A DNA stretch of 64,000 nt from Rhizobium terrae (GTDB taxonomy: Bacteria; Pseudomonadota; Alphaproteobacteria; Rhizobiales; Rhizobiaceae): the NCBI RefSeq assembly GCF_003425685.1, contig NZ_QJKM01000007.1, forward strand, positions 1 through 64,000, given 5' to 3'. This document shows positions 1-64,000 of the stretch, in pieces (the stretch's first letter is position 1; each line of letters begins with the position of its first letter). The position numbers and the translations under genes were made by a program. The notes below the pieces were generated by a model. It did no database searches, had not been told where the DNA came from, and worked only from the letters and a program-made list of their open reading frames with translations.

Positions 1-113
1 GTGGTCATTGCGGGGTGGCTGCACCCGTTCCCATTCCGAACACGGCCGTGAAACACCCCTGCGCCAATGGTACTTCGTCTCAAGACGCGGGAGAGTAGGT
101 CGCTGCCAGGTCT
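1..113 (+). rRNA. rrf: 5S ribosomal RNA, 5' end cut by window
   Basis: The sequence matches the alphaproteobacterial 5S rRNA pattern, with the conserved CCCATTCCGAACACGG loop and the 3' segment GAGAGTAGGTCGCTGCCAGG that pairs back to the missing 5' end. Only a few 5' bases lie outside the window. With the initiator tRNA downstream, it marks the end of an rRNA operon in the order usual for Rhizobiaceae. Confidence 0.95.
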
Positions 114-382
114 GCAAAACGCAACACAATCTTCTCGATCACATTCTCGGCCCAAGCCGAACTTCGATTGGGCCGCTCATGCGGCCCTTCGCTGTTTGCA
201 GGACATCTGAAATGCAAGGCAAACGCACCTTCCTATCGCCGGTGCGCCCCTTACAGGAGACAAATCGCCTCCGGCAATTTGCTCCGGCAGTATGCATCAC
301 AGCGCAGCTGTGACGCAGTCGCGACAAACCTCATAGAGGTTTGCGCAAACCGGATAAGCCGCACAGCGGCTTACCCAGATGG
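114..382 (+). other. 5S to tRNA-fMet spacer with hairpins, no gene
   Basis: This 269-base spacer holds no convincing gene. It contains several inverted repeats: GGGCCGC/GCGGCCC at 170-187, AAACCTC/GAGGTTT near 326-343, and a strong TAAGCCGC/GCGGCTTA hairpin near 354-372 just before the tRNA. The latter two may be processing signals separating 5S rRNA from the tRNA. None is followed by a T-run, so none is called a terminator. Confidence 0.6.
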
Positions 383-459
<77 letters not shown>

Positions 460-474
460 AAATTTAAGAGCCCA

Positions 475-1093
475 TCAGGCTCGAAGCGAATCCCGGAAAA
501 TACCCCCTCCCGCAACCACTGAAACTGTAACCGTCGCCATCTCGCCTCCTCCTCCTCGGCAAGGACAGCGCGGAACCGCTTCAGATAAGCCAGCCCGATC
601 ATTGAACGCGCCCGCCCTAATCCGGCGGGCGTATTCGTTTGGATGCCGCGTGCGCAAGCCGCCGCTGTAGTCTCGGAACGTCAGCATCGAGGCGAGCATC
701 CCGGCAAGACGGCCATGGATCGTGAGGTCAGCTGATTTGCGATCGGCCGACGGCGCAACGACGACCTTCCGGATCAGCTCCCTGAGGAAGTCGAAATGAC
801 GCTGGACGTCACCTGTTCGCTCGCACCGGCGCGGACGATCACCGTCAGCGTGCCGATGGCTGCCGCGTACATGGAGGGGTTGGTGATGAACGCGCCTTGG
901 GCTCGCCGCGATGTTCGCGGGTCGAGCTGGCAAGAGAGGCCTCGATCTCGTCACGCTGTTTCCGCAGGTCGCCGAACTTCCCGTTCGGACCGCCCGTCGC
1001 TTTCATTATAAAGCTGCGCACAAGATCGCGCAGCCTATCCGGCGACTCTGAACCGTTTTCCGCTCTCAATGCCTGTCCCCTGGTTCGCAGCAA
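475..1093 (-). pseudogene. decayed serine site-specific recombinase (C-terminal part)
   Basis: Two overlapping minus-strand reading frames (475-954 and 845-1093) each carry pieces of the C-terminal half of a large serine recombinase. The upstream piece has a coiled region with KQRDEIEASLAS. The downstream piece has FDFLRELIRKVVVAP followed by SADLTIHGRLAGMLASM, a motif typical of zinc-ribbon recombinases in rhizobia. The frames do not join, and the N-terminal catalytic serine domain is absent, so it cannot be functional. It lies 16 bases past tRNA-fMet and looks like the relic of a mobile element. Family assignment comes from motif recognition only. Confidence 0.6.
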
Positions 1094-1166
1094 TCGAAGG
1101 CGTTGACAGGGACAGGAGGGAGAGATATGTCAATGTCGTAACTGATATCTTAGTTGTAGAATTGAT

Positions 1167-1955
1167 ATGTTGAATACGGTCGAGTTCACATCGTTGCCCC
1201 TTTCCGATCTGGTCTCTCCGCAGGATTTGCCCGCCGGCGGCAATATGACCAACCGTATCCACGCGCTGTTGCGCAAGCTGATCGTCGAGGTGAAGCTGTT
1301 GCCGGGCCGCGCGCTGTCCGAAAAGGAGATCGCGGCGCTGCTTCACGTGAGCAAGACGCCCGTTCGGGAAGCCATCATCAGGCTTGCGGAGGAAGGTTTT
1401 GTCACCGTCGTCCCGCAGGGTGGCACTTATATCGCGCCGATCGACGTGCAGCGCTACATGGAGGCCTGCTTCATCCGCTTCAAGCTGGAGGAGGGGGCGG
1501 TTATCGAGGCCGCCAAACGGCATTCGCTGGAAGATGTCGCACGCCTGAAGACCTGCCTTGCCCAGCAGCGCACCGCGGCCGAAGACGAGCAATTCGCCGA
1601 TTTCTTCCTGCTGGACGAGGAGTTCCATCGCACGATCTTTGCCGCGGCCCGTCTTCCCGGCGCCTGGAGTGTCGTCAACCAGGCAAAGGGCGAGATGGAC
1701 CGGATGCGGCATCTGAAGCGCGTATTTGCGGTTCGGCGGACCGAAAAAGTGATCGAGGAGCACGAGAACATCGTCGCCGCCATCGAGTCCGGCGATATCG
1801 AGCGGGCGCGCGAGGCGGTCCAGCTTCATCTCGGATCGCTCGAATCCAAGATCGCCGAACTCTCCAAGGATCCGAAAATCTGGACCTATATCGAACAGGT
1901 CAATACGCGCGTCACCAAGAAGCGCGTCTCAAGGGGCTCCAAATTGCCTGCCTGA
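1167..1955 (+). CDS. GntR-family regulator (FadR/FCD subfamily)
   Basis: A 262-residue DNA-binding regulator, probably controlling the uronide operon that starts 30 bases downstream. An N-terminal winged helix (about residues 25-95, with LSEKEIAALLHVSKTPVREAI) is followed by an all-helical FCD ligand domain. That domain keeps the metal and ligand residues of the family: Asp and His in LLDEEFHRTIF, His in IEEHENI and His in AVQLHLGSLE. FCD regulators usually bind organic acids or sugar acids, which fits neighbouring alginate and hexarate enzymes. The ATG at 1167 has only a weak ribosome site; Met27 (1245) is a less likely start. Confidence 0.88.
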   Translation: MLNTVEFTSLPLSDLVSPQDLPAGGNMTNRIHALLRKLIVEVKLLPGRALSEKEIAALLHVSKTPVREAIIRLAEEGFVTVVPQGGTYIAPIDVQRYMEACFIRFKLEEGAVIEAAKRHSLEDVARLKTCLAQQRTAAEDEQFADFFLLDEEFHRTIFAAARLPGAWSVVNQAKGEMDRMRHLKRVFAVRRTEKVIEEHENIVAAIESGDIERAREAVQLHLGSLESKIAELSKDPKIWTYIEQVNTRVTKKRVSRGSKLPA

Positions 1956-1985
1956 ACATCCAAGGCTTTTGAGGAGGGGCCTTTC

Positions 1986-3101
1986 ATGTCTGCAGTTCAA
2001 ATCAACGATGTCGTCAAGCGATATGGCGCTCTCGAAGTCGTCCATGGCATCAATCTGGCGATCCAGCCCCGGGAATTCGTGGTCCTGGTCGGGCCGTCGG
2101 GATGCGGCAAGTCGACGACGTTGCGTATGGTCGCGGGGTTGGAGGATATCTCCGACGGTACGGTTTCGATCGGCGGGCGGGTGGTCAACAAGGTCGCGCC
2201 CAAGGACCGGGACGTCGCGATGGTGTTCCAGAACTACGCGCTCTATCCCCACCTGAACGTCGCGGAGAATATCGCCTTCGGCCTTCGCGTCAGGGGCGAG
2301 AAGCGCGACGTGATCGACAAGGCGGTCGCGGAGGCCGCGCAAATCTTGGGGTTGACGGATTATCTGGCCCGCAAACCTGCCGATCTCTCCGGCGGCCAGC
2401 GCCAGCGTGTCGCCATGGGTCGGGCCATCGTTCGCAGGCCGAAGGTTTTCCTGTTCGACGAGCCGCTCTCGAACCTCGACGCCAAGCTGCGCACCCACAT
2501 GCGCGCCGAGATCAAGCAGCTGCACAAGCGCATGCAGGCAACCAGCATCTATGTGACGCATGATCAGGTCGAGGCGATGACCCTGGCAGACCGCATCGTC
2601 ATCATGAACGGTGGCAAGATCGAACAGGTCGGCTCGCCGATGGAGGTGTTTCTCGAGCCGGCGAACACCTTCGTTGCCGGCTTTATCGGCTCGCCGCCGA
2701 TGAACCTTCTGGACGCCGTGATTGCCAAGCGCGACGGCGGGGTAAAGGCCGTCCTCACGGGTGATGCCGGCCAAAGTCTCAGCATTCCGGACGCCTTTGC
2801 GAAGGCCGCAACGGAAGGCCAGCCGATCAAGCTGGGACTGCGGCCGGAGATCATGTCGGTGCGGACCGGCGACGGGCGCGAAACTCTGGATTGCGCCATT
2901 GAGCTCGTGGAGCCATTGGGTGCCGAGGCTTTGCTTCACGGCAAGGCAGATGGACATTCCTTCATCGCCAAGGCGGAAACGCTTTATTCCCATCATGAAC
3001 TGAATGGCGTGGCACGGCTCGGGATCGATACGGCGCGCATCCATGTCTTCGATGCGGCAACCGGCCGTTCTCTCCAGGCAGGCGGCGGATTGCGGCCATG
3101 A
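1986..3101 (+). CDS. ABC importer ATPase, MsmK/UgpC type
   Basis: Cytoplasmic ATPase of a carbohydrate importer, 371 residues, the usual size for this class. Walker A is GPSGCGKST at residues 36-44, the ABC signature LSGGQRQ at 134-140 and Walker B VFLFDEP at 154-160. A TOBE-type regulatory domain follows (about 240-371). A GAGGAGG ribosome site precedes the ATG. It overlaps the first permease by four bases (ATGA), so it is translationally coupled to the importer for presumed oligo-uronides. Confidence 0.95.
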   Translation: MSAVQINDVVKRYGALEVVHGINLAIQPREFVVLVGPSGCGKSTTLRMVAGLEDISDGTVSIGGRVVNKVAPKDRDVAMVFQNYALYPHLNVAENIAFGLRVRGEKRDVIDKAVAEAAQILGLTDYLARKPADLSGGQRQRVAMGRAIVRRPKVFLFDEPLSNLDAKLRTHMRAEIKQLHKRMQATSIYVTHDQVEAMTLADRIVIMNGGKIEQVGSPMEVFLEPANTFVAGFIGSPPMNLLDAVIAKRDGGVKAVLTGDAGQSLSIPDAFAKAATEGQPIKLGLRPEIMSVRTGDGRETLDCAIELVEPLGAEALLHGKADGHSFIAKAETLYSHHELNGVARLGIDTARIHVFDAATGRSLQAGGGLRP

Positions 3102-4027
3102 AGCACAATCTCCGCGAAAGCCTGCACGATTTTTGGGAGGACCTGCGCCGGGATTGGCAGCTTTATCTGCTGCTGGCGCCGACGGTCATCTGGTTTGCGC
3201 TGTTTCTTTACAAGCCCATGTACGGGCTTCTGATCGCGTTCAAGGATTTTTCGATTTTCCGCGGCATCGAAGGAAGCGCCTGGGTGGGTTTTGCGAACTT
3301 CGCGGAACTCTTTCAGAACGACATGTTCGTCAGGGCCTTCTGGAACACGATCACCATCAGCGGCCTCGGGCTGATCTTCGCGTTTCCGGTGCCCATCATC
3401 CTGGCGCTGATGTTCAACGAAGTCCAGAGCGCGGCGGCACGCCGCTGGGCCCAGACGGTGGTCTATCTGCCGCACTTCATCTCTGTCGTGATCGTTGCGG
3501 GCATCGTCATCAATTTCCTGTCGCCGTCTACCGGCGTCGTCAATCTTCTCCTGAAGGGCCTTGGCTTCGAGCCGGTCTATTTTCTGACCCAGCCTGAGTG
3601 GTTCCGGCCCGTCTTCATCGGTTCGTCGATCTGGAAGGAAGCGGGGTTCGAATCGATCGTCTATCTTGCGGCGATCGCCGGCGTGAGCCCGACGCTTTAT
3701 GAGTCCGCGCGGGTGGACGGCGCGTCGCGCTGGCAGATGATGTGGCGCATCACGCTACCCTGCATCCTGCCGACCATCATCATCATGCTGATCATCCGCA
3801 TCGGCAACCTGGTCGAAGTCGGTTTCGAATACATCATCCTGCTCTATCGCCCGTCGACCTATGAAACGGCCGACGTCGTCTCGACCTTCATATACCGGAC
3901 CGGTCTGCAGGGAACCCAGTACGATCTGGCCACCGCCGCCGGCCTGTTCAACGCGGTCATCGCTTTCGTCCTCGTCTATTCGGCCAATCGCATCAGCCGA
4001 AAAGTCTCTTCGACATCGCTTTGGTGA
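3098..4027 (+). CDS. ABC importer permease, LplB type
   Basis: Inner-membrane permease of 309 residues with about six hydrophobic segments and the EAA-type coupling loop YESARVDGASRWQMMWRITLP that contacts the ATPase. It belongs to the LplB group, which works with the large lipoprotein-like LipO binding proteins on oligosaccharides and is common in polyuronate-degradation operons. It overlaps the ATPase gene by four bases and sits 10 bases before the second permease. Confidence 0.93.
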   Translation: MKHNLRESLHDFWEDLRRDWQLYLLLAPTVIWFALFLYKPMYGLLIAFKDFSIFRGIEGSAWVGFANFAELFQNDMFVRAFWNTITISGLGLIFAFPVPIILALMFNEVQSAAARRWAQTVVYLPHFISVVIVAGIVINFLSPSTGVVNLLLKGLGFEPVYFLTQPEWFRPVFIGSSIWKEAGFESIVYLAAIAGVSPTLYESARVDGASRWQMMWRITLPCILPTIIIMLIIRIGNLVEVGFEYIILLYRPSTYETADVVSTFIYRTGLQGTQYDLATAAGLFNAVIAFVLVYSANRISRKVSSTSLW

Positions 4028-4037
4028 GGAGCCGAAG

Positions 4038-4919
4038 ATGGCAAGTTTCAACCTCTATTCCCGCGGCGACAGGATCTTCGGCTGGACCAACGCCGTCCTG
4101 CTGGGCCTGTTCGTCCTTTCGACGCTCTATCCCTTCATCTATGTCCTGGCGGTTTCGGTCTCCTCCGGTGCAGCCGTCACGGCAGGCCGTGTGACGCTGT
4201 GGCCGGTCGATATAACGCTCGCCGCTTACGATCGGGTGCTTTCGGACAGGATGTTCTGGATCGCCTACGGCAACACCTTCATCTACACCTTCGGCGGCAC
4301 GCTGATGAGCCTGGCGATCATGATACCCGGGGCCTATGCGCTGTCGCGCAAACGCCTGCGCGGCCGCACCTTCTTCAATCTCGCGATCGCCTTCACGCTC
4401 TGGTTCCATGCCGGCATGATCCCGTTCTTCCTGAACATGCGGGACCTCGGGCTTCTGGACAGCCGTTTCGGCATCATCATCGGCTTTGCCGCGAATGCCT
4501 TCAACGTCATCCTGCTGCGCAACTTCTTCGAAGCCGTGCCGAAATCCTTCGAGGAGGCGGCAAAGATGGATGGCGCGAGCGAATTGCAGCTCCTTTGGAA
4601 GGTCTTCATTCCGCTCTCCAAGCCGGCGATCGTCACCGTCGCGCTCTTCTGCATCGTCTCGCGCTGGAACGGTTACTTCTGGGCGATGGTTCTCTTGCGC
4701 GGGGAGGAGAAAATCCCGCTGCAGGTCTACCTGAAGCGCGTGATCGTCGATCTCAATTCGAACGACGAGTTCGCCTCGAGCCTGCTGACGGCCCGGTACT
4801 CGTTCGAGACAGTCACCTCGGCGATCATGATCGCCTCCATCATCCCCGTCCTCATCATTTATCCCTATGCGCAGAAATATTTCACGAAGGGAATTCTGCT
4901 GGGCGGGGTCAAAGAGTAG
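4038..4919 (+). CDS. ABC importer permease, LplC/YtcP type
   Basis: Second inner-membrane permease, 293 residues, with six predicted membrane segments and the coupling loop FEEAAKMDGASELQLLWKVFIPLSKP. The start is the ATG at 4038 after GTGAGGAGC; a longer in-frame start at 3861 lies inside the previous gene and is unlikely. It pairs with the LplB-type permease, and the C-terminal YAQKYFTKGILLGGVKE ending is typical of LplC. Confidence 0.93.
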   Translation: MASFNLYSRGDRIFGWTNAVLLGLFVLSTLYPFIYVLAVSVSSGAAVTAGRVTLWPVDITLAAYDRVLSDRMFWIAYGNTFIYTFGGTLMSLAIMIPGAYALSRKRLRGRTFFNLAIAFTLWFHAGMIPFFLNMRDLGLLDSRFGIIIGFAANAFNVILLRNFFEAVPKSFEEAAKMDGASELQLLWKVFIPLSKPAIVTVALFCIVSRWNGYFWAMVLLRGEEKIPLQVYLKRVIVDLNSNDEFASSLLTARYSFETVTSAIMIASIIPVLIIYPYAQKYFTKGILLGGVKE

Positions 4920-4940
4920 CAACACAAGGGAGGAGAACCT

Positions 4941-6509
4941 GTGAAAGCACTGCACAAAGGAGCGCCCCTGCTGGCGCTGATGACGGCCGTCATGATCGCG
5001 TCGCCTGGCCTGGCTCAGGATACGGGCAGGATAACCAAGGAGCCGCTGGAGCTGACGATCCATTTCCACTTCCGCGACAAATATGTCTATTCGGAAAAGT
5101 GGCCGGTGGAGCGGAAGGCGGCCGAAATCACCAATATCCATGTCCGCAACGTGGCATCGCTTGCGACCACCAGCAGCCGCGATGCGTTCAACCTCCTGAT
5201 CGCCTCGGGTGATCTTCCCGATATCGTCGGCGGCGATGCGACGGGAGGGCTGAAGGAAGATTTCATTCGCTACGGGCTGGAAGGCGCGTTCATCCCGCTG
5301 GGTGATCTGATCGAGAAACACGCACCTCATCTGAAGGCGTTCTTCGACAGCCACCCTGAAATCCGCAACGCGATTTCCGGACCGGACGGCAAGTTCTATT
5401 TCATTCCCTATGTGCCGGACGGGAAATTTTCGCGCGGCTGGTTCATTCGCCAGGATTGGCTCGACAAGCTCGGGCTGAAGCGACCCGAAACGCCGGAAGA
5501 GATCCATGAAGTCCTCAAGGCCTTCCGGGACAAGGACCCCAACGGCAACGGCGTCAAGGACGAAGTGCCTTATTTTGCCCGCGAGGAAGTCGATGCCGTC
5601 CGGTTGATCAACCTCTGGGACGCCCGCGTGTCGGGTTCCGAGCGCTATGGCGACTTTGCGGTCTACGACGGAAAGCTGCGGCATCCCTGGGCTGAGGAAA
5701 ACTACAAGACCGGGATTTCGCACGTCGCGCAGTGGTACAAGGAAGGGCTGATCGACAAGGAAATATTCACCCGCGGCGCCCGCTCGCGGGAATATCTCCT
5801 GGGCAACAATCTCGGCGGCATGACGCATGACTGGTTCGCCAGCACCTCGACCTACAATGACGCGTTGTCGCCGAAGATCAAAGGGTTTGCCCTAAAGCCG
5901 ATGCTGCCGCCCAAAACGGCTTCCGGGGACCGGTTTGAGGATGCCCGCCGACTGCGGGTCCAACCGGTGGGATGGGCGATTTCGGCGACCAACGAGCACC
6001 CGGTCGAGACGATCAAGTATTTCGATTTCTGGTTCTCCGAGCAGGGTCGCATCCTGTCGAACTTCGGCGTTGAAGGCCTGACCTACGAAATGGTCGATGG
6101 CAAACCGCAGTTCAAAAAGGAGGTTCTGGAAAGCAAGGACCCCGTGAATGCGCAGCTCTGGGCCATTGGCGCCCAGGTCCCGCGCGGTTTCTGGATGACC
6201 TACGAATACGAGCGCCAGTGGACCAACAAGATCGCGCTTGAAGGCATCGACATGTACGAAAAGTGCAACTGCCTCAAGGACGAATTCATGGGCGTGTCGC
6301 TCAATGCCGAGGAAAAGGCCGTCTTCGACCGCTACTGGCCGAGCATTCTCACATACATGACTGAGATGCAGCAGACATGGGTGCTTGGTGCCCAGGACAT
6401 CAACACCGGCTGGGGTGCTTACAAGAAGCGCCTGACCGACCTCGGCTATGACAAGGTCATCGAGACCATGCAGGCTGCCTACGACCGCCAGTACAAGGTG
6501 GCGCAATAA
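4941..6509 (+). CDS. extracellular solute-binding protein, LipO/LplA type
   Basis: Periplasmic binding protein of 522 residues feeding the Lpl-type permeases. A signal peptide covers about residues 1-27, with a hydrophobic core and cleavage after GLA. The mature protein has the long family 1 fold seen in LplA/AlgQ-like proteins, including an EF-hand-like DKDPNGNGVKDE calcium loop near residue 197-208. That loop is also characteristic of the alginate-binding AlgQ1/AlgQ2 proteins of Sphingomonas. Translation starts at a GTG preceded by GGGAGGAG. With an alginate lyase next door, an alginate-derived oligosaccharide is the likely ligand (inference). Confidence 0.9.
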   Translation: MKALHKGAPLLALMTAVMIASPGLAQDTGRITKEPLELTIHFHFRDKYVYSEKWPVERKAAEITNIHVRNVASLATTSSRDAFNLLIASGDLPDIVGGDATGGLKEDFIRYGLEGAFIPLGDLIEKHAPHLKAFFDSHPEIRNAISGPDGKFYFIPYVPDGKFSRGWFIRQDWLDKLGLKRPETPEEIHEVLKAFRDKDPNGNGVKDEVPYFAREEVDAVRLINLWDARVSGSERYGDFAVYDGKLRHPWAEENYKTGISHVAQWYKEGLIDKEIFTRGARSREYLLGNNLGGMTHDWFASTSTYNDALSPKIKGFALKPMLPPKTASGDRFEDARRLRVQPVGWAISATNEHPVETIKYFDFWFSEQGRILSNFGVEGLTYEMVDGKPQFKKEVLESKDPVNAQLWAIGAQVPRGFWMTYEYERQWTNKIALEGIDMYEKCNCLKDEFMGVSLNAEEKAVFDRYWPSILTYMTEMQQTWVLGAQDINTGWGAYKKRLTDLGYDKVIETMQAAYDRQYKVAQ

Positions 6510-6584
6510 GCCTTCCTCGATTGGGATGGCGGCGCTGGCCGCTGCCATCCTCTTTTACCGCTTTTTACAGGAGTTCGAGCCGCG

Positions 6585-8915
6585 ATGCGTCACTCTGCGC
6601 CGGCCATAGTCAGACAAACTCGCCTCGATGAACCCCGGCCGGGTTCATTGACCATCGGCTACGTGCCGAGCGAGCAGAACCCTCCCAAAGAAAACCCGCC
6701 TCGCTTCTCCTGGTTGCCCGATATCGACGACGGCGCGCGATACGTCCTGCGTATCTCGACCGATCCTGGTTTCGCCGATGACAAGACACGAACTTTTCCG
6801 GACCTCGCCTGGAATTTTTTCACGCCGGATGAAACGCTGCCGGAAGGCCGGTATCATTGGTCCTACGCGCTCTGGGACCAAGAAACCGCAGCGTGCAGTT
6901 CCAACTGGAGTGCCGTGCGCAGTTTCGAGATCCTCGAAACACTGCCGCAGACCCCGCTGCCCGGCCGGACCGCCCGGCATGCCGCCTCACAGACGAGCCA
7001 TCCGCGGCTGTGGCTCAATCCCGACCAGCTCAAATCATTCGCTGCAGCCGTTGCAAAGGATCCTGACCACTGCGGCTGGTCGGATTTCTTCGAGAAGTCC
7101 GTGAAACCCTGGCTTGAACGGCCGATCATGGAGGAGCCCAGGCCCTATCCCGACAATGTCCGTGTCGCGACACTCTGGCGGCAGATGTATATCGATTGCC
7201 AGGAAGTCATCTATGCGATCCGGCATCTTGCCATCGCTGGCCGTGTCCTTAGGCGCGACGATCTGCTGGATGCCTCCCGCGACTGGCTGCTCGCCGTTGC
7301 GGCATGGGACCCGAACGGGCCGACCTCGCGCGCCTATAATGATGAAGCGGCTTTCCGTGTCGTCGTCGCATTGGCTTGGGGGTATGACTGGCTCCATGAC
7401 CACTTGAGCGAAGAGCAGCGCGGCGCCGTGCGGTCCGTTCTTCTGCGCCGGACGCGCGAAGTGGCCGATCATGTCATCGCCCATGCGCGCATTCATGTAT
7501 TTCCTTACGACAGCCACGCCGTGCGTTCGCTTTCGGCGGTGTTGACGCCGGCCTGCATTGCGCTTTGCGGCGAAAGCGACGAGGCGGTCGAATGGCTCGA
7601 CTATACCGTCGAATTCCTGGCCACTCTCTACTCCCCCTGGGCGGGAACGGATGGCGGATGGGCCGAAGGTCCCCACTACTGGATGACCGGCATGGCCTAT
7701 CTCGTGGAGGCGGCCAACCTCATCCGGTCCTATATCGGCTTCGATCTCTATCGGCGGCCGTTTTTCCAGAATACCGGCAGGTTTCCCCTCTACACCAAGG
7801 CGCCCGGAACCCGGCGTGCCGGTTTTGGCGATGATTCGACCATGGGCGATCTGCCGGGCCTGAAGGTGGGCCATAACGTGCGTCAATTCGCCGGCGTCAC
7901 CGGCAACGGCCACTATCAGTGGTATTTCGATCGTATCAAGGCGGATGCGGCCGGCACGGAGGCCGCCTTCTACAATTACGGTTGGTGGGACCTGAATTTC
8001 GACGACCTGGTCTATCGCCACGATTATCGCGAAGTGGCTGCGACCTCGCCTGCCGATCTTCCCGCACTTGCCGTCTTCCATGATATCGGCTGGGCGGCAA
8101 TCCAGAAACATATGAACGATCCCGACCGGCACCTGCAGTTCGTCTTCAAATCGAGTCCTTACGGGTCTTTGAGCCACAGCCATGGCGATCAGAACGCGTT
8201 CGTCCTGTATGCCTATGGCGAAGATCTCGCGATCCAGTCAGGCTATTACATCGCCTTCAATTCCAGCATGCACCTTCACTGGCGGCGTCAGACCCGGTCG
8301 AAGAACGCGGTGCTGATTGGCGGCAAGGGCCAATATGCGGAGAAGGACAAGGCGCTTGCCCGTCGCGCTGCCGGCCGCATCGTGAATGTCGAGGAAAAAC
8401 CGGGTCATGTGCGTATGGTCGGCGATGCGACGGCTGCCTATCAGGTCGCCAACCCGCTGGTTCAAAAGGCCGAGCGCGAAATCCACTTCGTCAATGACAG
8501 CTATTTCGTGATCGTCGACCACGTCGAATGCTCCGAACCCCAGGATCTGCAGTGGCTTTGCCATATGACGGGGGCGCCGCAGACTGGCCGCTCGGGTTTT
8601 CGCTACAACGGCCGTAAGGCCGGTTTTTACGGCCAGTTCGTGTTCTCCTCCGCCGGCACGCCGCACATCACAGCCGTCGAAGGCTTCCCGGGGATCGATC
8701 CGACGGAATTCGAAGGGCTCGATATGCATCATCATGTCTGTGCCACGATACCGCCGGCAACGAGCCACCGCCTTGTGACCCTTCTCGTTCCCTACAGCCT
8801 CAAGGAACCGAAGCGCATCTTCAGCTTCACCGACGATCAGGGCTTCTCCACCGACATCTATTTCACCGATGTCGATGACCAGCGTTTCAAGCTTTCCATT
8901 CCCAAGCAATTCTAG
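6585..8915 (+). CDS. exo-type alginate lyase, PL15 (Atu3025 type)
   Basis: Polysaccharide lyase of 776 residues that cleaves alginate chains or oligosaccharides by beta-elimination, giving unsaturated monosaccharide (DEH). Length and residue numbering coincide with the characterised Agrobacterium enzyme Atu3025: His311 (PYDSHAVRS) and Tyr365 (EGPHYWM) are the catalytic pair and His531 (SLSHSHGDQN) is also conserved. The order is an N-terminal beta domain (to about 120), an alpha/alpha barrel (about 140-400) and a heparinase II/III-like beta domain. No signal peptide is visible, so it probably acts on imported oligosaccharides in the cytoplasm. It lies 75 bases after the binding protein. Confidence 0.93.
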   Translation: MRHSAPAIVRQTRLDEPRPGSLTIGYVPSEQNPPKENPPRFSWLPDIDDGARYVLRISTDPGFADDKTRTFPDLAWNFFTPDETLPEGRYHWSYALWDQETAACSSNWSAVRSFEILETLPQTPLPGRTARHAASQTSHPRLWLNPDQLKSFAAAVAKDPDHCGWSDFFEKSVKPWLERPIMEEPRPYPDNVRVATLWRQMYIDCQEVIYAIRHLAIAGRVLRRDDLLDASRDWLLAVAAWDPNGPTSRAYNDEAAFRVVVALAWGYDWLHDHLSEEQRGAVRSVLLRRTREVADHVIAHARIHVFPYDSHAVRSLSAVLTPACIALCGESDEAVEWLDYTVEFLATLYSPWAGTDGGWAEGPHYWMTGMAYLVEAANLIRSYIGFDLYRRPFFQNTGRFPLYTKAPGTRRAGFGDDSTMGDLPGLKVGHNVRQFAGVTGNGHYQWYFDRIKADAAGTEAAFYNYGWWDLNFDDLVYRHDYREVAATSPADLPALAVFHDIGWAAIQKHMNDPDRHLQFVFKSSPYGSLSHSHGDQNAFVLYAYGEDLAIQSGYYIAFNSSMHLHWRRQTRSKNAVLIGGKGQYAEKDKALARRAAGRIVNVEEKPGHVRMVGDATAAYQVANPLVQKAEREIHFVNDSYFVIVDHVECSEPQDLQWLCHMTGAPQTGRSGFRYNGRKAGFYGQFVFSSAGTPHITAVEGFPGIDPTEFEGLDMHHHVCATIPPATSHRLVTLLVPYSLKEPKRIFSFTDDQGFSTDIYFTDVDDQRFKLSIPKQF

Positions 8916-8933
8916 TGCATGTGAGGTTTCCAA

Positions 8934-9683
8934 ATGCAGCGTTTCACCAACAAGACTGTCATCGTGGCCGGTGCCGGGCGGGATATCGGGCGTGCCTGCG
9001 CCATTCGTTTCGCCGAGGAGGGCGCCAATGTCGTCCTCACCTATAACGGCGCCGCGGACGGGGCGGCCATGGCGGTTGCCGAGATCGAGAAGCTCGGTCG
9101 TTCGGCAGTCGCAATCAAGGCCGATCTGACCGATGGGGCCGAGGCCGAAGCGGCGATTGCCGTTGCCGCCGAAAGGTTCGGCATCATCCATGGCCTTGTC
9201 CATGTCGCCGGCGGCATGGTCGCCCGCAAGACGATGGCGGAAATGGACGAAACCTTCTGGCACCAGGTCCTTGACGTGAACCTGACCTCGCTGTTCCTGA
9301 CGGCAAAGGCCGTCCTTCCGAGGATGGCAAAGGGTGGCGCGATCGTGACCTTCTCCTCCCAGGCGGGCCGCGACGGCGGCGGGCCGGGCGCCATCGCCTA
9401 TGCCACGTCGAAAGGCGCGGTCATGACGTTCACCCGCGGTCTTGCAAAGGAAGTCGGCCCCGATATCCGTGTCAATGCGGTCTGCCCCGGCATGATTGCA
9501 ACGACCTTTCACGATACCTTCACCAAGCCCGAAGTTCGCGAGCGGGTGGCCGGCGCTGCATTGATGAAGCGGGAAGGAGCAAGCGAGGACGTCGCTGCGC
9601 TGGTGGCCTTCCTCGCCTCGGACGATGCCGCCTATATCACCGGTGCCTGCTATGACATCAACGGCGGCGTCCTGTTCTCGTGA
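8934..9683 (+). CDS. SDR oxidoreductase, probable DEH reductase
   Basis: Short-chain dehydrogenase of 249 residues. It has a Rossmann glycine motif near residues 12-19 (VAGAGRDIG), an NAG-type HVAGG near 90-94, and the catalytic set Ser141/142, Tyr156, Lys160 (YATSK). Its position directly after the alginate lyase suggests NAD(P)H-dependent reduction of 4-deoxy-L-erythro-5-hexoseulose uronate (DEH) to 2-keto-3-deoxygluconate, as SDRs do in known alginate pathways. Family certain, substrate inferred. Confidence 0.85.
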
Positions 9684-9699
9684 GGCGCTGGTAAACCCA

Positions 9700-10869
9700 A
9701 TGTCGGTGTCTCTCCCAAGGGCAGGTCGGATTGCCATCCTCGGCACCTCGCTCGTCCAGCAGAACCATGTCGGCGATGCGACGTCGCTTGCCACCTCGGC
9801 ACGCGGCTGGATGAGCTGGGCCGAGGTGTTATCGCACGGCAGGCTTGTCTGTCCCGTCCATCACGATCCAAGTGTCGTGCCTGGCTGGGAGCCCAGCAAT
9901 CGCGAAGGCGTCAGCCGTTTCTTCTCGGGCCTCAATTTCGGGGTTTCGGGGCAGAAGGCAATCGAGATCGAGCGCCGCCTGCCGCGGCTGCTCGCATCCG
10001 ATTTCGACCTGATCATCGTTGATGCCGGCACCAACGATATGATGGTGGAGACACGCCAAACCATCGCGCAGACGCGCGCGCGGATCGCTTCGGCGCTGCT
10101 CGAAGCCGGCAAGACGGTCATCCTGCTTCCGATCCTGGCGCGCGGCGTCCAGAAGTGGCCGGCAGGCGGCGCGGAGCGGGCGAAAGCGCATTGGATCAAC
10201 CGGCACGGCATCGATTTTGCGGCCAATCACGCCAATTGCCATGTCTTCGATTGGAATGCCGCCTGGGTCGATACCGAGAGCGATTTCGGCGAACCGCATC
10301 CGGGCTATTCCAATGACGGGACGCATTTTTCCGTGCTTGGCGGTTTTGCGGTCGGCGGCCTTCTGGCGCGGTATCTCGAAAACATCGTGCCATATGCACC
10401 GGCCCGCACGCTTTCGAGGGACGATCGCTTCGATCCGGCGAACAACCCTCTCGGCAATCTGGCATCGAGGCTGTCTGCACGGACAGTGACGGAGAGAGGG
10501 AAAGCAAGCCATCGTCTGGGCGGAGAGATGGCCCATCCCGGAGTGGGTGCCTGGGTAGAGGCGATCTGCGACGTGGAAGTGCCCGCCCATGAGGGTGTCC
10601 TCGGCATATCGCTTCGGCTGAAGGATGTTGCGGACGATGGGCAGGAGGCACTTGCGCTCGCACCGCTTTACGCCGATGACGGCTCGCTTTCTCCGTTCCC
10701 GGGCACGTCCTGGCGCGGTGCGTTGAGGACGCCGCCGCTGAAGCTCAAGCCCGGTACGAAGGCGCCCGAACTTTATCTCGACGTGATCTTGCGTGCGGAT
10801 GCGATGCCGATCGAAATCGACATTGCCCGCATCGATGTTCGGCCTGTTCCGAGCCCCGTGCGCGCATGA
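9700..10869 (+). CDS. SGNH/GDSL-family hydrolase
   Basis: A 389-residue hydrolase. The SGNH blocks are in order: GTS near residues 15-17 (block I), DAGTNDM near 110 (block III) and SNDGTHF near 205 (block V with the Asp/His pair). A C-terminal region of about 150 residues after the catalytic domain has no assignment. No signal peptide is seen. The chosen ATG lies 16 bases after the SDR stop; an upstream in-frame ATG at 9625 overlaps the SDR. In an alginate operon it could remove O-acetyl groups from imported mannuronate-rich oligosaccharides (inference). Confidence 0.75.
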   Translation: MSVSLPRAGRIAILGTSLVQQNHVGDATSLATSARGWMSWAEVLSHGRLVCPVHHDPSVVPGWEPSNREGVSRFFSGLNFGVSGQKAIEIERRLPRLLASDFDLIIVDAGTNDMMVETRQTIAQTRARIASALLEAGKTVILLPILARGVQKWPAGGAERAKAHWINRHGIDFAANHANCHVFDWNAAWVDTESDFGEPHPGYSNDGTHFSVLGGFAVGGLLARYLENIVPYAPARTLSRDDRFDPANNPLGNLASRLSARTVTERGKASHRLGGEMAHPGVGAWVEAICDVEVPAHEGVLGISLRLKDVADDGQEALALAPLYADDGSLSPFPGTSWRGALRTPPLKLKPGTKAPELYLDVILRADAMPIEIDIARIDVRPVPSPVRA

Positions 10870-11900
10870 GGGGAAACCACAACAAACCAAGACTTCTCAT
10901 CGCCATGCGCGACGAGCTGCCTGAAGGTTTCTTCGGGCCGTGCGAATGGGCAAGATTGAAGGCGGCGACGGATATCGTTTCCGGTTTTCCCTATACGGAT
11001 TTCGACGCGCCGGCCGGTGCCGAAGCTCTGGCCGAGGCGGACATTCTTCTGGCGGCATGGGGGACGCCCTCATTGACGAAGGAGCGCCTCCGGCGTGCGC
11101 CCCGGCTCAGGATGGTCGCTTACGCGGCGGCGTCGGTGCGCACCGTCGCGCCCGCCGAATTCTGGGAGGCGTCCGATATCCTCGTCACCACGGCCGCGGC
11201 GGCCATGGCCATTCCCGTCGCCGAGTTCACCTTTGCGGCAATCATCATGTGCGGCAAGGATGTCTTTCGGCTGCGCGACGACCATCGCGCAGAACGCGGG
11301 GCAGGCGGCTTCGGCAGCAGGCGCGGCCTGAACCTACCCTATCTCGGCAATCATTCTCGTCGGGTCGGGATCGTCGGTGCCTCGCGGATCGGCCGTCTGG
11401 TCATGGGGATGCTTGCGCACAGCAAATTCGAGATCGCGGTCTATGATCCGTTCCTGACGGCGGACGAAGCCGCAGCGCTTGGTGCGATGAAGATGGATCT
11501 CCACGATCTGCTCGCATGGTCCGATACGGTTTCGCTCCATGCGCCGATCTTGCCCGAGACCCGCCATATGATCGGCGCCCGCGAATTGGCACTGATGGCG
11601 GATCATGCGGTGCTGATCAACACGGCGCGAGGCTGGCTTGTCGATCATGACGCGCTGCTGGCCGAAGCCCGGTCGGGGCGGCTGCGTATTCTGATCGATA
11701 CGCCGGACCCCGAACCATTGCCTGCCGATAGTCCGTTCTACGATCTTCCCAATGTCGTGCTGACCCCGCATATCGCCGGCGCCTTGGGCAATGAGTTGAG
11801 GGCGCTTTCCGACCTTGCCATTACCGAGATCGAACGGTTCGTCGGCGGTCTTGCGCCGCTCCACCCTGTGCACAGTCGCGATCTGGAGCGCATCGCATGA
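10866..11900 (+). CDS. D-isomer-specific 2-hydroxyacid dehydrogenase
   Basis: NAD(P)-dependent dehydrogenase of 344 residues with the D-2-hydroxyacid dehydrogenase layout. The Rossmann segment is VGIVGASRIGRLV, the catalytic Arg is in INTARGWLVD, an acidic residue lies in DTPDPEPLP and His is in TPHIAG. The family reduces 2-keto acids or oxidises 2-hydroxy acids. It overlaps both neighbours by four bases, so it belongs to the same translational unit. Substrate unknown; glyoxylate, hydroxypyruvate or a sugar-derived keto acid are candidates. Confidence 0.85.
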   Translation: MRGNHNKPRLLIAMRDELPEGFFGPCEWARLKAATDIVSGFPYTDFDAPAGAEALAEADILLAAWGTPSLTKERLRRAPRLRMVAYAAASVRTVAPAEFWEASDILVTTAAAAMAIPVAEFTFAAIIMCGKDVFRLRDDHRAERGAGGFGSRRGLNLPYLGNHSRRVGIVGASRIGRLVMGMLAHSKFEIAVYDPFLTADEAAALGAMKMDLHDLLAWSDTVSLHAPILPETRHMIGARELALMADHAVLINTARGWLVDHDALLAEARSGRLRILIDTPDPEPLPADSPFYDLPNVVLTPHIAGALGNELRALSDLAITEIERFVGGLAPLHPVHSRDLERIA

Positions 11901-12694
11901 ACGAGTTCGAATATTGCTTCTCCACGCTCGGCTGCTCGGAATTGAGCTTGCACGAGGTCGCCGATCTCGCGGAACGACACGGCATCGAGGCCGTGGAACT
12001 GCGTGCGCTGTCCGCAACGCTCGATCTGCCGACGGCACTTGCTGCGGAGTTCGGGGAGCCTTCCGGCTTGGCGACTTTCCTGTCCCGTCAAAAGGTAAGG
12101 GTCGCTGCACTCAACACGTCCATCCGTCTGTTCGAGGCGGCCGATCTGTCCGGGATCGAGCCGTTCATTTCCTGGGCCGAGGCGGCCGGCGCCGGATATC
12201 TTCGTGTCTTCGATGGCGGCAACAGATTGAGCGAAGCCGATCTGGAGCAAGCTGCAGACATGCTGGATGCCTGGCAGGCGATGCGGCGTTCGCGACGCCT
12301 GAATGTCGACCTGATGATCGAGACCCACGACGCGCTGGCGGATTTTGATCAGCTCGTTGCATTCGTTGAACGGGTGCCGACGGCGCGGATCTTGTGGGAT
12401 ACCCATCATACATGGGCGAGAGGGACCGACATCGAAGCCCTCTGGCGACGCATCGCAGGAAACGTCGTTCATCTGCACGTCAAGGATAGTGCGCCTGATG
12501 GCAGTGGGCGCCGACGTTATGTGCTGCCGGGGCAGGGTGATTTCCCGATAGCAAGGCTGGTCTCGCTTCTCCGGTCGAACGCGTGCCGCCTCCCAATCAG
12601 CCTGGAATGGGAACGCCACTGGCATCCTGAATTGCCGCCTCTGGAAGATGCATTGAGGGCGGCGCGCACATGGTGGCGACAAGGAGTTCTCTGA
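11897..12694 (+). CDS. sugar phosphate isomerase/epimerase (TIM barrel)
   Basis: A 265-residue xylose-isomerase-like TIM-barrel protein. The metal ligands of the family can be seen in order: Glu in MIETHD, Asp/His in LWDTHHTW, His in VVHLHVKD and Glu in ISLEWE near the C-terminus. These enzymes isomerise or epimerise small sugars, and some act on inosose or keto-acid substrates. It is coupled to the dehydrogenase upstream (ATGA overlap) and to the dehydratase downstream (TGATG). Confidence 0.85.
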   Translation: MNEFEYCFSTLGCSELSLHEVADLAERHGIEAVELRALSATLDLPTALAAEFGEPSGLATFLSRQKVRVAALNTSIRLFEAADLSGIEPFISWAEAAGAGYLRVFDGGNRLSEADLEQAADMLDAWQAMRRSRRLNVDLMIETHDALADFDQLVAFVERVPTARILWDTHHTWARGTDIEALWRRIAGNVVHLHVKDSAPDGSGRRRYVLPGQGDFPIARLVSLLRSNACRLPISLEWERHWHPELPPLEDALRAARTWWRQGVL

Positions 12695-13941
12695 TGCGCA
12701 TAGCCGAAGTCCACCTCACGCCCGTCGCGATTCCCGACAAACCCTTGCTGAATTGCAAGGGCGTCCACCAGCCCTATGCATTGCGCACCGTCATCGAGGT
12801 CATTTGTGATGACGGGACGGTCGGATTGGGCGAAAGCTACGGAAGCATCAAGGCGCTGGAGGGCTTGCGGCGCGCGGCGCCCGCCTTGATCGGGCTCGAC
12901 CCGTTCCATCTTCACGAGCTGAAATTGCGCGTCATGACGGCGCTGCCCGAAGGCGGCGGCATCAACGCGAAGTCCGCCGTGGCCGATCACAAGCTGACGG
13001 ATGTGGTAACCTCCGCCTTCGAGGTTCCCTGCCTTGACATCCAGGGGAAGCTGCTCGGCCGCCCGGTGGTCGATCTGCTCGGCGGGCCGGTCCGCGGCAG
13101 CATCTCCTTCAGTGCCTATCTTTTCTACAAATTCGGGGCCCATATCGGCCAGACACAGGACGAGTGGGGCGAGGTGCTCACTCCCGACCAGATGGTTGCC
13201 GAAGCACGGACCATGGTCGAGACCCACGGATTCCGCTCGCTCAAGCTCAAGGGCGGCGTGCTGCATCCCGATCTTGAGATCGAGACGATGTTGAAGCTGC
13301 GGGAGGCCTTTCCCGATCACCCGCTGCGGATCGATCCCAATGGCGGCTGGACCGTCGAAACGGCGATTCATATTGCCCGCAAGCTGGAGAATGTCCTCGA
13401 ATATCTGGAGGATCCGGTGATCGGCATGGATCAGATGGCGGAAGTCGCTGCCGCCACCTCGATCCCGCTTGCCACCAACATGATCGTGCTGGAATTCGAC
13501 CAGATCGCCGAAGCCTTCCGAAAGAAGGCGGTGCGGATCGTGCTCTCCGACCACCATTACTGGGGTGGCCTGCGGGCTTCCACGCATCTCGGCAAGATAT
13601 GCGAGGCCTTGGGGCTTGGCGTCTCCATGCATTCGAATTCGCATCTCGGCATCACGCTTGCGGCCATGCTTCACGTGGCGGCGGCGACGCCGAACCTGGG
13701 TTACGACTGTGACACGCATTATCCCTGGACCGGTGTCGATGTGATCGAAGGTACGCCGTTCATTTTCCGCAACGGCGCCTTGGCGGTGCCGGATGGGCCG
13801 GGTCTCGGTGTTACCCTCGATCGCCGGAGGCTTGCCGAATTGGCGGGCTTCTACGAGCAGGCGGGTGTGAAGGAGCGTGACGACACCGCTTACATGAGGC
13901 GGTTTGATCCGGGCTACGAGCGACGAGTGCCCCGGTGGTAG
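12694..13941 (+). CDS. glucarate-dehydratase-like enolase-superfamily protein
   Basis: A 415-residue acid-sugar dehydratase of the mandelate racemase/glucarate dehydratase branch. The catalytic KxK is in LKLKGG, metal ligands are in RIDPNGG and EDPV, then ATNMIV, the DHHYWGG strand and the C-terminal general base His in MHSNSHLG. The start is the ATG at 12694, with AAGGAG nine bases upstream; an earlier in-frame ATG at 12670 is inside the previous gene. It probably dehydrates an aldarate such as glucarate, but the exact acid sugar cannot be read from the sequence. Last gene of the uronide operon. Confidence 0.88.
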   Translation: MRIAEVHLTPVAIPDKPLLNCKGVHQPYALRTVIEVICDDGTVGLGESYGSIKALEGLRRAAPALIGLDPFHLHELKLRVMTALPEGGGINAKSAVADHKLTDVVTSAFEVPCLDIQGKLLGRPVVDLLGGPVRGSISFSAYLFYKFGAHIGQTQDEWGEVLTPDQMVAEARTMVETHGFRSLKLKGGVLHPDLEIETMLKLREAFPDHPLRIDPNGGWTVETAIHIARKLENVLEYLEDPVIGMDQMAEVAAATSIPLATNMIVLEFDQIAEAFRKKAVRIVLSDHHYWGGLRASTHLGKICEALGLGVSMHSNSHLGITLAAMLHVAAATPNLGYDCDTHYPWTGVDVIEGTPFIFRNGALAVPDGPGLGVTLDRRRLAELAGFYEQAGVKERDDTAYMRRFDPGYERRVPRW

Positions 13942-14045
13942 TCTGTGCCGCACCATTCCAGATCCGAAACCCCGGACGGTTTGCGCTGCCAAATGGTGCT
14001 GCTTTCATAGCGCACTTATGGAGAACTGAATCCTGAGAACGGAAC

Positions 14046-14076
14046 GAAGGGCGCAACCTCGCGCTGCGCCCCTTTG
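14046..14076. terminator. possible terminator between convergent genes
   Basis: An imperfect hairpin (AAGGGCGCA paired with TGCGCCCCTT, one bulged base) lies in the 240-base gap between the convergent uronide operon and the MFS gene. A short CCCTTTG follows on the plus strand. Nothing else was seen in this gap. Confidence 0.4.
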
Positions 14077-14183
14077 CTTCAGGCTCGCCGCGCGCCGTCG
14101 ATGATTGCGCCGCCATCGGGCGTGAGGCTGCAACCCTTGCTGAATTGAGAATTCTTGCCAAGCTCCGGCGTGTGTCTTGCATA

Positions 14184-15323
14184 TCACCCGGCCTTGCGCT
14201 GAGGTATCGAAATACACCATAGGAGCAGTATCAGCGGCGCCGAAGAGCGCGCGATTTCGAAGCTCTGCGAGCTCCAATCGAACTGATAAAGATAAAAAGC
14301 GCCGCCCAGCCGCGCCGCAAGGATATCGAGGCAGGAGATCAGTCCGAATTTCGAGGAATCGACAAAGGAAAATGCAAGGGCGGTCGAGGGGATGTTCGCC
14401 ATCGCCATGGCAATGCCCACCGTAAACATTATGCCGAAAGCCCCCGCGGCCGAGTTGGACGGAAGCTGGACAAAAACGACAAGTCCGCAGCCGGCCAGGA
14501 TCGCGGCGAAGACGAGGCATCGGGGAAAGTGAACACTGTCGACCTTGCGCATCGCAAAGGATAACGCAGTGAACGCGATCCACGGAGAGGCTCCCAGAAG
14601 CGCCATTTGGGTATCGGAATACCCTTCACGGATCGCCCTGAGAGGGACGGCGTACATGAGCCAGGTCAGTTGGCCGTAAACGATGAATACGATGCCGAGG
14701 ACTGACAGCAACCCTACCAACGAGTTTCCGCTCGAAGCAACAGCCTGCGGAGAGGCTTGCGCACCGGAGGCGGTGGCGGGGGCGGTCGCGATCAGGGAAA
14801 ATGCCAGGACCGACAGTCCCAGGATCAAGGCCACCGAACTGCGAAGAGCGGAAAACTGGGCCACAATGATCAGGAACAACGGCGCGATCACGCAAACCGC
14901 ACCTGTGGTGGTCGCCCAATAGGAAAGATATCTGGTCTTGTCTTTGAACGTAACGGAGATGATGGAAGGAATAAGGGGCGAAAAAACGCCAGCTCCCAAA
15001 CCCATGAGAACCCTGGCGAAGAGCAGGCCGTGGAAGGCGTTCAACGTCACCAGCAGGACCGCGCCGAGGGAAAACATCACCAGCCCCGCGCGAAACAGCG
15101 CCAGCAGAACGCGGGGATTCTTGGCGAAGTAGGAGGGGATGATTCCTGCCACGAGGGCAATGTTGTAGGCGTATGCCAGAAGAACGCTGTTTTCCGAATT
15201 GAGCTCGAAATTCTTCGAAAGGCTCGCGAGGACGATCGGGAAAATCGATATGTCTGCCGTGTAGGATGACGCGGCCGATAGGACCGATAGGAAAAGCCTT
15301 CGGTTCGGTTCCGCTTCAGTCAT
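14184..15323 (-). CDS. MFS transporter
   Basis: Inner-membrane protein of 379 residues from the ATG at 15323, with about 11-12 hydrophobic segments. The MFS-type loop after helix 2 is abbreviated, and FARVLMGLGAGVFSPLIPSII resembles the helix 4-5 region of drug/H+ antiporters. An in-frame ATG at 15473 would add 50 hydrophilic residues and overlap the upstream gene deeply, so it is rejected. It overlaps the DUF6065-like gene by eight bases, which ties it to the repeat-peptide locus; export of a peptide or its product is a plausible job (inference). Confidence 0.82.
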   Translation of the reverse strand: MTEAEPNRRLFLSVLSAASSYTADISIFPIVLASLSKNFELNSENSVLLAYAYNIALVAGIIPSYFAKNPRVLLALFRAGLVMFSLGAVLLVTLNAFHGLLFARVLMGLGAGVFSPLIPSIISVTFKDKTRYLSYWATTTGAVCVIAPLFLIIVAQFSALRSSVALILGLSVLAFSLIATAPATASGAQASPQAVASSGNSLVGLLSVLGIVFIVYGQLTWLMYAVPLRAIREGYSDTQMALLGASPWIAFTALSFAMRKVDSVHFPRCLVFAAILAGCGLVVFVQLPSNSAAGAFGIMFTVGIAMAMANIPSTALAFSFVDSSKFGLISCLDILAARLGGAFYLYQFDWSSQSFEIARSSAPLILLLWCISIPQRKAG

Positions 15324-16083
15324 TCTTTCTGGTCTTCCGTGATCGCCGTGCGTAGCTGCCTTTTTCCCTCTTCGGGCCGACGCGATCCACGATCGTGCGT
15401 TTGTACGCGGTCCAATCGTCCTCCTGGAAAGCATCGAGGGATTCGACGAATTCGAAATCCCTGACGCCCCCAAGGGTCAAGAAACGAACATCCACGGGGT
15501 AAATCTGCAATATCGGCTCGTTCCGGTGGAATATGACTTCCGTGTCGGTCTTCAGAATCTTGATATTGGTGAAGAGCGGGCCGAACCACTCGTCCGTCTC
15601 GATGATACCTTCATATGTAAAGGTGTGGTGGTTCTGCTGATAGTTTATGGGAGGGCGGACATAGGCGAAAATGCCGGGCGTGGTCTTCAGGACCAGTCCG
15701 CTCCATAGCTGAAATGAACCTGGCTCCGGCACCGAGGAGATGAACGGCGGAGAATATCCCTGCACGTCCGCCGGGGCGGAGGCGTTGAACTGGTCCTTGA
15801 ACTTTGGAAACTGCAGGGTGTCCGCCTGGATCCAGTCGTCGATCCCGGCGCATTTGAAGAAGATCACCTTGCCGTCCCACATGACGCGGAAGTCGAGAGG
15901 CGGAAAAACATACCACCCCAGCTGAGAGGCAAGCCTTACAGGTTCGCAATATCTGTATGCGCGCACGGGCAAGGTGCCGGATGCGGATGAATCTGCAGGA
16001 ATCGGCCTCACCGCCGAGGGAACCATGCGCAGAAAAGTAACACCCACGTCAGTGCCTGACTTGGCTACGTCTGAGCTGCGCAT
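15316..16083 (-). CDS. DUF6065-like protein of unknown function
   Basis: A 255-residue soluble protein without signal peptide or membrane segment. The pattern YCEPVRLASQLGWYVFPPL followed by FRVMWDGK resembles the N-terminal signature I associate with DUF6065 (a GW then WDG arrangement), and NQQNHH/YEGIIETD lies mid-protein. The C-terminus is very basic (KREKGSYARRSRKTRKND). No known catalytic motif was recognised. It sits 15 bases downstream of the repeat-peptide gene and overlaps the transporter, so the three are almost certainly one transcript. It could be a maturation enzyme for the peptide; this is a guess from context. Confidence 0.65.
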   Translation of the reverse strand: MRSSDVAKSGTDVGVTFLRMVPSAVRPIPADSSASGTLPVRAYRYCEPVRLASQLGWYVFPPLDFRVMWDGKVIFFKCAGIDDWIQADTLQFPKFKDQFNASAPADVQGYSPPFISSVPEPGSFQLWSGLVLKTTPGIFAYVRPPINYQQNHHTFTYEGIIETDEWFGPLFTNIKILKTDTEVIFHRNEPILQIYPVDVRFLTLGGVRDFEFVESLDAFQEDDWTAYKRTIVDRVGPKREKGSYARRSRKTRKND

Positions 16084-16098
16084 GGCTGGATTGTCCCG

Positions 16099-16350
16099 TT
16101 AGGCTGCTTCGTCCATCGAAATAACGTCGAACGCCGGGCTCTTGTTCGCGATATGGACCCTGCCGTCATCGATAAAATCGGCAATGTCGAAAGCAGGGCT
16201 CTTGTTGGCAATATGCACTTTACCATCGTCGACAAAATCGCCGATGTCGAACGCCGGGCTCTTATTGGCAATGTGCACATTGCCGGCATCAGCGAAATCG
16301 GTATTTGTGAATGCTACGCGCACGTTGGCGAGAGAAGCGTCATGTTTCAT
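16099..16350 (-). CDS. 83-residue tandem-repeat peptide, candidate multi-core precursor
   Basis: Small gene starting at the ATG at 16350 behind AGGTGG. After about 24 residues of degenerate leader-like sequence (MKHDASLANVRVAFTNTDFA) come three copies of a 20-residue unit built on VHIANKSPAFD, joined by DFVDDGK or DFIDDGR spacers. The last copy ends DVISMDEAA. At DNA level the period is exactly 60 bases, and copies differ mostly at synonymous positions, so the peptide sequence is under selection. No cysteine in the repeats and no signal peptide. Multi-core precursors of ribosomally made peptides look like this, and the downstream gene order (unknown protein, exporter-like MFS) fits. Function unproven. 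Confidence 0.7.
   Translation of the reverse strand: MKHDASLANVRVAFTNTDFADAGNVHIANKSPAFDIGDFVDDGKVHIANKSPAFDIADFIDDGRVHIANKSPAFDVISMDEAA
16119..16320 (-). repeat. 60-base tandem repeat inside the peptide gene
   Basis: Three to three and a half copies of a 60-base unit, in register with the reading frame of the small peptide. The copy nearest the start codon is degenerate. Differences between copies fall largely on third codon positions. Confidence 0.85.
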
Positions 16351-16391
16351 ATCACCACCTATGGTTAAAGCGGCGGGAATGCCGCAGGCAT

Positions 16392-16419
16392 CAGCTAGGG
16401 CCGGACACGCGGTTGTCAA
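16392..16419 (-). promoter_or_regulatory. candidate promoter of the peptide/DUF6065/MFS operon
   Basis: On the minus strand TTGACA (16419-16414) is followed at 16 bases by TAGCTG (16397-16392). This resembles a sigma-70 promoter with a weak -10. It lies about 42 bases before the peptide start codon. Confidence 0.35.
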
Positions 16420-16474
16420 TGGGCGGTCGCCCGATTGGAAAATCTTGATGCCGATGATTACGTCGTCCAGCCTC

Positions 16475-16790
16475 CATTGGAAGGATGCGCCGAAGGATTG
16501 GGGGCCGCACAAGACGCTCTATAACCGGTTCATCCGCTGGAGCAGGCCAGGTGCTTCGATCGCATTTTTTGCGGCATTGGCCGGCAAAGGTCCGGTGCCG
16601 GCCGTATCATGATCGATACTACCCGTTCGAAAGCGCACCGGACGCAGCAAGATTGCTTGGAAAGGGAATGTTCCCCACGTCGTATCGGGCGACCCAAAGG
16701 TGGATTGAACTCCAAATTTCACGCCATGTGTGAGGGCAGGAGGCGCCCGATCATCACGCTGCTCGCGACAGACAAATGCGCCATCAATAA
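16475..16790 (+). mobile_element. remnant of an IS5-type (DDE) transposase gene
   Basis: Pieces of an IS5-family transposase are spread over three frames on the plus strand. They are WKDAPKDWGPHKTLYNRFIR with WSR (from 16475), then AARLLGKGMFP, then MIDTTRSKAHRTQQD and RPKGGLNSKFHAM followed by RRRPIITLL (to about 16790). Normally these are contiguous, so at least two frameshifts have destroyed the gene, and both ends are missing. Terminal inverted repeats were not found. It borders the repeat-peptide locus and supports its acquisition by transfer. Nothing else was recognised in the 495-base gap 16351-16845. Confidence 0.72.
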
Positions 16791-16845
16791 GACCGGCATC
16801 TCTCCGATCGCGGCTGCCGCCAACGCCGGCGACAGTTCAAGCCAT

Positions 16846-17958
16846 TCATCTCAGCGATCTTCGGAAACCACCAAGCGAGAAACCGAAGAACACCGCGGCG
16901 ATCACCCCAAGCCACAGAAACTGCGGCCATACAACCGAAAAACCACCACCCCGGTAAAGTATACCCTGCGCCATCAGGATGAAATGCGTGTTCGGGGCCG
17001 CAAACATGATCGTCTGGATCACCTCCGGCATGCTTTCGCGCGGCGTCGTCGCGCCCGAAAGAATCTGCAGCGGCAGCAGGACCAGCATCAGCAGCAGGCC
17101 GAACTGCGGCATCGAACCGGCCACCGTGGCAAGCGCGATCCCCATCGCGGTCGTGGCAAGAAGATGCAGCACCGCGCCCGCCATGAAGAGCACCAGCGAT
17201 CCCTCGATCGGGACCTGGAGCAGGCCCTGCACCATGATCACCAGCGAAAACAGCGTGGCGCAGAAGACGACAAGGCCCATCGACCAGACCTTGGCGAGCA
17301 TGATCTCCGCCGGACTGACCGGCATGACCAGGAGATGTTCGATCGTGCCGTGCTCTCGCTCGCGGATCAAGGCGGTTCCGGTCAGGATGATCGACAGCAT
17401 CGTTACATTGTTGATGACGTTCATCACCGATGCGAACCACATCTGGTTGAGTTCCGGATTGAAGCGGGAACGGAGCGCGAGGTCCACGTCCGGGGTGTCG
17501 CCGGCCGTACTGGTCCGTGCGAAATCCGAGACCTCGGCGGTCACGATGCTCTGTACGTAGCCGGACCCGGAAAAGGCCTGGGTCATGCGGGTTGCATCGA
17601 CGTTGAGCTGTATGACGGGCGCTCCACCGGCAATCAGGTCGCTCTGGAAATTCGGCGGGATGTCGAGCGCGAAGGTGTCGACGCCCGCATCCATCCGGTC
17701 GTCCATATCTTTCGCCGTGATCATGACCGGCCGTTTGAAATAGGGTGCCAGGAAGGAATCGCCGATGCGCCGTGACAGCGGCGAGTTGTCCTCGTCGACG
17801 ATCGCGATCGGGGCGTTGTTGAGCGTCTCCGGAACCGCCTTTGCCTCCGTATAGACGGCAATGGTGAAGGCATAGATGATGAAGCCGATGAGGGCCGGGT
17901 CGCGCATCAGGCCGCGCAGTTCCTTGATCCCGAGGTGAAGGATGGTGCCGGGTCTCAT
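16846..17958 (-). CDS. ABC-2 type permease, YhhJ-like
   Basis: Inner-membrane exporter permease of 370 residues. One N-terminal segment (about 20-45) is followed by a large periplasmic domain with the AIVDEDNSPLSRRI motif, then five C-terminal segments (about 175-365) with the REREHGTIEHLLVMPV coupling motif typical of ABC-2 permeases. It starts two bases after the RbbA-like gene stop and completes a HlyD/ATPase-permease/permease exporter. Substrate unknown. Confidence 0.9.
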   Translation of the reverse strand: MRPGTILHLGIKELRGLMRDPALIGFIIYAFTIAVYTEAKAVPETLNNAPIAIVDEDNSPLSRRIGDSFLAPYFKRPVMITAKDMDDRMDAGVDTFALDIPPNFQSDLIAGGAPVIQLNVDATRMTQAFSGSGYVQSIVTAEVSDFARTSTAGDTPDVDLALRSRFNPELNQMWFASVMNVINNVTMLSIILTGTALIREREHGTIEHLLVMPVSPAEIMLAKVWSMGLVVFCATLFSLVIMVQGLLQVPIEGSLVLFMAGAVLHLLATTAMGIALATVAGSMPQFGLLLMLVLLPLQILSGATTPRESMPEVIQTIMFAAPNTHFILMAQGILYRGGGFSVVWPQFLWLGVIAAVFFGFSLGGFRRSLR

Positions 17959-17960
17959 GG

Positions 17961-20702
17961 TCAGCCTGCCTGCTTCTTGAGGAAGACGGCCGCGGCCGCG
18001 ATGAGCAGCGGCGCAGCGGCCACCAGCGGCAGAAACGCGCTGCCGAGGTCTTCGAGGGAAAGTCCTTTCGAAAACGTGCCGCGCGAGATGATGTTGAAAT
18101 AGGTCGTTGGATAGATCTCCCCGATCAGGGCGCCGAAACCCTGCAGCGAGGAGACGGGATCGATCATGCCCGAGAACTGGACGGCGGGAATGATGGTCAT
18201 CAGCGTCGTGCCGAAGATCGCCGCGATCTGGCTCGACAGGAAACTGGAGACCAGCAGGCCGAAGGCGGTCGAGAACGCCACGTAGAGGACGGCGGCCAAT
18301 GCGAATGCGGAGAGGCTGCCGGTGAAGGGGACCTGGAAGACAAAGACGGCAAACAGCCAGAGCAGCACGGCATTTGCGATGCCGAGCGCCAGGTAGGGGG
18401 CCTGTTTGCCGAGGAGGAATTCGAGCCTCGTGACCGGCGTCACGTAGAAGTTGACGATGGAGCCGAGCTCCTTTTCCCGAACCACCGAAAGGGCGGCCAG
18501 CATGGCCGGGATCAGCAATAGAAGCAGAGGGATGACCGCCGGCACCATGGCGACGAGGCTTTCTATTCCCGGATTGTAGCGAAAGCGCGTTTCGATGGAG
18601 AAGGAACCCGCGGCGGCATCTCCGTAGATCTCGCGGGCATGCCGGGCAATCCAGCCTGCATGCATGCCCTGGACATAACCGCGGATGGTTTCCGCCCGCT
18701 GCGGCATGGCGCCGTCGATCCAGGCGCCGATCTCCACATCGCTGCCGCGCGCGACGCGTTCGGCAAAGCCCGGCGGGATCTCGATCGCGAGCTTCAACGA
18801 GCCGTCGCGCATGCGGTTGTCGAGATCGTCATAGTTCCGAAGCGGCGGCTGTTCGATGAAATAGCGGGATCCGGCGATGTCGGCGACATAGTCGCGGCTG
18901 GTCACCGTATCGTCGCGGTCGAGGACGGCAAAACTCAGGTTCTGCACGTCCATGTTGATGCCGTAACCGACGACGAACATCAGGATGACGCTGCCGATCA
19001 GGGCAAGCGTGGCGCGGATCGGATCGCGGCGCAACTCCAGCGCCTCCCGGCGACTGTAGCTCCAGAGGCGGCGCGGATCGAAGTTGCGCCGGTGCCTGCG
19101 GCTCGCAGGAACGGTCGGCATGGCCGGCTCGTCCTGTTGCCCGGGCGAGGGTGCCGGTTCGCGGATTGCGCCCTCGAGATAACCGATGAACGCTTCTTCC
19201 AGCGTCGCGGCCCGTCGCCCGTCGCGGATTGCGGCCGGCGTATCGCTCACCAGAACCCGGCCCGCATGCATCAGCGAAATGCGGTCGCAACGTTCCGACT
19301 CGTTCATGAAATGGGTGGAGATGAAGATCGTCACTCTGTCCTTGCGGGAGAGCTCGACCAGCATCTCCCAGAGCTGGTCCCTGGCGACGGGATCGACGCC
19401 GGAGGTCGGTTCGTCGAGGATCAGAACCTCGGGAGAATGGACGAGGGCCACGGCGAGCGAAAGCCGCTGGCGGACACCGAGCGGCAGGGCGTCGGGCAGC
19501 CAGTCCATGACGTCGAGAAGCCGGAAACGCCGGCCCATCTCCTCGATCCGGGCCGGAATGGCGTCCGGCGGCAGCCGGAACAGCCGGGCATGCAGGTCGA
19601 GGTTCTGCCGGACCGTGAGCTCCGTGTAGAGGGAGAAGGCCTGCGACATGTAGCCGACGCGCCTTCGGACATCCATGTCGCGCGGATCGACCTGCCTGCC
19701 GAACAGCCTGGCGGTGCCGCCGCTTGCCGGCAGAAGCCCCGTCAGCATCTTCATCGTCGTGGTCTTGCCGCAGCCGTTGGAGCCGAGGAAGCCGAAAATT
19801 TCTCCGCGGCGTATGCGGAAACTCACATTGTCCACGGCCGTGAAATCGCCGAAGCGCATGGTGAGGCCGTCCGCCTCGATGGCAAAATCCGAATCGTCGA
19901 AGACGGGTGGGGGGAGCCGAACGGCGTGATGTGCCGCCCGCTTTTCTGCCGGCATGAGCGCGATGAAGGCATCGTCCAGCGTCGAAGCGCCCGTTTTCGC
20001 CAGGATCTCGTCCGGCGAGCCGGTGGCGAGTATCTTTCCGGCATCCATGGCGGCCAGCCAGTCGAAACGCGCCGCTTCCTCCATATAGGCGGTGGCGACC
20101 ATGACGCTGAGCTGCGGTCGTTCGGCGCGGATATCGTCGATGAGGTTCCAGAATTGCCGGCGCGACAGCGGATCGACCCCCGTGGTGGGTTCGTCGAGGA
20201 TCAGAAGGTTCGGGTCGTGGAGAAGAGCGCAGCAGAGGCCGAGCTTCTGCTTCATCCCGCCGGACAGCTTGCCGGCCGGCCGATCCTCAAAACCGGCGAG
20301 CCCCGTCCGCTTCAGGAGCGAGCGAATGCGGGCCTGCCTTTCGTCGCTCCGCTGTCCGAAGAGGCTTCCGAAGAAATCGGCGTTCTCGAACACCGAAAGC
20401 GTCGGATAGAGATTGCGGCCGAGCCCCTGCGGCATGTAGGCGATCGCCGGGCAGACGCGGCTGCGGTGTCCGCTGCCGCGCATGTCGCCGCCGAGCACCT
20501 GAACCTCGCCTTTCTGGATGGAGCGCGCGCCGGCGACCAGCGAAAGAAGGGTCGATTTGCCGACGCCGTCCGGACCGATGAGCCCGACCATCCGGCCTTC
20601 GGGAATGTCCAGCGACACGTCGTCGAGTGCGATCCTCTTGCCATAGGAATGGACCAGGCTTTTCAATCGCGCCACATGGGTCGTCTCCGCCGCATCGGCC
20701 AT
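17961..20702 (-). CDS. RbbA-like fused double ABC ATPase and ABC-2 permease
   Basis: A 913-residue fusion matching RbbA/YhiH in architecture. The first ABC domain (about 10-240) has an atypical Walker [10 protein letters not shown], and LSGGMKQ. The second (about 275-500) has Walker [10 protein letters not shown], while its signature region reads [12 protein letters not shown] instead of LSGGQ, which may make one site catalytically weak. An ABC-2 permease domain (about 545-913) carries the [16 protein letters not shown] motif. The exporter operon runs HlyD, this protein, YhhJ. Despite the RbbA name, this context points to efflux rather than a ribosome role. Confidence 0.9.
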
Positions 20703-20715
20703 GGCAGCATGCTCC

Positions 20716-21786
20716 CTATGGGGTCAGCGGTTGCGAGAGTGCCGCAGGCCATTGAGCATCGGGGTCGACCCTCACATAGGCACGACCGGGAAGCCCCGTC
20801 TTCACCTGGGCCACATATTTCTGCAGCAGTTCCCGCGGCACCTGGGCGCGAAGCCGGAACATCAGCTTCTGGCGCTCTTCTTCCGTCTCGACGGTCTTCG
20901 GCGTGAACTGGGCGACGTCCGAAACGAAGGATATCCGGGCTGGAATGACATATTGCGGGGCTGCGTCCAGCACGATCCGCGCCTCGCTGCCGATCGCGAT
21001 GCGGCCCGCATCCGCCGTCGGGAGGAAGAAGGTCATGTAGACATCGCTGATGTCCAGCATGTTCAGGACGCGTCCTCCGGCTGCGACGACCTCGCCCGGT
21101 CTTGCGACCAGATATTGGATACGGCCGCTACGCGGTGCCTTGAGCTCGCAGTCGCGCAAGTCGGCTTCGATCCTCGCGATCGTCGCCTGTGCCGCCTCGA
21201 CGGACGCTTCCGCGTCGATCACCTGCGATTGGGCGGCACCGATCGCCGCATCGGTGGCCGCAAGCTGGGCTTTGGCGGCGGAGACGGTCGCCTTGGCGGT
21301 TTCGACGCGGCTGCGGTCGTCATCGAGGGCCTGATCCGACACCGAACCGCTGCGGGAAAGCTGCTCGCTCCGCGCGAGCCTCCTCTGAGCCGATTGAAGC
21401 GCGACTTCATTTTGGGAGACGGTGGCTGCTGCCGCCTCTTTTTCGGCCCGCCGCTGATTGACCAGGCTCCTTGCCGTATCGATGCCGATCCTTGCGCGGG
21501 CGAACTGTGCCTCCGCCTCGCGTTTCTGGGCGGTCAGCTGCTCGATATCGATACGGGCGACGACCTGACCGATCTCGACGAAATCGCCCTCTCTCGCGAG
21601 GACGTCGGACAGGCGTCCGGCGGTGCGCGCCGCAATATCGATTTCCGTTGCTTCGATGCGCCCGTTGCCGCTGGCAATGCCCTGCATGGCCTGCTCGGCA
21701 TTCCAGTCCTTCACATATTTCCAGCCCAGAGCGCCCCCGGCGACGGCAACCGCGAGGACCGCGGCGATTTTTCCGATGCGATTCAC
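20716..21786 (-). CDS. HlyD-family membrane fusion protein, YhiI-like
   Basis: Periplasmic adaptor of 356 residues anchored by one N-terminal segment (about 5-23). Biotinyl-lipoyl-like halves flank a long coiled-coil hairpin (about 85-210, rich in Ala, Glu, Gln and Arg), and a C-terminal beta-barrel with [15 protein letters not shown] closes the protein. A TTG at 21798 is in frame, but the GTG at 21786 has GGAG at proper spacing and is preferred. First gene of the exporter operon; a perfect FNR/FixK-type box lies about 140 bases upstream. Confidence 0.9.
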
Positions 21787-21924
21787 TTGCTGCTCCAATT
21801 GCGGATCGGTTGCTGTTCAGTCCGGAAGGCAAAAATCTGAAGTATGGGTTGTGGGCCTGCCGATATTCCCCGTCGCATCTCTCGGCGACCCGATCTTGAT
21901 TGCCCTGCAAGGCGCCCGCCAACA

Positions 21925-21938
21925 TTGATAAGGATCAA
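21925..21938. promoter_or_regulatory. FNR/FixK-type box upstream of the HlyD operon
   Basis: TTGAT-AAGG-ATCAA, an exact match to the FNR/FixK consensus TTGAT-N4-ATCAA. If bound in the usual -41.5 position, transcription would start near 21890, with a leader of about 100 bases before the HlyD start codon. Confidence 0.65.
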
Positions 21939-21969
21939 CGATGCCGCCGCAAGGTCAAGCCGGTCGTGA

Positions 21970-22458
21970 TCATCGCTCATTTCTCCTTCCGCCGTTTCCC
22001 GATCGCTTGGCGAAATCGGCGAGGATCGGCGCCTGACCCTTCAATATCTTCCGGTCCGCCTTGTCGAAGCGAAACCATTCTGCCCGATCCACCTCGGGAA
22101 ATTCCTGGAATCGTCCGGAATGGGGCGGCCATTCCAGCGAGAACATGTTGCTGGCGACATGACCCTGGTCGACCGCGGGATTTGCCTCCACCGTCCAGAC
22201 AAGCACCTGCTTTCCACCCGGTTGCCGGTATTCCCCGAGCCATTCGAACGGCCCGTCGAGGGTATTTCCGATTTCCTCCGCGGTCTCCCGTATGGCGGCG
22301 GAGAGTTCGTCTTCGCCCTTTTCCACGAGGCCCTTGGGGATCGACCATGCCGCCTCGTCCTTGTTCTTCCAGAACGGGCCGCCGGGATGCACGAGGAGCA
22401 CCTCCGGCTCCCCGTCGGCATATCGGAATATGAGAAGGCCCGCGCTGCGTTTCGGCAT
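21970..22458 (-). CDS. NUDIX hydrolase
   Basis: A 162-residue pyrophosphohydrolase with a Nudix box from GLVEKGEDE to RETAEEIGN, matching GX5EX7REUXEEXGU apart from the final hydrophobic position. The N-terminal RSAGLLIFR and SIPKGLVEKGED resemble the diadenosine-polyphosphate/NTP subgroup, and the C-terminal extension is basic. The ATG has GGAG eight bases upstream. Transcribed divergently from the universal stress protein. Substrate not deducible. Confidence 0.9.
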   Translation of the reverse strand: MPKRSAGLLIFRYADGEPEVLLVHPGGPFWKNKDEAAWSIPKGLVEKGEDELSAAIRETAEEIGNTLDGPFEWLGEYRQPGGKQVLVWTVEANPAVDQGHVASNMFSLEWPPHSGRFQEFPEVDRAEWFRFDKADRKILKGQAPILADFAKRSGNGGRRNER

Positions 22459-22521
22459 CGGTCACGCTCCTGTTGCCGACATTCCGGCCTGCCCCCGGCA
22501 TCGAGCGGATGCGACTGTTGT

Positions 22522-22535
22522 TTGACAAAGATCAT
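22522..22535. promoter_or_regulatory. FNR/FixK-like box before the universal stress gene
   Basis: TTGAC-AAAG-ATCAT, matching the FNR/FixK consensus at eight of ten specified positions. Its centre is about 79 bases before the stress-protein start codon, a normal distance for a class II site, with AATAGG as a possible -10 near 22555. Confidence 0.5.
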
Positions 22536-22607
22536 CGCTGCCCGCTTCCTGGGGAATAGGCTCCTTTTCATCGGACCGATCAAGGTCCATTCGACAGGGA
22601 GCGTGTC

Positions 22608-23435
22608 ATGCAATTCAAAACAGTACTTGCAATCGTCGGCGCCACGGATGCGGACGCCGACATCGGCAAGGCCATAGAACTGGCCGCGGAGCAGGAAGCG
22701 CATCTTTCCATCATCGTCGCGGGCCTTGCCCTGCCACCCAGCGCCGGCGATTTTCCCTCTACCGTCTGGCTGGACCAACGTTATGAGGACCTGAAGATCC
22801 TCGATGACACAAAGCGGAAGGCGGAGACCGCCTGCGCGGCAAGCGGCCTGTCGTTCGATGTCGATGAACTCTATACCGAGGCAGGCATTTTGAGCGGCGA
22901 GATATTCCGGCGAGCTTTGTACGCGGATCTCGTCTTCATTGCCGGTGGAGTGCGCGGCGATCGCGAACTGACGAGGGCGGTTCTCGATGGAAGCGTCTTC
23001 GATGCACGCCGGCCGCTTCTTGTCGCGCCGGAAAAGGGCAATGCGAGCCTCAGGCCGCAGCGCGTCCTGCTTGCCTGGAATTCGCGCGTGGAAGCGGCCC
23101 GTGCGGCCCGGGAAGCACTTGACGTGCTTGTCTCCGCCGGAACGGTCAACATCGTGATTGTCGATCCGGACAGTTCCTATTGGGAGAATGGCGGCGAGCC
23201 GGGTGCGGATGTCGCCGTTCATCTCGCGCGCCACGGTGTTAATGTCGTCGTCGAGCAGTTGGCAAGCGGCGGACGGCCGATCGAGGATGTCCTGCAGCGG
23301 CACGCGCTGGAAAGCGGTTGCGATATGATCGTCATGGGCGCCTATGGTCATTCGCGGCTTCGCGAACGGATTTTCGGCGGTGTCACCGCTTCGATCCTGA
23401 AGGATTGCGCAGTGCCGGTCTTCCTCGCGCGATAA
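22608..23435 (+). CDS. universal stress protein, tandem-domain
   Basis: Cytoplasmic protein of 275 residues with two UspA domains (about 1-140 and 145-275). The second keeps the ATP-binding motif GAYGHSRLRERIFGG followed by TASIL near its C-terminus. The first lacks an obvious equivalent. Such tandem USPs in rhizobia are often induced at low oxygen, which agrees with the FNR/FixK-like box upstream. A strong hairpin terminator follows the gene. Confidence 0.9.
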   Translation: MQFKTVLAIVGATDADADIGKAIELAAEQEAHLSIIVAGLALPPSAGDFPSTVWLDQRYEDLKILDDTKRKAETACAASGLSFDVDELYTEAGILSGEIFRRALYADLVFIAGGVRGDRELTRAVLDGSVFDARRPLLVAPEKGNASLRPQRVLLAWNSRVEAARAAREALDVLVSAGTVNIVIVDPDSSYWENGGEPGADVAVHLARHGVNVVVEQLASGGRPIEDVLQRHALESGCDMIVMGAYGHSRLRERIFGGVTASILKDCAVPVFLAR

Positions 23436-23452
23436 TGCCTGCGGCAGGCAGA

Positions 23453-23552
23453 GCAATTCCGGCAAAAGTGGGAACCGGTTTTGCGTCCGGAATTGCGTGA
23501 AAACAAAGAGATGGAGCATTGGAGGCGACTCCGTTTTCGCCGGAAATGCTCT
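23453..23552. repeat. rhizobial palindromic intergenic repeat
   Basis: Two nested inverted repeats, GCAATTCCGG (23453) with CCGGAATTGC (23487), and GAGCATT (23514) with AATGCTC (23546). This GCAATTCCGG...AAAACCGGTT-type element is widely dispersed between genes in Rhizobiaceae. Confidence 0.7.
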
Positions 23553-23560
23553 AAGCCAAC

Positions 23561-23601
23561 CCGCCCCGGTTCCGCGGAAAACGGAGCCGGGGCGGTTTGT
23601 T
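23561..23601 (+). terminator. terminator after the universal stress gene
   Basis: CCGCCCCGG pairs with CCGGGGCGG around an inner CCG/CGG stem, followed by TTTGTTT on the plus strand. It also separates the convergent P-type ATPase gene. Confidence 0.7.
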
Positions 23602-23614
23602 TGGCGGCGGTTCT

Positions 23615-26284
23615 TCAAAGAGGACGCCTGCGGCAGCGCCATTTGTCCAGTTCGGTCACCAGCAGGATGGAGGCGGCGGCGAGCAGCATCGATGCCCATT
23701 CCATGAGCGAGGGCGGCGCAAGCTGTAGCGTATCCCGCAGCCAGGGAACGTACATTGCCGCGATATGCAGGGCCTGCGCCGAGAAGACGGCGAGAAGCAG
23801 CAGCGGATTGCCGAAGAAGCCGAGCGAAAGGACCGAGCGGTGTTCCGAGCGGCTGGTGAAGGTCTGCACGTTCTCGAACATGACGAAGAGCAGGAGCAGC
23901 AGGTTGCGTGCCTGGGCGACCTCGTAACCCTGTTGCAGCAGCCAGTAGAAGACGGCAAATCCGCCGCCGCCGATGACCAGCGTCGACTGGATGACGCGGC
24001 GGATCATCAGCCGATCGAAGATCGGCTCCTGTGGGCGCCGCGGCGGTCGCGCCAGTTCGTCGCCTTCGGGCTTCTCCCCGGCCAGCGCCACGTCCTGGAT
24101 GCCGTTGGTGACCAGATTGAGCCAGAGGAGCTGCACCGGAAGCAGCGGCATGGGCAGGCCGAGCGGGATCGCCAGCAGGAAGAGCAGCATTTCCGCAGCA
24201 CCCGTGGCCATCAGCATCAGGGTGACCTTGCGGATGTTCGAATAGGCCGTGCGGCCCTCCCGGATGCCGCTGACGATGGAGGCGAAATTGTCGTCGGTCA
24301 CCACGATGTCGGCGCTCTCCTTGGCGACCTCCGTACCCTTGCGCCCCATTGCCACGCCGACATGGGCATGTTTGAGGGCCGGAGCGTCGTTGACGCCGTC
24401 GCCGGTCACCGCCACGAAATGGCCGTTGCGGGCGAGCGAAAGCACGATCGCCAGTTTTTGGGCGGGTGCGACGCGGGCATAGATGCGGGCGCGCCGCGTA
24501 AGCTTGTCGAGTTCTTCCGGACCCGCCTCTTCCGCCTCGCGAACGCCATCGCCGGTGGCGATCTGATCCGGGCGGAATTCGAGCCCGGCTTTTGCGGCGA
24601 TGGCGGCGGCAGTCTTCGGATCGTCGCCCGTCACCATCGCCACTTCGACGCCGGCGGCGCGGCAATCGCGGATTGCCGCGGGTACCTCGGGCCGGATCGG
24701 ATCCTGCATGCCCGCAAGGCCGAGGAAGGTGAGGTCGACGAGATGATGGTAACCGAAGGTCTCGTCCGGAGCGTTGCGGATCTCCCCTTCGGCAAAGGCG
24801 AGCACCCTGAGCCCGCGCTCCGCCATTTCCTCCTTGTGGGCGAGCATCGCATCCCGGTCGATCGCCACCGCGCGGTCGCCGGCATCCATGCGGTCGGCCA
24901 TGTCGATGAGCGTCTCGGCGGAGCCTTTCACGAAGATGCGGACGCGATCGCCGCGGCGATGGAAGGAGGCGGCGTATTTGAGATCGGGCTCGTAGGGGAT
25001 CCGCGCGATCAGCGGATAGTCGTTCGCGACCGTGTCCTGGGCGAGGCCGGCCTTGCGGGCGGCGGTCAGCAGCGCGATGTCCACCGTGTCGCCGATGCCT
25101 TTCCAGCCGTCGTTCCCGCGTATCAGCGAGCCTTCGTTCGGCAGCGAGGCGGCCCGAAGCAGCCGCGCTGCGCGCTCGCGCGCCTGCGCCGGGCTCATGC
25201 CCGTTCCTCGGATCTCGCAGGCATCGAGGTCCGCGTGCGCGTCGAGGGCGAGGTCCGTGCCGTCCGGAAGGCGGATATCGGTGACCGTCAGTTCGTTCAG
25301 CGTCAATGTGCCCGTCTTGTCGGTGGCGATCATCGTGCAAGAGCCGAGCGATTCGACCGCCGGCATGCGGCGCACGATGACATTTCTCCTGGCCATGCGC
25401 CGCATGCTGATCGCCAGCGCGATCGAGATGGCGATCGGCAGTCCTTCCGGAATGGCGCTCACGGCAAGCCCGACCGACATCAGGAAGAGATCGTTCCACG
25501 CGATGCCCCGGAGGAAACCGACCGCGACGAGCAGAAGCGACGCGGCGCCGACGATCCAGGCGATGACATTCGAGAAATGCGCGAGCCGGATCATCAAGGG
25601 TGGCTGCGAGATGGCCGCCTTGCCGATCTCCGACGCGATGCGGCCGATCTCCGTCGTCGGCCCGGTTGCGGTCACGATGCCTTTTCCGCGGCCACGCGTG
25701 ACGAGCGCGCCGGCAAAGGCCATCGCCGCCTTGCGATCTTCCTGCGGAGCGCCGGGAATGGGCGCCGCCTTGCGCACCGGCAGGGATTCCCCGGTCAGCA
25801 GCGATTCGTCGCACAGAAGATCGGTCGTCTCGATCAGCATCATGTCGGCCGGAACCCGGCCTCCTGCCTCCAGCATGACGAGATCGTCCGGCACGAGGTA
25901 TCGCGCCTCGATGTCCTGCACCCGCCCCTCGCGGATGGTCGTCGCGTGCAGCTGCTCCAGTTTGCGGAGTGCGGCGGCGGCGCGGCCCGCCGAATATTCC
26001 TGCATCGAGCCGATCACGCCGTTCAGGAGCAATACGATGCCGATGAAGGCTGCGTCTTCCGGTTCGCTGACCATCAGCGACACGGCGGCCGCAAGCAGCA
26101 GGATGTAGATGAGAGGGCTGCGGAACTGCCGCAGGAATATGAAAAGCGGCGAAGGTGCCTGCGGTTCCGGAAGCAGGTTGAGGCCATGTCGCGCCAGGCG
26201 CTCCGCAGCCTGCAGGTCCGTGAGCCCTTGCCGTTCCCCCTCGTCGCGACGATCGTCGGATGGCCGCGGGGAGGTCGTCGTCAT
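23615..26284 (-). CDS. cation-transporting P-type ATPase (Ca2+-ATPase-like, P2 type)
   Basis: Inner-membrane pump of 889 residues. The actuator-domain LLTGES, phosphorylation motif DKTGTLT (Asp about 322), ion-site helix AIPEGLP, and hinge TGDGVNDAPALK are present, with about ten membrane segments, as in bacterial SERCA/PMR1-like calcium or divalent-cation ATPases. An ATG at 26374 would add 30 residues, but it lacks a ribosome site and overlaps a regulatory box; the ATG at 26284 has GGAG eight bases upstream. The ion cannot be assigned with certainty. Confidence 0.9.
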   Translation of the reverse strand: MTTTSPRPSDDRRDEGERQGLTDLQAAERLARHGLNLLPEPQAPSPLFIFLRQFRSPLIYILLLAAAVSLMVSEPEDAAFIGIVLLLNGVIGSMQEYSAGRAAAALRKLEQLHATTIREGRVQDIEARYLVPDDLVMLEAGGRVPADMMLIETTDLLCDESLLTGESLPVRKAAPIPGAPQEDRKAAMAFAGALVTRGRGKGIVTATGPTTEIGRIASEIGKAAISQPPLMIRLAHFSNVIAWIVGAASLLLVAVGFLRGIAWNDLFLMSVGLAVSAIPEGLPIAISIALAISMRRMARRNVIVRRMPAVESLGSCTMIATDKTGTLTLNELTVTDIRLPDGTDLALDAHADLDACEIRGTGMSPAQARERAARLLRAASLPNEGSLIRGNDGWKGIGDTVDIALLTAARKAGLAQDTVANDYPLIARIPYEPDLKYAASFHRRGDRVRIFVKGSAETLIDMADRMDAGDRAVAIDRDAMLAHKEEMAERGLRVLAFAEGEIRNAPDETFGYHHLVDLTFLGLAGMQDPIRPEVPAAIRDCRAAGVEVAMVTGDDPKTAAAIAAKAGLEFRPDQIATGDGVREAEEAGPEELDKLTRRARIYARVAPAQKLAIVLSLARNGHFVAVTGDGVNDAPALKHAHVGVAMGRKGTEVAKESADIVVTDDNFASIVSGIREGRTAYSNIRKVTLMLMATGAAEMLLFLLAIPLGLPMPLLPVQLLWLNLVTNGIQDVALAGEKPEGDELARPPRRPQEPIFDRLMIRRVIQSTLVIGGGGFAVFYWLLQQGYEVAQARNLLLLLFVMFENVQTFTSRSEHRSVLSLGFFGNPLLLLAVFSAQALHIAAMYVPWLRDTLQLAPPSLMEWASMLLAAASILLVTELDKWRCRRRPL

Positions 26285-26373
26285 CGAAGGTGCTCCAGGT
26301 TCTGGCCGCTCGTCGGTATTCTCCGAGCCGCATTGCAACCCCGGCAGGATCGGCCGGCGAAGAGCTTCGATCA

Positions 26374-26387
26374 TTGACGTTCATCAA
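26374..26387. promoter_or_regulatory. FNR/FixK-type box upstream of the P-type ATPase
   Basis: TTGAC-GTTC-ATCAA on the plus strand (TTGAT-GAAC-GTCAA toward the ATPase). It matches the FNR/FixK consensus except for one base. Its centre is 96 bases before the ATPase start, giving a leader of about 55 bases if bound at -41.5. Confidence 0.6.
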
Positions 26388-26537
26388 TCCGCCGGCAACC
26401 GGCTTCGGAAGCAGCAGGCCGGGGCGGCGCATATGGAGATCGGCCTTTCATCTTATCAATTCGTCTAGAGGTGCGTTCCCCGGTTTCCTCATGCCCCGCG
26501 AGGCGCTAGATATTGCAGGAAAATACCGGGAGTGATC

Positions 26538-28070
26538 ATGCGCGCAGTTCTGGGTGAGGTTGAAAGACGCCGTGCGGAAGCAAGGCTCGGCGGAGGTGAA
26601 AGGCGTATCGACGCACAGCATGCCAAGGGCAAGCTGACGGCGCGCGAACGCATCGAGGTTCTGCTCGACGAGGGCTCCTTCGAGGAGTTCGACATGTACG
26701 TCACCCATCGCGCGGTCGATTTCGGCATGGCCGAACAGAAGGTGGCCGGCGATGGCGTGGTGACCGGCTGGGGCACGATCAACGGCCGCCAGGTCTATGT
26801 CTTCTCTCAGGATTTCACGGTTCTCGGCGGCTCGCTCTCCGAAACCCATGCGCAGAAGATTTGTAAGATCATGGACATGGCGGCGCGGGTCGGTGCGCCG
26901 GTGATCGGATTGAACGATTCGGGCGGCGCGCGGATCCAGGAAGGCGTCGCCTCGCTCGCCGGCTATGCGGAAGTCTTCCGCCGCAATGCGGAAGTGTCGG
27001 GCGTCATTCCGCAGATCTCGGTGATCATGGGTCCCTGCGCCGGCGGTGCGGTCTATTCTCCGGCCATGACCGATTTCATCTTCATGGTGCGGGACAGTTC
27101 CTACATGTTCGTCACCGGCCCGGACGTGGTGAAGACGGTGACCAACGAGATCGTCACGGCGGAAGAACTCGGCGGCGCGAGGACCCATACTCAGAAGTCG
27201 TCCGTCGCCGATGCCGCCTTCGAGAACGACATCGAGGCCTTGGAGGCCGTCCGCCAGCTTTTCGATTTCCTGCCGCTGAACAACCGCGACAAGGTGCCGG
27301 TCCGGCCCTTCCACGACGATCCGGCCCGTATCGAAAACCGCCTCGACAGCCTCATCCCCGATAGCCCGGCCAAGCCCTACGATATGAAGGAACTCATTCT
27401 CGCGATTGCCGACGAGGGCGATTTCTTCGAGATCCAGGAAGCTTATGCCCGCAACATCATCACCGGTTTCATCCGGCTCGAAGGCCAGACGGTCGGCGTC
27501 GTCGCCAACCAGCCGATGGTCTTGGCCGGCTGCCTCGACATCGACAGTTCACGCAAGGCAGCGCGCTTCGTGCGTTTCTGCGACGCCTTCTCGATCCCGA
27601 TCCTGACGCTTGTCGACGTTCCCGGCTTCCTCCCCGGCACCGCACAGGAATATGGCGGCGTCATCAAGCACGGCGCCAAGCTGCTCTTCGCCTATTCCGA
27701 AGCGACCGTGCCGATGGTGACGTTGATCACCCGCAAGGCCTATGGCGGCGCCTATGACGTGATGGCCTCGAAACATATCGGCGCCGATTTCAACTATGCC
27801 TGGCCGACGGCCGAGATCGCCGTGATGGGTGCCAAGGGCGCTGCCGAGATCCTTTACCGTTCCGAACTCGGAGATCCGGAAAAGATCGCCGCCCGCACCA
27901 GGGAATATGAGGAGCGCTTCGCCAATCCCTTCGTGGCGGCCGAACGCGGCTTCATCGACGAGGTGATCATGCCGCATTCGTCGCGCCGCCGCATCGCCCG
28001 CGCCTTCGCCTCCTTGCGCAACAAAAAGGTGACGTCGCATTGGAAGAAGCACGACACGATCCCGCTCTAG
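26538..28070 (+). CDS. pccB: propionyl-CoA carboxylase beta subunit
   Basis: Carboxyltransferase subunit of 510 residues that moves carboxyl from biotin to propionyl-CoA, giving methylmalonyl-CoA. The N-terminal [19 protein letters not shown], the oxyanion segment [16 protein letters not shown], and the C-terminal [12 protein letters not shown] are diagnostic of acyl-CoA carboxyltransferases with propionyl preference. The ATG at 26538 follows GGGAG; a GTG at 26532 is less well placed. It heads the operon that contains pccA. Confidence 0.95.
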
Positions 28071-28088
28071 AGGGAGTGAGCAACGACC

Positions 28089-28466
28089 ATGGCCAATCTT
28101 CCCGACATGACGAAACATCGCGGTTTCCCGTCCGGCATGCCCGGCACCGGGATACAGTTCACCATCCGCCGCGCCAACCCGAAAGGCGTGACGCCGATCA
28201 AGGCGCTGCCCCGCCGCGCCCGTCCGGGATCCCAGGAACATCTGGTGGATGCGGCCTTCCTGCACGCGCTCTGGCATCATTTCGGGCTCGAGCCTTTCGA
28301 ACGCGGCAATCTGGATGCCGCCCGGCTGAACCTGCTCTTCGGCCGCGAGGTGGTCGCTGCGGAAAAGGATTTCGATCCGACCTCCTACGAGGCGCTGCTG
28401 GTGATCGATGAGAAGGTCGCCCGCCAGAACTTTCCGGAATCCTTCGAAGACGTGATGGAGGTCTAG
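28089..28466 (+). CDS. small unknown protein within the pcc operon
   Basis: A 125-residue soluble protein, Arg/Pro-rich in the first half (IKALPRRARPGSQEH) with a possible helical C-terminal half. It lies 18 bases after pccB and 3 bases before the next small gene, so it is translated with the carboxylase subunits. No family recognised. Codon use and GC match its neighbours, which argues for a real gene. A role in assembly or regulation of the carboxylase is possible but unsupported. Confidence 0.75.
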   Translation: MANLPDMTKHRGFPSGMPGTGIQFTIRRANPKGVTPIKALPRRARPGSQEHLVDAAFLHALWHHFGLEPFERGNLDAARLNLLFGREVVAAEKDFDPTSYEALLVIDEKVARQNFPESFEDVMEV

Positions 28467-28469
28467 GCA

Positions 28470-28907
28470 ATGTTTGAGAAGGTCGCGGCCGCTTTTTCTC
28501 TTCCTCTCCCTATGAAGATGAGCCGGCTTTCCGATCTGGAGCGCTGGCTCCGGAAAAAGCTGGAGAGGCAAAGAGGGAGCACGGCTTTCCGACCAAATCA
28601 CCGCAAGCCCAGGCTGACGCCGGAGGAGGCCCGCCGCGATCATTGGCAGATGCTGCGGTTCATGGCTTTCCATGCGCTTGCGGGCGCCCTGATCGGCGCG
28701 AGCGTGGGTGTCGCCCTCATCCTGCTCGATATCGGCGGGCTTGGTTCCCAGGTCTTGCGTGCCGCCAATCCGGTTCTTCCGGTTCTGCTTGTGATCGTTC
28801 CCTTCGCCTCGATCTTTGCCGGGGCGGCCGCCGCCTCCGCGATCCTCACCCTGCCTTATGAAAAGAAATACCGCGACGACGAAGACGATCGCGATTCGGG
28901 AAACTGA
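28470..28907 (+). CDS. small membrane protein within the pcc operon
   Basis: A 145-residue protein with a basic N-terminal half (to about residue 65), two hydrophobic segments (about 66-88 and 100-130) and a very acidic tail (KKYRDDEDDRDSGN). This predicts an inner-membrane protein with both ends in the cytoplasm. It sits between the small unknown gene and pccA, separated by 3 and 4 bases. No family recognised. Confidence 0.7.
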   Translation: MFEKVAAAFSLPLPMKMSRLSDLERWLRKKLERQRGSTAFRPNHRKPRLTPEEARRDHWQMLRFMAFHALAGALIGASVGVALILLDIGGLGSQVLRAANPVLPVLLVIVPFASIFAGAAAASAILTLPYEKKYRDDEDDRDSGN

Positions 28908-28911
28908 TGTG

Positions 28912-30930
28912 ATGTTCAAGAAAATCCTGGTCGCCAATCGCGGCGAAATCGCCTGCCGGGTCATCAAGACGGCGAAGAAGATGGGCATCGCGACGGTCGC
29001 GGTCTATTCCGACGCCGACCGCGAGGCGCTGCATGTACGGATGGCGGACGAGGCGGTGCATATCGGTCCTGCCCCGTCGAGCCAGTCCTATATCGTCATC
29101 GACAAGATTCTGGATGCGATCAGGCAGACCGGCGCGGATGCGGTACATCCCGGCTATGGTTTTCTCTCCGAAAACGCCGCCTTCGCGGCCGCCTTGGAAA
29201 AGGTAGGCGTCGCCTTCATCGGTCCGCCGGTCGGAGCCATCGAAGCGATGGGCGACAAGATCACCTCGAAGAAGATCGCGGCGGAAGCCGGCGTCAACAC
29301 GGTGCCCGGCCACATGGGCCTGATCGAGGACGCCGACGAGGCGGTGAAGATCTCGGCCTCGATCGGTTATCCGGTCATGATCAAGGCATCGGCCGGCGGC
29401 GGCGGCAAGGGCATGCGGATTGCCTGGAACGATCGGGAAGCCCGCGAAGGTTTCCAGTCCTCCCGCAACGAGGCGAAGAACTCCTTCGGCGACGACCGGA
29501 TCTTCATCGAGAAGTTCGTCGATCAGCCGCGCCATATCGAAATACAGGTGCTGGGCGACCGGCACGGCAACACGCTTTATCTCGGCGAGCGCGAATGCTC
29601 CATCCAGCGGCGCAACCAGAAGGTCATCGAGGAGGCCCCGTCCTCCTTCCTCGATGACGAGACCCGGAAGGCGATGGGCGAGCAGGCGGTCGCGCTGGCG
29701 AAGGCGGTCGGTTATGTCTCGGCCGGCACGGTCGAGTTCATCGTCGATGGCAGCCGCAACTTCTATTTCCTCGAGATGAACACCCGCCTGCAGGTGGAAC
29801 ATCCGGTCACCGAACTGGTCACCGGTATTGATCTCGTCGAGCAGATGATCCGTGTCGCAGCCGGGGAGGCGCTGTCGTTCGGTCAGGACGACGTGAAGCT
29901 CCATGGCTGGGCGATCGAAAGCCGGCTATACGCCGAAGACCCCTACCGCAATTTCCTGCCTTCAATCGGCCGGCTCACCCGCTATCGCCCCCCCGCCGAA
30001 GGAACGAAGGACGACGGCACCGTGGTCCGCAACGACACCGGCGTTTTCGAAGGCGGGGAGATTTCCATGTATTACGACCCGATGATCGCCAAGCTCTGCA
30101 CCTGGGCGCCGGATCGGGAAAAAGCCATTGAGGCCATGGGCGCGGCGCTCGACGATTTCGAGGTGGAAGGCATCGGCCATAACCTGCCCTTCCTCTCAGC
30201 AGTGATGCAGCAGGAGCGCTTCCGCTCCGGCAAGCTCACCACCGCCTATATTGCCGAGGAATTTCCCGAAGGTTTTGCCGGTGTGCAGCCGGATAAGGCT
30301 GCCGCCCGGAAGCTCGCCGCCATTGCGGTGCTGGTCAACCAGGCGATTCAGGAACGGGCGGTGCAGATTTCCGGCACGATCGGCAACCACCGCCGCACGG
30401 TCGGGAAAGACTGGGTCGCGACGCTCGCAGGTTTCGAGGAGGCGGTTAGGCTTGAAATGTCCTCTGACGGCGCTTCCGTCGTTTTTGCCGACGGCACCCG
30501 GCTGTCCGTCGCAAGCGCCTGGCTGCCGGGGCAGAGCCACGCGGCCTTCCGCCTGGGCGGTCCGGAAAAGGCGAGCGAAGTCATGGGTGTGAAGGTGAAC
30601 CTGATCGGTTCCGCCATCCGGCTGCGCTGGCGCGGCATGGATGTGACGGCCCGGGTCCGTTCGCCGCGCGTCGCCGAGCTTTCGAGGCTGATGCCGGTCA
30701 AACTGCCGCCCGATACGTCGAAATTGCTGCTCTGCCCCATGCCCGGCGTCATCACGGGGGTCGCGGTCAAGGCGGGCGATGCGGTGGAGGCGGGCCAGAC
30801 GCTGGCGACGGTCGAGGCGATGAAGATGGAAAACGTGCTGAAGGCGGAGCGCAAGGGCATGGTGAAGCGCGTCGCTGCGGTGGTCGGCCAGAGCCTCGCG
30901 GTGGACGAACTGATCATGGAGTTCGAGTGA
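28912..30930 (+). CDS. pccA: propionyl-CoA carboxylase alpha subunit (biotin carboxylase + BCCP)
   Basis: A 672-residue subunit. The biotin carboxylase domain (about 1-450) has the N-terminal FKKILVANRGEIACRV, the ATP-grasp glycine loop KASAGGGGKGMRI and MNTRLQVEHPVTE. A linker (BT) domain follows, and a C-terminal biotinyl domain carries EAMKMEN with the biotinylated lysine at about 638. It carboxylates its own biotin, which then serves PccB. The ATG at 28912 matches the conserved family N-terminus; a longer frame from 28816 overlaps the membrane gene and is rejected. Confidence 0.96.
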   Translation: MFKKILVANRGEIACRVIKTAKKMGIATVAVYSDADREALHVRMADEAVHIGPAPSSQSYIVIDKILDAIRQTGADAVHPGYGFLSENAAFAAALEKVGVAFIGPPVGAIEAMGDKITSKKIAAEAGVNTVPGHMGLIEDADEAVKISASIGYPVMIKASAGGGGKGMRIAWNDREAREGFQSSRNEAKNSFGDDRIFIEKFVDQPRHIEIQVLGDRHGNTLYLGERECSIQRRNQKVIEEAPSSFLDDETRKAMGEQAVALAKAVGYVSAGTVEFIVDGSRNFYFLEMNTRLQVEHPVTELVTGIDLVEQMIRVAAGEALSFGQDDVKLHGWAIESRLYAEDPYRNFLPSIGRLTRYRPPAEGTKDDGTVVRNDTGVFEGGEISMYYDPMIAKLCTWAPDREKAIEAMGAALDDFEVEGIGHNLPFLSAVMQQERFRSGKLTTAYIAEEFPEGFAGVQPDKAAARKLAAIAVLVNQAIQERAVQISGTIGNHRRTVGKDWVATLAGFEEAVRLEMSSDGASVVFADGTRLSVASAWLPGQSHAAFRLGGPEKASEVMGVKVNLIGSAIRLRWRGMDVTARVRSPRVAELSRLMPVKLPPDTSKLLLCPMPGVITGVAVKAGDAVEAGQTLATVEAMKMENVLKAERKGMVKRVAAVVGQSLAVDELIMEFE

Positions 30931-31514
30931 GGATCTGCCGCAGGACGCAGGCGGACGAGGGCAGGAAACGGGGACGAAGTCGGGATGTCTCGTGATATGA
31001 ATCAAGGACTTGCTCGAAATTTCGGCCCTCATCGTCCCCGCGATCGTTTTGCATGCCATGCTGTGTCCGTCCCGCATCGGATACACCGGAAGGCGTTCCG
31101 GCGAGGCGGGGCCGGCGCGGGCGTTGAGGGTAGGACGCAGAACCTCATCGTCCGGGTCCGCGAAAGGATCGCGGCCATCGAGGGATCTCCTTGGCCTGGG
31201 TTTCGGCCCATGGAAATGTGCGGCGGCGGGTGAAACACCGCCGTCCTTTAAAACCCGTCGGAAACTGCGTCGACAAAGCCGCGCGGGAGCCGTCGGACGA
31301 GGCATCGGGTCGAGCCGGTGTCGTCCATTTCCAGCCGATCAGGCTGCGGGCATAAACCGCCGAACGGGGCGCTGAGAGGTGTCACCTATACTTAAAATAC
31401 AAGAGGCAGCTTTCAGCGCCCCGTCCGCCACATGCTTCGTCATCCTCGGGAGAGCGAAGCGAAAACCGAGGATCGCCAAGGGCGGACTCCGTCCCGCCGA
31501 AGGAGAAACGAAAC
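30931..31514. other. 584-base region without a convincing gene
   Basis: No reading frame here looks coding. A hairpin at 31220-31243 (CGGCGGGTG/CACCGCCG, one bulge) followed by TCCTTTAAAA could end the pcc transcript. A palindromic repeat lies at 31442-31473. No cobalamin riboswitch-like sequence was recognised upstream of the B12-dependent mutase. Confidence 0.5.
31442..31473. repeat. ATCCTCGG/CCGAGGAT palindromic repeat
   Basis: ATCCTCGG (31442-31449) and CCGAGGAT (31466-31473) form a perfect inverted repeat around an AGCGAAGCGAAAA loop. This CATCCTCGG...CCGAGGATC pattern recurs between genes in Rhizobiaceae genomes. Confidence 0.55.
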
Positions 31515-31725
31515 GTGAGATCAGGAAAATACTTTCTGCCGCCAACATGGCCCGGATCATTCGGCGGTCAGCCGCCGATGCCGGCCAGTCCGCGTTCGGA
31601 TGGTGTGCGGGCCGCCAATGCCAGGCTGCGCCTCGAGATCAGGGCCGCGATGGCGACAGGCGAAGCACTCATCGAGGCTATCCGGATGAGCGTTGAACAA
31701 TATGATCTGACAAAGGGAGAGACCG

Positions 31726-31736
<11 letters not shown>
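31515..31736 (+). CDS. possible 73-residue protein overlapping the mutase start
   Basis: A short frame beginning with GTG, with AGGAG nine bases upstream, ending 11 bases inside the mutase gene. The C-terminal half ([20 protein letters not shown] then [13 protein letters not shown]) looks helical and acidic; the N-terminal third is Pro/Gly-rich. Good initiation signals and coupling to the mutase argue for it, but no family was recognised and part of the upstream sequence belongs to a repeat. Confidence 0.4.
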
Positions 31737-33873
<2,137 letters not shown>

Positions 33874-33880
33874 AGGACGT

Positions 33881-33910
33881 CCGGCGGCGTGTGTCTTCCG
33901 CCGCCGCCGG
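33881..33910. terminator. hairpin between convergent mutase and SorC genes
   Basis: CCGGCGGCG (33881-33889) pairs with CGCCGCCGG (33902-33910). It lacks a T-run, so termination efficiency is uncertain, but its position between two convergent stop codons suggests a bidirectional terminator. Confidence 0.35.
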
Positions 33911-33936
33911 CAAATGCCTCAAAGGTCACAGGCAAA

Positions 33937-34875
33937 TCACGACACCCTCAGAACCGCACGCGCGCTGTCGGCATCGGTGATCAGGACGTTGACGAGGCCG
34001 CTTCGGACGACCGCCTGGAGAATCCTGTGCTTGTGGGCGCCGCCGGAAGCGACGATGCGGCAGCCGATCTTTCGGAAATCCTCCATCTCCGGCGACAGGA
34101 CCTGCCGGTTCAGCGGATGGTCTATCTCCTTGCCGGAAAGATCGAGATAGCGGCCCATCAGGTCGCCGACGGCGCCTGCCTTCTGAAGGATCTGCTCGTT
34201 CATGCCATGCGGCAGGCCGTAGCGTACCTGCAGCGACTGCTGCGACACGTCGCCGACGCTCAAATAAGCGACATCCACCTCGCAGATTTGCCGGAACGTG
34301 TGCTGGAATACCGCCTGGGAGATGATCGCATCCCGCGATTCGGGGCTTTCCGCATAGATCGGTGCCGCAAAATACCGGCATTGGGCGTTCAGCACCTGCG
34401 CGAAGCCGCGGACGATCTCGAACGTATTGATCTCCGAGCCATGCGTCAGCCCGCCCATCATCGAGCGCACCTTGATCTGGGGTTCGTTGAGCGAGGGCAT
34501 GTGCTGGATCGTCTCGCGCAGCGTCGAGCCCCAGCCGACGCCGATCGAAGCCGGTTTCTGTGTCTGGATCATCCGCCCGAGAAAGCCGGCGGCGCCGCGG
34601 CCCATCACCGAATGAAGCAGGGCCGGATCGTTCGGGCTCGGGACCACGACCGCATCCAGGAGGCCGAACCGGTCGCGCAGCTTCGCTTCCAGCTCGACGC
34701 TTTCGGCAAGTGGGGACTCGAAGCTGACCCTCACCACGCCCGTTTCCAGCGCTTCAGACAGGATTTCGTTCACCCGCCGCCGGGTGATGTTCATCCGCTC
34801 GGCGATCTGCTGCTGCGTCAGGCCTTCCACGTGATAGAGCCACGCCGCCCGCACCATCAATTCACGATGTTCCAT
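33937..34875 (-). CDS. SorC-family (DeoR-like) sugar-binding regulator
   Basis: A 312-residue transcription factor. The N-terminal helix-turn-helix is GLTQQQIAERMNITRRRVNEI (about 18-38). The effector domain follows, with GVGWGSTLRE and the IVASGGAHKHRIL anion-binding loop that holds a sugar phosphate in SorC proteins. It is divergent from the Ugp-like importer operon and probably controls it. It could respond to a phosphorylated sugar or polyol released by that pathway. Confidence 0.9.
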   Translation of the reverse strand: MEHRELMVRAAWLYHVEGLTQQQIAERMNITRRRVNEILSEALETGVVRVSFESPLAESVELEAKLRDRFGLLDAVVVPSPNDPALLHSVMGRGAAGFLGRMIQTQKPASIGVGWGSTLRETIQHMPSLNEPQIKVRSMMGGLTHGSEINTFEIVRGFAQVLNAQCRYFAAPIYAESPESRDAIISQAVFQHTFRQICEVDVAYLSVGDVSQQSLQVRYGLPHGMNEQILQKAGAVGDLMGRYLDLSGKEIDHPLNRQVLSPEMEDFRKIGCRIVASGGAHKHRILQAVVRSGLVNVLITDADSARAVLRVS

Positions 34876-34909
34876 TTTTCAGCCACCCGATATCATTTGT
34901 CACACTGAC

Positions 34910-34923
34910 GTAACATATGTAAC
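34910..34923. promoter_or_regulatory. candidate SorC operator
   Basis: GTAACATATGTAAC is a near-perfect dyad (core ACATATGT) in the 146-base gap between the SorC gene and the binding-protein gene. It lies 35 bases before the SorC start codon and 99 before the importer. No convincing Pho box was found in the same gap. Confidence 0.4.
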
Positions 34924-35021
34924 TTAACCCCGTCATGTCATGGCTAACCCAGACCGATGGAGATAGCCAGAACCGAAACAGGGCGGGTCATCTCACGACC
35001 CGGTTACCAAGGGATCGAAAC

Positions 35022-36347
35022 ATGGCTTCGACATATGTGAAATCGATAACCGGCCTTCTCGCCGCAGGCGCGCTGTTCTTCGGCGCGACGGGTGCTTCGG
35101 CCGCCGAACGCGTCAAGATCGAATGGTGGTACGCGATTTCCGGCAAGCTCGGCGAGACCGTCCAGCAGCTCATCGCCGACTTCAACAAGTCGCAGGACAA
35201 GTACGAGGTCGTCGGCACGTTCAAGGGCAATTACGAGGAGACGATGGCGGCCATGGTCGCCGCCTACCGCGTCAACCAGCAGCCGGCCATCCTTCAGTCC
35301 GCCGAGCGCGGTTTCATGACCATGCTGAATTCCGGCGCGATCATTCCGGTCGACCAGCTGATGGCGAAACAGGGCTACAAGGTCGATTGGAACGATTTCA
35401 TCAAGCCCGTCGCCGGTTTCTACATCGTCAATGGCAAGCCGGCGGCACTGCCCTTCAACTCCTCGACGCCGATCCTCTGGTACAATGCCGACGCCTTCAA
35501 GGCCGCAGGTTTCGACGCGCCGTCGAACACCTGGCAGGGCCTCGAAAAGCAGCTCTACGCGCTGAAGGAAAAGAAGGTCACCGATTGCCCGATGGCGCTC
35601 GCCGGCGACTTCCAGTGGAGCCTGATCGAAAACTATTCGGCGATCAACAACTATCCCTTCGGCACGAAAGCCAACGGTTACGCCGGCCTCGACACGGAAT
35701 TCGTCTACAACAAGACGGGCGTCGTCGGTCAGGTCGCGCGGCTGAAGAAATGGGTCGATGACGGCGTGCTGAAGATCGCCGGTCAGGGCGTGGCGCCGAT
35801 CAGCCTCTACACATCCGGCACCTGCGCCACCATCATCAATTCTACGGCCAGCCATTCGGCGGTGGAGGCGGATGCCAAGTTCAAGTGGAGTGCAGCCGTC
35901 ATGCCGCATGAGGAAGGCGTCCAGCCGAAGAACGGCACGATCGGCGGTGCGTCGCTCTGGGCCGTCAAGGGCAAGTCGGAAGAGGTGCAGGCCGGCGTCG
36001 CGGCCTTCTTCAACTACGTCGCCCAGCCGGCCGTGCAGGAATGGTGGAGCAAGTCGACCGGCTACGTTCCGGTGACCAACGCCGCCTATGTCAAGATGAA
36101 GCAGGAAGGTTATTTCAAGGATCATCCCACCCGCGAAATCGCCATCGAACAGCTGTCGCGCGGCGAACCGACCGACAATTCCCGCGGCTTCCGCTTCGGC
36201 AACCACAACCAGTCGACCGCCATCCTGATCGAGGAAATGCAGGCCGTCTGGACCGGCAGGAAGACCCCGCAGGAGGCGCTCGACTCATCCGTCAAGCGCG
36301 GCAATGAGATCCTGCGCCAGTACGAGAAGCTCCATGCCGGCAAGTGA
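35022..36347 (+). CDS. UgpB-like periplasmic binding protein
   Basis: Binding protein of 441 residues, close to the 438 of UgpB. It has a signal peptide (about 1-26, ending ATGASAAE), EWWYAISGKLGETVQQLIADF at the start of the mature part, and a C-terminal TPQEALDSSVKRGNEILRQYE helix as in glycerol-3-phosphate binders. The ATG at 35022 follows AAGGGA. First gene of an operon with two permeases and three phosphate-ester hydrolases, so glycerol-3-phosphate or glycerophosphodiesters are likely cargo. Confidence 0.88.
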   Translation: MASTYVKSITGLLAAGALFFGATGASAAERVKIEWWYAISGKLGETVQQLIADFNKSQDKYEVVGTFKGNYEETMAAMVAAYRVNQQPAILQSAERGFMTMLNSGAIIPVDQLMAKQGYKVDWNDFIKPVAGFYIVNGKPAALPFNSSTPILWYNADAFKAAGFDAPSNTWQGLEKQLYALKEKKVTDCPMALAGDFQWSLIENYSAINNYPFGTKANGYAGLDTEFVYNKTGVVGQVARLKKWVDDGVLKIAGQGVAPISLYTSGTCATIINSTASHSAVEADAKFKWSAAVMPHEEGVQPKNGTIGGASLWAVKGKSEEVQAGVAAFFNYVAQPAVQEWWSKSTGYVPVTNAAYVKMKQEGYFKDHPTREIAIEQLSRGEPTDNSRGFRFGNHNQSTAILIEEMQAVWTGRKTPQEALDSSVKRGNEILRQYEKLHAGK

Positions 36348-36351
36348 TGCC

Positions 36352-37323
36352 ATGAGATTGAGCGGGGGCGCGGCGACGCGCCTCCGTTTCCCGTTGCGGC
36401 GGAGCCTGGGCCTGGCTCTCGGGTCGTCGGAGGTGGGGCTCAAGGCCGCCCACTTCCGGCGGCCCTGGCTGGCGGCCGGGCTTCTTGCGCCGCAGCTGCT
36501 GATCCTGCTCTTCTTTTTCTTTATCCCGACCTACAAGGCGCTCTCGCTTGCCTTCGTGCAGGTGGATCCTTTCGGCGGCACGTCGATCTTCGTCGGCCTG
36601 GACAATTTCACCACACTGTTTTCGAGCCCGGAATACCGCGACAGCGCCATCCTGACGCTCTGGTTCACGCTGGTGCAGTGCGTCGTCACTCTGTTCATCG
36701 CCGCCCTGCTGGCTTTCGCCACAGACGTCGTCATCCGCGGCCGGGCGATCTACAAGGGCGTTATCCTGCTGCCTTACGCCATCGCGCCGGCGATCTCGGG
36801 CGTGCTCTGGGCTTTCCTCTTCAACCCGACCGTCGGACCGCTCGCCCATATGCTGCACGACCTGGGTTATGCCTGGGACCCGAACCGCCGGCCGTTCGAT
36901 GCGCTGCTCCTGGTCTCCGTCGCGGCGATCTGGAAACATGTCTGCTACGATTACATCTTCCTCGTCGCGGCATTTCTTGCCGTGCCGGCCTCGGTCATCG
37001 AGGCTGCGGCGATCGACGGCGCCCGGCCGGTCCGGCGATTCCTGACCGTCACCCTGCCGATGGCCGCGCCGACCGTCTTTTTCCTGGTCGTCATGAACTT
37101 CGTCTACGGCCTGTTCGAGACTTTCGGCATTATCGACACGATCACCCATGGCGGTCCGGCCGGCAGCACCAACACGCTGGTCTACAAGGTCTACCAGGAC
37201 GGTTTCCGGCTGCTCGATCTCGGCTCGTCCGCTGCCCAGTCCGTGGTGCTGATGGCGATCGCGGTGCTCTTCACCGTCCTGCAGTTCCGCGCAGTCGAGC
37301 GCAAAGTGAATTATCAGGTGTGA
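36352..37323 (+). CDS. UgpA-like ABC permease
   Basis: Inner-membrane permease of 323 residues with six core segments after an N-terminal extension of about 35 residues. The coupling loop is IEAAAIDGARPVRRFLTVTLPMAAP. The ATG at 36352 is four bases after the binding-protein stop; alternatives at 36304 and 36334 overlap that gene. Its TGA overlaps the next start codon. Confidence 0.9.
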   Translation: MRLSGGAATRLRFPLRRSLGLALGSSEVGLKAAHFRRPWLAAGLLAPQLLILLFFFFIPTYKALSLAFVQVDPFGGTSIFVGLDNFTTLFSSPEYRDSAILTLWFTLVQCVVTLFIAALLAFATDVVIRGRAIYKGVILLPYAIAPAISGVLWAFLFNPTVGPLAHMLHDLGYAWDPNRRPFDALLLVSVAAIWKHVCYDYIFLVAAFLAVPASVIEAAAIDGARPVRRFLTVTLPMAAPTVFFLVVMNFVYGLFETFGIIDTITHGGPAGSTNTLVYKVYQDGFRLLDLGSSAAQSVVLMAIAVLFTVLQFRAVERKVNYQV

Positions 37324-38246
37324 TGATGGTCGAACGGCATGTCTGGCTTTCCGTCTTCTGCCATGTGGTTCTGCTGGTCGGCGCCGCCGCGGTCTGCATG
37401 CCGCTCTATTTCGCCTTCGTCGCTGGTTCGCTGACGGTTGAAGACGTGCAGCAGGTGCCGTTCCCGCTCCTGCCGCGCGATCATTTCGTGCAAAATATCG
37501 TCACCGCGTGGAACGAGGGGGATTTCGGCCAGCTCTACATCAACTCGATCATCGTTACGGTGGGCATCGTGGTCGGCAAGCTGGTCGTGTCCATCATCGC
37601 CGGCTTTGCGGTCACCTATTTCCGCTTCCCCTTCCGCATGACGGCCTTCTGGCTGATCTTCATCTCGCTGATGCTGCCGGTCGAGGTGCGCATCATTCCG
37701 ACTTATGAGGCCGTGGCCGATGCCGGCGGTCCGCTCCGCTCCTTCTTCGAAGCGATCGGCCTGACGGGCTTGCTTGCGAACACCACCGGTTATCGGCTGG
37801 ACGCCGCGCTGCAATGGAACATGGTCAATACTTACAGCGGGCTGATCCTGCCGCTGATCGCTTCGGCCTCAGCGACCTTCCTGTTCCGCCAGTTCTTCCT
37901 GACGATCCCGGACGAGCTCTGCGAAGCCGCCAAGCTCGATGGTGCCGGTCCGATGAAATTCTTCTGGGACGTGCTGCTGCCGCTGTCGCGGGCGAATATC
38001 GCCGCCCTCTCGATCATCCTCTTCCTCTATGGCTGGAATCAGTATCTCTGGCCGCTGCTCTTCACCACCGAGAAGGGCATGTATACCGCGATGATCGGGC
38101 TCAAGGACCTGATTCCGGTGGCCGACGCCCGGCCGGCATGGAACATCGCCATGGCCGCCGCCTTCTTCGTCATGGCGCCGCCTGCAATCGTCATTCTCCT
38201 GATGCAACGCTGGTTCACCAAGGGCCTGGTGGATTCCAGCAAATAA
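37323..38246 (+). CDS. UgpE-like ABC permease
   Basis: Second permease, 307 residues (305 if the adjacent ATG at 37326 is used). It has six membrane segments and the coupling loop CEAAKLDGAGPMKFFWDVLLPLSRA, followed by LFLYGWNQYLWPLLFTT as in UgpE. Start overlaps the previous stop by one base. No ATPase gene follows within this operon. Confidence 0.9.
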   Translation: MMVERHVWLSVFCHVVLLVGAAAVCMPLYFAFVAGSLTVEDVQQVPFPLLPRDHFVQNIVTAWNEGDFGQLYINSIIVTVGIVVGKLVVSIIAGFAVTYFRFPFRMTAFWLIFISLMLPVEVRIIPTYEAVADAGGPLRSFFEAIGLTGLLANTTGYRLDAALQWNMVNTYSGLILPLIASASATFLFRQFFLTIPDELCEAAKLDGAGPMKFFWDVLLPLSRANIAALSIILFLYGWNQYLWPLLFTTEKGMYTAMIGLKDLIPVADARPAWNIAMAAAFFVMAPPAIVILLMQRWFTKGLVDSSK

Positions 38247-38258
38247 GAGGTATTTCCA

Positions 38259-39011
38259 ATGACCAACCCGATCATCGTCGGCCATCGCGGCGCCCGCAAT
38301 CTCTGGGCCGAGAACAGTCTTGCAGGTTTTCGCAACCTTCTCGGCCTGAAGGTGGAGGCCGTCGAATTCGACGTGCATCTGAGCAGCGCCGGCGAGCTTC
38401 TCGTCATCCATGACGCCACGCTTGACCGCACGACGGAGCGCACCGGCCGGATCAGCGATCTTTCCGCCGGCGAATATCGTTCCGTCATCCTCAAAGGCAC
38501 GGACGAGCGCATCCCGACCTTGGAGGAGGTACTGGAGATCTACGCGCCGACCGGCCTCGAACTGCATGTGGAGCTGAAGGCCGATGCCGACTCCAGGCCC
38601 TATGAAGGCCTGGAAGCCAGGGCAGCGGCCATGCTGGACCGTTTCGGCCTTGCCGGCCGCTCCTTCCTCACGAGCTTCAACGGCGATGTGCTGAAGACGG
38701 TCGGCGAAGTGGCGCCGCATATCCGCCGGCTCTCTTCGCTGAACCTCAAATCGGTCCAGCCGAAGGGTCTGCGGCAATCGGTCGAAACCATGTTGCGGGT
38801 CTCCGACGTGCTTGCCGTCGAAAAGGCGCTGCTCTTTGATGAATGGGAACTGCTGTCGGCGCTGATTCCCGCCGAAAAGCTCGGTGTCTGGGTACCGAAC
38901 GAGGCCGATGATCTCTCCGTCTGGCTGAAGCGGCCGCTCCGCCAGATCACCACCGACCGGCCGGACCTGGCGGTGAAGGCCCGCGAAGGACTGTTCGATG
39001 CCGCGCATTGA
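38259..39011 (+). CDS. glycerophosphodiester phosphodiesterase, UgpQ-like
   Basis: A 250-residue TIM-barrel enzyme splitting glycerophosphodiesters into an alcohol and glycerol-3-phosphate. The catalytic GHRGARN at 8-14 with EN, the metal-binding EFDVHLS and HDATLDRTT, and HVELKAD are all present. No signal peptide, so it acts in the cytoplasm on imported diesters, as UgpQ does. The downstream phosphatase starts 14 bases before its stop. Confidence 0.9.
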   Translation: MTNPIIVGHRGARNLWAENSLAGFRNLLGLKVEAVEFDVHLSSAGELLVIHDATLDRTTERTGRISDLSAGEYRSVILKGTDERIPTLEEVLEIYAPTGLELHVELKADADSRPYEGLEARAAAMLDRFGLAGRSFLTSFNGDVLKTVGEVAPHIRRLSSLNLKSVQPKGLRQSVETMLRVSDVLAVEKALLFDEWELLSALIPAEKLGVWVPNEADDLSVWLKRPLRQITTDRPDLAVKAREGLFDAAH

Positions 39012-40521
39012 CCGGCGAAGTTTTCTGACGAGCGGGCTTGCGGCGGCAGCCATCTGGCGGCCGCTCGGTTCCGCACGCGCGGAAAATTTCAGGACCGATC
39101 CATTCTCGCTTGGCGTCGGTTCGGGTTCACCGAAGGCGGACAGCGTCGTGCTCTGGACCCGGCTGATCCTCGATGATGCATCGGCGGCAACCTCGGCCGA
39201 TCCCTTCGCGCCGGTACCGAAACAGGTGGCCGGCCCGATCGATGTGGAATGGATGGTCGCGGAGGATGAGGCTTTTTCGAAGCCTGTCCGGTCGGGGCTT
39301 TATCGGGCGGTGCCGGAATTCGCCCATTCGCTGCATGTGGAGGTGAAGGGCCTGCAGCCCGGCCGCTGGTATTTCTACCGCTTCCGCTCCGGCAATGCGC
39401 AAAGCCCCATCGGCCGCACCCGCACCGCGCCGGAAGGAGTCGACGGTTTCCGGTTTGCCTTCGCCTCATGCCAGCAATACGAACAGGGTTTTTACAGCGC
39501 CTATGGGGATATGGCGAAGAAGGATCTCGATCTCGTCGTTCATCTGGGGGATTATATCTACGAACGGACTTACGGCGCCGGCCTGGTTCGCAGGCACGGC
39601 GCAGGCGTGCCCTCCATGCTCTACGAGTTCCGGGATCGCTACGCGCTCTACAAGTCCGATCCCGAGCTTCAGGCGGCGCACGCAGCATTTCCCTGGCTCG
39701 CAGCCTGGGACGACCACGAAGTCACCAACAATTACGCGACCGACCGCGCGCCGGATGCCCCGAACCCCGCGGAGTTCCTTGCCCGTCGCCGCGCCGCCTA
39801 TCAGGCCTGGTTCGAGCACATGCCGGTTCATCCGGACCTCGCCGCCGGCTTCGATGCGTTGCGGATCTTTGGTCACCATCGCTTCGGCAGCCTGCTCGGT
39901 TTGACGCTGTTGGATACGCGGCAATACCGTTCGCCGCAGCTCGAAACCTCGGCTTCGGACGACCGGCCGGAGCGGACCATGCTCGGCCCGGCGCAGGAGG
40001 AATGGCTGGCCAGGACACTCGGCGCGTCGCAGGCGAAATGGAATATCATCGCCCAGCAGACGCTGCTTTCCGAGCGCGACACCAGAGCCGGACCGGCGAC
40101 GGGTTACAATCTCGACGGCTGGGACGGTTATCGCGCCGCCCGGTCCCGCCTGCTGGATGCCGTGCAGATTTCGAAAGCCGCCAATCCGATTGTCATCGGC
40201 GGCGACCTGCATGCCTTCTATGCCGCGGATGTAAAGCGCGACTTTTCCGATGAAAAGGCCGCTCCGATCGCCACCGAATTCGTCGGTGGTTCGATCACCT
40301 CGGATTCTCCGTCGGAAGCAAGCCTTGCGGCCGCGCTCGCGGAGAACCCGCATCTCAGGTTTGCTTCGGACAAGCATGGTTATGCGATCATGCGCCTGAA
40401 CGACCGGTCGGCCGAGGTGGATTTCATCGGCGTCGCCGACCGCAAGCAGCGGAATTCGCCTGCCTCCGTCTTCCAGAGTTTCGCCGTCTCCGACGGCATT
40501 GCCGGCGTCAACCGGTTGTGA
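38998..40521 (+). CDS. PhoD-like alkaline phosphatase/phosphodiesterase, Tat-exported
   Basis: A 507-residue metallophosphatase with a twin-arginine signal (DRRSFLTSGLAAAA at residues 5-18), so it is folded in the cytoplasm and exported. The N-terminal immunoglobulin-like domain (about 30-145) has VGSGSPKADSVVLWTRL. The PhoD catalytic core includes FASCQQYEQG, LGDYIYE, AWDDHEVTNNY, and GGDLHAFY. Members release phosphate from phosphodiesters outside the cell. It overlaps ugpQ, linking extracellular hydrolysis to uptake. Confidence 0.9.
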   Translation: MPRIDRRSFLTSGLAAAAIWRPLGSARAENFRTDPFSLGVGSGSPKADSVVLWTRLILDDASAATSADPFAPVPKQVAGPIDVEWMVAEDEAFSKPVRSGLYRAVPEFAHSLHVEVKGLQPGRWYFYRFRSGNAQSPIGRTRTAPEGVDGFRFAFASCQQYEQGFYSAYGDMAKKDLDLVVHLGDYIYERTYGAGLVRRHGAGVPSMLYEFRDRYALYKSDPELQAAHAAFPWLAAWDDHEVTNNYATDRAPDAPNPAEFLARRRAAYQAWFEHMPVHPDLAAGFDALRIFGHHRFGSLLGLTLLDTRQYRSPQLETSASDDRPERTMLGPAQEEWLARTLGASQAKWNIIAQQTLLSERDTRAGPATGYNLDGWDGYRAARSRLLDAVQISKAANPIVIGGDLHAFYAADVKRDFSDEKAAPIATEFVGGSITSDSPSEASLAAALAENPHLRFASDKHGYAIMRLNDRSAEVDFIGVADRKQRNSPASVFQSFAVSDGIAGVNRL

Positions 40522-40544
40522 CGCCTCATTGACATTGGATTCCC

Positions 40545-41228
40545 ATGCAGATTGACCTCCTGATTTTCGATTGCGACGGCGTGCTGATCAACAGCGAGCC
40601 GATTGCCAGCCGCACGCTCGCCAAGGCGCTGCAGGATGCAGGGGCCACGGTGACGGCGGAGGAGGTCCTGGTCCGCTTCACCGGCAATTCGGAAAGCGCC
40701 ATCCGCCGCATCTGTACGGAGGAATACGGGGTCGAGGACCTCGACTCCGTCTTTTCCGCCTGGCACGAGGACATTTTTCCGGAATTCGCCCGTTCGCTGG
40801 AGCCGATGCCGGGCATTGAAAAACTGGTGCGATCACTGCCGCAGAGGAAATGCGTGGCTTCCAACAGCACCACCGAACGGCTTTCGAAAAGCCTCGGCCT
40901 GCTTTCCCTCTGGCACGACTTCGCGCCGTTCGTCTTCAGCGCCGATCGGGTCGCGCGGCCGAAGCCGGCGCCCGATCTCTTCCATTTCTGCACTGAAACC
41001 TTCTCCGCCGATCCTGCAGATTGCGTGGTGATCGATGACAGCGCCCATGGTATCACAGGCGCCAGGGCCGCAGGAATGCGGGCGATCGGCTTCGTCGATC
41101 CCGCAGATCCGCGGCCCGGACGTGCCCGGATACTTGAAGAAGCAGGTGCGGTTCTGGTGGCGACCGGTGCCCGGGAGTTGGGGGAAGCGCTCGCAAGCCT
41201 TCAGGCAGCACAGGTCGCGGAAGCCTGA
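40545..41228 (+). CDS. HAD-superfamily phosphatase (YieH/GPH-like)
   Basis: A 227-residue HAD hydrolase. Motif I is FDCDGVLINSE with the nucleophile Asp at about 9, motif II is SNSTT, and motifs III/IV are KPAPD and VVIDDSAHG. The cap is inserted after motif I, as in phosphoglycolate or 6-phosphogluconate phosphatases. It ends the organophosphate operon and probably dephosphorylates a small phosphorylated metabolite, perhaps a sugar or polyol phosphate. Confidence 0.88.
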   Translation: MQIDLLIFDCDGVLINSEPIASRTLAKALQDAGATVTAEEVLVRFTGNSESAIRRICTEEYGVEDLDSVFSAWHEDIFPEFARSLEPMPGIEKLVRSLPQRKCVASNSTTERLSKSLGLLSLWHDFAPFVFSADRVARPKPAPDLFHFCTETFSADPADCVVIDDSAHGITGARAAGMRAIGFVDPADPRPGRARILEEAGAVLVATGARELGEALASLQAAQVAEA

Positions 41229-41327
41229 TCCTTCCCGCATGTGCTTATAGTGCGTGCTATAAATCTCGGATAAAAGTGAAAGGTGTCATTCGCCTGTAAA
41301 AAACGGGACATAAGAAACGCTCAGCAA

Positions 41328-41347
41328 TGTTGCACGGCTGTGCAACA
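41328..41347. promoter_or_regulatory. 20-bp palindromic LacI-type operator
   Basis: TGTTGCAC-GGCT-GTGCAACA, with perfect 8-base arms, lies immediately upstream of the AGGAGG of the ABC ATPase gene. Even-spaced palindromes of this kind are typical LacI-family sites, and the only LacI gene in the window is the last gene of this cluster. A second inverted repeat (TTATAG/CTATAA, 41246-41263) lies in the same promoter region. Confidence 0.7.
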
Positions 41348-41357
41348 GGAGGAATTG

Positions 41358-42491
41358 ATGGAGCGGAACGGATTCTTGTCATTATCCGGTGTCGCCAGCC
41401 GTTATGGCTCGACGCAGGTTTTGACCGATATCGATCTTTCGATCGCCAAAGGCGAGTTCGTCGCCCTGCTCGGCTCGTCCGGCTGCGGCAAGACCACGCT
41501 TTTGCGTGTGCTCGCCGGTTTTATCAGCCCGTCGGCAGGTGAGGTGCGGGTGCGCCATCGCGACGTGACCCACCTGCCGCCGGACAAACGCGGCATGGCG
41601 CTCGTCTTTCAGTCCTATGCGCTCTGGCCGCACATGACCGTCGCGCAGAACATCGGTTACGGGCTGAAGCTGAAAGGTGTTCCCCGTGCCGAGATCGCCG
41701 CCCGCGTCGCCGCCATGCAGTCCCTGCTCGGGCTGGATGGGTTGGAGGCGCGCAAGCCGGCGGCGCTTTCCGGCGGCCAGCGCCAGCGCGTCGCGCTTGG
41801 CCGGGCGCTCGCCATCGATCCGGAAATCCTGCTGCTCGACGAGCCGTTGTCCAACCTCGATGCCCGCATCCGCCTGAGCGTCCGGCACGAACTGCGCGCG
41901 CTGCAGAAGCGGCTCGGCATCACCGCGATCCACGTCACTCATGACCGTGAAGAGGCCATGGTGATGGCCGATCGCATCGTCATCCTCGACAAGGGCCGCA
42001 TCGCCCAGGCCGGCACGCCGGAAGATGTCTACAATCGTCCGGCCTCCGCTTTCGTGGCAGCCTTCATGGGCGCGGAAAACGTGCTTTCGCTCGCCGGAAC
42101 GCCATCGGGGGACGAGTTCGCGATCGAGGCCGGCCCGGTCAACGCGGCGGGCAGCGTGCCACTTGCAGGCCGTCCGCTTGCTGCGGGGACCGTGGAAGCC
42201 CGCTTCCGGCCCGAAGCGACCAGGTTGTTTTCCACCGACGAGGTCGCCTTGATCGGCTCCGGAATCACGTTCCGTGGCGAGGTCGCTGCCGTCAGCTATC
42301 CCGGCGGCCATTGGCGCCATGTCGTGCGGCTCGGCGAGACGGAGATCATGGCCGATGCGGAACGCGCCTTCGAACCGGGCAGCCGCGTCGGCGTCCATGT
42401 GCCGGCGGACGCGCTTTTCCTTTTCAACTCGTCGGCCCCTCAGCCGGCATCCTCCATTTCCCGGGCGACCTCCGGGAAAGTTCACGCCTGA
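41358..42491 (+). CDS. ABC importer ATPase (TOBE-containing)
   Basis: ATPase of 377 residues with Walker A GSSGCGKTT at 39-47, signature LSGGQRQRVALGRA, Walker B ILLLDEP, and a C-terminal TOBE domain (about 280-360). The ATG at 41358 has a perfect AGGAGG; the upstream in-frame GTG/ATG starts would read through the operator. It belongs to the Fe3+/spermidine/thiamine-type importer that follows, but could also energise the Ugp-like importer upstream, which has no ATPase of its own. Confidence 0.93.
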   Translation: MERNGFLSLSGVASRYGSTQVLTDIDLSIAKGEFVALLGSSGCGKTTLLRVLAGFISPSAGEVRVRHRDVTHLPPDKRGMALVFQSYALWPHMTVAQNIGYGLKLKGVPRAEIAARVAAMQSLLGLDGLEARKPAALSGGQRQRVALGRALAIDPEILLLDEPLSNLDARIRLSVRHELRALQKRLGITAIHVTHDREEAMVMADRIVILDKGRIAQAGTPEDVYNRPASAFVAAFMGAENVLSLAGTPSGDEFAIEAGPVNAAGSVPLAGRPLAAGTVEARFRPEATRLFSTDEVALIGSGITFRGEVAAVSYPGGHWRHVVRLGETEIMADAERAFEPGSRVGVHVPADALFLFNSSAPQPASSISRATSGKVHA

Positions 42492-42530
42492 CCTTTTGAA
42501 ATTCGACTTTTCAACTCACGGAGAACACCC

Positions 42531-43664
42531 ATGAAGAGAATGTCTTACGCGGCTTTCGCTGCCGTTTTTGCTGTCCTTCCGGCCCATGCCGCGGAGCTGA
42601 CGGTTGCAACCGCCGGCGACCAGAACATGGTCGACTACATCAATCAGTATCTCGGCCCGCTGTTCGAAAAGACCTATCCGGGCAACACGGTCCGCGCCGT
42701 CGGCACCGGTCCCGGCGACGCCGGCTCGCAGAAGATCCTCGAGCGTTTCGATGCACAGGCTGCCGCCAAGTCTGAAAAGTGGGACGTCGACGTCGCCGTC
42801 GTCCACGAGAAGTTCGTTGGCCCGATGGTTACCAAGAACTATCTCGACAAGTACCGCGGCGATATCGAAACCGGCAAGCTCGTCACCCGTAACAATGCCA
42901 AGATGGCTCTCGGCACCAATGTCGAAGGTTACGTCATGCCGATGTTCAACAGCCAGACTGCGATCGCCTACAACCCGGCGCTCGTCCCGAACCCGCCGAA
43001 GTCCTATAGCGAACTCGCTGCCTGGGCCAAGGCTCATCCCAAGCAGTTCGGCTACAACGGCATCAAGGGCGGCGCTTCGGGCGTCTCCTTCGTCATGGGC
43101 TGGATCTACGCCTTCGGTGGCGGCGATGCCAACACGCTGATGAACGGCCCGTTCAAGGAAGAGGAAACCAAGAAGTGGGATGCGGCCTTCAAGAGCCTCG
43201 CCGACTTCACCACCAACGCCACGCTGACCCCCGGCAATGCCGGTACGCTCGATCTCCTGTCGCGCGGCGAAATCGCCATGGGCCCCGTCTGGGTCGACAT
43301 GTTCTATTCCTGGCAGGCCAACGGCCAGCTGCCGCCGACCATGAAGCTCGTCCTGCCGGCCCCGGGCATGCCGGGCCAGCCGATGCACTATGTCGTTCCG
43401 GAAAAGGCCGCCCAGAAGGACCTGGCGGAGAAGTTCATCGCTCTCGCCACCAGCCCCAAGGTTCAGGCCGAAGGCATCGTCAAGCGCTTCAACTGGTATC
43501 CGGGCATCGACGCCGACAAGGTGAAGGCCGAACTCGACGATGCCACCTGGAACAAGCTCTTCGTCGACATCTCCCCGGCCGACCTCGCCGCCAAGGGCAA
43601 GCCTTTCCCGATCGCGCCTTACAACAACGCGATCCTGGAAGCTTACGAGAAGTCTGTGAAGTAA
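42531..43664 (+). CDS. ABC importer periplasmic binding protein, unknown ligand
   Basis: Binding protein of 377 residues with a signal peptide (about 1-20, ending LPAHAAEL). The mature N-terminus LTVATAGDQNMVDYINQYLG and the later WYPGIDADKVKAELDDA resemble family 1 binders related to YnjB and polyamine/iron-type proteins. The LacI regulator in the cluster suggests a sugar or sugar derivative, but the ligand cannot be read. The adjacent repeat hairpin may stabilise its message. Confidence 0.88.
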   Translation: MKRMSYAAFAAVFAVLPAHAAELTVATAGDQNMVDYINQYLGPLFEKTYPGNTVRAVGTGPGDAGSQKILERFDAQAAAKSEKWDVDVAVVHEKFVGPMVTKNYLDKYRGDIETGKLVTRNNAKMALGTNVEGYVMPMFNSQTAIAYNPALVPNPPKSYSELAAWAKAHPKQFGYNGIKGGASGVSFVMGWIYAFGGGDANTLMNGPFKEEETKKWDAAFKSLADFTTNATLTPGNAGTLDLLSRGEIAMGPVWVDMFYSWQANGQLPPTMKLVLPAPGMPGQPMHYVVPEKAAQKDLAEKFIALATSPKVQAEGIVKRFNWYPGIDADKVKAELDDATWNKLFVDISPADLAAKGKPFPIAPYNNAILEAYEKSVK

Positions 43665-43671
43665 GCTCGAT

Positions 43672-43795
43672 ACTCCCCTTCTCCCCATCGGGGAGAAGGT
43701 GGCCCGAAGGGCCGGATGAGGGGGTGTGCGGCGGACAGGCCCCCTCATCTGTCCTATCGGACATCTTCTCCCCGATGGGGAGAAGAAACTCCAGC
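43672..43795. repeat. rhizobial CTTCTCCCC inverted repeat element
   Basis: Two inverted copies of a TTCTCCCC-ATCG-GGGAGAA unit (near 43678 and 43771) enclose GATGAGGGGG and CCCCCTCATC arms, so the whole 120-base element can fold into one long hairpin. This element is dispersed through Rhizobiaceae genomes. Here it separates the binding-protein gene from its permeases. Confidence 0.8.
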
Positions 43796-43826
43796 GCCAG
43801 CCGCCGCCTCAAGTTCGAACGAACCC

Positions 43827-44648
43827 ATGTCCAGACGACTCCTCGGCCTCGCCCTTGTCTTTCCCGCACTCGCAGTGATCGCCTCCCTCTTCATCCTGCC
43901 GCTGATCATGTCGGCGGTCGGCGCCTTCCAGGTGGAAGGGGCTTTCGGCTGGGGCAATTTCATCAAGACCTTCGATCTCTATACGAAGGACATCTTGTTC
44001 ACCGTCGTCATCATCGTGCTCTCGACCGTGCTGATCGGTATCGCTTCGATCGCCATCGGCGGTTACCTGACGCTCGGCGAACATCCGGTGGCCGTCGCCA
44101 TCCTTCGCTGGCTTTACCGCTGGCCGATGTTCATACCCTTCATCGTCGTCGGCCAGATCCTGCGCACTTTCCTCGCCAAGAACGGCATGATGAACAATAC
44201 ATTCGTCAGTCTCGGCCTGATGACGCCTCTGGATGCCCAGAGCTTTCTCGACTGGCGCGGCATCGTCATCGCCTTCGTATGGAAGCAGACGCCCTTCGTG
44301 GCGCTGCTCGTCGCCGGCGCCATGGCCTCGATCAACCGCGACACGATCGAGGCGGCCCGCAATCTCGGGGCTTCCAAGCTCCGCGTCCTGCTGGAGATCG
44401 TCGTGCCGCAGGTGGCCGTCACCCTGACGGTCGGTCTCATCCTCTCCTTCGTCACCATGATGTCGGTGCTGTCGGTGCCGCTGATGATCAACGCCCAGTC
44501 GCCGACCATGCTGACCGCCGACATCGCCTTCCGGGTCAATTCCTACGGCGATTATGGCGTCGCCAACGCACTCGGCCTGATCTCGCTGGTGCTTGCCTCC
44601 TCCGTCGCGTGGATCTATCTCCGCATCAGCCTCAAGGAGCGCGCATGA
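43827..44648 (+). CDS. ABC importer permease (PotB/CysT-like)
   Basis: Inner-membrane permease of 273 residues with six segments and the coupling loop IEAARNLGASKLRVLLEIVVPQVAV. The ATG at 43827 gives the expected N-terminal segment; a longer frame from 43716 would run through the repeat element. Overlaps the second permease by four bases. Confidence 0.9.
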   Translation: MSRRLLGLALVFPALAVIASLFILPLIMSAVGAFQVEGAFGWGNFIKTFDLYTKDILFTVVIIVLSTVLIGIASIAIGGYLTLGEHPVAVAILRWLYRWPMFIPFIVVGQILRTFLAKNGMMNNTFVSLGLMTPLDAQSFLDWRGIVIAFVWKQTPFVALLVAGAMASINRDTIEAARNLGASKLRVLLEIVVPQVAVTLTVGLILSFVTMMSVLSVPLMINAQSPTMLTADIAFRVNSYGDYGVANALGLISLVLASSVAWIYLRISLKERA

Positions 44649-45469
44649 CCGGGCCTCGCAATCCTCTGGCCGCTCTCTGGTGGGTGCCACGCGGCATCAT
44701 CTTCGGGCTGATGGCCTTTTTCATCTTCGGCCCGCTGTTCAACATGCTGCTCTGGACGGTCGCGGAGAAGTGGTATTTTCCCTACAGTTTTCCGCTGGAA
44801 TACGGCTTCAGTTCCTGGGCGAAGGTGTTCGCTCCACGTGGCGGCGCCGTCGAATCCCTCGTCAACTCGCTGATCGTCGCGCTGCTGACGGTCGTTGTGT
44901 CGCTGGCCCTGGCGATCCCGGCGGGTTATGCGCTGGCGCGGCTGAAACTGCCGCTCCGCAGTGTCATCCTGCTCGCCTTCCTCATTCCGCAGGCGTTTCC
45001 GAACCTCACCGTCTACGTCAACATCGCCCGCATCTTTTACGAGATCGGCCTCAACGGGACGATCCCCGGCGTGGTTCTGGTGCACGTCTCGCATGGGCTG
45101 GTCTATGCGGTCTGGATCGCCACCGCCGCCTTTTCGGCGATCGACGTGGAGCTCGAACAGGCGGCGCGCAATATCGGCGCGGGGCCACTGCGCACCTTCC
45201 GGGACGTGACCCTGCCGCTCGCAGCCCCCGGCCTGATGGCGAGCGCCATCTTCGTTTTCCTGGAATCGCTGGACGAGTTCACCGGCAGCTATTTCGTCGG
45301 CGCGCCCGACGTGAACATGCTGCCGCTGCTGCTTTATACCGCCGGTGCCGGCGGCAATTATCAGATCGCATCGATCACTGCCCTCTTGCTCCTCGTACCA
45401 TCCTTGGTCTTCATGTTGATGGTGGAGCGATTCCTGAAGGCGGACGTCCTTTCGCGCGTGGGGCATTGA
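44645..45469 (+). CDS. ABC importer permease (PotC-like)
   Basis: Second permease, 274 residues, six membrane segments, coupling loop LEQAARNIGAGPLRTFRDVTLPLAAP. ATG overlaps the previous TGA. It completes an ATPase, binding protein, permease, permease set, followed 8 bases later by the LacI gene. Confidence 0.9.
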   Translation: MTGPRNPLAALWWVPRGIIFGLMAFFIFGPLFNMLLWTVAEKWYFPYSFPLEYGFSSWAKVFAPRGGAVESLVNSLIVALLTVVVSLALAIPAGYALARLKLPLRSVILLAFLIPQAFPNLTVYVNIARIFYEIGLNGTIPGVVLVHVSHGLVYAVWIATAAFSAIDVELEQAARNIGAGPLRTFRDVTLPLAAPGLMASAIFVFLESLDEFTGSYFVGAPDVNMLPLLLYTAGAGGNYQIASITALLLLVPSLVFMLMVERFLKADVLSRVGH

Positions 45470-45477
45470 GGGAGAGC

Positions 45478-46491
45478 ATGAAGGACGAAAAGAGAATGCG
45501 CTTCGTCAGCGCCGAACAGGTCGCCCGGCTCGCCGGCGTTTCCCGCTCGGCCGTCTCGCGGACCTTCACGCCGGGCGCCAGCGTTGCGCCTGCAACGCGC
45601 GAAAAGGTCCTGAAGGCGGCTGAAGAACTGGGTTATCACGTCAACGACCTTGCCCGCGGCGTGCTCGCCAACCAGAGCAGGCTGGTCGGCATCGTCGCCA
45701 CCAAGCCGGAACTGGGCTTTCGCGCCCATCTGACCGCGGCACTCGCCAAGGCGCTGATCCGGCGCGGCAGCATCCCGATCCTCATCAATACCGGCCAGAC
45801 GGAAGACGAGCTGCTCGCGGCACAGAAGATGCTGATCGGCCACCGCGCCGAGGCGACGATCATCCTCTCCGGCTCGCCGCCGGCCAGCTTCTTCGAGCTT
45901 GCGCAGCGCAACGGCCAGCCGCTGGTGGTGATCGGCCGTTCGGAACCGGATGCCGACCATGTCCGCGCCGGCAATTCCGAGGCTTCGCGCAATGCGGCCA
46001 ACGCCTTCTTCGCCGCCGGTCGCCGCCGGTTGGCCGCCGTCGGTTCGCAATCCGGCACGCCGAGCATCGCGGAGCGCGAAAGTGCCTTCCTCTCGGCGGC
46101 TCGTGCGCTTGGCGCCGAGGCAATGGCGGCCAGAGGGCCGGATTCCGATTATGACGGCGGCATCGCCGCCGCCCGCGAACTGTTCCTGGCCGGCGAAAGG
46201 CCGGATGCGGTCTTCTGCGCCAACGACCAGATCGCCTTCGGCGTGATGGATTTCGTCCGCGCCGAACTCGGCCTGCGCGTTCCGGAAGACGTGGCGGTGA
46301 TCGGCTTCGACGACGTGCCGGAAGCGGCCTGGCTGAGCTACGATCTCACCACCTTCCGCCAGGATCCGGCGATCATGGCGGCAAGCGCCGTCGAGCTTCT
46401 GGAACGGCGGCTGGAAAACCCGGACGCGGCGCCGGGTTACGAGCGGGTCATTCCCGAACTGGTCGTGCGGAAGAGCTTTGTGCCGGCCTGA
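45478..46491 (+). CDS. LacI-family transcriptional regulator
   Basis: A 337-residue repressor-type regulator. The N-terminal helix-turn-helix is SAEQVARLAGVSRSAVSRTF (about 11-30), followed by the hinge helix NDLARGVLANQ. The periplasmic-binding-like effector domain has PDAVFCANDQIAFGVMDF and VAVIGFDDVPEAAW. Last gene of the ABC cluster and the likely reader of the palindrome at 41328-41347, controlling its own operon. Confidence 0.93.
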   Translation: MKDEKRMRFVSAEQVARLAGVSRSAVSRTFTPGASVAPATREKVLKAAEELGYHVNDLARGVLANQSRLVGIVATKPELGFRAHLTAALAKALIRRGSIPILINTGQTEDELLAAQKMLIGHRAEATIILSGSPPASFFELAQRNGQPLVVIGRSEPDADHVRAGNSEASRNAANAFFAAGRRRLAAVGSQSGTPSIAERESAFLSAARALGAEAMAARGPDSDYDGGIAAARELFLAGERPDAVFCANDQIAFGVMDFVRAELGLRVPEDVAVIGFDDVPEAAWLSYDLTTFRQDPAIMAASAVELLERRLENPDAAPGYERVIPELVVRKSFVPA

Positions 46492-46542
46492 GATCGGCTC
46501 ATTTTGAGAGGTAGATGCGCCTTCTGAACGAAGCAGGACCGC

Positions 46543-47646
46543 TCAATGTGCTTGGTAGGCGCTTACCACTGACCTGACCTCGATCGGAATCAGATCGATG
46601 CTGGTCCCATCCGCAAAGGAAAGACTAAGCTCACCCTTCGTCAGGTCAACGGTAATACGGTCGCTCTCGTTGTCGGTAAAGCTGATCGTTGCTATCGCAC
46701 CATCATATTCGATCTTGGTCTTACCGGATGTAATCTCGGGTTCGAACGCCAGCAAAGCCGATCCGCGAATGGCGATGCTGTCCATTCCGTGACCTATGCC
46801 ATAGCGCATGATGGCGCTTCCGTTGATATTGATCTTGTCGTCGCCTCGGCCGCCGTGGATCTGGTTTCGATCCCGGCGTGCGTCAATGACATCGTTTCCT
46901 TCCCCGGCCTCGATGACGCTGCTGAAAGCGACGATGCGATCATCGCCGGCGCCTGAGTCGATCACCGAGTCTCCGCTCTGGATCCAGTCGCTGCCGCGCC
47001 CTGTTTTGATCTGGTTCTCAAAGCTGCCGAATATTTGGTTGTCGCCGTCACCAGCATCGACAGTGTTGCGAACATGAACGTTGATCAGATCATTTCCGGC
47101 ACCGGTAATAATCGTGTTGTAGGCATTGGCGGAGATTGTGTTGTTGCCATCGCCTCCATCGACGGAATTTCCGTGATTGACCAGGATCGCATCGTTACCT
47201 CCGCTGCCTCTGATGGAGTTTTCGGCGTTGGCGGCGATGCGGTCATCACCTTCTCCAGCGTCAATGGAATTGCTGCTGTTTAAAAGGATGACGTCGTCGC
47301 CATTACCTGTCTGGACGGAATTGTAAGCATTGGCCCAGACCGTATCTTTGCCGCTTCCGGACCTGACCTGGCTGTTGAAACTTGCCAACACTGTATTGTT
47401 TCCATCGCCTGCATCGATGACGGTTCCCGAATGAGCGAGTACGTGGTCATCCCCTTCGCCTCCCTCGAAGGTTTTTCCGCTCAGAACGATAATATCTACG
47501 ATCGCTTCCAGCGCGGCATAAGGTGTGGCTGTCGTGACTATATCCACCGGATTGACGGGATGGCTGGAGGTTGCCGATGCGGGCGTCGCAATACTTCTTA
47601 AAATCGTCAATGCCGCCGATTGTCCGACCGAAGAAATCGAAGTCAT
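46543..47646 (-). CDS. RTX-like beta-roll protein with degenerate calcium repeats
   Basis: A 367-residue protein. After a low-complexity N-terminus (about 1-60) come about ten 20-residue units of the form GxGDDxI-x4-N-x2-NSI-x-x-G. Half of each resembles an RTX nonapeptide (GGEGDD, DAGDGNN, TGNGDD, DAGEGDD). The other half repeats Asn-Ser/Thr instead of a second GGxGxD. The C-terminal 90 residues (EYDGAIATISFTDNESDRITVDL) look like an RTX C-cap. No signal peptide; RTX proteins normally leave through type I secretion, but no such system is in the window. ATG at 47646 follows GAGG. Function unknown. Confidence 0.75.
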   Translation of the reverse strand: MTSISSVGQSAALTILRSIATPASATSSHPVNPVDIVTTATPYAALEAIVDIIVLSGKTFEGGEGDDHVLAHSGTVIDAGDGNNTVLASFNSQVRSGSGKDTVWANAYNSVQTGNGDDVILLNSSNSIDAGEGDDRIAANAENSIRGSGGNDAILVNHGNSVDGGDGNNTISANAYNTIITGAGNDLINVHVRNTVDAGDGDNQIFGSFENQIKTGRGSDWIQSGDSVIDSGAGDDRIVAFSSVIEAGEGNDVIDARRDRNQIHGGRGDDKININGSAIMRYGIGHGMDSIAIRGSALLAFEPEITSGKTKIEYDGAIATISFTDNESDRITVDLTKGELSLSFADGTSIDLIPIEVRSVVSAYQAH

Positions 47647-47829
47647 GATCCGCCTCTCGCACTTGGAGCACGACCGGGCGTGAGCACGCGTCTCGCTCAT
47701 CAATCTATGATCTCATGCGGATGCAACCTTAAATTAGCATGGTTAACGCATGTCTAAGAACGTATCCAAGATTCTGCCCTGAAGCTGCATGTAGGCGAAC
47801 CGCGATATTGAGCTTGGAAAGCCCAGATA

Positions 47830-48705
47830 TCAGATCTTCAAAAGCCTGCGGGCGTTTTCCTTGAGGATCAGCGGCCGCACTTCGTCCTTGATCGGGATGG
47901 CGGCGAAATCCGCCATCCAGCGATCCGGCGTGATCGCCGGCCAGTCCGAGCCGAACAGCATTTTGTGCTTCAGCAGCGAATTGGCGTACTGGACGAGGAT
48001 CGGCGGAAAGTACTTCGGCGACCAGCCGGACATGTCGATATAGACGTTCGGCTTGTGGGTTGCGACCGACAGCGCCTCCTCCTGCCACGGGAAGGAGGGA
48101 TGCGCCAGGATGATCGGCATGTCGGGAAAATCCGCCGCCACGTCGTCCAGGTAGATCGGATTGGAATATTTGAGCCGCATGTTCATGCCGCCGCGCATGC
48201 CGGCGCCGACGCCCGTCTGGCCGGTATGGAACAGCGTGATCGCGCCCTCCTCGGCAATCGCCTCGTAGAGCGGATAGGCCATCCGATCGTTCGGATAGAA
48301 GGCTTGCATGGTCGGGTGGAACTTGAAGCCCTTGACGCCGAATTCGCGCACCAGCCGGCGCGCCTCACGGGCACCCATCTTGCCCTTGGCCGGGTCGATC
48401 GAGGCGAACGGGATCATGACGTCGCTGTTTTCGGCGGCGATCATCGCCACTTCTTCATTGTTGTAGCGCCGGAAGCCGGTCTCGCGTTCCGCATCCACCG
48501 GAAAGATCACGCAGCCGATCTTGCGCTCGCGGTAATAGACGGCGGTTTCGTTCACCGTCGGCAGCATGCCCTTGTGGCCGGCCGGGTTCTTGAAATATTT
48601 CGCCATGCCGGCCTGGAATTCGTCATAGCCGTCGTCGCGAGGCCCGCAGCAGGGTTCCTCCGCATGGGTGTGGATATCGATGGCGAGCAATTCGTCGACG
48701 TTCAT
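47830..48705 (-). CDS. amidohydrolase-family protein in hydroxycinnamate cluster
   Basis: A 291-residue TIM-barrel metal-dependent hydrolase or decarboxylase of the amidohydrolase_2 type. The metal site HTHAEE is at about 12-17, with KFHPTMQAF, the ILAHPSFPWQEEAL strand, and the C-terminal FGSDWPAIT Asp. GGGGAGGAG precedes the ATG. In this context it may remove the two-carbon unit from the beta-keto-acyl-CoA made by the neighbouring hydratase and dehydrogenase, or process a ring-derived acid; this is inference only. Confidence 0.82.
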   Translation of the reverse strand: MNVDELLAIDIHTHAEEPCCGPRDDGYDEFQAGMAKYFKNPAGHKGMLPTVNETAVYYRERKIGCVIFPVDAERETGFRRYNNEEVAMIAAENSDVMIPFASIDPAKGKMGAREARRLVREFGVKGFKFHPTMQAFYPNDRMAYPLYEAIAEEGAITLFHTGQTGVGAGMRGGMNMRLKYSNPIYLDDVAADFPDMPIILAHPSFPWQEEALSVATHKPNVYIDMSGWSPKYFPPILVQYANSLLKHKMLFGSDWPAITPDRWMADFAAIPIKDEVRPLILKENARRLLKI

Positions 48706-48729
48706 GGTGCGCTCCTCCCCGTCCTTGTC

Positions 48730-49185
48730 TCAGTCCAGCCCGATGAATTTCCGCAACAGGGCCGTCAGTTGCTGCCGTTCCGCGGCAGTGAGATTGGAGC
48801 CGATCGAACCTTCATAAGCGAAGAACCAGTCGGCCGCCTGCTGCACCATGGTCACGGCGGACGGCGTCAGAGTGATCTCGACGGCCCGGCGATCGTCGTC
48901 GGGAATGCGGCGCGAAACGAGTCCCTGGTCCTCCAGCGCACGGATCAGCTTCGTCATGTGCGCGCGCTTGATCATCAGCCGCTGGCCGAGCACGCTCTGG
49001 CGAATGCCGGGATTGTGGAGAATGACCCAGAGAACCGAGAATTCGCCGGGTTTCAGGCCACGTTCGCCGCATTCCTCGAAGAAATGCTCGTAGACCTTGA
49101 TCTGCGCAAGCCGCACCAGGAAGCCGAGCGCCGTATTGAGACGGTCGAGATCTACCTCGTCGGTCGTGCGGATCGGCATATCCAT
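48730..49185 (-). CDS. MarR-family regulator, HcaR/CouR-like
   Basis: A 151-residue dimeric regulator with the winged helix SVLGQRLMIKRAHMTKLIRAL followed by LVSRRIPDDDRRAVEITLT (wing). In Agrobacterium and Rhodopseudomonas, MarR proteins of this type repress hydroxycinnamate genes and release DNA on binding the CoA thioester. It lies between the crotonase and amidohydrolase genes on the same strand, and a strong inverted repeat at 50109-50140 is its probable target. Confidence 0.88.
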   Translation of the reverse strand: MDMPIRTTDEVDLDRLNTALGFLVRLAQIKVYEHFFEECGERGLKPGEFSVLWVILHNPGIRQSVLGQRLMIKRAHMTKLIRALEDQGLVSRRIPDDDRRAVEITLTPSAVTMVQQAADWFFAYEGSIGSNLTAAERQQLTALLRKFIGLD

Positions 49186-49198
49186 GGACGATATCCTC

Positions 49199-49993
49199 TC
49201 AGGCCGAACCCGGCGCCTTCAGACGCGCGGCGCGCTTTTCCAGAAAGGCGCGCAGCCGCTCTTCCGCCTCCGGGCTGGTGGCGGTGAAGGAGGCGATGAA
49301 GGATTCGACGAACAGCCCGTCTTCCTTCGCCATGTCCTGGATGCGCGGCAGAGCGTTGATGACGGCGTAGTTGGAGATTTCCGCGTTGCCGGCAGCCGCT
49401 TCCGCAAGCTGATGCGCCTTTTCGCGAGCCTGGCCTTTTTCGACGACGTATTGCGCGAGGTTCCAGCGCTCCGCCTCCTCCGCAGAAGCCACGCGGCCGG
49501 TCAGCATCATGTCGGTCATCCGGGCGACCCCCATCAGGCGGGCGGCGCGTACCGAACCGCCGCCGCCGACAAAGATGCCGCGCTGGCCTTCCGGCAGCGC
49601 GAAGAAGGCGGATTTGTCCGCGACGCGGATATGGGTGGATGCCGCCAGTTCCAGGCCGCCGCCGACGACGGCGCCATGCAGGGCGGAAATCCAGGGGATC
49701 GTGCCGTGTTCGATGCCGGCGAAGACCGCGTGCCAGCGGCGCGAGCCGTGAACACCCTGGATCGGCGTCTTCTTGACGTGTTCGGCAAGGTCGAGGCCGG
49801 CGCAGAAATGATCGCCGTGGCCGAAGAGCACGACGGCCTTGGCCTCGCTTTCGGCGCGCGCCACGGTTTCCGCAATCATTTCGACGAAACGGTCGCTGAC
49901 CGCATTGCGCTTTTCGGGGCGGTTCAGGCCAATATGGGCAATATTACCCCTGAGCTCGTAGGTCACGAAGCTGGTTGCCGTCTGGTCGGCCAT
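49199..49993 (-). CDS. crotonase: hydroxycinnamoyl-CoA hydratase (possible lyase)
   Basis: A 264-residue enoyl-CoA hydratase/isomerase-family protein. The oxyanion-hole segments GDHFCAGLDLAEH and GAVVGGGLELA and the catalytic-loop region LPEGQRGIFVGGGGS are present. It probably hydrates feruloyl- or p-coumaroyl-CoA. Whether it also cleaves to the aldehyde cannot be told, but SDR and acyl-CoA dehydrogenase partners favour a beta-oxidation-like route. The ATG at 49993 is 10 bases past AGGAG; the ATG at 50002 is too close to it. Confidence 0.85.
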   Translation of the reverse strand: MADQTATSFVTYELRGNIAHIGLNRPEKRNAVSDRFVEMIAETVARAESEAKAVVLFGHGDHFCAGLDLAEHVKKTPIQGVHGSRRWHAVFAGIEHGTIPWISALHGAVVGGGLELAASTHIRVADKSAFFALPEGQRGIFVGGGGSVRAARLMGVARMTDMMLTGRVASAEEAERWNLAQYVVEKGQAREKAHQLAEAAAGNAEISNYAVINALPRIQDMAKEDGLFVESFIASFTATSPEAEERLRAFLEKRAARLKAPGSA

Positions 49994-50014
49994 TTTCTGC
50001 ATTCTCCTCCGATA

Positions 50015-50061
50015 GAGCGGGCGCCGAAAGGCATAAGCGGTTTTCGGCCAAAATTCCGCTC
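50015..50061. repeat. short rhizobial palindromic repeat
   Basis: GAGCGG (50015) and CCGCTC (50056) enclose AAGCGGTTTTCGGCCAAAAT. A related GAGCGGTTTTCGCCAAAATCC occurs at 63398-63418. Such short elements are scattered in Rhizobiaceae intergenic DNA. Confidence 0.45.
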
Positions 50062-50108
50062 TAAATTCTGCCGGCGGACGCTCCTCCGCCCGCCTTGAGT
50101 TTTTGATC

Positions 50109-50140
50109 GTTTACAGGGAGATTGTTTCTTTGTAAACAAA
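50109..50140. promoter_or_regulatory. candidate MarR operator in divergent promoter
   Basis: GTTTACA (50109-50115) and TGTAAAC (50131-50137) are inverted copies, and the second forms a compact dyad TTTGT-AA-ACAAA (50129-50140). They lie between the divergent crotonase and acyl-CoA synthetase genes, 42 bases before the synthetase start. Confidence 0.6.
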
Positions 50141-50181
50141 TTTTGGGAGTTTAAGGATTGCTGACATCTGGGAGGAAGGTC

Positions 50182-52038
50182 ATGGCCGACAAAGCTGTGC
50201 GTGATGTGAAGCTGTGGTCGCCTGTGGTCGGCTGGGAAGAGCGGCCGAACGGCGAATTCGTGGTCTGGCGGGAAGATCCGCTCGGACCTTACCCCGACAA
50301 GATCAACGAACGGCTGGTCCATTGGGCGAATGTCGCGCCGGATCGCACCTGGATGGCGGACCGGGAGGGGACGGGACAGTGGCGCGAGGTGACTTATTCG
50401 CAAGCGCTCGACCAGGTGCGCCGTATCGGCCAGTTCCTGCTGGATCTCGATCTCTCGGCGGAAAATCCGCTTGTCATCCTGTCCGAAAATTCCATCGAAC
50501 ATGCGCTCATGGCGCTTGGCGCCCAGCATGTGGGAATCCCTTCCGCGGCAATCGCGCCCGCCTATGCGACGATTTCTTCCGACTTCGGCAAGCTGCATGA
50601 CATCGCAAAACAGATTACGCCGGGCCTGATTTTCGCCGACGACGGGAGCGCTTTCCGCAAGGCCGTCGATACCGCCTTCGGCGCCGAAATCCCGTTTGCG
50701 GCAATGCGCAACCTGCCGGAAGGCCGGCCGAACACCTATCTCTTCGATACGATCCTCAAAACCGAGCCGACGGAAGCCGTGGACAAGGCTTTCGACACGG
50801 TGGGTCCGGACACGGTCGCGAAATTCCTGTTTACCTCGGGCACGACCGGCTCGCCCAAGGCCGTCATCCAGACGCAGCGCATGTTGTGCTCCAATCAGGA
50901 AATGGTGGCGGACTGCTATTCCTATTTCCGCGATGAGCCGCCGATCCTGGTTGACTGGGCGCCGTGGAACCATACGGCGAGCGGCAACAAGGTCTTCAAC
51001 ATCGCCATCTATAACGGCGGCACCTATTATATCGATCGCGGCAAGCCCTCGCCGGCGCTGATGGGGCAGACGATCGCCAATCTTCGGGAAATCTCGCCGA
51101 CCTGGTATTTCAATGTGCCGGCCGGTTACGAAATGCTGATCCAGGCGATGCGCGAGGACGAGGCGCTTCGCAAGACCTTCTTCAAGGACCTGAAACTGCT
51201 GATGTATGCCGGTGCCGGCATGGCGCAGCACACTTGGGATGCGCTGATCGAACTGTCCGAAATGACGATTGGCGAACGCGTGCCGCTCGGCACCGGCATC
51301 GGCTCCACCGAGACTGCGCCCTTCGCGATCTTCTGCACCGACCCGCAGGAGAAGCCCGGCAATATCGGCGTGCCCGGCCAGGGTGTCGTCGTCAAGCTGG
51401 TGCCGATCGACGACAAATACGAGCTGCGCTTCAAGGGACCGAACGTTACGCCCGGTTATTGGCGCAACGAAAAGCTCACCAGGGAAGCCTTCGATGAGGA
51501 AGGATTCTACCGGATCGGCGATGCGGTGAAGTTCGCCGTTCCCGGCGATCCGCGCAAGGGTTTCTATTTCGATGGCCGCACCGCGGAAAACTTCAAGCTG
51601 CAGACCGGCACCTGGGTGGCCGTCGGCGTGTTGCGTGCACAACTCGTCAACCAGTTCGGCGGGCTTATCCGCGACGCGGTCATCACCGGCGAAAACCGGG
51701 CGGAGCTCGGTGCGCTTGCCGTGCCCTTCATGCCGGCGCTGAGAGAACTGGTCGGCGGTGGCGAAGGCCTGTCCGACGAAGCGGTCGTCGCGCATCCCAA
51801 GGTGAGGGCGGCTATCGCCGAACGCCTGAAAGACCACCAGAAACAGGCGAGCGGTTCGGCCACGCGCGTGATGCGCATGATGCTGATGACCCAGCCGCTG
51901 CGTTTCGAAAAGGGCGAGGTCACCGACAAGGGCTCGATCAACCAGCGCGCCGTGCTCGCCCATCGCGGCGACCTGGTCGAGGAACTTTATACGGATGCAC
52001 AAGGGGTGATCCGGGTCGGCAAGGAGCTGGCGGCATGA
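50182..52038 (+). CDS. feruloyl/hydroxycinnamoyl-CoA synthetase
   Basis: A 618-residue acyl-adenylate-forming ligase. The AMP-binding motif FLFTSGTTGSPKAVIQT (about 214-230), then GIGSTETAP and the long C-terminal domain typical of bacterial feruloyl-CoA synthetases (about 620 residues) are present. It activates a hydroxycinnamate with ATP and CoA, the entry step of the cluster. The ATG at 50182 has GGGAGGA; the frame opens earlier at 50158 without a ribosome site. Confidence 0.9.
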   Translation: MADKAVRDVKLWSPVVGWEERPNGEFVVWREDPLGPYPDKINERLVHWANVAPDRTWMADREGTGQWREVTYSQALDQVRRIGQFLLDLDLSAENPLVILSENSIEHALMALGAQHVGIPSAAIAPAYATISSDFGKLHDIAKQITPGLIFADDGSAFRKAVDTAFGAEIPFAAMRNLPEGRPNTYLFDTILKTEPTEAVDKAFDTVGPDTVAKFLFTSGTTGSPKAVIQTQRMLCSNQEMVADCYSYFRDEPPILVDWAPWNHTASGNKVFNIAIYNGGTYYIDRGKPSPALMGQTIANLREISPTWYFNVPAGYEMLIQAMREDEALRKTFFKDLKLLMYAGAGMAQHTWDALIELSEMTIGERVPLGTGIGSTETAPFAIFCTDPQEKPGNIGVPGQGVVVKLVPIDDKYELRFKGPNVTPGYWRNEKLTREAFDEEGFYRIGDAVKFAVPGDPRKGFYFDGRTAENFKLQTGTWVAVGVLRAQLVNQFGGLIRDAVITGENRAELGALAVPFMPALRELVGGGEGLSDEAVVAHPKVRAAIAERLKDHQKQASGSATRVMRMMLMTQPLRFEKGEVTDKGSINQRAVLAHRGDLVEELYTDAQGVIRVGKELAA

Positions 52039-52796
52039 GGATCGAGGGTTCGAGCGCTTTTGTCACCGGCGGCGGGTCGGGGCTCGGCGAGGCGACCGCC
52101 CGCATGCTCGCCGGACTTGGAGCCGTGGTTCATGTCTTCGACCGCAACGGTGAGGCAGCGGCAAAGGTCGCCAGGGACATCGGCGGCGTGCCACTTGCCG
52201 GCGACGTGACGAGCGAAGAGGATGCATCGCGTGCATTGGATGTCGCCGCCAAGGCGGGTGACGGCCTGCGTATCCTCGTCAATTGCGCCGGCATAGGCAC
52301 GGCGGGGCGCATCGTCGGCAGACAAGGCCCGATGCCGCTCGGGGATTTCGAAAAGGTCATCCGCATCAACCTGATCGGCACCTTCAACATGATGCGGCTG
52401 GCGGCCGACCGGATGGCGAAGACGCCGGAAGGGGAGGACAAGGCCCGTGGCGTGATCGTCAACACGGCTTCGGTCGCGGCCTTCGAAGGACAGGTCGGCC
52501 AGGCGGCCTACGCGGCCTCTAAGGGCGGCATCGTTTCGCTGGCCCTGCCGGCGGCGCGCGAATTTTCCCGCTTCGGCATCCGCGTCAACACCGTGGCTCC
52601 CGGTATCTTCCTGACGCCGCTGCTTTACGAACTGCCCGAGGAAGCACAGCAAAGCCTTGCCGCCGCGATCCCCTATCCTTCCCGTCTCGGAGATCCGGGC
52701 GAATTCGCCGATGCGGTGCGCTTCCTGATCGAGAACCAGTATGTCAACGGCGAAGTAATCCGGCTGGACGGGGCGCTTCGCATGCAGCCGCGGTAG
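52035..52796 (+). CDS. SDR, probable 3-hydroxyacyl-CoA dehydrogenase
   Basis: A 253-residue short-chain dehydrogenase with TGGGSGLG near 11-18, a NAD-binding Asp in FDRN, NCAG, and catalytic Ser/Tyr/Lys in TASVAAF and YAASK. The sequence resembles 17-beta-HSD type 10/3-hydroxyacyl-CoA dehydrogenases (GGPMPLGDFEKVI-like segment, GQVGQAAYAASKGGI). It would oxidise the beta-hydroxy-acyl-CoA formed by the crotonase. Overlaps the synthetase stop (ATGA). Confidence 0.87.
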   Translation: MRIEGSSAFVTGGGSGLGEATARMLAGLGAVVHVFDRNGEAAAKVARDIGGVPLAGDVTSEEDASRALDVAAKAGDGLRILVNCAGIGTAGRIVGRQGPMPLGDFEKVIRINLIGTFNMMRLAADRMAKTPEGEDKARGVIVNTASVAAFEGQVGQAAYAASKGGIVSLALPAAREFSRFGIRVNTVAPGIFLTPLLYELPEEAQQSLAAAIPYPSRLGDPGEFADAVRFLIENQYVNGEVIRLDGALRMQPR

Positions 52797-52800
52797 TTTC

Positions 52801-54411
52801 ATGTCTTTTGCGGATCAGGCGGATCGGACACTGGAAATCCTGGCGCTGACGCCTGGCTGGCACCGCCTGCGCGACCTGCGGCCGGATTGCGATGACGAAA
52901 CGGTCGCGGCGATCGTCCTCGAGGCTGCCAATTTCGCCGAAGGCGTACTGGCTCCTCTCAATCCGGTAGGCGATCGGCTCGGCGCCCGGGTCGTCGAAGG
53001 CCGCGTGAAGACGCCGCAGGGCTTTGCCGATGCTTTCCGTCAATATGCCGAGGCCGGCTGGCTCGGCATGGACGTGCCGGAAAAATTCGGCGGCCAGGCC
53101 GTGCCGCTTACCCTGCACGCCGCCTGCGCGCCGCTTTTCGAACGGGGCTGCGTGGCGCTGATGATGGCCGCGGGTTCGACCCGCGCTGCGGCGCATCTTC
53201 TGGCCGAGGTTGCCGATCAGGACACCGCGAATGAATGGGTGCCGAAGCTCGCGACCGGCGAATGGGCTGCGACGATCTGCATTTCCGAGCCGGAAGCCGG
53301 GTCGGATGTCGGGCGGCTGCGAACCAGGGCAGAGCAGCGCGATGGCGAATGGGTCGTCACCGGCCAGAAAATCTGGATCTCCTTCGGCGACCACGACATG
53401 ACAAGCCGCATCGGCCATTGCCTGCTCGCCCGCACCAACGATCAGCCCGGCACGCGCGGCATCAGCCTTTTCCTCGTTCCGAACGAGATCGATGGCCGTT
53501 CCAATGGCGTTTCCGTCGATCGTATCGAGGAGAAGATGGGCCTGCACGGGTCGCCCACCTGCGCCATGCGCTTTGATGGCGCCAGGGGCATCCTGCTCGG
53601 CAAGGAAGGTCGCGGCCTGCCGCATCTCTTCACGATGATCGAGCTGATGCGCCTGCTCACGGGTTGCCAGGGACTGGGGCTCGCCTCCGCTGCTGCCGAC
53701 GTCGCCGAGGACTATGCACGGGAACGCCGCCAGGGCGGCCGTCCCGACCAGCCGCCGGTGCCGATCTCAAGCCATCCGGATGTCGCGCGGCAGCTTCATG
53801 AGCTCCGCAGCACGACCGAAATCCTGCGGGCTGCCATTCTGGAGCTTGCGACCACCATGGATATCGCCCGGCTGGAGCCGCAATCCGGCCTCGACGATTT
53901 CACAGGCTGGATGTTGCCGCTGATCAAGAACTTCGGCGCCGAGACCGGCTTCAACGTGGCCGGCGCGGCGATCCAGGTGCTCGGCGGCGTCGGTTACACC
54001 CGTGACTGGCCGCTGGAGCAATATCTGCGCGATGCCCGGATCATGACCATCTACGAGGGTACGACCGGTATGCAGGCGCTCGATTTCCTGACCCGCCGGC
54101 TCTGGCGCGACGAAGGCAGGGGGTTGGCGATCTTTCTGCAGAAGGCGCGCGACGAGATCGATGCCTATGCAACCGAGCATCCCGGCGCTTCGGAGGCGGC
54201 GCTGGCTGCGCTCGACGAGTTCGAACGGCTGAGCGCAGGGATGATTTCGATGCGGGACGACGATCCGGATGGCGCCCTCTATCGCGCCGATGCCTATATG
54301 CGCGCCGCCTGGTCGGTGGTTTCCGTCTGGATGGCGCTTCGGCTCTCGGAAACGAATGCCGTGGCCGGTCTCGCCGCGCAGTTTGCATTTCATAGCGCGC
54401 GTTGTGCCTGA
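52801..54411 (+). CDS. acyl-CoA dehydrogenase
   Basis: A 536-residue flavoprotein of the larger AidB/DmdC-like acyl-CoA dehydrogenase group. It has CISEPEAGSDVG, GQKIWISFG, the FAD-site QVLGGVGYTRDWPLEQ and the catalytic Glu in TIYEGTTGMQALD. It starts four bases after the SDR. In the hydroxycinnamate operon it may act on saturated phenylpropanoyl-CoAs such as dihydroferuloyl-CoA (inference). Confidence 0.88.
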   Translation: MSFADQADRTLEILALTPGWHRLRDLRPDCDDETVAAIVLEAANFAEGVLAPLNPVGDRLGARVVEGRVKTPQGFADAFRQYAEAGWLGMDVPEKFGGQAVPLTLHAACAPLFERGCVALMMAAGSTRAAAHLLAEVADQDTANEWVPKLATGEWAATICISEPEAGSDVGRLRTRAEQRDGEWVVTGQKIWISFGDHDMTSRIGHCLLARTNDQPGTRGISLFLVPNEIDGRSNGVSVDRIEEKMGLHGSPTCAMRFDGARGILLGKEGRGLPHLFTMIELMRLLTGCQGLGLASAAADVAEDYARERRQGGRPDQPPVPISSHPDVARQLHELRSTTEILRAAILELATTMDIARLEPQSGLDDFTGWMLPLIKNFGAETGFNVAGAAIQVLGGVGYTRDWPLEQYLRDARIMTIYEGTTGMQALDFLTRRLWRDEGRGLAIFLQKARDEIDAYATEHPGASEAALAALDEFERLSAGMISMRDDDPDGALYRADAYMRAAWSVVSVWMALRLSETNAVAGLAAQFAFHSARCA

Positions 54412-54531
54412 TCTCGACGGCGGCGATCCTTCGCGTTTTGCGAAAGGAGAGCGGACCGTTCCGTGCATTCTCCCCGGATCCTGGAGTTGCTAGCTTTTCC
54501 GTCGAGGAAGGTATCGGGAGGAGATCGGACG

Positions 54532-56214
54532 ATGACGAAAAGACAGCTGCGCAGCAATTTCGAGCCGGGCACGTCGCGCTGGGCGGTGCGCCGGGCGCAA
54601 TGGCGGGCGCTTGGCCTTACCGACGAGGATATGGAAAAACCGAAGATCGCGATCGTCAACACGTCTTCGGAGCTTTCCATCTGTTTCAGCCATCTCGACC
54701 AGGTCTCGGCCCGGGTGAAGCAGGCGGTGCGGGCTGCCGGCGGCATTCCGTTCGAAATCCGCACCATCGCGCCGAGCGATTTCATCATCAGCGCCGGTCG
54801 AGCCGCGACCTATATCCTGCCGAGCCGCGATCTCATCACCAACGATATCGAAGTGGCGGTCGAGGGCGCCCAGCTCGACGGCATGGTCTGTCTTGCCTCC
54901 TGCGACAAGACGACGCCCGGCCAGATCATGGCTGCGGCACGCATCGACCTGCCGACCATCGTCGTGCTCTGCGGCTATCAGGCGAGCGGCCGGTACCGAA
55001 ACCATCATATGGATATCGAGGAAGTCTTTCTCCATGCCGGCCATCATGCCGCCGGCAGGATCAGCTTCGAAGAGCTGAAGGAGATGAGCGAAAACGCCAT
55101 CCGCAGCCCCGGCGTCTGTTCCGGCATGGGGACGGCCAATTCCATGCACTCGGTCTGCGAGGCGCTCGGCATGTCGCTGCCGGGCGGCGGACCGGTGCGG
55201 GCGATGAGCGACAAGATGATGGACTGTGTCGACCAGTCCGGCCGTCGCATCGTCGATATGGTCTGGGAAGACCTGCGGCCGCGGACGATCCTGACCGCCG
55301 GCGCCTTCCGCAACGCTGCGGCGACGGTGCTGGCCGTTTCGGGTTCGATCAACACTATCAAGCACTTGCAGGCCATCGCCGTGGAGGCGGGTCTCGACAT
55401 AGACGTCTACAAGATCTTCGAGGAACTGAGCAGCCGGGTGCCGATCCTCGCCGCCGTGCGGCCGATCGGCGCGAATTCGATCGAGGAATTCGAGGATGCC
55501 GGCGGTGCCCGCGCCATCATGAAGCGGTTGGAGCCGATCGCCGATCTTTCGGCCGTGACCGTTACCGGCAAAACCTGGGGTGAGGAACTGGAGAACATCG
55601 AGGTCGCCGATCCCGAGGTGATCCGCCCGCTCGACAAGCCGTTCGCGGTAAAGCCCGGCATCGTTCTCCTGCGCGGCTCGCTGGCGCCGGACGGCGCGAT
55701 CGCCAAGGTGGGTCTGCGCGGTGCCGGCCGTCCTATGAGCTTCGATGGTCCGGCACGCGTCTTCGACAATTCGCCGTCTGCCGAAGCGGCCCTCAGGGAA
55801 GGTGCCGTAAAACCTGGCGAAGTGCTGGTCCTGCGCGGTATGGGTGTCAAGGGCGGCCCTGGCATGGGCGGCGCTTCCCGCCTCGTCTTCGCACTCGACG
55901 GCACCGGCCTCGGCCCGGAAGTGGCGGTGGTGACGGACGGCCAGCTGAGCGGCCTCGTCAATGTCGGCCTTGTCATCGGCGAGGTGAAGCCGGAAGCCTT
56001 CACCGGCGGCCCGCTGGGGCTCGTGGAAGATGGCGATCGTATCACCATCGATATCGACAGCCGCTCGATCGAACTGCATGTACCGGAGGCGGAGCTTGCA
56101 GCCCGGCGCGAGGCCTTCGTGCAGAAGCCGCTTTCGGCCGAAAAGGGCTGGCTCAATCTCTACGGCAGCACGGTGACGCCGCTGGAAAAGGGGGCGACGC
56201 TCTCGACTAAATAA
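54532..56214 (+). CDS. IlvD/Edd-family dehydratase (sugar-acid type)
   Basis: A 560-residue iron-sulfur dehydratase. The three cluster cysteines can be placed in SICFSHLD, SCDKTTPGQ, and GVCSGMGTANSMHS. C-terminal GPGMGGASR and TDGQLSG are the substrate-binding segments. The family includes dihydroxyacid, phosphogluconate, and aldonate (arabonate/xylonate/galactonate) dehydratases. The ATG at 54532 follows GGGAGGAG. It is separated from the acyl-CoA dehydrogenase by 120 bases, so it begins a new unit, perhaps with the LysR/aconitase X genes downstream. Confidence 0.88.
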   Translation: MTKRQLRSNFEPGTSRWAVRRAQWRALGLTDEDMEKPKIAIVNTSSELSICFSHLDQVSARVKQAVRAAGGIPFEIRTIAPSDFIISAGRAATYILPSRDLITNDIEVAVEGAQLDGMVCLASCDKTTPGQIMAAARIDLPTIVVLCGYQASGRYRNHHMDIEEVFLHAGHHAAGRISFEELKEMSENAIRSPGVCSGMGTANSMHSVCEALGMSLPGGGPVRAMSDKMMDCVDQSGRRIVDMVWEDLRPRTILTAGAFRNAAATVLAVSGSINTIKHLQAIAVEAGLDIDVYKIFEELSSRVPILAAVRPIGANSIEEFEDAGGARAIMKRLEPIADLSAVTVTGKTWGEELENIEVADPEVIRPLDKPFAVKPGIVLLRGSLAPDGAIAKVGLRGAGRPMSFDGPARVFDNSPSAEAALREGAVKPGEVLVLRGMGVKGGPGMGGASRLVFALDGTGLGPEVAVVTDGQLSGLVNVGLVIGEVKPEAFTGGPLGLVEDGDRITIDIDSRSIELHVPEAELAARREAFVQKPLSAEKGWLNLYGSTVTPLEKGATLSTK

Positions 56215-56303
56215 CTGCAGGCTATGGATCGCTGCAGGAGTTGCTAAAGCGCTGAAAATATGCGCCTGATGTGCGCCTCCATTTTCTCGAAACGAGAAAG
56301 ACA

Positions 56304-57212
56304 GTGAACATACTTCTCGATATAGGCGCATTTCTGGCGACCGCCCGGGCGGGCAGTTTTTCCGCCGCCGGCCGCGATCTGGGCGTCGCGACATCCGTCA
56401 TCACCAAGCGGGTCAAGCGGCTGGAGGAGCACCTGAACACCCAGCTTTTCGTGCGCACCACGCGGCGTCTGGCGCTGACGGTGGACGGCGAGCGGTTGCG
56501 TCCGCGCCTGCAACTCCTGGTCGGGGAGATCGAGGATACGCTTGCCGCGACCCATACGCATGAACTGGGGTTGACCGGTTCCTTGCGCATCAAGGCGCCG
56601 ACGACGCTGACTTCGATGTTCTTCGGAGATATCTGCGCCGCCTTCCAGGCGGCCAATCCCCGGGTGAAGATGGAGATCGTGCTGATCGACCGCTCCGTCA
56701 ATCCGTTGGAAGAAGGCTTCGACGTGGCGATCGGGGCGCTGCCGCAATCCTACGCCTATGTCATTGACCACCCGCTCTGCCCCTATCCGCGCATACTCTG
56801 CGCCGCCCCGGGTTATCTCGAAAACCGCAAGCGGCCGAAAACGCCGACGGAACTCGTCGGCCATGAATGCATCACCTTTCACACGATCGGCACGACCTGG
56901 ACTTTCCAGATGGAAACCAGCGCGCTCAATGTGGAGATCACCTCGAATTTCACGGCAAACGACAGCCGTATCCTGCTGGCTGCCGCCCGGCAGGGGCTCG
57001 GCCTTGCGATCCTGCCGCGTTTTCTCGCTCAATCGGATCTCGACAGCGGCGCGCTGGAAGAGGTCATGCCGGAATTTCCGGTGGAGCCGCTCTGGATCAA
57101 GGCATCCGTGCCGCGCATCAAGATGAACAAGAATGTTGTTTCGGAATTCGTCGCCTATCTGCAGAAACGCTTTTCCGAAGGTGTGCCGGAGCAGGTCATC
57201 CCATCTTTCTGA
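56304..57212 (+). CDS. LysR-family regulator
   Basis: A 302-residue regulator with the N-terminal helix-turn-helix GSFSAAGRDLGVATSVITKRVKRLE in two adjacent blocks (about 16-40), then a periplasmic-binding-like effector domain with GFDVAIGALP and RQGLGLAILPRFL. A GTG at 56304 behind GAGAAAG is preferred; a GTG at 56271 is also in frame but has no ribosome site. It lies between the dehydratase and the FAD/aconitase X genes, all on one strand. Confidence 0.85.
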   Translation: MNILLDIGAFLATARAGSFSAAGRDLGVATSVITKRVKRLEEHLNTQLFVRTTRRLALTVDGERLRPRLQLLVGEIEDTLAATHTHELGLTGSLRIKAPTTLTSMFFGDICAAFQAANPRVKMEIVLIDRSVNPLEEGFDVAIGALPQSYAYVIDHPLCPYPRILCAAPGYLENRKRPKTPTELVGHECITFHTIGTTWTFQMETSALNVEITSNFTANDSRILLAAARQGLGLAILPRFLAQSDLDSGALEEVMPEFPVEPLWIKASVPRIKMNKNVVSEFVAYLQKRFSEGVPEQVIPSF

Positions 57213-57360
57213 GGCGAGGTGACACCCTAAGGCGGGACTGAGCTTTCGCAAAACAAGAAAGCTGATCGCCTCACTTGCCGGGTTCAAGGCCTGGCTGCTT
57301 AGGTTACGATCCTCGTCCATGCGGCCCGGGAGGGTGCAGGCATTCGCAAGGGAGGGTCCG

Positions 57361-58698
57361 ATGGCGGAAACGCTGAGCAGGGAAACGCGCATCGTGCGCC
57401 GCGAAAAGGGCACGCCCTTCCGCAGGCTGAAAGCGGATATCTGCGTGGTCGGTGCCGGCATCGCCGGCATTTCCGCAGCACTTGAAGCCGCCCGTCTCGG
57501 CAAGAAGGTCGTCATCGTCGATGGTCAGGCAGCACTCGGCGGCCAGGCCGTCAATTCGATCATCGCCACCTTCTGCGGCCTCTTTTCCAACGGCACACAC
57601 GGCTACCAGTTCACCTATGGCGTCGCGGACAGGCTACTTGCCCACCTCGAAAGCCAGGACCGGTCGATCTATTACCGCCACGGGCCGAACACCGTCGTCG
57701 TCTATTACGACGAAGTGGTTCTTGGCCGCTGGATGGAGCAAAGCGTGCTGGAAGCCGGCATCGAAGTGGTGCTCGGCGCGCAGATTCTGGATGTACATGT
57801 AGAAGGCCGCCGCGTCGTCCAGACGGATTTCATGACCCGCTACGGCGGCGTGTCGATCGAGGCGACCGGCTGGGTGGAGGCAAGCGGCGATGCCGCCCTC
57901 GTCTGGCAGGCGGGCTTTGCCTGCCGCCAACCGGAGAAGGGCGGCGTCTTCGGCACTCAGATGGTGGTGCTGGAAAACATCGACGAGGCGAAGCAGCCGA
58001 CCCGTTACGAAATCGCCGACCGCATGAAGGAAAAGGCGACCGATTACGGCCTGCTGCGCCGCGAAGGCCTCGGTTTCACCATCCCCGGCCGCGGCATCGC
58101 CGCCATGAACATGACCCATGTGGAAACGCCGCTCGATCCCGTCGAGGCGTCGAGGAAGGCGCTCGAAGGCAAGGATCAGGCGTCACGCGCGGTGGAATTC
58201 CTGAAGGCCGAGTTCCCGGAATGTTTCGGCAACGCCCGCATCCGCTCCTTCGGCCTGCCCGGCATCCGCCAGACGCGCTGGATCGCCGGCAGCCACCATC
58301 TGACGGTGGACGAGATCCGGGCCGGCACCAAGTTCGACGACGCGGTCGCCCGCACCGCCTGGCCGATCGAGCTGCACGATCACGGCGACGGCCATCACTG
58401 GATCACCTTCGACAAGGAACATGCCCATTACATCCCGCTCGGCAGCCTGACGCCGGACGAGTGCGACAACATTGCCGCCGCCGGCCGCTGCGTCGATGCC
58501 GATTCCGCGGCGCTTTCGAGCATCCGCGTCATGGGTCCTTGCATCGCCATGGGCATGGCCGCCGCCAACGCGCTCGACCTTGCCGGCACCGGCAGCGTGC
58601 ACCAGATCGATCTCGCGGCATTGCGGGAACGGGTTTCCGATAACGTCGAAAAGAAGCATTATCGATGGACGGACGAAGAGATGCGTGCCGCATCGTGA
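57361..58698 (+). CDS. FAD-dependent oxidoreductase
   Basis: A 445-residue flavoprotein of the FAD_oxidored type. The dinucleotide fold ADICVVGAGIAGISAALEAA is at about 25-45, GQAALGGQAVNS follows, and the C-terminal FAD-site AGRCVDADSAALSSIRVM is conserved. GGGAGGG precedes the ATG. It starts the operon with the two aconitase X subunits, 10 bases upstream of the large one. Substrate unknown; a hydroxy acid or imino acid is possible. Confidence 0.85.
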   Translation: MAETLSRETRIVRREKGTPFRRLKADICVVGAGIAGISAALEAARLGKKVVIVDGQAALGGQAVNSIIATFCGLFSNGTHGYQFTYGVADRLLAHLESQDRSIYYRHGPNTVVVYYDEVVLGRWMEQSVLEAGIEVVLGAQILDVHVEGRRVVQTDFMTRYGGVSIEATGWVEASGDAALVWQAGFACRQPEKGGVFGTQMVVLENIDEAKQPTRYEIADRMKEKATDYGLLRREGLGFTIPGRGIAAMNMTHVETPLDPVEASRKALEGKDQASRAVEFLKAEFPECFGNARIRSFGLPGIRQTRWIAGSHHLTVDEIRAGTKFDDAVARTAWPIELHDHGDGHHWITFDKEHAHYIPLGSLTPDECDNIAAAGRCVDADSAALSSIRVMGPCIAMGMAAANALDLAGTGSVHQIDLAALRERVSDNVEKKHYRWTDEEMRAAS

Positions 58699-58708
58699 GG
58701 AGGACGCG

Positions 58709-59980
58709 ATGAAGCTGACGGATTATGAAAAGGCTATGTATGACGGCGAGTACGGCCGCGCCAAGGCGCGCGCCATGGATCTGCTCCTGCGTTATGGTGA
58801 AGCACTCGGCGCCGAGCGGCTGGTCGAGACCAACAATGTCGCAGGCGCCTTCAACGCCTCGACCCCTTCTGTGCAGCCGATCGCACAGAAGGGCATGGAA
58901 CATGTCTATTCCGAGCTCAACCTCGACAGCGACGAGGTGGTGGACGTGCCGCATATGGTGGCGCATACCTGCCAGCTGATCACCGGCATCGACAACGACA
59001 ATTGGGAGCTGCAGGGCGTCGACAAGTCGCTGGTCGACATGCAGCGGGAGAACGAGAAATTCCTCGGCCGCCGCGGCGTCAACATGTTCGCCACCTGCAC
59101 GCCCTATCAGGTGGGCAACGTGCCGGTGAAGGGCGAGCACTGCGCCTGGATGGAATCCTCCGCGGTCATCTACTGCAATTCGGTTCTCGGCGCCCGCACC
59201 AATGTCGAGGGCAAGGAAAGCACCGGCGCCGCGGCACTCACCGGCCGCATTCCCTATTGGGGTTTCCACATTACCGAAAACCGCCGCGGCACGCATCTGG
59301 TCGAGCTCGATATCGAAGTCGACGACATGATGGACTGGGGCCTGCTCGGTTATTACATCGGCGAGGTGATCGGCGAGGACATTCCGGTGCTGAAGGGAAC
59401 GAGCCGTCAGCCCGACCTCGTCAAGCTCAAGCATTTTGGCGCGGCGGCGGCTTCGTCGGGCGGCGTCGAGATGTACCATATTCCGGGCATCACGCCGGAA
59501 GCGGATACGATCGAGGAGGCTTTCGGCGGCCGCAAGATGAAGGGTATGTTCCGCTACGGCGCGGCCGAGCGGCGCGAGACCTATGAGAAGCTGCAGAGCG
59601 CGACCGAGAAAAAGGTCGATTTCATCATGCTCGGCTGTCCCCACAATTCGATCGATCAGGTGGCGCTGATCGCCCATCTGCTGGAGGACAGAAAGATCCA
59701 TCCGGACGTCCAGCTCTGGGTGCATACGCCGCGCGCCATCAAGCAGGTGGCGGAACGCAACGGTTATCTGGATGTCATCCGCGAAGCCGGCGGCGTTGTC
59801 ATGAGCGATACCTGTCCCGCCATTTCGAGGCGTCTGCCGCAGGGTACGCGCGTCATCGCCACCGATTCCGCCAAGCAGGCGCATTACCTGCCGGCGATCA
59901 CCGGCGTACAGGGCTGGTTCGGCTCGGTCAGCGATTGCGTCGATGCCGCTTTGACCGGCCAGTGGAACGGGAGGGCCTGA
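58709..59980 (+). CDS. aconitase X catalytic (large) subunit
   Basis: A 423-residue protein matching the AcnX catalytic domain. It has the N-terminal KLTDYEKAMYDGEYGRAKARA, MFATCTPYQVGNVP, YCNSVLGARTNVEGKES (cluster-region cysteines and Asn), WGFHITENRRGTHLVE, and SDTCPAIS near the C-terminus. Split AcnX enzymes in bacteria include cis-3-hydroxy-L-proline dehydratases; that activity is possible here but not shown. GAGGAGG precedes the ATG, and its stop overlaps the small-subunit start. Confidence 0.88.
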   Translation: MKLTDYEKAMYDGEYGRAKARAMDLLLRYGEALGAERLVETNNVAGAFNASTPSVQPIAQKGMEHVYSELNLDSDEVVDVPHMVAHTCQLITGIDNDNWELQGVDKSLVDMQRENEKFLGRRGVNMFATCTPYQVGNVPVKGEHCAWMESSAVIYCNSVLGARTNVEGKESTGAAALTGRIPYWGFHITENRRGTHLVELDIEVDDMMDWGLLGYYIGEVIGEDIPVLKGTSRQPDLVKLKHFGAAAASSGGVEMYHIPGITPEADTIEEAFGGRKMKGMFRYGAAERRETYEKLQSATEKKVDFIMLGCPHNSIDQVALIAHLLEDRKIHPDVQLWVHTPRAIKQVAERNGYLDVIREAGGVVMSDTCPAISRRLPQGTRVIATDSAKQAHYLPAITGVQGWFGSVSDCVDAALTGQWNGRA

Positions 59981-60426
59981 TGGATATCGCGACCGAAGCA
60001 AAACCCGAAACCATCGTATTCAAGGGCCGCAAGGTGGTGGGCGGCCGCGCCGAAGGCGAGGCGCTGGTGACATCGGAGACGATCTCCGGCTGGGGCGGCA
60101 TCAACGAGCGCACCGGCACCGTCATCGAACGCCGGCACGAGATGCGGGGCGTTTCCTTCGCCGGAAAAATACTTGTCTTCCCCGGCGCCAAGGGCTCGTC
60201 CGGCTGGTCCGCCTATTTCCATATGACGCGATTGAACGGCGTCCAGCCGCAGGCGATGATTTTCACGCGTATGACGACCAAGATCGCGCTTGGGGCCGTG
60301 GTCACCCGCGTTCCGGCGATCACCGAACTGGATCGGGATCCGCTCTCGGTGATCGAAACCGGCGACTGGGTGGTGGTCGATGCCGATGCCGGCACGGTGA
60401 CCGTGACCAAGAAGAAACCCGCCTGA
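59980..60426 (+). CDS. aconitase X swivel (small) subunit
   Basis: A 148-residue beta-rich swivel domain with GRKVVGGRAEGEALVTSETI and the glycine/serine loop FPGAKGSSGWS, which in AcnX and DUF126 proteins contacts substrate. Start overlaps the large-subunit TGA by one base, implying a 1:1 complex. Together they form the two-subunit (type II) arrangement. Confidence 0.88.
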   Translation: MDIATEAKPETIVFKGRKVVGGRAEGEALVTSETISGWGGINERTGTVIERRHEMRGVSFAGKILVFPGAKGSSGWSAYFHMTRLNGVQPQAMIFTRMTTKIALGAVVTRVPAITELDRDPLSVIETGDWVVVDADAGTVTVTKKKPA

Positions 60427-60428
60427 CC

Positions 60429-61241
60429 TCATTTCCAGGCGCCGCGGGCCGCCGCGTCTCTTGCATAATCGGCAAAGTCCTTCGGCGGTCGGCCGAGCGC
60501 GCGCTCGATGCCGTCGGTCAGATATTCGTTGCGGCCGTCCAGAACGACGGTGAAGAGTTCCACCAGCAATTCCGCGACGTCGCCCGGCACTTTGGCCGCC
60601 GTCAACCCCTTCACGAAGTCTTCGGTCGGAATCGTTTGAAATACGACCTTCCGCCCGCTCGCCTTGCTGATTTCGGCGATCGTCTCGGCAAAGGTCAGAA
60701 GCTGCGGTCCGGTCACTTCGTAGAGTTCCCCGATATGCCGCGGATCGGTAAGCGCCGCGACAACAACGTCCGCGATATCATTGGCATCGATGAAGGGCTC
60801 GCGCACGTGGCTCACCGGCAGCGCCATCTCGCCTTCCAGGATCATCGGCTGAAATTGGCCTTCGTCGAAATTCTGGTTGAACCAGCTGGCGCGGACGATC
60901 GTCCAGTCGGCGCCGGAGGCGATCAGCCGCTTCTCGCTTTCCTGCGCCGCCGGCTCGCCGCGGCCCGAGAGCAGCACCAGCCGCTTGACGCCCAACGAGA
61001 CCGCCAGCTTCGCGAACGCCTCGACATCGTCCGGCGCAGTCTTCACGGCGAGGTCGGGATAATAGGTGATGTAGGCGGCCGAGACGCCATCCAGCGCAGC
61101 CGCCCAGGTCGAGCGATCCGTCCAGTCGAAGCCGGTGGAACGCGATGCAAAGTGGATTTTCTGGCCTCTTGCCCGCAGGCGATCGGCGACCCGCGATCCC
61201 GTCTTGCCTTTGCCGCCGATGATGAGAATTGGGTTTTCCAT
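60429..61241 (-). CDS. NmrA-like NAD(P)H-binding oxidoreductase
   Basis: A 270-residue atypical SDR with an N-terminal Rossmann motif IIGGKGKTGSRVADRL and no classical YxxxK. It resembles NAD(P)H:quinone-oxidoreductase/NmrA-type redox sensors (ADWTIVRASWFNQNF; HIGELYEVTGPQLLTF). ATG follows GGGAGAG. Divergent from the TetR regulator and likely under its control. Confidence 0.87.
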   Translation of the reverse strand: MENPILIIGGKGKTGSRVADRLRARGQKIHFASRSTGFDWTDRSTWAAALDGVSAAYITYYPDLAVKTAPDDVEAFAKLAVSLGVKRLVLLSGRGEPAAQESEKRLIASGADWTIVRASWFNQNFDEGQFQPMILEGEMALPVSHVREPFIDANDIADVVVAALTDPRHIGELYEVTGPQLLTFAETIAEISKASGRKVVFQTIPTEDFVKGLTAAKVPGDVAELLVELFTVVLDGRNEYLTDGIERALGRPPKDFADYARDAAARGAWK

Positions 61242-61253
61242 GTTTTCTCTCCC

Positions 61254-61280
61254 TTAACATGAATTTTCCTCATGTTTAAA
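61254..61280. promoter_or_regulatory. candidate TetR operator
   Basis: AACATGA (61256-61262) and TCATGTT (61270-61276) form an inverted repeat in the 117-base divergent promoter region, 14 bases before the NmrA-like start codon. The arms extend to TTAACATGA/TCATGTTTAA with one bulge. Confidence 0.5.
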
Positions 61281-61358
61281 GTGATAAACCTTCGCATTGC
61301 ATCCGTCAACAAAAAATGCGAATATTCCTCGCGTTATAGATCAAGGTATGGAAAAATA

Positions 61359-61973
61359 ATGGAGATTTCTGCATCCACACCCCGCCAGCCGCAACAGAAG
61401 CGCAGCCGCGAGCGGGTGGAGCGCATTTTGACGGCCGCGAAGGAACTGATTGGCCGCGGTGGCAGCGACGCGATGAAGATGGGCGAGCTGGCCGAAAAGG
61501 CGGGCGTGCCGATCGGCTCGCTCTATCAGTTCTTCCCGGACAAGGGCTCGGTGGTGCGCACGCTTGCCGAGCGCTACAACGAGGAGGGACGGGCCTGCAT
61601 CCGCGAAGCGCTCGAGCCCGTGCGGGACGTGACCGCCTTTTCGGAAGCCTTCCGGCAACTGATCGATATCTATTACGGCCTGTTTCTGGCAGAGCCGGTC
61701 ATGCGCGACATCTGGTCGGGCACGCAGGCCGATAAAGCATTGCAGGATATCGATCTTGCCGACTCCCGTGAAAACGGCGCAATCGTTGCTGCGGCGCTCA
61801 GGCATGTCCAGCCCCAGGCGGACCCGGAAGAACTGTTCAACCGTGCCATGCTCGTCATGTATCTCGGCACGTCCACCATGCGGCTCGCCATCTCGGTCGA
61901 TCGCAGACAAGGCGATGCGTTGGTCGAATCCTACAAACGGCTGGCGCTGCGCGAACTGCTTGCGATGGAATGA
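61359..61973 (+). CDS. TetR-family regulator
   Basis: A 204-residue regulator. The N-terminal helix-turn-helix is MKMGELAEKAGVPIGSLYQFF (about 36-56), a standard TetR pattern, and the C-terminal ligand domain is helical. The ATG at 61359 is chosen; an in-frame ATG at 61272 would add a basic, low-complexity 29 residues and cover the operator-like repeat. Confidence 0.88.
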   Translation: MEISASTPRQPQQKRSRERVERILTAAKELIGRGGSDAMKMGELAEKAGVPIGSLYQFFPDKGSVVRTLAERYNEEGRACIREALEPVRDVTAFSEAFRQLIDIYYGLFLAEPVMRDIWSGTQADKALQDIDLADSRENGAIVAAALRHVQPQADPEELFNRAMLVMYLGTSTMRLAISVDRRQGDALVESYKRLALRELLAME

Positions 61974-62342
61974 CTTCGAGCGGATTGAATCTCCTCGCCG
62001 AATGGGGGTTTTCTGCCCACAGCGACTGATCCTCAGGCAGGAAGATAATATCCGCCTATACGGTCTGCCCCAATTTCCGGGTCGCACCGCGGCCGAAGCC
62101 CCCTATGCCGACCCGGATTATCGGGAAGCTTCGAAATTTCGCCGCGCCTCGTTTTCAATCCGGTACGGGCCCTCAACGGAGACAGCCTGTCGCTCGATGC
62201 CAACGTGCTCTTCATGGCCAGTCAGATGCCGTTCGTCGGTCACGGCTGGTAGATCCCGCGCTTCAACATGACGCCTTGATCCCGTTGCAAATCTCGGCGA
62301 ACATTTGCCCATACCGAGAAAAAGCATCGAAGGAAACATCCC
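61974..62342 (+). other. 369-base gap with a possible gene remnant
   Basis: No full gene is visible. Near 62110-62250 one plus-strand frame reads LSGSFEISPRLVFNPVRALN, continuing to SLSLDANVLFMASQMPFVGHGW before a stop. This looks like real protein sequence but has no start codon or upstream continuation. It may be the C-terminal stump of a lost gene. A weak promoter for the dehydrogenase presumably lies in the last 80 bases. Confidence 0.35.
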
Positions 62343-63377
62343 ATGCCGCAGGCCCTCGTTCTTGAAAAGAAAGGCCTTCTTGCCCTGAGGGAGATCGATC
62401 TCCCGACCATAACCGGCCCGGGCGACGTGAAGATCGCCATCGATACGGTCGGCGTCTGCGGCAGCGACGTACATTATTACACCCATGGGGCGATCGGTCC
62501 CTATGTGCTGCGCGAGCCCATGGTGCTCGGTCACGAGGCGGCCGGTGTCGTCGTCGAGGTCGGTTCCGACGTCGGGAGCCTCAAGGTCGGCGACCGCGTC
62601 TGCATGGAGCCCGGGGTGCCGAACCTTTCGTCGCGGGCCTCGAAACTCGGTCTGTACAATGTCGATCCGGACGTGCGGTTCTGGGCGACGCCGCCGATCC
62701 ACGGCGTGCTGACGCCTGAAGTCATCCACCCGGCTGCCTTCACCTACAAGCTGCCGGACAACGTCTCCTTCGCCGAAGGCGCGATGGTCGAACCGTTTGC
62801 GATCGGCATGCAGGCCGCGACCCGCGCCCGCATCCAGCCGGGCGATGTCGGCGCCGTCATCGGCGCCGGGCCGATCGGCATCATGGTGGCGCTGGCAGCC
62901 CTTGCCGGCGGTTGCGCCCGTGTTTTCATCTCCGATCTCAGCGCTGACAAGCTCAAGATCGCCGGCCGGTATCCCGGCATCATTCCCGTCAACATCACCG
63001 AGCGGCCGTTCACCGACGTGATCGCCGAAGCGACCGGCGGCTGGGGCGCGGATGTCGTGTTCGAAGCAAGCGGCAGCCCGAGAGCCTATCAGGGCGTGTT
63101 CGGTCTTGTGAGGCCGGGAGGCGCCTTTGTGCTGGTCGGCCTGCCGGTCGAACCGGTTGCTTTCGACGTTGCGGCCGCGATTTCCAAGGAAGTCAGGATC
63201 GAGACCGTGTTCCGCTACGCCAATATTTTCGACCGGGCGCTGGAGTTGATCGCGTCCGGCAAGGTGAACCTGAAGCCGCTGATCACCGGCGTATTTGATT
63301 TCAAGGATTCGATCGCCGCGTTCGAACGGGCTGCGGCCGGCAACCCGTCGGATGTGAAACTGCAGATCAGGCTTTAA
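62343..63377 (+). CDS. xylitol-dehydrogenase-like MDR alcohol dehydrogenase
   Basis: A 344-residue zinc-dependent medium-chain dehydrogenase oxidising a polyol, probably xylitol or sorbitol. Catalytic zinc ligands are Cys in VCGSDVHYY, His in LGHEAAG, and Glu in MVEPFAIG, and the cofactor loop is GAGPIG. The four cysteines of the structural zinc are missing: the lobe reads [20 protein letters not shown], as in other rhizobial xylitol dehydrogenases, so it is probably a single-zinc enzyme. No linked transporter in the window. Confidence 0.9.
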
Positions 63378-63397
63378 GCGCGATGGCTAAAGATGTG

Positions 63398-63418
63398 AGC
63401 GGTTTTCGCCAAAATCCT
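63398..63418. repeat. short rhizobial repeat fragment
   Basis: GAGCGGTTTTCGCCAAAATCC, related to the element at 50015-50061, lies in the gap between the two convergent genes. It is too short to be certain. Confidence 0.35.
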
Positions 63419-63435
63419 ACGTTCGAGCCCGCCGA

Positions 63436-64000
63436 TCACGCGGCGCGGATGAAGCGGCTGGAAGGCGAGGCCGACTTCTGAAGTGGTACGCGACGCAGCA
63501 TTTCGAGCGCGAAGAGGCGGGCGTTCTGGCGCGCCTTGTCGAGATTGCTGATGCGGCTTTCGTCCATCGTGTAAAGCGTGCCGCCGAGATCGAAGATGTC
63601 GCGGAAGGCGGCGCGTTCGATGATCGGCGTGTTGAGCACGTCGACATTGCGCTCCGCGAGCAGCATCTTGACGGCGAGCAGCGCCCGGGTCGTCACCATC
63701 GAGTTGACGCGGGTCAGCACGACGGAATGCGGCACGCGCAGGTTCGCCTTTTCTTCGAGATAACGCAAAAGCTCGAGCACGTTGGCGCCACCCTGGGCGT
63801 CCATGGCGCAGCCCTGGATCGGGATCAGCACATGGTCGGAAAGTCCGATCGCCTTGGCGAGCAGCGGGCTCTGGGCGCCCGGCAGGTCGAGGACGAAATA
63901 GTCGGTCCTGTAGCGATTCTCGGAAATGTGCCGGTCGATGGAGGCCTGCGTCACATGCGAGATGACGTTGAGCTTGTCGTTCGGGGTCGAGAGCTGATGC
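63436..64000 (-). CDS. ParA/MinD-like ATPase, N-terminus beyond window
   Basis: The reading frame stays open to the window edge, so only the C-terminal 187 residues are visible. DYFVLDLPGAQSPLLAKAIGL with SDHVLIPIQ matches the Walker B/switch II area of ParA-type ATPases, and VVLTRVNSM is the adenine-binding strand. The P-loop lies outside. A GTG at 63954 is in frame but is internal. It could serve plasmid/chromosome partition or positioning of another complex; the visible part does not decide this. Confidence 0.75.
   Translation of the reverse strand, partial: HQLSTPNDKLNVISHVTQASIDRHISENRYRTDYFVLDLPGAQSPLLAKAIGLSDHVLIPIQGCAMDAQGGANVLELLRYLEEKANLRVPHSVVLTRVNSMVTTRALLAVKMLLAERNVDVLNTPIIERAAFRDIFDLGGTLYTMDESRISNLDKARQNARLFALEMLRRVPLQKSASPSSRFIRAA

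Follow-up and report, generated by a model that had tools for sequence, protein, structure and literature searches.

What does a bacterium make from a short gene that encodes nearly the same 20 residues three times over, next to genes for a DUF6065 protein and a transporter? The question is raised by the window, i.e., the whole stretch of 64,000 nt (64 kb) of Rhizobium terrae DNA analysed here, in which a preliminary description had read three packed minus-strand genes as a candidate new peptide system with the layout of a multi-core RiPP pathway. Our comparisons support the view that this locus belongs to a peptide-making or peptide-signalling system undescribed in the literature that we searched. 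The recurrent pairing of peptide and DUF6065 speaks for the proposed new system, whereas its postulated leader, a general exporter, and covalent modification are not supported.

The three-gene locus and its repeat peptide

The features of the locus are the following:

16099..16350, minus strand: repeat peptide of 83 aa with three 20-residue units and no evident leader
15316..16083, minus strand: DUF6065 protein of 255 aa with a predicted dUTPase fold, the repeat peptide's partner (Pfam, structure model, Foldseek)
14184..15323, minus strand: MFS transporter of 379 aa, candidate exporter in the window's clade only
16355..16360, minus strand: ribosome-binding-site-like AGGTGG, 4 nt 5' of the peptide ATG and identical in loci L056 and L057
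16279..16323, minus strand: probable degenerate N-terminal unit VRVAFTNTDFADAGN, so read from a motif count
16219..16278, minus strand: unit 1, VHIANKSPAFDIGDFVDDGK
16159..16218, minus strand: unit 2, VHIANKSPAFDIADFIDDGR
16102..16158, minus strand: unit 3, VHIANKSPAFDVISMDEAA, C-terminal
14252..16385, minus strand: DNA similarity (72%) to plasmid cassettes of strains WSM4643 and SRDI969, with flanks that lack a match

The genes are arranged as first described, with a 15-nt gap between the peptide and DUF6065 genes and an 8-nt overlap (ATGACTGA) between the DUF6065 and MFS genes, and Pfam bears out both protein assignments. The DUF6065 product scores 47.9 bits against PF19541, above the gathering score of 26.6 (three relatives score 48.9 to 50.7 bits), and the MFS product matches MFS_1 at 3e-13 with 49.9 bits against a cut-off of 33.4. 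NCBIfam contained no family that fits the DUF6065 protein and gave no match at cut-off for the peptide. As initially noted, no known RiPP-modifying enzyme class was found among the three window genes with Pfam and NCBIfam; neither was a dedicated protease found in the operon, nor a sigma-70-like site in a promoter scan at the locus. An identity as anti-phage defence genes was dropped after PADLOC profiles had given no match at E 0.01 to any of the three products (P0001, P0002, and P0003).

The 83-residue peptide indeed contains three exact, in-frame VHIANKSPAFD cores spaced by 20 residues, and Tandem Repeats Finder reports the array in its gene (period 60, 2.8 copies, score 211) as the stronger of only two in 64 kb. 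The second lies at 38144-38194 (period 21, 2.4 copies). Counterparts in two other Rhizobium records are 84% identical to the window peptide, and 32 synonymous and 13 non-synonymous codon differences among 83 separate it from its orthologue in L056 (NG86 dN 0.098, dS 2.14, with dS saturated). Among the window's own units, comparison of the 33-nt core gives 5 synonymous and 0 non-synonymous codon changes for the pair 2-3 and likewise for the pair 1-3, and comparison of units 1 and 2 over their entire 60 nt gives 8 synonymous and 3 non-synonymous ones. This identity and synonymous excess argue that the peptide ORF is not a product of chance, and a synonymous bias both between orthologues and between the window's own units is unlike the expectation for a non-coding repeat. 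As judged from these codon comparisons, the peptide is under purifying selection.

The N-terminus, originally taken to be leader-like, seems instead to hold a degenerate unit, VRVAFTNTDFADAG, given that a motif count finds one VRVA besides the three VHIA in the window peptide. In Reyranella (L077), the first unit begins at residue 2, and no common leader or shared N-terminus was seen when the peptides were compared by eye rather than by a formal leader search; on these two grounds, the leader hypothesis was rejected. The locus displays one mark of a RiPP, an encoded precursor under selection that adjoins a partner gene, while a leader or follower apart from the core was not seen in the by-eye comparison.

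With a GC content of 0.564 against a mean of 0.622, the operon is a low-GC cassette of 2.1 kb, and 0 of 124 same-size sliding windows across the 64 kb are lower. The same three genes are found on plasmids of Rhizobium sp. WSM4643 and SRDI969 at a different site, where they adjoin a tartrate-dehydrogenase gene group and not the window's neighbour genes; the 72% similarity and its limits were taken from a comparison of window positions 12501-18500. To judge from these placements, the three-gene cassette is mobile and moves between sites. When 57 genomes of the genus were searched with P0002, the window's DUF6065 protein, a strong match was obtained in its own genome alone, with weak matches in two others. 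In one congener, the DUF6065 match (G016:C1:1458765-1459469; L003, L011, L012) lies in three pieces and different frames. The MFS gene of the WSM4643 cassette (L056:8762-9903) is split in two frames, and the MFS frame of SRDI969 is open. The Rhizobium plasmid records annotate these peptides as hypothetical proteins.

Pairing of peptide and DUF6065 across genomes and phages

A class-wide search of 385 genomes recovered four further strong members (41-45% identity), each with a repeat peptide directly upstream, as well as nine weaker matches that were grouped with the other or weak DUF6065 loci discussed below. A scan of genome contigs with P0002 alone gave no match, and in a phylum sample query A3 found its own genome alone among 398 at E 1e-10. 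A profile scan of the genome collection, from which the best 80 of 238 relatives were used, and a viral-contig scan contributing 12 more gave 92 loci; in five of these the contig breaks off within 80 nt, leaving 87 that are readable upstream. By a count that rests on unit strings read by eye and hence on an identification that was not blind, 81 of the 87 carry a same-strand peptide at most 1300 nt upstream of DUF6065 (73/79 genome loci and 8/8 viral loci). Some of the loci are closely related to one another, and L044 and L094 represent a single contig as judged by its length, so that loci are not independent events. The proposal to look for small repeat ORFs beside DUF6065 homologues in Rhizobiaceae proved fruitful well beyond that family.

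A mechanical control set comprised 97 loci (the window and four others having been added) less five, i.e., 92 with at least 150 nt upstream. The strict motif D-x-G-x-[IV]-[RKQH]-[LIVFM]-G was present in 49 of the 92 upstream regions as opposed to 0/92 on the opposite strand, 0/90 downstream, 0/62 further upstream, and 0/460 shuffles; for a looser two-copy pattern, 56/92 upstream regions compare with 0/92, 4/90, 4/62, and 3/460 in the same controls. The window's own unit, with A in place of G, fails the strict motif. Two later hits came from a family-wide sample of 394 genomes, one (L208) with a peptide of four units that belong to a new type (VRLGTGHRR) and one (L209) without a peptide. Just upstream of the divergent DUF6065 gene of L209 lies a small ORF that ends in AITAGGKTMFVNAGALRR, is devoid of the unit motif, and may be another type of peptide.

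No recognisable upstream peptide was found in six of the 87 readable loci (L098, L112, L118, L124, L128, and L133). Tree relatives of L098 and L118 keep arrays, which makes loss possible there; L128 is not in the tree. We further scanned a set of 22 loci whose matches to DUF6065 are of another kind or weak. Several are weak, and some may not represent DUF6065, L052 and L053 being embedded in far longer frames. No unit motif was found on the gene's strand within 1.5 kb; a single match on the opposite strand at L018 was deemed chance. A free repeat search that covered ten of these 22 loci met other low-complexity repeats. These subfamilies, located on rhizobial chromosomes and a Sinorhizobium medicae plasmid, share PF19541 with the paired one but differ from it in that none of the 22 loci scanned, some of them weak matches, has a nearby same-strand unit motif. 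Pairing as a feature of DUF6065 in general was therefore rejected, and the six absences together with this negative scan assign it to one DUF6065 subfamily. DUF6065 homologues without a nearby repeat gene, which the preliminary description had named as evidence against its own reading, thus exist in part, as six of 87 close relatives and the 22 other or weak loci. Directly downstream of other-subfamily DUF6065 genes, a long Ser/Asn-repeat protein is encoded in 7/7 rhizobial loci (L015-L021, ~8400-9180), possibly a different repeat-partner pairing.

As far as the compared loci tell, the smallest common set is the peptide plus DUF6065. The MFS exporter that had been considered part of the layout holds for the window's clade, where a homologous MFS gene lies 3' of the pair in 8/8 VHIANKSPAF-clade loci, but not as a general partner: none of the genes at the remaining 90 of 98 loci clusters with it. 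Unrelated MFS-like genes may adjoin at L118 and L128, as seen by eye. Two further neighbours were rejected as partners, namely a TldD/PmbA protease homologue upstream in seven loci, which may be a housekeeping neighbour, and a PLP enzyme at Sneathiella-type loci that we read as synteny of close relatives.

In 38 of 98 loci, spread over several clades and in varying orientations, a homologue of a BTAD/TPR regulator lies close to the pair (at most 5 kb upstream in 20/60 and at most 5 kb downstream in 15/70). Among eight such regulators tested with Pfam at E 0.001, TPR was detected in seven and BTAD in six, some of the TPR matches being below the Pfam cut-off. These neighbours would suit a peptide signal, in which units, modified or not, are released, exported, and sensed by the nearby regulator in the manner of multi-copy pheromone precursors. 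We nevertheless consider this distinctly unlikely, given that neither the window nor any fetched locus of the GNMSPAF and VHIANKSPAF clades has a regulator of this kind and that such regulators may be common in the genomes concerned, since the control loci without one (0/22 have it) belong to other taxa. The 38 regulator loci fall between L064 and L135 (e.g., L093:4076-6106 and L070:5595-7736), and the gene is a candidate sensor or switch.

The pair is also present on viral contigs and on one genome contig with phage genes (L089, L139, L141, L142, L144, L145, L148, and L150). At the first six of these, a peptide of one or two units is followed by a terminase homologue (Pfam was applied to L089 only), and the surroundings of the L150 pair are presumably T4-like. 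At L141:1039-1666, one DUF6065 gene has two distinct ORFs upstream of it, each with a single unit (GKIRLGGACRMP and GSIRVGDTYRLH). Phage records contained no match for the L150 copy and three weak ones for a copy from L041, to hypothetical proteins of Halorubrum viruses.

Unit anatomy and the predicted fold of DUF6065

A typical unit combines [IV]-x-[LIVFM]-G with a less conserved stretch behind it, and each upstream small ORF has at least one copy. In an alignment of one unit per locus (73 loci giving 66 distinct 12-mers), position 5 carries G in 61/66 and A in 5/66, position 2 carries V, I, M, or L, a basic residue (R, K, or H) occupies position 3 in 59/66, and position 9 is mostly P or R; constraint is strongest at positions 5, 2, and 3 and weakest at 12, 7, 8, and 10. 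The expectation of a conserved leader with variable repeats is thus borne out for the repeats, which have more and less conserved positions, and not for the leader. Examples of unit types can be given by taxon: VHIANKSPAF units occur in Rhizobium, Nereida, Sulfitobacter, and Pseudaestuariivita, VRLGNMSPAF units in Sneathiella, VKLGMMAPAF units in Reyranella and Vineibacter, VRLGGMSPAL and VRMGGFAPTL units in Rhodospirillales and Acetobacteraceae, VSTGGLQRA units in Roseomonas, and IKVGGGAINLVKP in Bradyrhizobium, while IRLGSVFRLP is a single-unit type.

Among the 81 peptides, 62 are complete, and these have from one unit (15/62) to 11 units, so that one unit may suffice; the peptide of L091, cut by a contig end, has 19. 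Contig ends fall within 1 kb upstream of DUF6065 in 28/92 loci compared to 3/92 within 1 kb downstream (21/80 versus 3/80 for genome loci alone), an excess of the sort that repeat arrays would produce.

Unit type agrees with the phylogeny of DUF6065. In a tree of 78 proteins, 73 of them labelled with one of eight types that were assigned from the units (one type being a catch-all of 20), types change 10 times as compared to a mean of 45.8 after shuffling, and 0/200 shuffles were as low; VHIANKSPAF, GNMSPAF, GMMAPAF, and two small types each require a single change. Distance matrices of units and DUF6065 correlate at 0.54 for the unit and 0.36 for its variable part, with 0/2000 permutations as high. 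For pairs below 60% identity, r is 0.06, and this loss of correlation confines the agreement to the inside of clades, where common descent by itself would produce it as well. Slippage can create tandem DNA repeats, and the array could in principle be a non-functional one that happens to lie upstream of an unrelated gene. In our view, recurrence, motif controls, selection, and tree agreement together exclude such a coincidence.

An AlphaFold2 model of the DUF6065 protein (77 alignment rows; pLDDT 84.5, pTM 0.76) predicts a dUTPase fold: the 50 best PDB matches shown by Foldseek are all dUTPases (E 4.6e-5 to 9.8e-4, probability 1.00, 8-14% identity), and in a viral library the best matches are uncharacterised phage proteins with dUTPases below them. 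By sequence, the single PDB match reached E 0.55, and PHROG 7084, a family annotated as of unknown function, matched DUF6065 at E 0.002 for P0002 and 8.9e-9 for the L041 copy. A profile comparison of DUF6065 with 22 alphaproteobacterial dUTPases was not significant (probability 0.05%). We refer to sequence motifs by their dUTPase names. The conserved dUTPase columns are visible in the dUTPase alignment, and the non-significant profile alignment pairs R-P-x-A-N with RPRSG, GI[IV]ETDRWFG with GTIDADYRG, and a motif-4 Gln. On inspection, P0002 is devoid of GGFGSTG (motif 5), RxRSG, and the motif-2 Ser, and PF00692 is not among the Pfam matches of the window genes; DUF6065 thus lacks the full dUTPase set of PF00692 plus five motifs. 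It further differs from dUTPases in being accompanied by a unit peptide in 81/87 loci, and the predicted shared fold does not imply dUTPase activity. An enzyme that binds or hydrolyses nucleotides, with the peptide regulating it or supplying the missing C-terminal arm in trans, would agree with the predicted fold and with stretches matching motifs 2-4 in the same order; in view of the missing motif 5 and motif-2 Ser, the non-significant profile comparison behind that order, and an ordinary dUTPase encoded elsewhere in the host genome, we regard it as very unlikely.

In a one-chain model of peptide plus DUF6065, the peptide was predicted to be disordered (block-mean pLDDT 30-45) and gave no sign of docking. 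dUTPases are oligomers, and the units might be an unmodified multivalent ligand that docks onto DUF6065, itself perhaps an oligomer, and controls its assembly, place, or activity. Predicted disorder, repeat arrays with a conserved strand-like motif, and the occurrence of pairs among phage genes would all accord with such a ligand. A cross-linking scaffold could not tolerate single units, though, which are common among complete peptides, and the variation behind the G is unexpected in a plain docking motif; we therefore hold this reading to be unlikely, if still, together with the peptide signal, one of the two main competitors.

A proposed substrate-enzyme pair and its meaning

With a probability of roughly 0.45, we favour a two-part peptide system carried on a mobile cassette in which every unit is recognised and acted upon by DUF6065, most likely through modification of the stretch behind the G. 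The short gene would encode near-identical units strung together with no evident leader, and every unit would join a recognition strand complete in itself ([IV]-basic-[LIVF]-G; VHIA here) to a stretch that varies more. DUF6065 would bind each unit via the kept strand and most likely modify the variable stretch to form the product, after which the units would be set free and, within the window's clade, leave the cell through the MFS protein. We infer these steps of physical binding, modification, processing, and export from the features of the pair: one unit appears to be enough, the G strand is kept, the stretch behind it varies by clade, and unit type tracks the partner, which a substrate-enzyme pair explains best.

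Several results count against this substrate-enzyme explanation. The operon yielded no known RiPP enzyme, no leader, and no dedicated protease, the one-chain model shows no docking, the profile comparison with dUTPases is not significant, and the unit-partner correlation falls to r 0.06 below 60% identity. The same holds for the six of 87 loci and L209 that have DUF6065 but no recognisable peptide, for the split MFS gene of WSM4643, and for the pairs among phage genes, an odd place for a natural product. Tentatively, and with some doubt, the pair may represent a new class of ribosomal peptides with a dUTPase-fold modifying enzyme and leaderless tandem units, each with a recognition strand inside, whose variable stretch has diversified among proteobacteria (alpha; beta and gamma by MAG titles) and phages.

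Known peptide systems offer partial parallels. Graspetide precursors can have several core repeats, and as with other multi-core RiPPs, a short multi-core gene adjoins the gene for the protein that would act on it; their precursor groups correspond to branches of the ATP-grasp tree, much as unit types track the DUF6065 tree, at least in the portions of the graspetide study used here (PMC8939145). By the same portions, graspetide precursors have conserved residues in a leader region, whereas no ATP-grasp or other known RiPP enzyme was found and no conserved leader was seen at our loci (PMC8939145). CgnB and CgnE of the crocagin pathway are likewise non-classical peptide-binding proteins that act on a precursor from the same cluster, and an identity of this type for DUF6065 was dropped because they resemble aminopeptidases and not dUTPases, according to the part of the crocagin report consulted (PMC10070186). 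DUF6065, PF19541, and five unit strings were not mentioned in the literature searched, which was mostly open, with few subscription papers and bioRxiv only via PMC, and the work on multi-core precursors, RiPP mining, dUTPase-like proteins, and BTAD regulators within it yielded nothing on a DUF6065-peptide family.

The pairing provides a lead on the function of DUF6065, a DUF named in no paper of that literature, and the unit motif together with DUF6065 forms a sequence rule for listing and testing a family of variable peptides. Should DUF6065 modify the units, a fold of nucleotide hydrolases would have been turned into a peptide-modifying enzyme with its recognition element in each unit, i.e., a new enzyme class, and the repeat arrays would be ready for library making.
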